From: Epinephelus fuscoguttatus
Taxonomy: Eukaryota; Chordata; Actinopteri; Perciformes; Serranidae
Length of the DNA stretch: 64,000 nt
Direction of reading: 5' to 3'
Assembly (NCBI RefSeq): GCF_011397635.1
Contig: NC_064755.1
Span: 21,435,282-21,499,281 of the forward strand
Below are positions 1 through 64,000 of this stretch, piece after piece. The translations under genes and the position numbers were made by a program. The notes below the pieces were generated by a model. That model made no database searches. It saw nothing but the letters and a program-made list of their open reading frames with translations, and had not been told where the DNA came from. Position 1 is the first letter of the stretch; each line of letters starts with the position of its first letter.

Positions 1-233
1 ATATCTACATAGGAAGTGGGTCCTCTTCTACAACTTCCACCATGTTGCACTGCCATGTTTCTACAGTAGCCCGGGGACAAACCAAACACTGGGTCTGGAT
101 AGGGCCTCTCACATTTTTTGTTACCTGAAGGCCACTGGAGGCTCTCTACATGCTTGGAAAGGGAGGGGTATTTAATTGGCTGTGTTCTGCAACATCACCA
201 CTAGATGGCACTAAATCCTGCACACTGCTCCTT
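1..233. repeat. Dispersed repeat family A, copy 1 (left end cut by window edge)
   Basis: This stretch is clearly related to 16,086-16,303 and 42,961-43,182. All three start near a 'TCTACATA'/'CTACATATGG' motif, then share a block around 'TCTACAGTAG', a block with 'ATGCTTGG', and a terminal block with 'CACCACTAGATG' followed by 'CTTTAA'. No coding capacity is visible. The three copies lie in unrelated contexts (intergenic, an hprt1l intron, nfat5-wwox intergenic), so this is an interspersed element, probably non-autonomous. The class is not determined. Confidence 0.75.
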
Positions 234-469
234 TAATGGTTCTGCACACCCACACAGGTTTTATCAGTTGACCTGGCTGATGAGACCTCTAGTCAGGGAC
301 ATGTTCAATCTCAAAACGGTGTGCACCATTTTGCTACAGTTTACAGTCTGGAGGACATATTTCCTTGAAACGGTGTGCAATGGGCTTGGAGGTACGTTTT
401 CTCTCATTTGGTGGGTGGGTCAGAGGAGTTAGCCAATCAATGCGTACATAAACAAATGTCTGGTAGAAT

Positions 470-565
470 TTTACTTACTGTACTTATATTTTTTTGTTTT
501 TATGTCAATGTAATGGCAACGTAAACATATGTTTCCAATGCCAATAAAGCCCCTTTGAATTTAAT
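470..565 (+). repeat. Possible LINE-type retroposon 3' tail
   Basis: A T-rich stretch is followed by 'ATGCCAATAAAGCCC' and 'TTTGAATTTAATTTAATG'. The 'CCAATAAAG...TTGAATTT' ending resembles the 3' terminus of many fish LINE copies. No reverse transcriptase ORF is seen upstream, so at most this is a 5'-truncated tail. The rest of 234-1,140 has no gene I can support. Confidence 0.4.
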
Positions 566-1144
566 TTAATGAAACCTTGCAGTATTTGAAGGCAGTGAGA
601 CTGGGTAACACAACAGCATGTTCAATGCACCAATGTTTGAATACGTTTCGCCATGTTTTCTGGGAATGCAGCCAAGGTGTATGTTGGGTTGAGCTATGCA
701 ATGAATTACACGACTTCACCAAATGCTACACATGTAAGAATGATAAGTGGGTATGTTTCCCTATCCCCAAAGGTCCAACAAAATCAACAACAGGGTTGTA
801 ACAGTGGAGTATTTTTACTCTGATCATTTAAGCACACTTTTTCTGACAATACTTTTTTTTAAAGTACTTTTAATATTTTATATGCAGGACTTAAGAGTAT
901 TTTTTCACTGTGAAGTTACTACTTTTTCACTTACAGTAACCTTGTGTTGATTTCCAGGGCGTCTGGTCTCTAAGGGGACAAATGGACTCAAACCATGTCA
1001 AAAAGTATAACTGAGTGTACAGAGCCACTGGGACCCCACACTGGATAAAGCATTCAGGCATGCGCTGATTCCCTGGACTTGGATGTAGATTCCACTTTAG
1101 TCATTGTTCCTGATCAGTTCAGTCACAAGGATTGCTTGGTTTAA

Positions 1145-1492
1145 GTTAATGAAGTTTATTTACTTTATTAATCCCCCTGAGGGGAAATTCAATGTTTTCA
1201 CTCTTGCTTGTCAATTACACACAGGTCCGAAAGACACACACATGCACAAACAGGATCTATACATACACAAAGTGGAGAGATGTCAGAGTGGGAGGGCTGC
1301 CCTTGGTCAGGCCCCCCGAGCGGTTGGGGGGTTCGGTGCCTTGCTCAAGGGCACCTCGGCAGTGCCCAGGAGGTGAACTGGCACCTCTCCAGCCACCAGT
1401 CCACGCTCCATATTTGGTCCGGACAGGGACTCGACCCTCCGGTTCCCAACCCAAGTCCCTATGGACTGAGCTACTGCCGCCCCCTACTGCCG
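1145..1492. repeat. Teleost SINE-like interspersed repeat with tRNA-like end
   Basis: It begins with a T-rich segment and 'AATCCCCCTGAGGGGAAATTC', and continues with 'GGTGCCTTGCTCAAGGGCACC' and 'GGCAGTGCC'. It ends with 'GGACTCGACCC' and 'GAGCTACTGCCGCCCCC'. 'GGACTCGACCC' is the reverse complement of a degraded pol III B-box. This combination is typical of an abundant fish interspersed repeat. Open frames here on both strands are accidental. Confidence 0.65.
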
Positions 1493-1644
1493 CGTAAGAC
1501 AACTGAGCAGTCTTTGTTATGGAAGCCCCCATGGGCCAGTTATGATCTCTCATTTAAAGTCACTTCGATCTTTTACTTTTACCATCTAGATATACAGTCC
1601 TAATCAAAGATAGCTCAGCATTTGTATACCTTTATATATCATAG

Positions 1645-1698
1645 TTTATTTCTTATTGTATGACACTGTACACCAGTATGGAAACATCCACATTTATT
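1645..1698 (-). terminator. dynlrb2: Candidate polyadenylation signals of dynlrb2
   Basis: On the minus strand AATAAA occurs at 1,698-1,693 and 1,650-1,645. These lie about 210 and 260 bases past the dynlrb2 stop codon, so the 3' UTR probably ends near 1,630-1,680. No other poly(A) signal lies closer to the stop. Confidence 0.5.
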
Positions 1699-1905
1699 CA
1701 GGTTTTTCAATCAGAATAAGGAGGGTAAAACAAACAATTTATCATAAAGATAAAGATTAAGGCAATATACTTGAGTTCCAAGTGAAAAAAAGGGGGATTA
1801 GGCAGTACATGATGCAACAACACAGTGGGGGAAAAATTCTTTTGCCTGGATAGAGCACCACCATGTGACAAATCAAAGGCTGACTCTCATGTAAATGTCC
1901 AGCAG

Positions 1906-7656
<5,751 letters not shown>

Positions 7657-7993
7657 GGGTCCTTCCTTTGAGGTCTTTTCTCAGATCACGCCATCTTCAT
7701 CTGGATGGTGCTCTACTTTCTGCCCACAGTTACAGCTCTGTATGTGGGTCTCAGGCTAAAAGTAGGACTCTATATGGGGAATGGTGTCATTTGAGATTTG
7801 GCCTCATGGTCACAAGTGGCACTCATAAAGACTGTTATTATCGTACAGAGATGATGATGTTTGCGTCTTCGGTGTTCTGAACTATGAGAACATGTTTATT
7901 CTGTTTTCACAGTTGCCATGCTCTTGGTGTTGTTTAGCACTGGGGGCTGCTTTTTTGTAAGATGGAAAAAAATGTTTTGTTTCTGTATCACTC

Positions 7994-7999
7994 ATTAAA
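7994..7999 (+). terminator. psmd7: Candidate polyadenylation signal of psmd7
   Basis: ATTAAA lies 338 bases after the psmd7 stop and is followed by T-rich sequence near 8,020-8,035. No AATAAA lies between it and the stop. The mRNA end is therefore expected near 8,015-8,025. Confidence 0.5.
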
Positions 8000-8029
8000 T
8001 TGGGATCATATTAAACATGGGTTGTTTTG

Positions 8030-10900
8030 CAGTTTTCACTGTTAAATCGTTCATGTGCGTATAATGTTTTGAGATTACCTTAAGGTGAGGGCAAACTTTG
8101 GACCAAAACAGCAGGAAAGAGGCACAGGCTGTGTGTTTGTGTGTGAGAGAGGGTGAGTGAATATTCCCCATGGTGCAATATGAGCTTAGTGATGCTCAGT
8201 TTGCCAAATTATAGACTGAAATAAAAATGAGGACGAGTTGTGTTACTTAGAATCTGCTTCGATCGGAGTCTATTAAAAGGAAAGCAGCTGTGACGCCAAC
8301 AACATTACAGGTTTGAAATTCATACCGTACAAACAACATGTCAAAACAAAGTTACATAACACCATAACATACCAATTCATTAAAGAGGTGAGAACCACTT
8401 GGAATCTAACACAAATTTGCATTTGTCTTATCAATGCGCAGGATTACTAAACCATTTTGTGCTTGAGGTTACTATTGCCGATAAGTCTAAAAAAAATTTA
8501 ATTGGGGGAAAAAAGGAAATTTGAGTGTCCACACTTCAGGTCATATCCTCCTGAGACCATGCGTCATATGAGGACACCACAGTCTTGGTTTACTTGACTT
8601 TATACTACATCCTACTCAACTCACCTGTTGTCCTCGTTCATGGACACTTTTTTATGCCATCTAGTGGTAGTAAGAGCACAATAAACGAATCCATGTAAAA
8701 CAAGATGGCAGCCATCTCTGCCAAGTCAGTCTGCAGCTGATCCCAACACAAAAGTGGACAAGGTCCAAAACCTGATCTCATGTTATGGTCGAAACCTATT
8801 CATTCATGATGAATTATGGACGTCATTATTGTCTCATATGAGGACACTGGGACTTAATTATCATTGACAATGTTTAGTTTTTTATACTTATTGGGTCCTA
8901 CTGATCCCAAATAGCTGGGAGAAATTAAAAATGCATACCAAATGAAAGTTCAGGCCTCAGCAGGATCTTGGCAGACCTTACCTAATGATAAAGATCATGT
9001 GATATGATCTAAAGCTTTGGAACAGTTACATTGACCATACATTCTCAACAAATGCCATGTTTACAGCACAATAAAAGACAAGAATCTTGCAAAATACAGG
9101 ACGATTCATTAGGGATGTCAGAGGTAAATGTACTACACATTATAAAATAATTCATAGGCACTACTTTACACAAGTAACACTTCATAAAATAGGATCAGTA
9201 CATAACAACATATGGAAATATAACACAGAGGCAGGTACCCTCTTACACTCACTGTGGGAATGATCGTCTGTTTTTCCTCTCAGGAAAGAGGTTATTGGTA
9301 CTCTTGGGTGAATTGCTTAAAATATCCTCAGTAGAAACTCCCTAGCTTTGTCCATTGGGAGATTAATCAGAGTTAAGACCAGGAATATCTCAGCAGAATT
9401 TGGTTTGGCACCAACAGTCTTTACCACTGCAGCAAGATTTATTCTTCAATGCTGAGTCAGAGTTGACCAGAATTTTCTGACTGGGATGAGCACAGTCATT
9501 ACAGCATTAAAAATAGTCACTTACTTTTAGTCTCTCTCACACTGGGTTCACTTATAGTGAATTAATTAGTGAAAATAAACTATTCCCTATTATTCTAGGG
9601 AACCCCTTCAAGTACCCCTAAGGGTCCCCTGACCCATGTGAGAGCCACAGGGTTAAGCTGATGACTGATAATGCTTCCTTGGAATTGATGAAATCTAGGT
9701 TCAATGATAACAAAGGACATTTTTGACAAGTTTGGGATCATTTTTTTTAATTCATCCATTCATTCAACCTGAATTTAAACTCATAAATACACTGAGGCAG
9801 AGACCTCATTTACAATGTAGCTAATTAAAATAATTTAAAACAAAGGAAAAACTTACATAAAAGTGACAACAAGAAGTTAAAAGCAATTTAAAAAAATTAA
9901 AAATGTAAATAAATAAAGCATCAACAATGAATAATAACTGTTAAAATGTAAAAACACATCAATCAGGTAAAACAGGAACACTTAGACATAAAATATGAGT
10001 TAAAGTATAATATGTAATATAAGTTAAAAATTTGAATTGCCCTGTAGATAAAAAATGAGGAGAGCTTTAAATTGTTCTGCATGTTGTTTTACATTGCAGG
10101 TGCACATCATGAAATAGATAGATAGATAGATAGATTTAAAATATACATGCAAAATATATAAGAATAAAATAAAAATATTACAATTGGATGAATGAATGAT
10201 TATTTAAAATTATGTTAAAAAGAGAAATAGGTGCATATAACATGTAAGGGGAGAGAAACATTTATTTCATTTAACATCTTTCAAAACTGAGGATATATGA
10301 GTGCATATGGGACATATGCAAATTTATAAAAAAAAAAAATTTACACGCTTGTATTGTGTATATTGAAGTGTTTGTTTTTTCTTTCTATGACGTTTGACCA
10401 ATTAAAAATGTAAATAAAACATTTAATGGCAAAAACAGTCTTTTGCACATACTAAAACTAATAAAAATAAAAATAAATATAGCCTAAATAAAATAATTTG
10501 TTAAAAAAGGAAACGATTATATATGAGATGTGAGATGTAGTCCAACTGAATGTGATGCAATAGTGAGAAGGTGTTTTGGTTTATTTTGGTGACAAACATC
10601 TATAAACATCCAGCAGACTTTAAACTCCCCACAGAGCAGAGCTGCAGTGTCTCCACACACAGGGAGCAGTGTGGTGCTCTCACTGAGGAGAGGCGTAACT
10701 GTCATCCCGTTACATTTTTAAAACTGCGTCATCCGCAGCTTCTCCTCTGCACTCCCACCGCAGCCTCAGTGACCAAAACATACAGCCGTAGTAGTAGCGA
10801 CCAGTATAGCGCGATTTAAGCTCAGGTTGTGTCGGGCAAATCAGATTATTGGGAAGGTAAACTGGATTCTGACGTAAAGGGCTTAAACCCCGGTAGAGGA
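8030..10900. other. AT-rich intergenic region between psmd7 and the HPRT-like gene
   Basis: No exon of either neighbour and no long open frame is seen. Visible contents are a 'CATATGAGGACAC' motif repeated near 8,566 and 8,836, a short GATA microsatellite near 10,113-10,134, and several A-rich stretches from 9,830 to 10,500. The last 300 bases become richer in CpG as the next promoter is approached. Most of it looks like old repeat-derived sequence. Confidence 0.5.
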
Positions 10901-11077
10901 CCATCGCATGTGCGGCTGCTCGCGCGCGCTCAGCAGCAGCAGCAGTCGGTGGTGAAGAGGAGCTCGTGCCACCTCCACTCAACAACCCTCCTCCTCCTCC
11001 TCTTCCTCTTCTCTCAGGACCTGAGCATGACTTCTCAGATATTTCACTGCGACTGAGAGGGACGAAACGCTGCTGAC
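10880..11077 (+). promoter_or_regulatory. GC-rich promoter and 5' UTR of the HPRT-like gene
   Basis: Base composition changes sharply here. CpG dinucleotides cluster ('GCTCGCGCGCGCTC'), followed by CAG-rich and CCTCCT-rich stretches, just before the ATG at 11,078. No TATA box is evident. A long antisense frame crosses this region but is a by-product of the composition. Confidence 0.5.
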
Positions 11078-14000
11078 ATGGCTTCATATCTGGAGGTGAG
11101 GCTGCAAACTGCATGGCGCTGGCGTGCGCGTGGATTTGTTTGGTATTTTGGTAACTTATCCACTTGTCAGGGTGTGGTTGTGCTCCCTGCACTGTAGGCC
11201 TTTTTTAATAGACGGCAGGTGGCGCGAGCTTTCCAATCAATATTTGAGTGTTGAGCGTTTGATGTCCCCCAAACCTCAGTCATGTGTGTGGGGATAAACA
11301 GGTGGTTGAGAGGCTCAGTGTTGCCAGGGGCGCGAGGGAAAGGCTTCACTGTGATTTATCTTTGGCGCACGTTATCTGTCAGTGCCAACCGGTTCCAAGA
11401 GATGTCTTCTTCTTCTTCTAGATCGCTGATGATGAGAAAGGCCACGAGCTGGACCTTTTCTGTGTCCCCAGGCACTATGAGAACGATTTGGACAAGGTGA
11501 TCATCCCCCATGGGCTCATCATGGACAGGTACAATCCACCTGCACCAAATAACGACTCATGTTTTTGTCATCTGTCTCTCCTGTCTCTCACACACACATC
11601 CACTCTGCTGCTACAGTAGTGCAGCACACTGTATTTGTTTGACAAATCACTGTAGCCCGCATCCTGAAGGCATTTGAATGTGGATTTGGGAGGCGGGGGT
11701 TCGATGTCCAGTGCAGTGCTGTGAAATGCACAGTAAGCATTTATGCTTAAGTGCAATATCATGTAAAGCATCCCCACCCTGTCCATAAGTAATGCATTCA
11801 CCACTCTGTTTTCTTTTTCTCTTTCCCTTTTTACTCTTTGTGTGTCCCAGGACAGAGCGTCTGGCCCGCGACATAATCCGGGACATGGGTGGACATCACA
11901 TCGTGGCTCTGTGTGTGCTGAAAGGCGGCTACAAATTCTTCGCAGACCTCCTGGACTACATTAAAGCGCTGAACCAGAACAGCGATAAATCAGTCCCCCT
12001 GACAGTGGATTTCATTAGGGTGAAGAGCTACTGTGTAAGCGTCCTTTGCTCATTTAATTTCCAGGAACCACTTGCGCTAATGTGAGGTGTGTGTGATACG
12101 GGGTTACAAATGAGAGCAGCCTTCTTCGGTTAGAAATGGGCCACTGCAGTAGTCAAAGTGTGGAGTCTGGATGCAGTGTACAGATATTTAAAAATGTGAT
12201 GTAGATTTGGGACAAGGAACACGTCAGAGAAGGTTAATCTAAACTGTTGTCTCATCTTCGTGTCCCCCCAGAATGACAAGTCCACAAACAACGTCAGAGT
12301 CATAGGAGGGGATGAGCTGTCCAGTCTCTCAGGCAAGGTTAGTACACTGGTGTTCATCAGGCAGACATACTACACAGTCCTGTATGGCTGTATACCTCAT
12401 CAGCTGTCCTTTGTTTTTTCTGCAGAATGTCTTGATAGTTGAGGTAAGACTTTCGTCCTTTATTCTGTTGTGTGGGAGGCATGGACAAAATCAGTCCTGC
12501 TCAGTAATTTGCCATATTGTTCACGGTGATATAAAAACATTGGCATTAGCAGAAAAGAATAATCTCCTTATGGTTGAAAAAGTCACGTCATCCCAGGGTA
12601 TACATTGTCATGTCACGATGTTGAGTCTTATTCGATTTGTTCATCTTTTTAAATTGAAACCATAGACATCATGTAAATAGAATAATAAAGATAATGTCTA
12701 TTCAGTTCTAATTTTAGAGTTCAAGTAATCGGCGATAAAACACTTAAGTCTGTAGTAAATGAAATATACTGATGTCATGCTTCTCTTTCTTTATGCCTCC
12801 TCTTTAATGTGACCACTTCCTGTGTCCCGCATCGTAAAAAGGATATCGTGGAGACAGGAAGGACGATGCAGACGCTGCTTTCCCTGCTGAGTGAATGCAA
12901 TCCCAAAATGGTTAAAGTTGTAAGGTAAGGCACCATCAGACGCAGTTTACGGCCCCGGAGGCTGAATTATAGACGTCCATTGTGACTGGCTGGTGTGTCT
13001 GCAGAGAGAGTACATAATGTAACGGTGCTCTTAGCTAATGGACGGTCTCCTTTAGGACTGTATTAGAGATGTAATGTGATGGAGGGAGGGAGCAGCTTAA
13101 GAGTTAATCTGCCGCACTATTAACTGCACTGTGGAGGTAGTGGCCGTCTCTCTGATGTAGTCCTGATAGCTGGTTAAAACAGGAAATGTGTTGAAGCAAT
13201 GTGGGTTTCCTCTGGTGCTTGCTTAAAATATAGTAGGTTTTGTTTGATCTAATGTAGATGGATAGGGTCATTTCTGTTGCTTTGGTGTTGGCCCTGTAAT
13301 CACTTAAAACCTATGTGTCCCTTGCCACGCTCCCATTGTGAGTAACAATTCTTAGCTGACCGATCTATTTAAAAGAATATTTCACCCCCTAAATGACTAT
13401 TTGGGCATTAAATAATATAATATTTTTTACTAAAACAGTCCGATTACAAACAGTGTCTTGCATGGCTAAGTGGTGTGCCTGGGCATATGCATGTGTTTTA
13501 ACTCTGCTAAAGCAAAGTGCATGCACATGTGTGTGCTTGGGTATGCACAGAGCACACTACTTGTAGACACAGATGATTATATTGAAGCGAAAATGTATGC
13601 ATGTCTTCAATGCAAGAACAATGTTTGCCTTTTTTGGATTCTCCGTTCACCATGGAGGCATGCGAGAAAAACGTGTCCTTCACAAAATTCGAGCCAGCAT
13701 GCAATGAGTAATTGATACAGAATTTGACATTTTGCGGTTAAAGTATTTTTCTAAGTAAAATTCTTAAATGGCCAATTTAAACAATGCACACATACTTACA
13801 AAGAATAAACATTTTCCCACTTAGCTATTACAGTATCAACACATGCAGATAGTTCCTCTTCCTGATGAGGTTTTGTGATATGTAACGCTGACATTTAGAG
13901 TTTTGCTTGTGGTGCTCAAAGAACTGAAGTATTACATTTCAAGAGCTCAGAGTGCCTGTTGTTCAGGATGATTTGCAGACCTCTCTCTTAACTGTTTTCA

Positions 14001-16965
14001 TTCATTTTTACACAGAGAAAAACTCATAGTCTGTACTGTGTATAAAGATGTAATTTGATATAGATCTTTACTATTGTAAAAACACAGTAGAGAGCGAGGT
14101 CTGAGATCATTCTGAACATTGTTTATGGAAAGTCATATGGCTGTTGAGTTTATCATTTTAGCAGAATAATATATATCCATCTCTTAGCTATAAGCACCTA
14201 TCTTATAGAGGGTCATGAGGGGCTGGAACCAATCCCAGCTGACACTGATGAGAGGCGCACTAACACATAGAGGCACACTTTTAACTCGCATTCACACCTA
14301 CAGGCAAGTTAGTGTCACCAACTCAGCAAACCTGCACCTGGTTACCCAAGATATTCCACCAACCTTGTTGTGAGCAGTTTCATGTAGGAACTGTTTTTCT
14401 CCTTATACACTACACTCACCAATCGTATCACTGCGCAAAAAGGAAGCATGCATTAACAGCTAGCTCACTGAGCACCACTGAACAGAAGGGGACGCCATTA
14501 ATGTTTACATCTCCTGCAGTCACAAGCACAAGCCTCTCGTCCATGAGTAGATGCACACTTCCTTCTGCATGGTGATACAGTTGATGGGTGTAGTTCAGTA
14601 GAAGGAAAATAGTACCTACATGAAACTGGTCACAACAAGGTCTGTGGATTATTTTGAGTAACCAGGTCATGAACTCTGGAAAGAGACGTTGCCGTTGAAG
14701 GCAGACATCTCTTCAGCCAATATCTTAATCACTTGGCACCTCACACCAAAATGATCTAAAAAGCACTATAAGTAAGAGTTAAAATATGTATCTTTGATTT
14801 TGGGACCCTTTAACCACTGCATCACCCCCAGAAACAATATGTCCCAGTTATTCAGAATAATCTTAGACTTTTTTATTTCTGTAAATTGAGCTCTCAGGCA
14901 GCTATTCAGTGACACTACATGGCCTGTATTCTGGTTCTACTATTGCATCCACATATGCAATATAAGCTCCACAACTGTAAACTGTGAACAGGCAATTGTT
15001 AGGCCAAGATGTTGTGCAGGTGCACCAAGACAATCCGTGCCATCTGCCAGGATAAAAACCTGCACTGAAAAGGTTGTGGTGACAATTGCTCTTTATCTCT
15101 GACATGTTAATTTCTCTTTGGTAGATTTGTTTCATATATACTCTGTTCTCTTTGTTTGTAATTCTAGTCTTCTGGTGAAGAGGACCCCGAGGAGTTCAGG
15201 GTACAGACCAGACTGTGAGTGCCTCTCTGCTCACTTCACACTAAGACATGTTATCTATGGAGTGCAGTAATGTACGGAAGTGCCAGTCACTCACATGTGT
15301 GTCTGCTTCTGTGAAGAGCTGGTGAAGTGTTATTTAATAAAGCTGTGTTTTTCATGCAGGATTAACAGTCATTTCAGGAAAATGTACTCCAAATGTAGGC
15401 GAGCACGGCACTTACACACTAACGCACGCCTGATAACCCCTCGCTCACACTGTCTCTGATTATGTAATGCTTTTAGTTGGATAATCTCTTTAAGATTGTC
15501 CCTCAAGGACAGCTGTTACTGTAAGCATTCTGACTTCCCACTACACGGCTCTGACAGCTTAAGTACAACCTCACGCAGACAGTAAAAGAGCAACATCTAG
15601 TTTAACAGGAAATGCTCCCACATCTCATTTCAGATCCGCCTGAGTTTGACTTCCACTGCACTTGGAAGTGGTTGTTTGTTTTCTTTATATGACTCACAGT
15701 GCTGGTGTCTATATTTATTTCAGACATTGGTTTTGAGGTGCCGGATGCCTTCCTAGTGGGCTACGCTTTGGACTACAATGAATACTTCAGAGATCTCAGT
15801 GTAAGTATGCTGCAGTTGATTACTTCAGATGAAAAGTATGAGGACCAACATCTTATGAAACAATAGCTGTGCTCCGATTCCATGCTACATTTTAATTGTA
15901 TATACAATGTGTACAGTATACTGATCCTCATTCTCTTTCTTTCACCAACATCTGCAATTATCATAAAGGTCCAGTGTGTGGCATAGAGGTACCTATTGGA
16001 AGAAATTGAATATAATAATATTCATAACCATTTCTAATCATCTGAAATTAAAAATGGTGTTTTTGTTACCTTAGAATGAACCATTTATATCTACATATGG
16101 AGCAGGTCCTCTTCCATGGAGTCCTCCATGTTGTTCTACAGTAGCTCAGAACAGACAAACCTTGAACAATGGTTCAAAATAGGACCATTGCCGTTTTTGC
16201 ATTGGCCACTGTAGCTCTCCGAAATGCTTGGCTCACTGGAGAAGTTTCAGTTCTGCAACCTCACCACTAGATGTCAATAAATTTTACACACTAGACCTTT
16301 GATGCTGTGCAGCTGTAAGTAGCTCCCTCATTTTGTTTTTGTTTTTTTACATTGTGAAAGAATGGCACATATTAACAGTACGCAGTCGGTATGAACACTG
16401 ACTGTTTTAAGTACACTTTATTTTTTTCACTTTTCCAGTGTGAATACACTTTATACTCCCAACAATTAGTGTGTGGTTGTAGTATTGAATTAGGACACAG
16501 CTCATATTTTGTAGCGTTTCCATTTGACACCAAATTGTTTTGGGATGATTGTAGGGGAAGCTTAAAATTATTAGTTTTTTTATTAGTTTAATATTAGTTA
16601 TCTAATTAATTAATTGATTTGATTTAATATTCATGATAAATTGTTTCACCTTATACGATGATCTCAATGCTGCTTCAAAGCCTCTAACTGTCAAAGCATT
16701 TTTCACAAAAGAGATATTGACATGTGAGAAGTATAAAAAAACACAGATATAAATATAGAAATGAATGATTGCAAAATTCAAAGCTGTTCAGAGTCTTGAT
16801 GTTGTGTCTGCTGGCTGACAGTCACACTGTCATGACTTCATGGTATACTTAAATAGAACAGAACCATATTAATATTGTGCTATTATGACGAGGCTTGGGT
16901 GATATCTATTTTTTCATATATTCATACCCTCCTGACATTTCACTGGTATATAATGGTATTTCTGT

Positions 16966-16997
<32 letters not shown>

Positions 16998-17624
16998 ACA
17001 GCCGGTGCCAGCTAGCAATATATGTTGGCACTGCTGCTGTTTTGTCCCTGCTGTTGTTGGCTGTTCTTTTACAAGTCCTGTAACGTTATCCCCACTACTC
17101 GCAGTTGCAATCTTTCTTGGGTGAACTTCTTGTTCTGCCATTGGAAACTGACCTCTGGCTGCATGTGCTGTGCACCACATTTCCTCAATTTAGCATCTCA
17201 GTATCATCTTAACAGAAAAAGTAATGTCTGTATTTTGAAGGTATCACCGTTGGGATTTCTAAATACTCTGGTATATCGTAATACTTCCAGTACTTGTTTT
17301 GAGAAATACCTATTGCGGTGAAGAAATGCTAACTCCCTGTTACTTCATTCAAATGTAATTATTAGTATTTTCCCCTTTTTTGATATTATCATTATTATTG
17401 TTTTTATTATTATTATTCGAAAAAGTCTAATTTAAACACAGGTTGATAAAAGTATCTAATTTCCAAAAACAATACAGAGGACATGACCTCAGTGCCAATC
17501 GTAGCTACAGCCAAATTCCTGGAAGATAGAGATGCATTTAACCCTGTCCTCTTCTTTATTGTTATTTGTTTCTCAGCACATCTGTATACTGAATGATCAA
17601 GCCAAGGAGAAGTACAGAGTGTGA
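11078..17624 (+). CDS. hprt1l: Hypoxanthine phosphoribosyltransferase 1-like, with altered PRPP loop
   Basis: This is a purine-salvage phosphoribosyltransferase family member, presumably cytosolic, which would convert hypoxanthine or guanine plus PRPP to IMP or GMP if active. Nine coding exons: 11078-11095, 11422-11528, 11851-12034, 12272-12337, 12426-12443, 12842-12924, 15168-15214, 15724-15800 and 17577-17624 (648 nt, 215 aa). Exons 2-9 are 107, 184, 66, 18, 83, 47, 77 and 48 nt, the sizes I know for mammalian HPRT1. Motifs seen: [56 protein letters not shown] and [17 protein letters not shown]. The PRPP-binding loop reads [11 protein letters not shown], where HPRT1 has VEDIIDTGKTM and PRTFDC1 has VEDVVGTGRTM. 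The catalytic Asp (human 137, here residue 135) is therefore Glu. Overall sequence is closer to HPRT1 than to PRTFDC1. Enzymatic activity is uncertain. Confidence 0.92.
12925..15167 (+). other. hprt1l: hprt1l intron 6, containing a foldback element
   Basis: This 2.2-kb intron carries generic repeat sequence at 14,205-14,310 ('GGTCATGAGGGGCTGGAACC...CACATTCACACC'-like, a common fish repeat motif) and the foldback copy at 14,337-14,812. The remainder shows no coding sequence. Confidence 0.55.
14337..14812. mobile_element. Foldback MITE family B, truncated copy in hprt1l intron 6
   Basis: The segment around 14,341-14,420 reappears as its reverse complement around 14,590-14,670, giving an arm of roughly 80 bases on each side of a central loop. 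The outer right end ('TCTTTGATTTTGGGACCCTTTAA') matches the end of the full copy at 34,531-35,215. The left outer end is missing. Because of the palindrome, similar-looking peptides can be read on both strands. They are not genes. Confidence 0.75.
16086..16303. repeat. Dispersed repeat family A, copy 2, hprt1l intron 8
   Basis: It matches the copy at 1-233 and the one at 42,961-43,182 over its whole length: 'CTACATATGGAG' start, 'TTGTTCTACAGTAGC', 'ATGCTTGGC' and 'CACCACTAGATG' end. It sits in the intron between hprt1l exons 8 and 9. No coding capacity. Confidence 0.75.
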
Positions 17625-18490
17625 GTAGATGAAGTGCTGCAGAGGCGATGACTGAATCAATGAAGACTAGGACCACTGTGATGCCCCTCCTTAGCTTTAC
17701 TGTGTTTTGAATCTTATTTATTTTTCTACATAAGAATCCACAAAATGTGACTTGTGGGATGTAAATAATGTCAAGAACATTTAATTTCTCCCCTACTGAA
17801 TATGTGGGATCAGTTATGTATATTATGGATATTTTGGTTGTTAAATTTTAATTTATTTATTCACTCATGTGTATAGACTTTACCTGTAAATCACAGTTTT
17901 ATGGAGATAGAAAAAAAAGGGTAATTTATTTGTTCCAATCACACGTCTCAGGCTACTTTGTGTTCAGTGAGCTGTCAGTCAAATTTAAGTAGCCTTCAGT
18001 TTGTCTCTGTTTTGGATAAATCTTCTCATTATGCCATAAAATGACTGACTTGGAATGTACTGTATGTTTTATTTCATATCTGACGTTTTCATGAAGGACC
18101 TGTTTACAGCAATATAAATCACGTTGAAACCTTGAATCCTGTTTTTCTTTTTCTGTTGTACTTTTTCAATTATCCCAGAAGAGGGAGTAATGTTAATCTC
18201 TCATTTTTTAGAACTGGGACAAAACCATAGTTTGATGGGTTTTTGATTGTTAGTCTTTAATTAGGCTGGGGAATATATTTCAAAAGATCAGAGACCTGAC
18301 TATTAAACTTTGTAATGGGGCTAGTGATTTAATTTTTTCTTGAATGGCATATACATGATGAATGTTAGCAGTAAGCTCTGTTGGAGTTGACATCTTATGA
18401 ATTTGACAAGAGTTATATTCAGGCCATTAACTTCACAGTTGTCATAATGAGTAACCATTTTACTTTTGTTGCTAAGAGTTCTCTAATGCT

Positions 18491-18496
18491 AATAAA
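18491..18496 (+). terminator. hprt1l: Candidate polyadenylation signal of hprt1l
   Basis: AATAAA lies about 870 bases after the hprt1l stop codon, within 'GCTAATAAAGATAC'. The 3' UTR implied is AT-rich with no repeat seen. Earlier weaker signals cannot be excluded. Confidence 0.4.
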
Positions 18497-18519
18497 GATA
18501 CTAATTTATGAACCATAAT

Positions 18520-19200
18520 TCTTGTTTAGTTTTGATTTAGGGCTACAGAGTTGACATTACTGTTCAGACACCCGACAGCAGTATTATTTAATAAATTTAT
18601 TAAAAATAGAAAGCATATCAGCACTTGAGCAGCATTTCTGCCTTTTTGAAAACATAGAAATAAGACAGGGGTCTTGGAATAGCTTTCACCTTTATATCTG
18701 ATTAAATAATGCTTAAACAGAGTTGACAAAAAACTGGGTCACATCTTTAAAGAGCCAACGTCTTCACACACACAAAAAATATATGTATAACAGTACATTT
18801 TCACAGTGATGTTACAAATATGTACTGTTAGCTTTGTATTTTGATGGCTTTTAACACATTTTCTAATTTAAGTAAATGCAAATTCTTGTCAAGGATGGGT
18901 GTTAGAAGTTAAAATAAAAATGAAAGCAGATCATTAAAATCATACTTATTTCATATAAATAAATCTCTTATGAATAATATTTCACCCCAGAAACAGATTT
19001 GACGTGTTGATAAGTTCAAATTATTTATTTATTTATTGGTAAGACACGATGTGTCCCAGTTTTCAAGAATGGGTGTAATAACATATTTCATATTTTAAAA
19101 TAACATGACGATGTCTACTTTATAACCATATATAGTAAATAATAATAGCATTAAATGTCATGTCAATTCATGTTATAATCTTCGTATTCTCATTTATGAC
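18520..19200. other. AT-rich intergenic DNA between hprt1l and nudt7
   Basis: No exon, RNA gene or repeat family is recognised. The sequence is AT-rich with a short ATTT repeat near 19,020. It ends where CpG density rises before the nudt7 promoter. Confidence 0.5.
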
Positions 19201-19249
19201 ACTCGTTTTTATTTTCACGGAGCAATGTTGAACTGCCTTCAGTGTCTAA

Positions 19250-19460
19250 GCAGTGCTCTGTTAGCTAAGTGGCTAATGTGGCTAACGCGGAAGCTCGTCG
19301 CACAATGTGACGTCATGTGTTTGTTGCCATGAAACGTTAGCCTGGACGTCGTGTAAATACTACTTGAATAACGTTGGAAATAATGAGAAACTCATCTGAC
19401 GCATTTTAGCTGGACTGCAGCGAGAATGACATTTGTTATCCCAGTCACAAGGTACAGCCA
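19250..19460 (+). promoter_or_regulatory. nudt7: nudt7 promoter with a consensus CRE and probable 5' exon
   Basis: A full palindromic CRE, TGACGTCA, lies at 19,308-19,315 in a CpG-enriched stretch with no TATA box. An ATG at 19,426 is followed after 26 bases by a donor-like AG|GTACAG at 19,451/19,452. This is probably the end of a first, 5' untranslated exon, because no acceptor before the main start keeps that ATG in frame. Confidence 0.5.
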
Positions 19461-19780
19461 TCATTAACATTAGCTTTGTGCTAAAGCTAGCTTACTGTGT
19501 CGGTCACCTTGTGACGTCGCATATGTGGGACAGCTCAAGCTCGTTTTTCCACATCTGTATGATAATACACCAATAAGCAGTTAACAGCTGTGCTGCAGAG
19601 TTACTGGTTAACAGAATTTAGTTAGCTATTTAAGACGTCGGACTTGAAACCTCCAGTGTCACCTGTCCTTCACGTGTAGTTGACTTCCAGTTTGTTTATG
19701 CTCTGGATTTCCTCAGGGTGCTTATGTTTTTGTAGCTGCCCTCCACTTCATTGTTTCTGCTTTGATGCCGAGCGGCTGCA

Positions 19781-20617
<837 letters not shown>

Positions 20618-20802
20618 TTATTTTTTTATGTTTGTAATTAATTTGTGCTAATACAAAATACCTGAAGCCAGATGTTTTGTAACTGAAGTGCATTAACTGT
20701 GAATTGAAAACTCTACTGACATGCAGGATTTGCTTTAATAGATTAATATAAAAACCTTTCAGGGCTTCTTTTTTTAATATATCAAATGCATCTTAAACTT
20801 CG

Positions 20803-20814
20803 GGGGGGGGGGGA
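20803..20814 (+). repeat. G homopolymer run between convergent genes
   Basis: A run of about 12 G lies between the nudt7 3' end and the probable nfat5 poly(A) signal, followed by a purine-rich stretch. It is a simple repeat with possible structure-forming potential. Run length in a raw assembly may be unreliable. Confidence 0.5.
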
Positions 20815-20843
20815 GAAAAGAAGCAAATGAAGACATTTAAAGT

Positions 20844-23800
20844 TTTATTAATTCATTTAATGTAGCAGCAGGATTACAGATATAAACAGAAGAGTATACA
20901 AATGTCCAGACCAAGGCAAAGTACATGTTAATAATAGTTCAGATGTATGATAACACACTGGGGTTTGACCTTTATCCCGACTGCAGGGTCTTAAGGCTAG
21001 ATACTAAAGCTCAAGCTACACAGAACGGATACAACAGAACTGTTGAAGAATGTGAAATCGAAAGCGAACTAGGAAAAAGTGAGCAAACTGATTACACACA
21101 AGATACAGCTCACACTATTGGCAATTAACAGTTAATTTATCATGGTTGCTCCTTTTGATCAAGCGTTTCACAGCAACAATAGTAATGTTGACAAGCACAT
21201 CAACACAAGAAAGCTCTCCATAAAACAATCTCCACTGTCTCGTCCCTTTTACCTCACATGTACAAATCTCATGAGGCATGAAAAACATTTTCAACATAAA
21301 GTAACAAACAAGTTGACAATTCACTGGTGAAGCTGCACAATATTATGTTGAAAGTACTCAGTCCTGCGATGGATATCCAAACAGAAAATGCTGAAACTAA
21401 AAATGTATCTGTATGGGCTATGGTTAGGCTTGTGTTTAGAAATAAAAACTCAATCACTGAAAAGTGTCCTGATGTTCAACAGTCCTAGAGAATAAAAAGG
21501 ACACGGAGCCAAATGGCAAATGACACGAAAGGGACACCAGTAAACACAGCAGAGTAACAGTTAAGTTATCAAGGCACACAAAGTTCTGTTGAAAGCATCA
21601 CAATTGAAATTCAAGATACCCCTGCAGTATATTTCACATTTAAATATACATGGATATTCATTTACATGACTGGAGGACAAAACTGATATTTTGTAAAGAT
21701 TTGTGTGCTATCTTCACCACCATTAAATTAATGTTTCACATGGGTATTTTCAGGTGGAAGTGGCTATTCGGAGAGTCAGACTGAGCATCCTGGATTGCTC
21801 AAAATGAAACAACTGGACGTGAAAAACATGAAATTACACCACGGTCCGAGACAAAACAATCTGACAAATGTACAGTGATACAAATGACAGTTGGTGCCAC
21901 CCCACCCCCACCCTCTCTGCCTCAAAATATATGTTCTCTAAAACTGTAATTGGTCCGATGTTAGATGTAGAGCAAGCTCTATGTCCACACCATGAGGTAA
22001 AATTTACATTCATGAAACTGAAGTCACAGGTTGGCTTTCTGTGTTGGTATGGCTTTAAGAGGCATTACTGTTCCGCACTTCTTCCCGCAACATCATGTGC
22101 TCTTAAACTCCCCAAGAGGAATGGAATGCTTGGAAAACATCACTACTGCGCTCTAACCTGATCTACAGTTAATGGATGAGTCAAAGTGCCATTTGAGATG
22201 CATGACATAAAATAAGGAGAAAAAAAAACAACACACGCACACACAAGAGAAACCTAGCCCATGTATTATGTCATACAGGTCGGGTAAAGTCAATGTTAAC
22301 AGTAGAATTAAGTTCCAACATATTTGCTTGATGACCACTTAATTACATTTCTAATTTCAGTCACACACTTCACAATAAACCTGCGCTTCATTTCAGGAAA
22401 AACATACCAGCAATGATATTCTGTGCTATGAGCATAAACCAAAAAGTTTAGTTTTACAAAAATACTCTACATTTTGATACATGGATACAAAATTCTAAAA
22501 AAGATAAGTTACTTTAAAATGGATCACTAACAGCTGCAGGACAAAATAGTATGACTATGAAAATGTAAACAAATGCATATGTGAGCAATACTATTCTAAC
22601 ATTTGAATTATTCTCAAAAAAATTGGCTTTTCTGATAACGCCAAATTGGCTACTGTTGTAGATATGGAAAGTACAGCAGTGTTATTTTTGCATAAAAAAA
22701 ATAGAGTAATGTATCAAATTGGTGGAAATGTTAATGAGACGTGAACTGATCCATGAAACAAAGTACCTTTACATATCTTTTATAAATCTTGTACTGAAAA
22801 CAACATGCTGAATTACTATCCATGTAAGAGCTGCATAATTTAAACGAGTAAGTACAAATGAGTAAACATCATGAGGGCATTTGCAAGGACAAGTATGAGA
22901 CAAGATGACGGCGATTCACAACAGGAGCTTTGGTATGCCTGGGTGCACTCCAGTCTGACCCCACAACAACAGCCAGCTCTCTAGACTCGACTCCGCTTCA
23001 AAACTAACAATTAATGTCAGTGCTATTTGATATAAGTATAAATTGTTATGTACTAACATCACATCAGAAGTGCCCATCACTCCTGCACATAGCACCATAG
23101 ATAGAATCAAAATGGCGGCCTCTATGTAACAGAGATTTCATTTACCAGTGAGCCCCTGTTCACAACACAAGGGACGGGTACTGGGTGCCAACTTCACATG
23201 GCGCCGGCCTGCACGCGGTACCAACACTGAGACAAAAACTTAAATATCTAACACAACACAAGGTAAAACAGTCTCAAGTGACAGATTGAACAGTAAATAG
23301 TACAAATAGCAAATACGATGAAAAATCCTTCATTTCAATGCACAAACTAAATCAGTATTTTAGGTGTTTTGTCGATGCGTAAAACACAAAGGCCTGCGTA
23401 ACCACTCCAACACTGAAAAATGACTGTTGTGGGAATGGCTGTTTGGTTTTTTTTGTTTTGTTTTTGTTTTTTAGACAGACTTGACTGGACCACTGAGACT
23501 GAATACAAAGAGGAATTCAACAGTGAGTCGACATTCTGTACAAAGATGTCCTCGACCTCAAAAATATTCAGACATGAGAAAATGTAAAAATGCTTGGATA
23601 GGATGTATTTACCTTTACAAAGACGACTGCTGTGTTTTTTGTTTGTTGTTTTTTATCTCGTGTTTTTTAACTGGACGTTTCAGAGTATAAATTCAGCTGG
23701 GTCAGTAGAGAGCTGTGGACGGATATAAGGATTAGCTAGAGGTTATAAAGTGCTTGAGATAAAATGTTTATAAAACCACACAACACTCCATTTTCACTAG

Positions 23801-25017
23801 TGGAAATTTTCTCTCTATCCACGTTAAATTGGTAAAGGTTACCAACTTCTTCAAAACAAACAAACAAAAAGATACACACACTACATAGCTGAATGCTTCT
23901 TAAAATTTCACCAAGAAAGCTTCTGCAAACCCAGTAACGAGGATTAACCTTTTGAAAACACTGGGAGGTGCCAAAACGAAAGGCCAAGTCACATTATTCA
24001 CCAGGATGAATCTCATTTGCGAGTGTTAACAGCCCCTCTTCTTTCTGCACTTGGGAGAAATCCCCTGCAATACCACTAAGCATTGATATCCATTTTGGTG
24101 AGTTAACAGATAGCAATATTTAAACTCCTCTCCTCCTTAATACAGTCTGCTCAGGTGCATACTCCAGCCATGCCAGCAAATATGATGGAGGCAAAACATT
24201 CTACAAATGTACTTAATTTCAGTCTTTACTCTTAGAGTAGATTTTAGTGAAACTGTTGACATACGCAAACACAAAGGTTAATTAACTGCAAAAAAAAAAA
24301 AAATCTCACATTATCCATGTCAAAAGTTTAAATTGAGTGGTGACATTATTTCAGCCTTGTTTCAATGCCAGATTACCTCCCCCTCCTTTCCACACAACAG
24401 ACAGAAAAACACATCTCATAGACTCACAGTGAAGTGAAGTTTTGGAGTTTCCACACTCACAAAATGAGATTCAGCCCATATCTGACACTTTTGTGCAATC
24501 TGATAGTCACTCCATGGTCGGCTGTTTTATCTACTCTGCCTGCTCTCACAGACTCATCTCCATCACATTACGATTCCCCCGTTTCCCTGTCGCTGACATT
24601 CTTTAACCCTTTCCAGTTTTTCCACCGAACCTGGTAGGTTTTTATCATCATCATCATCATCATCTCTTAGGCTCACATTATTAAAACACTCTTAAGAAAA
24701 CACTGCATTTCTGAGACTGATGGATAAAGCAGTTATTACAGGCCTCTCTGATCCTGCAAGAGGGGTAATAACAAAGGCGGATTCTTCAATTCAAGGACAA
24801 TGGATGTATGAAGGCTATAAGTATTTATAAATATTCCATTAAAACAAGGAGTTACATGAGCTCATAATTTGGGGTTTTAGGTAAAAGGGAACATTAAATT
24901 CTTCAATCGTGTGGCATTGGCACAAAACACCACCATTCTGTTTGTTGATGTAAGGATGGATAACTCTCGGCTACATATCACTCACTCTCCTTAGTGCCCA
25001 CATGGTCCAAACATATA
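20844..25017 (-). other. nfat5: Probable long 3' UTR of nfat5
   Basis: From the nfat5 stop codon (25,020-25,018) there are about 4.2 kb with no gene, up to an AATAAA on the minus strand (20,849-20,844) close to the nudt7 end. Known NFAT5 transcripts have unusually long 3' UTRs. The interval is AT-rich, with scattered ATTTA motifs on the minus strand and a short CAT repeat at 24,645-24,664. No transposon-like element was recognised, unlike the other gaps, which fits transcribed UTR. The exact end is inferred. Confidence 0.55.
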
Positions 25018-28000
25018 TCACTGCTTCTGTAGGCTTTCCAGTAGGTCCTCGATTTTATTCATGTTGGACGATGCAGATATCGACGCCTGCAATTGATTCT
25101 GTAAGCTGCTCTGTATCTGGGTCTGTAGATTGGTCTGCATTGGAGTCGGCAGGCTTGTTTCTATGGTTGCCTGCAGACCAGACTGCAGAGCTGTTTGTGT
25201 GTTTGTCTGCATTGCGTTCTGTAGGCTGGTCTGCATGGCATTCTCTAAGCTGGACTGCATTTGTGCCTGGAGGGTGTTCTGTAAGCTGCTGTGCATGGTG
25301 GTCGGCATTGTGGAGGCAGCTTGGCCCATGGGCTGGTCCAACAGAGGCTGCATGTGACTGGAGTTTTGGGACTGGGCCTGAGCTGGCAGGGTGGGCCCAG
25401 AGGAATTGAGCAGCTGGGGTGAATCTGAGAGGAAGAGAAAATGGAAGAAATCACTGTGATTAAATGGTAAGTAAAGGTATTGGCAGTGGCATTCAATACA
25501 GTTCTTAACTCAGATTTACCGTACATCAGAGGTGGAGAAGACCAAAATCATCTTACCATTCTGGATGCCAAACACAAACAGGTTGGCCTGTCCTTGTGGA
25601 GCCACATTCCCACCCACAGTTGTCTGGAAAAGCTGCTCTGGGGGCTGCTGGCCAGGGTTGGCTACCACACCCACACCACCCTGTACCACAAAGATGGTCG
25701 TGCCAGGGGCTGGAGCCTGGTTGTTCAGCTCCTGTGAGCCAATAGTGCTCTGCAGGCTGGACAGAGACGTCTGTGGCAAGAACAGCTCCACGGGTTGACT
25801 GCTCGGCACGTTGCTGGAACTGGGGCCCACTTGCATTGGCTGCTGTTCTTGGAACAGGTTCTGCTGTTGGTTCTCAGAGGATGTGGAGTTGCTGCCTGAG
25901 GAGCTCTGGTCTTGGAAGGACATGGGCTCTGCTGGGTCTGGCTGGGGGATTCCAACACTAATGCTCCCCATGGGGGAAGCGCCTTGGGTCTGAGTGCTAA
26001 AGAGAATAGTTGGCGGAATAGCCTGGGGGTTTAAATCTGTGGTGCAGAGGAGGAGACCTGTTTGCTGGGGTTGGGAAAGCTGACTCTGGGGGACAGGGTT
26101 AGGCTGGGAGTGGTTTGGGATATTTTGGAACAAGGAGCCCTGCTGGCCCATTGGAAGCTGCGGTGGCTGTTGCTGGTTCTGCTGTGGAGACTGCTGCTGC
26201 TCCATAGGGGTGCTCTGTTGCTGCATTTGGGAGAGCTGAGTTTGGGGTTGGTTCTGAAACATTGCAACAGATTGGGACTGGCTGTTAGATGTCTCCATGG
26301 AGGCGATGAATGCCAGCTGCTGTGGCTGTTGTTGGGGCTGGGGGTTTGGGGACAGGTATAGGGTTGACCCTGTAGGCTGCTGCTCTGAGTTCAGACTGCC
26401 ACTGGCAAGAACAATCTGCGCGTTCTGAAGCAGGGCAGCCTGGACCTGCTGTTGGGAGCCCTGGGTCTCAGCCAGGGGCCTGGGCGATTGAAAGAGCTGC
26501 TGTGGGGGAGATGTGTGGGACGGAGGCTGTGTTGGGAAGCTGGTTTGGATGGTGAGCAGCTCTCCAGCCTGTTGAAGGAGGGACACTGGCTGCTGTATTT
26601 GTGGGGAGGAGTGGATCTGGGGCTGAAGCAACTCAGCCTGAAGGTGTTGCTGTAAATTCTCCAACACCTGCTGCTCTTGCAGTTGTTGTTGCTGTTGTAA
26701 GTTGCTCAGCGCCTGATTCTGCTGCTGCTGTTGTAGCTGATGTTGCTGTAAATTGGTAAGTATTTGATTTTGTTGTTGCTGATCCTGAAGTTGGATGTTG
26801 TTAAGGACTTGCTGTTGCTGATTTTGTTGCAGCTGTTGTTGTTGCTGTTGAATATTCTCCATGATTTGTTGCTGGTCTTGTGGCTGTAATATAAGTTGTT
26901 GTTGGATCTGCATGTTGCCAAGAACCTGCTGCTGTTGCTGCTGTAAGTTTTGCTGCTGTTGTTGATGCTGAAGGTTACCAAGGATCTGCTGTTGTTGCTG
27001 CAGTTGCTGATGCTGCTGAAACTGTTGCTGTATTTGTTGTTGTTGTTGCTGTTGTATCTGTTGTTGCTGTATCTGTTGCTGTTGTTGTATCTGTTGTTGT
27101 TGTTGTTGTATCTGTTGTTGCTGTATCTGTTGCTGTTGTTGTATCTGCTGTTGCTGCTGTATCTGCTGTTGCTGTTGTTGTATCTGTTGTTGCTGTTGCA
27201 TCTGCAGCTGTTGCTGTGGCGATAGCGAATTATCTGTGGTTCCCAATCTAAGGCTATTCATGTTCTCCTGGACGTGCTGCTGCAGGGAGTCTGCAGAGGG
27301 AGTGGGGCTGTACAGCACAGAGTTCAGCTGCTGCTGGGCTACAGCCGCCTCTATAACCTGCTGGAGCGTGGTGTTACCTCCAGCCTGTAGCTCCCTTACT
27401 GCCCTCTCCAGCTGTGCAACCCCTTCCTGGGGGAATAAGGGAACCTGTGACTGCTGTGGCTGAGAGGGAGTTGCTATCTGGGGCATGGCCACAACTACAA
27501 CTCCTTGGCTATTATTGGAACTCTCAGGCGGTATGCTGTCCTGAGGGTCTCTGAGGAATTGCTGCGGGACTTCTGGTGTCACAGGGGGGATTGTAGTATC
27601 ACCCGACACTGGGAAGGAGGTTGTGGGGGCAATGTCTTGCTTTTGCATGGTGCTGAGAGACTCCAGGCTGGGGAAGACAGGTGGCGCCTGGGGAAGCTCC
27701 ACATCTTCAGGTTGTAGGGGCATTGGGCTCTGAAAGGATTCTCCACCTGAATGAGGACTAGAGCTGAGCTCCAGTGTCTGCTGCACCGCAACAAGAGGGT
27801 CAGGGGAGGGCTGAGAAAATAAAGGAAACAAGAGTGTTACCTGTAACTGAAGTTCTGAAGTAGATATTTCTGTTCTGCCTTCTTGAAAATGACTGGTATC
27901 TTACCTTGAAGACGTCTGTGGCTGGTGGATTGCTGGACACTTCCATTGGTGTGTCCTCTTGCCGTTTGGAAGGCGGAGCAGAGCTGTCAGTTTGCTCAGA

Positions 28001-31000
28001 AGATAAAGATTTGATCTGGCCATCAAATATACATGTCTTGACCAGGGAAGGTCCCTCTGTCTTTATTGTTGGGACATTTGAGTTATCAGCTGTGGGTAAG
28101 AGTGGAAACAAAGGATAGCTTTGTGTCTTTCAGAAGAACAAGTGCTTATAATGATGTTTTGTGATTTAAGTCATTGATGAAACCTGGCATTCACACAACC
28201 AATATGTTGATTCAGACAACCAATGCAGGTTAAGTTCTCCCTCATATAATATGGTCACAGTATCTTAAAAATGGGATTACCACACACATAGACTGGTAGC
28301 AGTACCTGAGTCTGGAGTGTAGGTGAAGGGCTGGGCGTCATGTGATCTACCAGCATTGGTCATCACGAAGATTCCCACAGAAACGGGAGAAGAGATTGAC
28401 AGGTTGTGAAACGGAGGGACTGTCACTATTAAATGGTTCTGAAAAACATTGGAGATCCAAACGGGCAATCACATTTTCAGTAAAATCTCTTAAAGAATAT
28501 GCTCAATGAAAGCAGGTGGGTTTGATTAATTCAAGGAGAAACAAGAGTATACACATCATTCAGGCGCATCTACCTGATGGAAAAGGTCCATGTCAATCTT
28601 TGCTTCAGCTTGCCAGGAATTATCATCTGCAAATAAAACAACATATGTTTCTTCTTCTGCCCATCAGAGGATTACAAGCAGAAACCTTTATCCAAACAAA
28701 TTACACTGATATACAACACTGACAACACCAAGCTGGCCACACTACCTGCAATATTCTCCTGGAAAATAACTTTGGTTCCTTTGAGGAAGTTCTTTCCGAT
28801 GATAAACACTTCCTCTCCTCCTCTCACTGAGCAGCTGTGAAGACTCTTCTTCAGGATCTCTGGCACTCCTGCTGGCTGGGCTGGAGAATGAAAGAAGAGT
28901 CAAGGGATCAAAACTCACATGACATCTGGGCTAATGTTTACCAGAGGGCATGTGGAAGACAATAACAAAAAGAAAGTTCCACAGTCTGATCATCCTAAAT
29001 GCTATGTTTGACGAAAGCCTCACTCCAAACATCACTGGAAACATAGTCTCATAAAGACCTATGGCTCTTTGTATTTCTTTAGACCAGTCACAATCGCCTT
29101 GGGCAGCACTAAGCCCAGGATGCAGCAATGATGCTCTTGCAAAATACTGTCTGGGGGGAAACTGGTTATGGTTGAGAGGTGAGTGCTGGCATTAAAATGA
29201 GTAAATACTTGGAAAAGAAAATGCCACATAAAAGATTAAAAAACATCTTAGCATGTGGGTTGCTAGCTTGGATGTTGTTGTTGTCATTTCACACACAGCC
29301 CTAAATGTGCATAAAGGTCTTGCTATTCATGACTAGTCACATGTTGTGTCAGAGATTTTGAAAATGGTAACATGCTTTTAAGTAGGCCAATGACAGGTTT
29401 ATACCCACAGTCTACATTCTGTGAGCCAGACTACTGGAAACACAACTTTCCCAGCATTTAGCCTCATGTGTCCTGGCAGTGGCTGTTACCTTTGTAGCTT
29501 TAAACTGATGTTTTCTGTTTTTTTGGTTGATTGTGTTCATATTGTGCCTGAGCTACTTACTGCAGAGGATGGGTGATGAGGTGGCCTGTAGAGTAAGGAC
29601 TGATCCATCAGGTTGGGGGATGTTGACTCTGAAGGCCAGCCTGGCACGTGTGCTCTTCTTTTTGGACCCTGCCACACCAATACGTGCCTCCACATCTGCA
29701 TTACGCAGCTTCAAAATCCCTACACGGTCCACCCTGTAGGAACACGAAAGAATGGGAAATACATGACAAGCACGCTAAGTACTTGTTCAACGTAATCACA
29801 GTCTAAGTATTAACTGACCCAGAATTATGCACAGAGAATAACCCCTTACGCGAGTGTCATGTCATTGCTGGGCTCCAGAGGGATCTCAATAACAGTGGTA
29901 CCCTCTATGTCCACCTCCTTGCAGGCTGTGGTGTTGCGTCCTGTCACTCTGCATGCCTGGTAGAAACCGTGAGGCTTTACTCTGCCTGCATCATTTGCCA
30001 CAAACACCTGCAGCACAACTGGTTCATTCACGCCTTCCAACTGGGGACAAAAATAGAAACTGAGTGTAAACAACTTAAATCGACCCCCACTTACAATAGA
30101 AATCGTAACATTATAAAAGACTAAAGTTTTAAAACCAATGCACACTGGTCATGGAGTAATTTCCTGATCCATACTAAGTGATGCTTCCTTACTAAAGCAT
30201 TCATGAGAGTGCGCACTAAAACCATGCATACTGGAAGGTGCAATATAATGTGTGGATGCTGGCCAGATTTGCCAGAAAGAGATCTTTTTTTCTCCTTGGA
30301 TGGATTTTACAAAAATAGACAAAGGGAATACACTGCATAAGGGAAATGTTCAATTAGTACATCTTTACTGTTATCATACACGTGCTCTGATGAATTTCGG
30401 GGCAATTTCGTTGAGCGCTTCATACTTTACACACATTAACAGCTGGGAGCAGCTCAGCACAGCCACCGTTTTATCTGCTGGCCACTAAGCAGCCCCAGTG
30501 GAGCAGTCAAGGGTTAAGTGCCTTATTGATAAATCAAGGACTGGCACTATTCCTTCACTTCCTTTCCCAAATGTATCAGTAACAGGTAAAATTACTATTG
30601 GATGGTCTAGCGTTTAATCGTTTGCCCTCTTAAAATGGAGTCTGTTGTTGATTTGTTACACAGAATATAGCAGGCTACCCACTGAAGCTTTTGAAGAAGC
30701 TAAAAACAAACATGCTGATGGTTATTGGTTGGTGAGTGAATGCTTCTCATGTGTCTGAACAGGCATGAGCATTCTCTTGTGGCGCATGGTGCCCCACACT
30801 CTATGTCCTGTGTATTTTTGGCCTTATTCAGTCACTTCCAACTTAGGTGTTAATATTTCTCCTGTGTCAAGAAGCAGCTGGTGGCCCTCTTTGTCACACC
30901 TTGACAGTGGGGAATCCCTGTTGTGTGCGGTCTTTGACAGAACCTCTGCTGCCCTCAGTCAGATAGCGAGCTCTGTGCTGGGTCTCTGGCTGCACCAGGA

Positions 31001-34000
31001 TCTTTAGCTCTTTCCCGTCACTCCTCGGGGGATACTGAGTAGACAGTGACCCACCCTTCACTGCAGTTCCCGACTCCAGAGAGCTACAGGGCAACAAAAA
31101 TCACATGATAAAATTAATGTGACTTTTAGAAATCCAGTTACCCCAGACAAAACAAAGTGAAATGCCCTTCACTGTATTCCTACAGAGGGACAAGCGTACT
31201 CTGAATTAAAATGCTGACAGAATGTACATCTGACAAGGGTCACCCCACCTTGCTATGGGACTGGTCTTGTCTGTGCCCAGCTGGGATAGGACAAAGTGAG
31301 GAGCCTTGGCGCTATCAGCATCAAATACATCCATGCTGTCCTCTGGATGAGCTGGCTTAGGCCCAGGCCGCTGGCGAGGGGTGCGTTTCCTCGACTTGCG
31401 CGGCACCTCTGTATTGTCGTTGTAGGAGATGGAGCTGATCAAGCTGAAGTTGGAGACGGAGTCATCTGCCCACATGCTGCTGCTGTGCTCTGAGTCTGGA
31501 CCTGTTGGACCAGAGGCAGCAGGCTCCTCCTGGCAAGACATCTGGCTGTCGTCAAACAGGTCCTCAGGTGGTGGGGATATGCTCAACACAGGTCTCCGCT
31601 TTGATGGGGTGTTCTGAGGCTGCTGGACTCCTAGCCCTGACAACACTCCTGACCCTATGTCTCCTGTTGCAGTGTTTGCTCCACTGTTGCCTCTGCTGGG
31701 GGCAGATACAGCACCCTCCATACCTTGAATCTCTGAAGCTCCAGCTCCATCCCCTCCGGTGGAGTGGAGATGCTGGGGAACCTTGAGATGGTCTGAGGAT
31801 GAGGTAGAGGAGCCAGCGGATGGGGCTCCCATGGCCAGGGATGGGGCAGAGGGGCTGGAGGTGGAAGAGGTGGCATCTGTGGTGGTATATACAGATAAAT
31901 AAGTTAGTATAGATGCTCAGCACAGTGCAGGCTAGCAGTCCCATTCAAGCAGCTGAATTTGTGCATGATTTGTATTGATTTCCCCTCTTCCCAACTCTAA
32001 TTTCAACAGACTGTTGTGGGTTATATGCTCTCACTGTGCATGCGAGAGCTATCAAGCATTGATCAAATATTCTGAAGTTAAAGTTGAGAAGGGTACTATA
32101 GGTCCCACAATGTTTTGATTCCTACAAAACCTTTCTCAATTAAAATCAATGTGACAAAACTGACATGCTTTGTTTACAAAAACAAAAGCAAGCTACAAAT
32201 TGTTACATACACATTGCCAGAAAGAAACATAACAAAATCTGGTCAAACTTTCTTGTACAGCCAAATTTGCAAGCTGGTAATGTGGCGCCAAATTAAATTT
32301 GCCAGGGTTGCCAGGGTTACAGTACAGTTTGTGCAATGTGCATTCAGTAGTAAACAGTAGTTTGCGCATGCCAATTGGAAGATTTGGTTGGGACTGAGCG
32401 TAGCCATGGAGACAGAATAAACAAGCCTCTGACCTATGGAGCAGTGAACTGCAGACCATTTTATATGCAGACACTCCCTGCCTCAGAGGGAACTTCCTGC
32501 AATAAAAACGAGACAGCCAATGAGCAACAAGAGAGCTGATCATTCAAGATTCAACTTCTGTCAATCAGTAAATTGGATGAGTTCATGTGCTGAAGAAGGA
32601 GTAACTTTTGAAGTTGATCATTTATTTATACACATTTTGAAGCACGTGTATTTGGTTAATGATGATCTGACGGACATTACAGTAGTCATGCTTTTGATCA
32701 GCACTGCTTAAGGCCAGCTGGGTCAGACAGGATAGTTAAAGGGTAGCGTTAACAAAAGCGCTCTCTCCGACGCTGTTGACCAGTTAGTTTGCTCTCTAGA
32801 TTAAAGTCAAGACTAGAATTCTTTAGGGATTTAGCTGATGTTGGCTGCCCTGAACCATGATCTAAGATCAGACCATATTCCTCTGGTTTGCTAATGATAT
32901 CTAAAAGACAGTCCAACGATTGCTAGGGGCAACTTCACTGTTTCATAAAGAGACAGAACCTTCGTAATTAGCTGATTTGAAACATGGGAGTTGTCGTATT
33001 AGCTGCAAAGCTCAAAAGACCTGAATAAATATCTGATGACCTTCTGTTGTATGCGTGTTTAAAAGAGTATGTGTGAATGACAAATGTGCATGGGCTATTT
33101 CTGCTTTAGGCAAAATATTTAAAAACAAAACTCGTGAAAATTACAATGACACCTTCAGAGAGATTCACTGATGCGAAAGTGCTAATACACAGACTCTAGA
33201 ACACAATAAAATGTCATAACATGAGGGATGTCTGAGATGACTGCTTAAAGCCAAAGGGTAGTATTGGATCAGCAGCACTGGGGTGTTGCTGCATCTCTAA
33301 TGCCGGACCACCTAAACAGATTTTTAACTGCCTAAAAAGCTGAGTGAAAAGAAAGCACTGAGCACAAGCATCACAGGGGGAAGTGCTGCTGAAAAAAACA
33401 GAGTGAAATGAGAAAGAACAAGCTATGTTAGCATGCTGTTAATGCAAACTCGCCATTTCTTGGAGCTGTGATTCAGAGCAAAGCTTTCCATGAAGAGGAC
33501 TGTGTATGACTTTTATTACAAAGAAGACACTGAGATTCACTCTCACTAGTGAGCTATAGATTTGTTACATAATAACTCAGTTTAGAAGTTGGTTTGAACT
33601 TTATTCAGCAATTTTTAATATATATCCTTTTTTTCAATCAGTCAGTTTTGTAAAGTGGTTTGATGAGGAGCTGCAGGCACTTAATGCAGTTGTAGTTTGG
33701 GTGACTATAGCCCCAACACAGGGTCAAGGCAAGCAATGCCCCTTCCCATGCTGCTGCTAGGATTATAAAAGAGTACCTAACAGGATCACCTAACACCAGC
33801 ATGTCAAACAATCCAACAGATGGGACTAACTGAACAATGAAACAATGATATTCACTGATTGGTGGTTCCTGTAATTCAGCTTGATAATTAAGAAATGAGA
33901 ATCCCAAATTACACTTAAATACAGTTCGAGTTCAACTGTAAAGATCACCTTTACCACTCTGTCCCCAACCCTTAAATTGGTACCAACACAGCTTTGTGGA

Positions 34001-37000
34001 ACCAGTGAAAACCTTGATATACCCAAAGGAAATCTAATATGTCCGTGCCTTGCTATGCCAGCAGAATTAAAATACTTTCACTGAAATATAAAAAGCATCA
34101 TAGCTCATATAATCTCAAAGAGTCAAAAACATTGTCTCAGAAACTGTCGAAAGGGTGAAGTTGCCCCCAGACACTAATGCAGGCCATTTGAGTTTCTTCA
34201 CCCCTACTGTTTTGGGGAATAGTTTGGCAAGGGGAAACTGATCCCAGATCATGGTTTTCATGGACTGAGCAGGTAGCTCACCTGAGGCCACGGCTGCAGA
34301 GGGGGGAGGTCCCGCCTCTCCCCCACTCTTCTGGCTCATGGTGGGTGGATCTGTCTGGGTGGACGACGGCTGGAGCTGGAGCTCTTTGGGAAGGAGGTCA
34401 TATACCGACTCTGTTATAAAGGATGAGCAGAAGAAGATCAATTAGATTCTGAAATATCGCTTTATTGTTTATCACAGGACCACGTAACTAAAAAAGCTTG
34501 TCCACTCTTCACAAGTGGAAGTTTTGCCTGAAAGGGACAATTCACCCAAAATCAAAAATACATGTTTTTCCTCTTACCTGTAGTGCTACTTAAAAATTTA
34601 GTGTGTTTTGGTGTGAGTTGCTCAGTGTTGGGGATATCAGCCATAAAGATGTGTGCCTTCTCTCAATTATAATGCCACTAGATGGCACTCAGCTTGTGGT
34701 GCTCAAAGTGCCAACAAAATATATATGTAAAACTCAACAGCAACATCTTTTTCCAGAAATCATGACCCTGTTACTCAAGATAATCCACAGACCTTGTTGT
34801 GAGCAATTTCATGTAGGAACTGTTTTCCTTCTACCAAACTAAACCGGCCAACCCAATCACCATGCAGAGTGAGGCACGCATCTGCTCACAGGCGAGAGGC
34901 TTGTGCTCATGACAGTGTAAGATTTAAATATTAATGGCGTCCTCCTCAGCTGAGCTTTAATGTTAGTTACCTAAGTGGTGCTGGATGAGCCATAAAGAGA
35001 CACTGCTGTTGAGTTTTTCGATTTATTTTTTGCCGCTTTCAGCACCACAAGCCAAGGGCCATCTAGTTCCATCATATTCAAGAGAAGGCAGACATCTCTA
35101 CAGCTGTTATCTCCAACACTCTACAATTAACACCAAAAAAATCTAGATAGATAAATAGCACTACAGATAAGAAGGAAAATATGTGTTTTTGATTTTGGGG
35201 CGAACTGTCCCTTTAAGCCTGTTCAGAAATGAAGCCCATTGAAATCACAAACCTTTTATGGTAAAATTAGCCCCCATTTTTAAAAGGAGGACAGAGCATC
35301 TGCTTTTGCCATCAGTTAACTTGAGATGGTGTGCTCACAAGCATACATTACTATGTGCATATCATTGTCCAGTGCAGAATTTCCTTCATATGCAGTGCCA
35401 CTAATCACAGCTTGACACAGGCTCCAAAAATTCAAAAAGACCCAATTTCTCTTTTGAAATACGGTCAACAATTTCTTCACAAAATTTAATTGTCAGTCGT
35501 TAATTTCACTCATAGTAATGCAGTCCAGGTGGTTTCTCACTTGGTTGGATGTGGTTTGCTTCTCAAAAATTAGCAGAGGCAATCCTGGAATGTGACTGTA
35601 AGCAAACCTTGGTCTCATGATCAGAGTTTTTGACATGTAGCCTATACAAAGAAATTCTGCTGTCAACACTAACACAAGGCAGGATATCTTATGATGAACT
35701 AAATTAGCCTCTATGGGGTTTAGTGTAATAAGACCTACAGAGACATTCCTTGATATTTGATAGTAATATTCCTAGAAGTCTATAACCAACACTGCAGCTA
35801 CACTGGAATAAACTGCGTCCGTTGGCAGATCAACACATGATTAGGTTGTCTGGTTGCTAAGAAACAGGGACCCATCAAGACCCTGACATGGATATTTCAG
35901 CTGTGCATCGGTGGCACCCAGCATGTGTAGTAGTCATCTGACACTCTGCTATGACTTAGCACCAGCAGAATGGTGAAACTGACAAGACACATGATCTCGC
36001 ACTTCTGTGACGTCAACAATGCTGCTGAGGGAGTGACAACACAAAGTCACCACAGTTCACACAAAGAGCTGCACAGTGCTCCAGTTCACACAGGCAGGCA
36101 AAACTTATAGCATCAATGCGGGCCAGCTCCATGCTCCATTGTTTATCCATCACTAATCTGTCTTTAAGGGATAGTTCCCTTTGAAAATACAATAAAAGTT
36201 GTTTATCCGTCCACAGGGCTTGGAGATGTAGCCTGCAGCAAATCCCATTACGGCAGAGATGAATAGCATTTGGGTCATGGTGCTCCAAGTGCCAAAAAAA
36301 TTACATATGAAAAACTCATCTGCAATGTTTCTCTCCAAATAAAGAAAGGTGTTGATAATTCAAAGATTTTGATGCGAACGGTGTCCTGTGCAGGAAGAAA
36401 AATACAGCGCAGCATAGTGATAACTGTACACAATGTAATCTGTAGACTATTGTCAATAACCAGGCTGTTTGAATGAACAGTTCCTCTAAAACCGGACAAA
36501 CCATGACAGTGTATTTACACAACTTCTAAAATAGAAAGTCAAACAAAAGATCTCCATTAACCTAGGTGTCTTGGATAAAAGCTCATATAATAAACTTTAA
36601 TGTGGCGTAGAAGCAAATAGCAAAGTGTGCATGATCCTCACGATAACCCTCCATCTGTGTCTGTTGTGCTTTGTTCATAGTGTGAAGAGAGAGTCTTTGT
36701 GAGAGTCTTTGTGCAAGGATGCATTACAGATTGACTGGCAACCCGACATGACCTCAGCCTTGACTATTACCCTTTCACACAGGAGATGCGTGTATGATGC
36801 GAGTCCACTGAGTGCATGTGCAACCTGCCTGGAGCCCATTCATGCGCAACCAAGAGCATGCCATTCGCATATAACGAATGTCGTCACCATTCAGACACTC
36901 GCACTACATCTGCAGCATACCCAAAAACAGACTTGTATTACATAATAAAGATAACAGAAATGCCTGTTCACTGAGCTGTGCATCTTCCGACCCAGATTGG

Positions 37001-40000
37001 GAGGAGGGTCACAAAGCCAGGCTGGATGACATGCATTTGCTGGATCAAAATGAGTCAACACTAGGTTTAACTATGTCTCTATGCTGGTTTGAATAAGTCA
37101 CTTGCTCTCCCCGTGTGATTGCAGATCACAGAGCAAAGCAGTACAAGCACAAGATGATATTTTCGATGGATCAGTGGTGCTTACACACATATCCTCCCTG
37201 TGTACAGTATTTACCCCAAACATTCACATCACAGTTTGTTTAAAACATTCTCAGTAATCCCCCATAGAAAACCTACCCAAATGAATGTTACAAGATTAGA
37301 TTTTATAGTGTCAATATGGAACAAAACTGCCATGAAGCTTATCGACCACATTTGCCTGCCACATATTGAGCATACTTGTTCACATGTGGACTATTAGGTT
37401 CAGTACAGTTACATATAATATTTAGTCTACTTATCTTTAACACATAAGGCTGATACACAGTGCAAGCACAAACTGGTTAACATCCATTGATGCTCAATCA
37501 TTCATGCTATTTGGATATGTAAATTCACTGTCTGGATTTCATTCAGTGTTTTGAATTTACTCATGCGCCAGACTGCCAAGGGAGGGGACAGTAGGCAAAA
37601 CAGTGTTTGTACATACACGTGGTGTGGCTTGTGGTGGTCAAAAAATTAAAGAAAAATAATCAACACTTTTCTAATGCTGATTCCAGTAAAATACTTAATT
37701 ATTTTGCTTTTAAAAAAATGTTTCAGCCTAAGAAAAAAAAGCCAAAGATTTAAAATGTAGGTATTAATTGTTGTCAAACAGCTGTATACAGAAAGAATCA
37801 CATTGTTTGGTGCTAACTTTCGTTACTTTATGATTTTGTATATTCTATTTTACCGTCACATTACATTTTGGACTTAAAAGTGTTTAGCTTTGAGACAAAG
37901 CTCTGTTCATCAACTCGAAAACATTTAACACTATCAAAGTCCCTCTTATTTTCCGGGCAGAATAAGGTGCTTCCTCTGAGCTACGGCGTATCCTTGCAGT
38001 ACGGATCACACGTATGATTTCTGGCAAGCGGTATTATTGTTGGCGCAGCTGTCGTAAAGACAACCGGATCACTTTCCGTTTTGCTCAGAGCCTGGCAACA
38101 GGGCTTTATTTTGAAGGGTAGAGTTTCCACATTTACGTTGGTTGTTCCACCATCTGCCATTTGCGCTACTGGGAATAACAACTGCAAAGAACTTACATTG
38201 ATACTCTTTAGTAACTGGGGATAGCTACTAATAGCTACAAGCAAAAACAAAAGCGCTATTCTCTTCCTGTTTTGGTTGCACAATGGCTGACACACTTCCT
38301 CTTTGTGGTAAATTAAGCCGTCATTTGTGCAGGAGATCGTACTCAGTTGCAGAAAGAATCACATAGTGAAAGACAAGCTAAGAGGGAACTAATATGAATG
38401 GAGATGGTGTCATTATTCTGTAGCCACATTGTGCAATCTATATTAACTTCATAATGATAAGTTAAAGCAAAAACATTGTCTGTTTCCACTTCAAATGGCT
38501 TTACAGTGAACCATGTAAACATCTTAGTCAAATAGTTTGATTGACAGAGGAAAGGTTACAAGAGAAAATATGATGCTGGCCCTGACACATAAACCTCAGT
38601 TGACAAGAAATATTAAGTTTAGCTTGCCACTATTCCCAGTTGGATACTGGACACTGATAATATTCAGGGATTTTGGAGTTGCTCTCCCTTGTTTTTACAT
38701 AAGTCAGATGACATCTGTATAAGTTTATGTGCAGCCTCTACAAGCTTGCCCGAGTATGCCCAAAAAAGTAGGCTGCTACACACTAGCCAGCCAGGGGGAC
38801 GGACTGAGTTAAACCTACACTTAGAACAATTAAATTACCTCATCTCAGAGTTATGCACTGCTCGCATTACACATGCCTTAAAGGTTTTGCCAAATGGCAA
38901 GGTCACCAGTCCATTTTTATTCTTTGCAGCTGGCTCGGGGATAAGACGGGGGATGACAGATGAATAGACAATACATGAGGCCTATGTTTTTGTTGCAAAT
39001 GAAAAAATATGCAGACCAAGAATGTGTCCCAGTGCCCAATAATGGCTCCCTTAATTACAATCTTGAACTCGTAACAATATGCTCAAGCCAGAGTGCAGAC
39101 AAAAGAGCTACTCACTGCACTCCAACCACAAAGAATGCCATTTTTGGCTATTTATGCCATCTCTGTTTACCTTGAAAATGAATTATACAGGCAACGGCTG
39201 GCTGGATACTGTATTTGGTTCTCCATGCCCCAATTTATGTATGATGAAAAAAAAAACAAAAAAACAAAAACAGATGAGTGGTTCTGGCTTAAGATATAAC
39301 CTGATTACTAACTTGTACATGCCGTTACAACGATACATGTCATATGTATTTTGACCTCTCTAAGACACAAGCTGTGTGCAAGTCAACCTAGACTGAACTT
39401 AACCACTGCACTTGCTTACAGCAGTGTAGTGAATAAACAAAAAGACATGGGTGTGTCAATAAAAGTTACGAGGCAGCATGCTTTTAAAGGATTATTTCCA
39501 GGGGGCACTTTCATTTCTTCTCATATGCCTCAGGTGACTGACAGTAATTGGAGCCTAATGGATGCATGCACCGAAATGAAGACATTCACTTCAGAGGCAC
39601 ACTGAAATAACAATAGAACAGAACTCACATTTCTTGTTTAACGTCATGAATTCAAGGCTTCAAAGGGTTATTACAGTAATGCACAAAAATGAAAAACGTA
39701 CACTGTAGAGTTATTCTACGGTCAGACCAAATCATTTCAGAGCTGCAATACATGTCCGTGTTAGTCTCACACAATGGAGTCTAATCGCACACACTGATGC
39801 TACAGTTCAAGTTTCTCACACTGATAAGTTGTGAGACTGTTTTTCCCCACTGACTAAAACTAAACTGTCTTTTTGTATTTTCAATCCATCCATCTAACAC
39901 TTGGGAAAAAGGGGGAGCAGATTAAGATAATATAGAAACTATGTCATGAAATATTTCTGTGATAAAACAAACATGCAAAATCGCATTATGTCTCCACTTT

Positions 40001-42063
40001 AACTTGGAGGGGAGGAAATATTGATGTCAAATAGATAACCCTTTGGCAAGTCTCAGAGCAGCACACATTTTTTCTTTTATTGAATATTTTACAGTGTTGG
40101 GAGAGTTGTGAGTTGTGTTAATAAATAAATAAACCAGACTTCCTTCTAAGGATGGATAGCAATAATTATGCTACAGTGAATGCGGCAAACAGCTAATCAA
40201 AAATTAAGATATGGGTGACTGTGTGAAACTAATAAAGTGGTTTTGAAAATTATTTTTTAATTATATATTGTTTGACAACCATGTCTTCAAGGTCATTTAC
40301 ATTAACACATAGTTCACATCAAATCACTGTCATTTGTTTCAGTTTCAGAGCTGGAAGAGTGTACACATCCTAGAAGATGATCCTAGAGTGAATGTAGGCA
40401 AATGTGGTCTGTGCAAAAAGACCTGGCACACAGTTAGTTATTATATTATTAATACATTACTATAATTATTTATTATTTTATTTTCCAATTAAAGAGATCA
40501 AGGTTCAAGTCACTACTGAGGTTTCACATCCTGTGCCTCGTTTTGAGCCAAAACCCGCTAAACGGTACAATCCTAATCCGGCAGGCCAAAAGGCAACTTG
40601 GCCAGCTGTCCCGTCTCTAACTTACAATTTGATATACAAGAGGTCTCCTGCTAGATCGTTGATGAGCACGTCTGCTACCTTGACCCCAACACGGAGCACA
40701 CACCCAATTGCTGAGATATAAATAAACAGTCATCATGTGATACAGTGTGACCATATGGCAGGCTCAACTGAGCATTTCAGGGTCACATAGCAGCGCTTTC
40801 TCCTAGCTCATGGGCATCCTATACATAGCAGCCAGACAGATGTGAGGACAGGAGGTCCAACAGCAGCCAGGTAAACATTGCACTGGGTATAAATGCTATT
40901 TTTCTGACCATCAAAGTGTGGACTAAGTCTAAAACCAGGTGGTAAAACAACAGAGGAAACCCTGCTGTCCTATCAAAATGCACTAATCCATGCATCTTAG
41001 TTTAAGGGCAGTGAGCACAACATACAAGGCTTGCTCATGAATAAGCAATAGCACATCAGATGCCAGTGTTGAGTAGCAGATTAACAGACTGTTTCCTCAC
41101 ACATGAAGTTGATACACTTGCTAACAGGAAGGAAATTAACCTGCAGAGAAAGTGCTGCTGCAAGCCAGCACAAGTCCACTCACCCAGCTGCCCACAACAA
41201 AAGTTAACGGTCTAGCTCCTAATTGATGTAGCAACACCCTCCTAACAATAACAGTTAGCTGACTCGTGTCCAAAGCGTATTATTAAAATTTGGCACAAGC
41301 GGCCCCAATGGCAGCTCCCCCCTTTAATCTGACAGTGAGACTGCCATGCCCTGAGCTTTCAAGTGCCAGTAGCTGCATTCTTTCTGTGTAACCAGAGAAT
41401 GTGAGGAGGAAAACTCTGGCTCAATTCCACCCATAAACCAAAACAACAGAGGGACTGTCACCCAACAAAACTAAACAAGGAGCATACACAAAACAGCACG
41501 CATGTACTCGTCCTTCTCTCGCGATATAAACATGCATCCACACAGTCACACACACACACCCCTCTGCAGAACCCCACTAAGACTTTAGGACGATAAACCA
41601 GTGAACAATGTGGTGACTGGAAACAAGCGACCTCACGTAGCTGTGGCTAGCTAATACCCAACATAACACCAGCCATCAGCCCACTGAAACACAAATCAAA
41701 CCACATCGATATGATCTCAAGTATCCCCGTTATAATTAGACGAGCAACCTAGCGTATCATAGTCCTCCACGCATGTGACATGGACTGCTAACCAACCAGC
41801 TACTCGCCAATGCAAGAGCCAAATGCAGCTAACTAACTGAGCTAGCTAGGTTGGCTAGCAGCAGAAAAGAAGCTAACTACTGCTAGCTAGCAGCTTAACA
41901 TGAGCCATCAAGACATTCATATTACTTCCGATTAAACCAGGGCAAACGGGTTAGTGTCTTCATCGTAGCCTTTATTTAGTAAAATCTTACCTTTTGAATA
42001 TAGAGATTTGGGGGAATTGAGGTCGAGATCCGAGCTAAGGAGGGATATAAAATCAGAGGGCAT
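25018..42063 (-). CDS. nfat5: Nuclear factor of activated T-cells 5 (TonEBP)
   Basis: This Rel-homology transcription factor activates osmoprotective genes under hypertonic stress. Twelve coding exons: 42063-41991, 34410-34282, 31876-31249, 31083-30900, 30040-29850, 29733-29561, 28880-28746, 28626-28574, 28438-28306, 28089-27905, 27810-25557 and 25424-25018 (4,545 nt, 1,514 aa; human about 1,531). All junctions are GT-AG and in phase. The start [15 protein letters not shown] matches the NFAT5 N-terminal nuclear-export segment. Exon 3 has a basic nuclear-localisation stretch, [16 protein letters not shown]. Exon 4 carries the DNA-contact loop [11 protein letters not shown]. Exons 4-9 form the Rel domain and the dimerising IPT domain ([46 protein letters not shown]). 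Exon 11 (2,254 nt) is the Gln-rich transactivation region. The protein ends [12 protein letters not shown]. Intron 1 is 7.6 kb. Confidence 0.96.
26640..27217 (-). repeat. nfat5: Polyglutamine / (Gln)n-Ile coding repeat in nfat5 exon 11
   Basis: On the minus strand this is a run of mixed CAG and CAA codons, roughly residues 825-1,018 of Nfat5. The densest part (about 27,000-27,215) repeats blocks of 3-7 Gln separated by a single Ile (ATA/ATC), then continues as Gln blocks with Leu, Asn and Met. The frame stays open throughout. The plus-strand frame of Leu-rich peptide is an artefact of CTG/TTG triplets. Confidence 0.9.
31884..34281 (-). other. nfat5: nfat5 intron 2, no feature recognised
   Basis: A 2.4-kb AT-rich intron lies between the 129-nt exon 2 and the 628-nt exon 3. 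No open frame longer than chance and no repeat family was recognised on either strand. Confidence 0.5.
34531..35215. mobile_element. Foldback MITE family B, full-length copy in nfat5 intron 1
   Basis: The left 200 bases and the reverse complement of the right 200 bases agree closely. Both read AAAGGGACA(A/G)TTC, then CCAAAATCAAAAA, CTGTAGTGCTA, GTGTTGG, TGCCTTCTCT, ACTAGATGG and CTTGTGGTGCT. The total is about 685 bp with no coding frame. Family B also occurs at 14,337-14,812. Terminal inverted repeats of this length without a transposase mark a non-autonomous DNA element. Confidence 0.8.
35216..41990 (-). other. nfat5: Remainder of nfat5 intron 1
   Basis: About 6.8 kb without a supported exon. 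A stretch near 36,168 begins 'AGGGATAGTTCCCTTTGAAAATAC', which resembles the ends of family-B-like elements. A GC-richer segment near 37,945-38,290 holds an unassigned open frame. Towards 41,500-41,990 CpG and GCTAGC-type motifs increase as the nfat5 promoter is approached. Confidence 0.45.
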
Positions 42064-42340
42064 CGCAGCGCTTCATCGAGGGGAGGGGAAGCGGACACTC
42101 TTTAGTAGAAACGAAGTCGGCAGCTCTTGGCCAATAAATATTGCGTTTTACAAGCGGAATGTTTTAATAGACAAAGTAGTACATCGGAACAATGTTAAGG
42201 CGACAAAAACAAAACTTTCAATATCAAAAAACCGTTAACTGGCACGTCCCACGTTAGTGTGTGTGTCTTTGCTGAGAGGAGACACATTTCGTGCTACGTT
42301 GAGACGAACACACACAAACACACACACACTTGCCTACAGT
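42064..42340 (-). promoter_or_regulatory. nfat5: nfat5 promoter and 5' UTR
   Basis: Sequence upstream of the nfat5 ATG is moderately CpG-rich without a TATA box at a usual distance. A CA/GT-rich microsatellite lies at about 42,300-42,330. The coding start is fixed by the conserved MPSDFISLL sequence. The transcription start itself cannot be placed from sequence. Confidence 0.4.
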
Positions 42341-42711
42341 TGGTCGGCCCACCTCCTAGCCCCTCCCCCTTCTACTGCCCAGGGGCATGCGCTGTGGCCC
42401 CTGGATGAACATACAGTGAACCATCATAGAGGGAAGTAATGTCATTACACTGCATGGTTTGTGCTCATAGTTCTGGGTCACCTGAATTTAATTTATATAA
42501 TGTACATCTCGGGTAGATGGACCAAGTGTGGCACAAAGTTAGAATATGTTGTAGACTTGGAAATACACCCTAAATCTTATATGTAGGCCATATTCTGTCC
42601 CATCTTCCATAACAGGTATCTTCACATACTGACCCAAACATTTCCGTAATGTCCCGACATTATATTTGTCCAATGAGGAACTGTGTATAATTTAAGGGGC
42701 ATGTGTTCCTT

Positions 42712-42925
42712 CCTGGTTTAAATCCAGGGTGCGGACTCGAACCCTGGATGGGGCAGCCCTTCTGCGCAGAGTTTGCATGTTCTCCTCGTGTCATCCCAAG
42801 TTTTCTGCGGGTGCTCCAGCTTCCTCCAACAATCCAAAAACATGCAGACTGGGTAAATTGGTGACTCTAAATTGTCCATAGGTGCGAATATGAGCATGAA
42901 TGGATGTCTGTCTTTGTGTAACTAA
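42712..42925. repeat. Interspersed fish repeat with perfect pol III B-box on the minus strand
   Basis: The element runs from 'TTCCTGGTTTAAATCC' through 'GTTTGCATGTTCTCC', 'CAATCCAAAAACATGCAG' and 'TGGTGACTCTAAATTG' to 'GAATGGATGTCTGTC', a motif series very common in teleost genomes. At 42,733-42,743 it reads GGACTCGAACC, the exact reverse complement of the B-box consensus GGTTCGANTCC. It is a SINE or LINE-tail type repeat. I see no tRNA gene. Confidence 0.65.
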
Positions 42926-42960
42926 GAGTCGTTGTGGGGGTTTTTCTATTGTAGATTGAG

Positions 42961-43182
42961 CTGTTTATAGCTACATATGGAGGGGGTCCCTTCCGCGTAG
43001 TTCACCATGTTGTTCTACAGTAGCCCAGAATGGACAAATCAAACAGTCTGGCTCTACACAGGACCATTTGCTTTTTCACATTTTTGTGTCGGCCACCCTA
43101 GTTCTCCTACATGCTTGGCACAAGTTTCAGTCCTGCAATCTCACCACTAGATGCCACAAAATCCTACACACTGAACCTTTAA
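42961..43182. repeat. Dispersed repeat family A, copy 3
   Basis: This is the most regular of the three copies: 'CTACATATGGAG', 'CATGTTGTTCTACAGTAGCCCAGAA', 'ACATGCTTGGCAC', 'CACCACTAGATG' and 'ACACTGAACCTTTAA'. It lies between nfat5 and wwox. It directly follows the repeat at 42,712 and is directly followed by another repeat block with a hairpin. Confidence 0.75.
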
Positions 43183-43467
43183 AGCTACAGTTGGTAACCT
43201 TTATGAAAATAACCATGTGCCATGGGCTATTTGCTGAAACTGTCACTATATTCTGACACAAGTACAAGAGACAGTTAGTCTGAGAGAAAATCATGCCCCT
43301 CCTCCTCGTCCTACTGCTTTTAAGGGGATTCCTGTACCCAAAACAACCAGTCAGAGTGGAGAAGTCTCTAATGCCGCTGTCAGTCCTGTCAGTCACAGCT
43401 GAACTGTCAAACTGTCAAACTAGGCAGCGCTGATCAAATATAAATCAAGATTCTGTTACTGCATTGG

Positions 43468-43677
43468 TTATTTCTTGCTTCAAATGTTTTCAGACACATA
43501 TATTAGTGTACTGTTTAGCTGTAAAATGAGAAAGTGGGTCCGGCTAGTGGGCATTGCTTGGTTCTCCAGTTGACTGTATCCAGTATCCAACATGGCGGCT
43601 GGGTCACAAGCTTTCTCATTTAACAGCTAAACTGTACACTAAAATGTGTTTCTGAAAGCATTCAGAGCAAGAAATAA
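43468..43677. repeat. Imperfect inverted repeat (about 67-bp arms)
   Basis: 43,468-43,534 (TTATTTCTTGCTTC... to ...ATGAGAAAG) pairs with 43,611-43,677 (CTTTCTCATTT... to ...GCAAGAAATAA) across a 76-base loop containing 'CCAACATGGCGGC'. It is probably part of a non-autonomous transposon beginning near 43,188. No coding capacity. Confidence 0.75.
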
Positions 43678-44699
43678 TAGTATTTTCACAAAAAAAAATC
43701 TTTACTGAGCAAACCTCATTCATTGATGAAGACCATGTGATGTAGTTGTTGTTGGGAAAAAGTTAGAAAGTGGACTATGAGTCAAGATTATTTTGTTAAA
43801 CAACAGCCTTCATGTGCCTAAGACATAGGGGCACCATGAAAAGCTCTCTGACAGACACACCATAACAGCTGAGAGGACCCTGTCTTGCAGGAATTTGTTG
43901 GAGCAGCTAATCAGGTCTCACAACTTCTGATTACTAACATTTTTTCCCTTTGTAAGCAGTCACAGGGACAGTTAACAGGACACGCAGAACTACTTTGCCA
44001 GGTTGGCGGTGATTGTTTTTCCAGTTAGATTATCTTAAGCTCTGCATCATTTACACAGTCTGAAACATCATACATTCTTGTGACCATGCCATCTTGATGA
44101 AGTCATCTAGATAACGTCAAGATCCTCATGCTTTAGTGCATCAGTAACTTGACCTCTGTTCCACATGTTTGAGGAGGAGGATACTTGCCAAGGGATGCTT
44201 ATATGTCATTCTAGGAAAACTGGAGCTGGAGCAGAATCGGCTTGCAATAAGGAAAATGAGAATAAGCATATTTGCAGTCAATTATACTAAACCAGGTGCC
44301 TGGTTCAACAAGCGCAGCAGATTTTCAAAGTCAGCACAAAAAAGCATGCAGGTGTCTCATATTTCAAGTCATGATATAGCCACAACAGAGACCACTCTTT
44401 TAATAACAGAAACTGCTTACCTAAAGCAGTTGTTGAACCACTACACTAGGAAACAGGAGTGGCACAAGTAGGAATGAAGAAAGTAGTGTGCAGAGAAGCT
44501 TCTCTGTGAGTATGTGACAATGCTGCCACTCTTTTAACGTGACAGAGGGCAAGTGGCAAGCTACAAAGCAGAGAGTGGATAAAGCTTCTTTGTGTATGCT
44601 TATTTGGCCCTCCCTGCTGCAACCCTCTGCTTTGCTGCTACACTAAACTCAAAGAGGTATCAGATTTTATGACAAATGTGAAAAAAGATGTGAATAAAT

Positions 44700-45293
44700 A
44701 CTTTATTCTTCCCTCAAGGGGTAGTTTAAGAAAAAGTCATAAAGAGACAATTTACTCACACACATAAATGTCAAAAGACATATAATACAAATGTTAAAAT
44801 GTATGTGTAAACATATGAAAGAATGTATTAAAATGTCCTTTTCTCACAGTAAGAAGCCACAAGTGTTTTATAATCAAATTAACAAAGGCTTCCTCTCAAA
44901 TGACCCATGACTGCAGCAGCTAAATCGGATACAGCCATCATTCATTTTAGTGATTTTCCTACTGTAATAAAATATCTTCCATGGGAAAGGCCAATGAAAA
45001 CATTGTTTGAATGCAGGTTTTCAGTTTCAGTAGGCCACACAGAAAAGAGACCAGTGGCTGATGGAGAAGTTACTCATCTTCCCATTTTTCTACTCTACCC
45101 AATGGCAGTCAGTAGTGTTATACTGGAGGTCAGTTTCAAAGGATGGTGGCTGGAGGTGTCAGTCTGCTATTTGTATAATTCTATTTTATTGTTTTTTGTT
45201 TTTTTTTTTTTTTTTTTACTGGTACTGTACCAGCTGTTTTGTGTTTTGTGTTTGAACAACAAGAATAAAAAATAAAGTATTTAAAAAAAAAAA
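44700..45293 (+). repeat. Possible retroposed sequence ending in AATAAA and poly(A)
   Basis: The segment ends with 'AATAAAAAATAAAG' followed by a run of about 12 A, preceded by a T-tract and an open frame without recognisable domains. This looks like the 3' end of a retroposed RNA, either a LINE tail or an old processed pseudogene. The source is not identified. Confidence 0.35.
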
Positions 45294-45899
45294 ATCTATT
45301 TTATTTATTTAGTTTTACAGGTGTTGCGTTCCCTAATAGTAGTCTCAGCAGACAGGCAGGACACCTACAGCAGGTAACCAAACTGGTTAACAGGCAGGTA
45401 AAGTTGCAGGAACAAGGGAAATATTACTGTCTTTGCATTCGAAAGAGCTAATTACCTGATAGGGAACAGTTACAGGGTGGTGGCAGTTCACACAGGGTAT
45501 CATCAAACTTACATGTGTGGAACATGAACACAGAACACAAGCCGATTACTTGTATCTCCAATTTAAGTAGGCTATGCTTTAAGTTTATATAAGATATCCT
45601 ATTAGGAATACATGCAGCATGCTTTTTTATGCTAAAAGGGTCTCAATTCAGTCTATGATTACTCTTTTAATATGAGCCACTTAGACGCAGCATAGGCTCC
45701 ATTCACCTGTCTTTGGGTAGCTAATGGTAGTCATTATTTTGGGGTTAAGCGCTTGGTTCAGGCTGCGTATTGTTCTGTTCTGTACATTTCTAGCATACAA
45801 ATGGGCTAATTATAATTCATTGATTATATTTTGACTTTGATAGTTATTAATAAGTTGATATCTTTGAAATAGCGGAAGTTTAAGTGGTCTAAAAAGGGC

Positions 45900-60991
<15,092 letters not shown>

Positions 60992-61812
60992 GTAAGTGGC
61001 AGTCAGACCTTCAAGAACCCTTCAGTTGTGCTGGTATAAGTCTGGTGATGTCAACAGTATCCATGAATAGATAAAAACCAACAATGAATGGCTGCTACTG
61101 ACAAGTAGGGATTGGCAATATGGACACAATCTTCTATCAAGAAGTATGTAATTTTATATTACAGTAAGGGTATATTGCAATGCAAATATCGTTTTGTCAA
61201 TTTCAGTTAAGAAATGGTTTAAAATAACCATACCGTACTTCATCACACTGAGTTATTTTCTTCTTTTTAAATGTTTTTTTACATACAAAACCCCCCCCCA
61301 ACTGCCTCATATGTGACACAGAGGGAGTTAAAAACAGAAGACTCAAAACAGTAAAACTAAAGGCCTAGGCACACCAAACCAACATCAAAGAACTAGTGGC
61401 AACAAAGGCCAACTGTTGGGTCACCTCATGTCCCCTGCTTCTCGGGCAAAAAGTTGCACTTGAACACACTGCAAAAACTAGAGCCAACAACCAAATAGCA
61501 TGGATGTTTTGCACCTGCATGAAAGAAAATAACTCTCCATACCACCAGGCAGCAATAGTCTGTATTTGTCTTCCAAAAAGGAAAACTGGAAGACCAACAG
61601 GACGGATTAAAGATGCTTATTAGTCAGTTCGCACATTAACAACATAACCTGATGTTTATCGACAGTTACAAACTGTTTCTGCTGAATATCTCAATGGCCA
61701 AAAAAGTCTTAACAAACAAGTTTGTTTCAATGTCACGCGTTCTTGACTTTAGCTGTTTGTTTGCTTTCCTCACTCCTGTTTCTCTTCTCATAAACTGAGC
61801 TCAACTGGTAAT

Positions 61813-62365
61813 TAGGGTGCATTCACACCAGGATAGTCCGAGGGACTCGGTTTGATTGGGCAGGGAATGCTCACACTGCACTTTTTTAAGTGGACCAAAC
61901 CGCCTGGAGAACATCATGCTGTTACAACAGCTGCTCGTTTGGGGGCGGTATTGCCTGAAACAACCACAGACCAGGAAGAAAAAAAAAAAAAAAAAAAAAG
62001 CACGAGGAAGACGAAAACCCGGCTCATCGATTGGCCAGTATCCCCTTCAGCTGGCTTGGTCACCACAAAAACAAGAAACACCAAAATGCAGTGCGCTCTA
62101 CATCACTTCCTTTCTTTGGGTCACTTCCTCTCTTTGGTTCGCTGAAAAGTCCATTTGCATTTCCCACTGCAAGCAAACTGCACCAGAGTTCACTTGCAAG
62201 TGAACCGAGACTCCCAGTTTTAAAGCGGACCAGGGTTCGCTCGTTTGGTCCGCACCAGAGTTCGAATGAGCGTTCACACCACTCAAAACAAAACAAACTA
62301 TCTGTGGAAGTGGACCAGGGTTTGTTTAAAGCAGACCAAATAGCGCCAGTGTGAATGTGTCCCTA
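61813..62365. mobile_element. Non-autonomous TIR element with internal poly(A), wwox intron 5
   Basis: The left end TAGGGTGCATTCACACCAGG pairs with the reversed right end TAGGGACACATTCACACTGG, 553 bp apart. The interior has repeated GGACCA(A/G)-type motifs and a run of about 20 A at 61,979-61,999. There is no transposase. Frames read across it on either strand are accidental. Confidence 0.65.
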
Positions 62366-63024
62366 GAGTAATGTCATTCAACAATAATTTCAAGTGTTAC
62401 AGGTTTCTGTATTTACAGCTTTACTCTCCTCCTCCATGTCTGTCCAAATCATGTTATCTTGCGAGGCAGCTGGATTCACAAGATCATGTGAGAATCCATC
62501 CCTGATTTTGTTACATAGCCTGCCCTGTTGTGTGTTGTTCACATAGCAAAGCTCTCTGAGACAAATTTGTGATTTGGGGCTATTTAATAAAAATTCACTT
62601 GACTTGGTTCAATGTGAACAGTGACAAAATTTACGTTACATTATTCACATGTCAGTGACATAAAATGTGTCTATGTGATCTAGTGTTGCCATGAATATCG
62701 ATCAATCCAAGTAATAATATATCGATTCTGAACATTTAAAAATGGTTTCTTTACTGATTTACTGCAGTATTGATACATCAGTAGCAGCTGCAGTTTCTTG
62801 CTCTCTCTTATTGTTAATGTTCACTAAAGTTCTCTGCTACCAACCAAGGGAAAAATAAGTTGTCGTTGTCATGTTAAAGCCATGTTATATTTATATTTTG
62901 ATAAAAATGTAAAATTTTCTGCCCTCAATGTCATTTTCTGTAAAACACGCTATTGAAAAAGGTATCAAATAACCACATTTTTCAAGGCATTGTGTCGAAG
63001 TTCGAAATTCCAGTATTGTAAAGT

Positions 63025-63290
63025 GGTAAATGGATCTGCACTTGTATAGCGCCTTTCTAGTCATCTGACCAGTCAAAGAGCTTTTTTACCCATTCACACA
63101 CTGGTGGCCGAGGCTACCATACTAGGTGCCACCTGCTACTCAGCTTTTAACACATTCACAGCGATGGAACAGCCATCGGGAGCAATTTGAGGGTACTTCG
63201 ACATGCAGACTGGAGGAGCCGGGGATTGGACCGCTGATCCTCTGATTAGTGGATGACCCGCTGTACCTCTGAGCCACAGCCGCCCAACAC
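63025..63290. repeat. Interspersed fish repeat with tRNA-like 3' end
   Basis: It runs from 'GGTAAATGGATCTGCACTTGTATAGCGCCTTTCTAG' type sequence through 'CACACTGGTGGCCGAGGCTACCAT' to 'GAGCCACAGCCGCCC'. This series is one of the most common teleost interspersed repeats. The last 60 bases resemble a degraded tRNA in reverse. It is not a functional tRNA. Confidence 0.75.
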
Positions 63291-63419
63291 TAATATGATC
63301 CTCATATTCAGGTCTCTCTTTTTAAGGAGAAGCCTTTTTTCCAGATGAAAGAAAAAGTTGCAGTATTCATGTAAAGGCTCTGCACACTTCACAGGAAAGG
63401 TGAAGAAACTTCTATATGG

Positions 63420-63760
63420 GTGTCTCTGCTTAGACCTAGGGAGAGACTGAAAGAGAGAGGTAAAGGAGAGAGCGGGAGGCAGAGAAAGTGAGAGAGGGCA
63501 TCTGATAATTACCTGAGATTATTGCTCTAATATCGCCGCGCTTGTGACGCGTCCCCAGATTTACGAGTGTGGGAAAATAAACAAGTGAAATGTGGGTGCT
63601 GGAGCAGAAAGAATAAGCCATTAGCACTGGGTTGATTACAGAGAGCAGGACTTGAAGAAGAAGGAGAGTGAGTGCTCGGCGCAGATATGGAGAGAGAGAG
63701 AGAGAGAGGAGCTGGGAGGGAGGAAAAGAGGGGGAGCAGGAGAGAGGGAGACAAACGCCT
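63420..63760 (+). repeat. Purine-rich tract with GA microsatellite
   Basis: Several blocks of GA-rich sequence occur here, including about 10 tandem GA units near 63,689-63,708. The opposite strand is Ser/Leu/Pro-rich when translated, which explains the apparent long minus-strand frames. No gene is supported. Confidence 0.7.
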
Positions 63761-64000
63761 TTGAGGGAGAGTAGATCTGCAGTGTTTAAACTCACCCAAG
63801 TCTCTAATTGAAGTATGCCCCTGGGGCTGTCAGTGCTGCTCCACAGTGCGAAATCCAGTGTACAGATCTATTAATGTGGCTGCTTTGTCTAAACGAGGGA
63901 GGAAAAGCTCCGATCCAAGTGCCAGATTTTGTAGTCAAATTGATTTTCAAGCTTCACACCTGCCACTGAGTTATCCGGGATGTTGTTAAATGTTAACAAA

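Follow-up and report, generated by a model that had tools for sequence, protein, structure and literature searches.

In HPRT, Asp137 is often termed the general base, and a gene of this family in the window (the whole 64,000-nucleotide stretch of Epinephelus fuscoguttatus DNA that was analyzed) encodes glutamate at the corresponding position. Does this exchange mark a copy that has lost its function, or can glutamate serve in a working enzyme? An earlier note on this DNA had proposed a paralog with altered, weak, or regulatory function; the paralog has stood up, whereas the step from glutamate to a weak or regulatory role has not. Judged by sequence comparison, the gene is likely a third-group vertebrate HPRT paralog that is predicted to encode a catalytically competent purine salvage phosphoribosyltransferase.

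The gene is intact and extends from position 11078 to 17624 of the window on the forward strand. It consists of nine exons encoding 215 amino acids in a frame that is open throughout, and 8/8 introns are of the GT-AG type. The following features were assigned:

11078 to 11095, + strand: exon 1 (MASYLE), from its GT donor and open frame
11422 to 11528, + strand: exon 2, from the gene model
11851 to 12034, + strand: exon 3 (LKGGYKF, SYC), from the gene model and the alignment with human HPRT1
12272 to 12337, + strand: exon 4 with the mobile loop NDKSTNN, from the gene model and alignment
12426 to 12443, + strand: exon 5 (NVLIVE), from the gene model
12842 to 12924, + strand: exon 6 (83 nt) with the PRPP loop residues DIVETGRTM, from the gene model and alignment
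12851 to 12853, + strand: codon GAG for Glu135, the counterpart of human HPRT1 Asp137 in the alignment
15168 to 15214, + strand: exon 7 (LLVKRTPRS), from the gene model
15724 to 15800, + strand: exon 8, from the gene model and C-terminal comparison
17577 to 17624, + strand: exon 9, ending in EKYRV and the stop codon, from the gene model and C-terminal comparison

The PRPP loop is split by an intron, with V-E closing exon 5 and D-I-V-E-T-G-R-T-M starting exon 6, and the interval to which the earlier note had assigned the site is exactly this 83-nt exon. The pyrimidine tract of the exon 6 acceptor, gcatcgtaaaaag, is poor, and splicing at this junction was therefore inferred from homology, not from RNA. 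A pseudogene was rejected because the open reading frame is intact and the introns are GT-AG. A second, tandem HPRT copy within the window was rejected as well, since 7/7 tblastn matches lie inside the one gene.

Alignment with human HPRT1 placed Asp137 of its VEDIIDTGKTM loop opposite Glu135 of the window protein, in agreement with the claim of glutamate at the catalytic Asp position of the exon 5-6 junction. The GAG codon is a single base away from an Asp codon. Human PRTFDC1 (PDB 2jbh) does carry Gly at this position, as had been proposed, and the predicted replacement of QSTGD by KSTNN in the mobile loop was recovered in the same alignment (NDKSTNN in the window protein versus NDQSTGD in human HPRT1). 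Residues K68, S103, Y104, E133, D134, T138, G139, T141, K165, D193, and R199 are the same as in human HPRT1. The protein scores 196.5 bits against TIGR01203 (HGPRTase), which is above the curated cut-off of 150; the E-D of the PRPP loop, Lys165, Asp193, Arg199, and the vertebrate Lys68 are all present, and Glu135 takes the place of the Asp that faces N7. In human HGPRT, the distance from Asp137 OD2 to the purine N7 is 3.6 Å according to a passage of PMC2228302. Glutamate at this site in HPRT1L is not mentioned in the passages covered by a literature search (including PMC3144895, PMC2228302, PMC3706446, PMC12841621, and PMC6783271), and the loop strings VEDIVETG and VEDIIETG do not occur in the papers of this search.

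Glutamate at this position was then followed in other organisms by scanning prokaryote species genomes for the motif V-E-D-I-[V/I/M]-E-T-G-x-T. The scan yielded 105 stretches, 101 of which are HPRT homologs; four open reading frames without phmmer match (L007, L070, L089, and L104) were set aside. The homologs are distant from the window protein (50.5 to 106.1 bits), and all of the 26 on which NCBIfam was run (26/101) match TIGR01203 at E <= 0.001. After 13 of the 101 had been dropped for length or unknown residues, a residue table of 88 full-length proteins was obtained, in which Y104, E133, D134, T138, G139, T141, K165, D193, and R199 are each found in 88/88 and S103 in 87/88; at the position of Lys68, just 36/88 have K. 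Genes for a TilS-like protein and FtsH flank the Glu-HPRT gene in the Salinicoccus and Lactobacillus loci, both of which were run on Pfam. Seven proteins from Prevotella/Prevotellaceae (L038, L045, L048, L061, L067, L082, and L085) have frames of 369 to 480 amino acids, which hints at a fused second domain, and the one from Streptococcus sciuri (L090/L184) lies in a 610-amino-acid open frame, perhaps joined to the upstream gene.

In 14/14 Glu-motif genomes searched (10 isolates and 4 MAGs, by title), a single match exceeded the HGPRTase cut-off and its loop contained Glu, with the count covering matches over the TIGR01203 cut-off only. As these enzymes pass the cut-off with Glu in the loop, membership in the family does not depend on Asp at the site facing N7. 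Within the family of Salinicoccus hispanicus, 32/33 genomes have Glu and one (G015) has Asp. A looser loop motif, which matched once in each genome and was counted by eye from matches not individually confirmed as HPRT, gave 134 Glu and 16 Asp in the order of this species (n = 150). Among genomes sampled from the phylum to which G007 belongs, counted in the same way, 42/118 had the motif, the 43 matches comprising 41 Asp and 2 Glu; one of the two Glu is G007 itself, the center genome picked for its Glu. Scans of viral_contigs revealed 50 stretches with Asp and 6 with Glu, counted as motif matches irrespective of HPRT identity, and a search of this collection with the window protein gave one weak locus. 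Thus, Asp is the rule, and Glu is a replacement that recurs and, in one order, predominates. Since G015 and 15 other genomes of this order keep Asp, the change between the two residues could be placed on a tree. The weak or regulatory function that had been read from Glu is left unsupported by the 14/14 genomes whose sole over-cut-off HGPRTase carries it and by its share of 134/150 in one order.

Structures with Glu in the loop are also available. In PDB 1i14, an HPRT of T. cruzi, VEDIVET instead of VEDIVDT is the sole difference from the wild type over 80 aligned residues, and we take this change to be engineered in the laboratory. Canyuk and colleagues reportedly made the T. cruzi Asp-to-Glu change in 2001, found both Glu and Gln to be functional, and took this to mean that the site can do without a general base. 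The loop of PDB 4rqa, presumably the HPRT of S. aureus, reads LIIEDILETGTT, again with Glu. For purified S. aureus HPRT, PMC6783271 gives relative activities of 0.31 at 25 μM ppGpp and 0.48 at 25 μM pppGpp and flags preparations without activity; the reporting of such values implies that activity was measurable. Together, 1i14, 4rqa, and the activity of the S. aureus enzyme argue against Glu as a sign of lost function. This corrects a tempting inference, as each of the tested bacteria has one enzyme of HGPRTase grade, and Glu is its natural residue.

For the window gene, these comparisons make a working enzyme appear more likely than a dead one. The longer side chain of Glu135 would still reach N7 of hypoxanthine or guanine, either directly or via water, and would stabilize it during formation of the glycosidic bond; IMP and GMP would be made from PRPP with modestly changed kinetics. 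Counted against a competent enzyme are the mobile loop, which is altered too, and the prevalence of Asp outside the Glu order. Furthermore, the tolerance of Glu in bacteria need not extend to the vertebrate frame, because Lys68 is not kept and the proteins are distant, and Glu135 could be the mark of a decaying copy.

The same two departures, i.e., the replaced catalytic Asp and the changed mobile loop, would also be expected of a PRTFDC1-like weak or regulatory phosphoribosyltransferase that binds PRPP or a nucleotide, turns over poorly, and hetero-oligomerizes with HPRT1. PRTFDC1 provides a precedent with its Gly at the site and, as Welin and colleagues are said to have described in 2010, its low activity, and the last 29 residues of the window protein prefer PRTFDC1 (48.6 versus 42.3 bits for HPRT1). 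Nevertheless, we consider this explanation rather unlikely, as the protein as a whole is nearer to HPRT1, its best PDB match (382.6 versus 300.4 bits for PRTFDC1), and has Glu instead of Gly. Glu retains the carboxylate, while the Gly of PRTFDC1 has the side chain removed, and Glu is natural both in the sole over-cut-off HPRTs and in the motif of one order. An HPRT1-like overall score combined with a PRTFDC1-like C terminus would fit the mix of characters of an old third paralog.

The assignment as a separate paralog also draws on the genomic surroundings, in which the following neighbors were identified:

6385 to 6651, + strand: piece of PSMD7 (26S proteasome non-ATPase subunit 7), upstream neighbor (E 9.1e-37; Pfam MitMem_reg)
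19781 to 20617, + strand: NUDT7, three exons joined, C-terminal SKL (E 9.3e-57 to NUDT7 chain 9rtp; NUDIX)
28675 to 30148, - strand: part of NFAT5, with exons at 28675 to 28899 (RHD_dimer) and 29849 to 30148 (1imh, E 1.6e-33)
50299 to 61036, + strand: WWOX-like SDR gene, two exons within 50299 to 50556 and 60785 to 61036 (adh_short E 1.5e-8 for the two exons joined by hand, either frame singly being without Pfam match)

The name WWOX for the SDR gene is our assumption, made by eye. Beside the NFAT5 exons, at 25519 to 27900 (- strand), lies a 794-amino-acid open frame with long interrupted polyglutamine tracts and no Pfam match, which by eye also belongs to NFAT5. A DDE_3 transposase remnant, Tc1-like by eye, is found at 48462 to 48866 (- strand). 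Human PSMD7, NUDT7, NFAT5, and WWOX are located on 16q, HPRT1 on Xq, and PRTFDC1 on 10p. On this map, the four neighbors set the locus apart from those of both HPRT1 and PRTFDC1, as would be expected of HPRT1L.

A search of the species' own genome (1.05 Gb, 26 contigs) gave 19 matches in five places, one of them the window itself on C4. The others are:

G000:C9:33462508-33466345: HPRT-like locus, exon 3 at 85%
G000:C15:34276231-34296734: divergent HPRT-like locus, 65%
G000:C7:31719571-31719744: HPRT-like locus, 74%, one exon only
G000:C21:13136703-13148411: divergent HPRT-like locus, exon 3 at 51%

The proposal of a separate paralog is borne out by 74.5% identity to human HPRT1 (155/208 residues), the synteny of the 16q type, and the four further HPRT-like loci. 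The gene probably belongs to the third vertebrate HPRT group, named HPRT1L. Keebaugh and colleagues reportedly divided the vertebrate family in 2007 into three groups, namely HPRT1, PRTFDC1, and HPRT1L. A reconstruction of the HPRT family is cited in PMC3144895, in passages that do not name HPRT1L.

That the gene is instead the HPRT1 ortholog of this species, in whose lineage Asp gave way to Glu, might be read from human HPRT1 being the best PDB match, but the synteny of the 16q type differs from that of HPRT1 and the locus on C9 is a candidate for HPRT1 as well, which makes this very improbable. Equally improbable is a base error or private allele in a species whose normal codon is GAC or GAT: one base would suffice, yet the assembly comprises 26 contigs for 1.05 Gb and the remainder of the gene is intact.

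PMC3706446 describes zebrafish hprt1l and prtfdc1 as enriched in iridophores, with values of 21.31 in iridophores versus 0.25 in melanocytes for hprt1l and 309.88 versus 1.56 for prtfdc1, the column order being deduced from the 198-fold enrichment stated for prtfdc1. By analogy, this expression of hprt1l suggests a role in guanine metabolism. It is conceivable, though a long shot, that all fish HPRT1L carry Glu135 as a fixed residue and that it adapts the enzyme to the way iridophores handle guanine. It might, for instance, favor the pyrophosphorolysis of GMP to guanine, and HPRT1L would in this way contribute to the guanine crystals of reflective skin. Fixation in HPRT1L, if true, would make Glu a marker of the group and a possible link to the use of guanine in iridophores. 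The window gene also lends itself to asking, in a vertebrate enzyme, whether a base is required at exactly the position of Asp137.

Compared with known systems, the likeness to the Asp137Glu HPRT of T. cruzi (1i14) lies in the VEDIVET loop of a distant homolog that is presumably laboratory-made. The bacterial Glu-HPRTs (Salinicoccus, Jeotgalicoccus, and others; 4rqa) have the V-E-D-I-x-E-T-G loop of the window protein and share Tyr104, Glu133, Asp134, Lys165, Asp193, and Arg199 with it in 88/88 of the motif set, but they are short and distant, with Lys68 in 36/88 only. Human PRTFDC1 (2jbh) resembles it in the C terminus HIC...KEKYRV and in TGRTM and differs by Gly at the site and a lower overall score. 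Human HPRT1 (PDB 1bzy and others) shares 155/208 residues and the compared catalytic residues, and is set apart by the change of Asp137 to Glu, that of QSTGD to KSTNN, and the synteny. Vertebrate HPRT1L, to which the gene is tentatively assigned, is likewise of the HPRT1 type and distinct from both HPRT1 and PRTFDC1.
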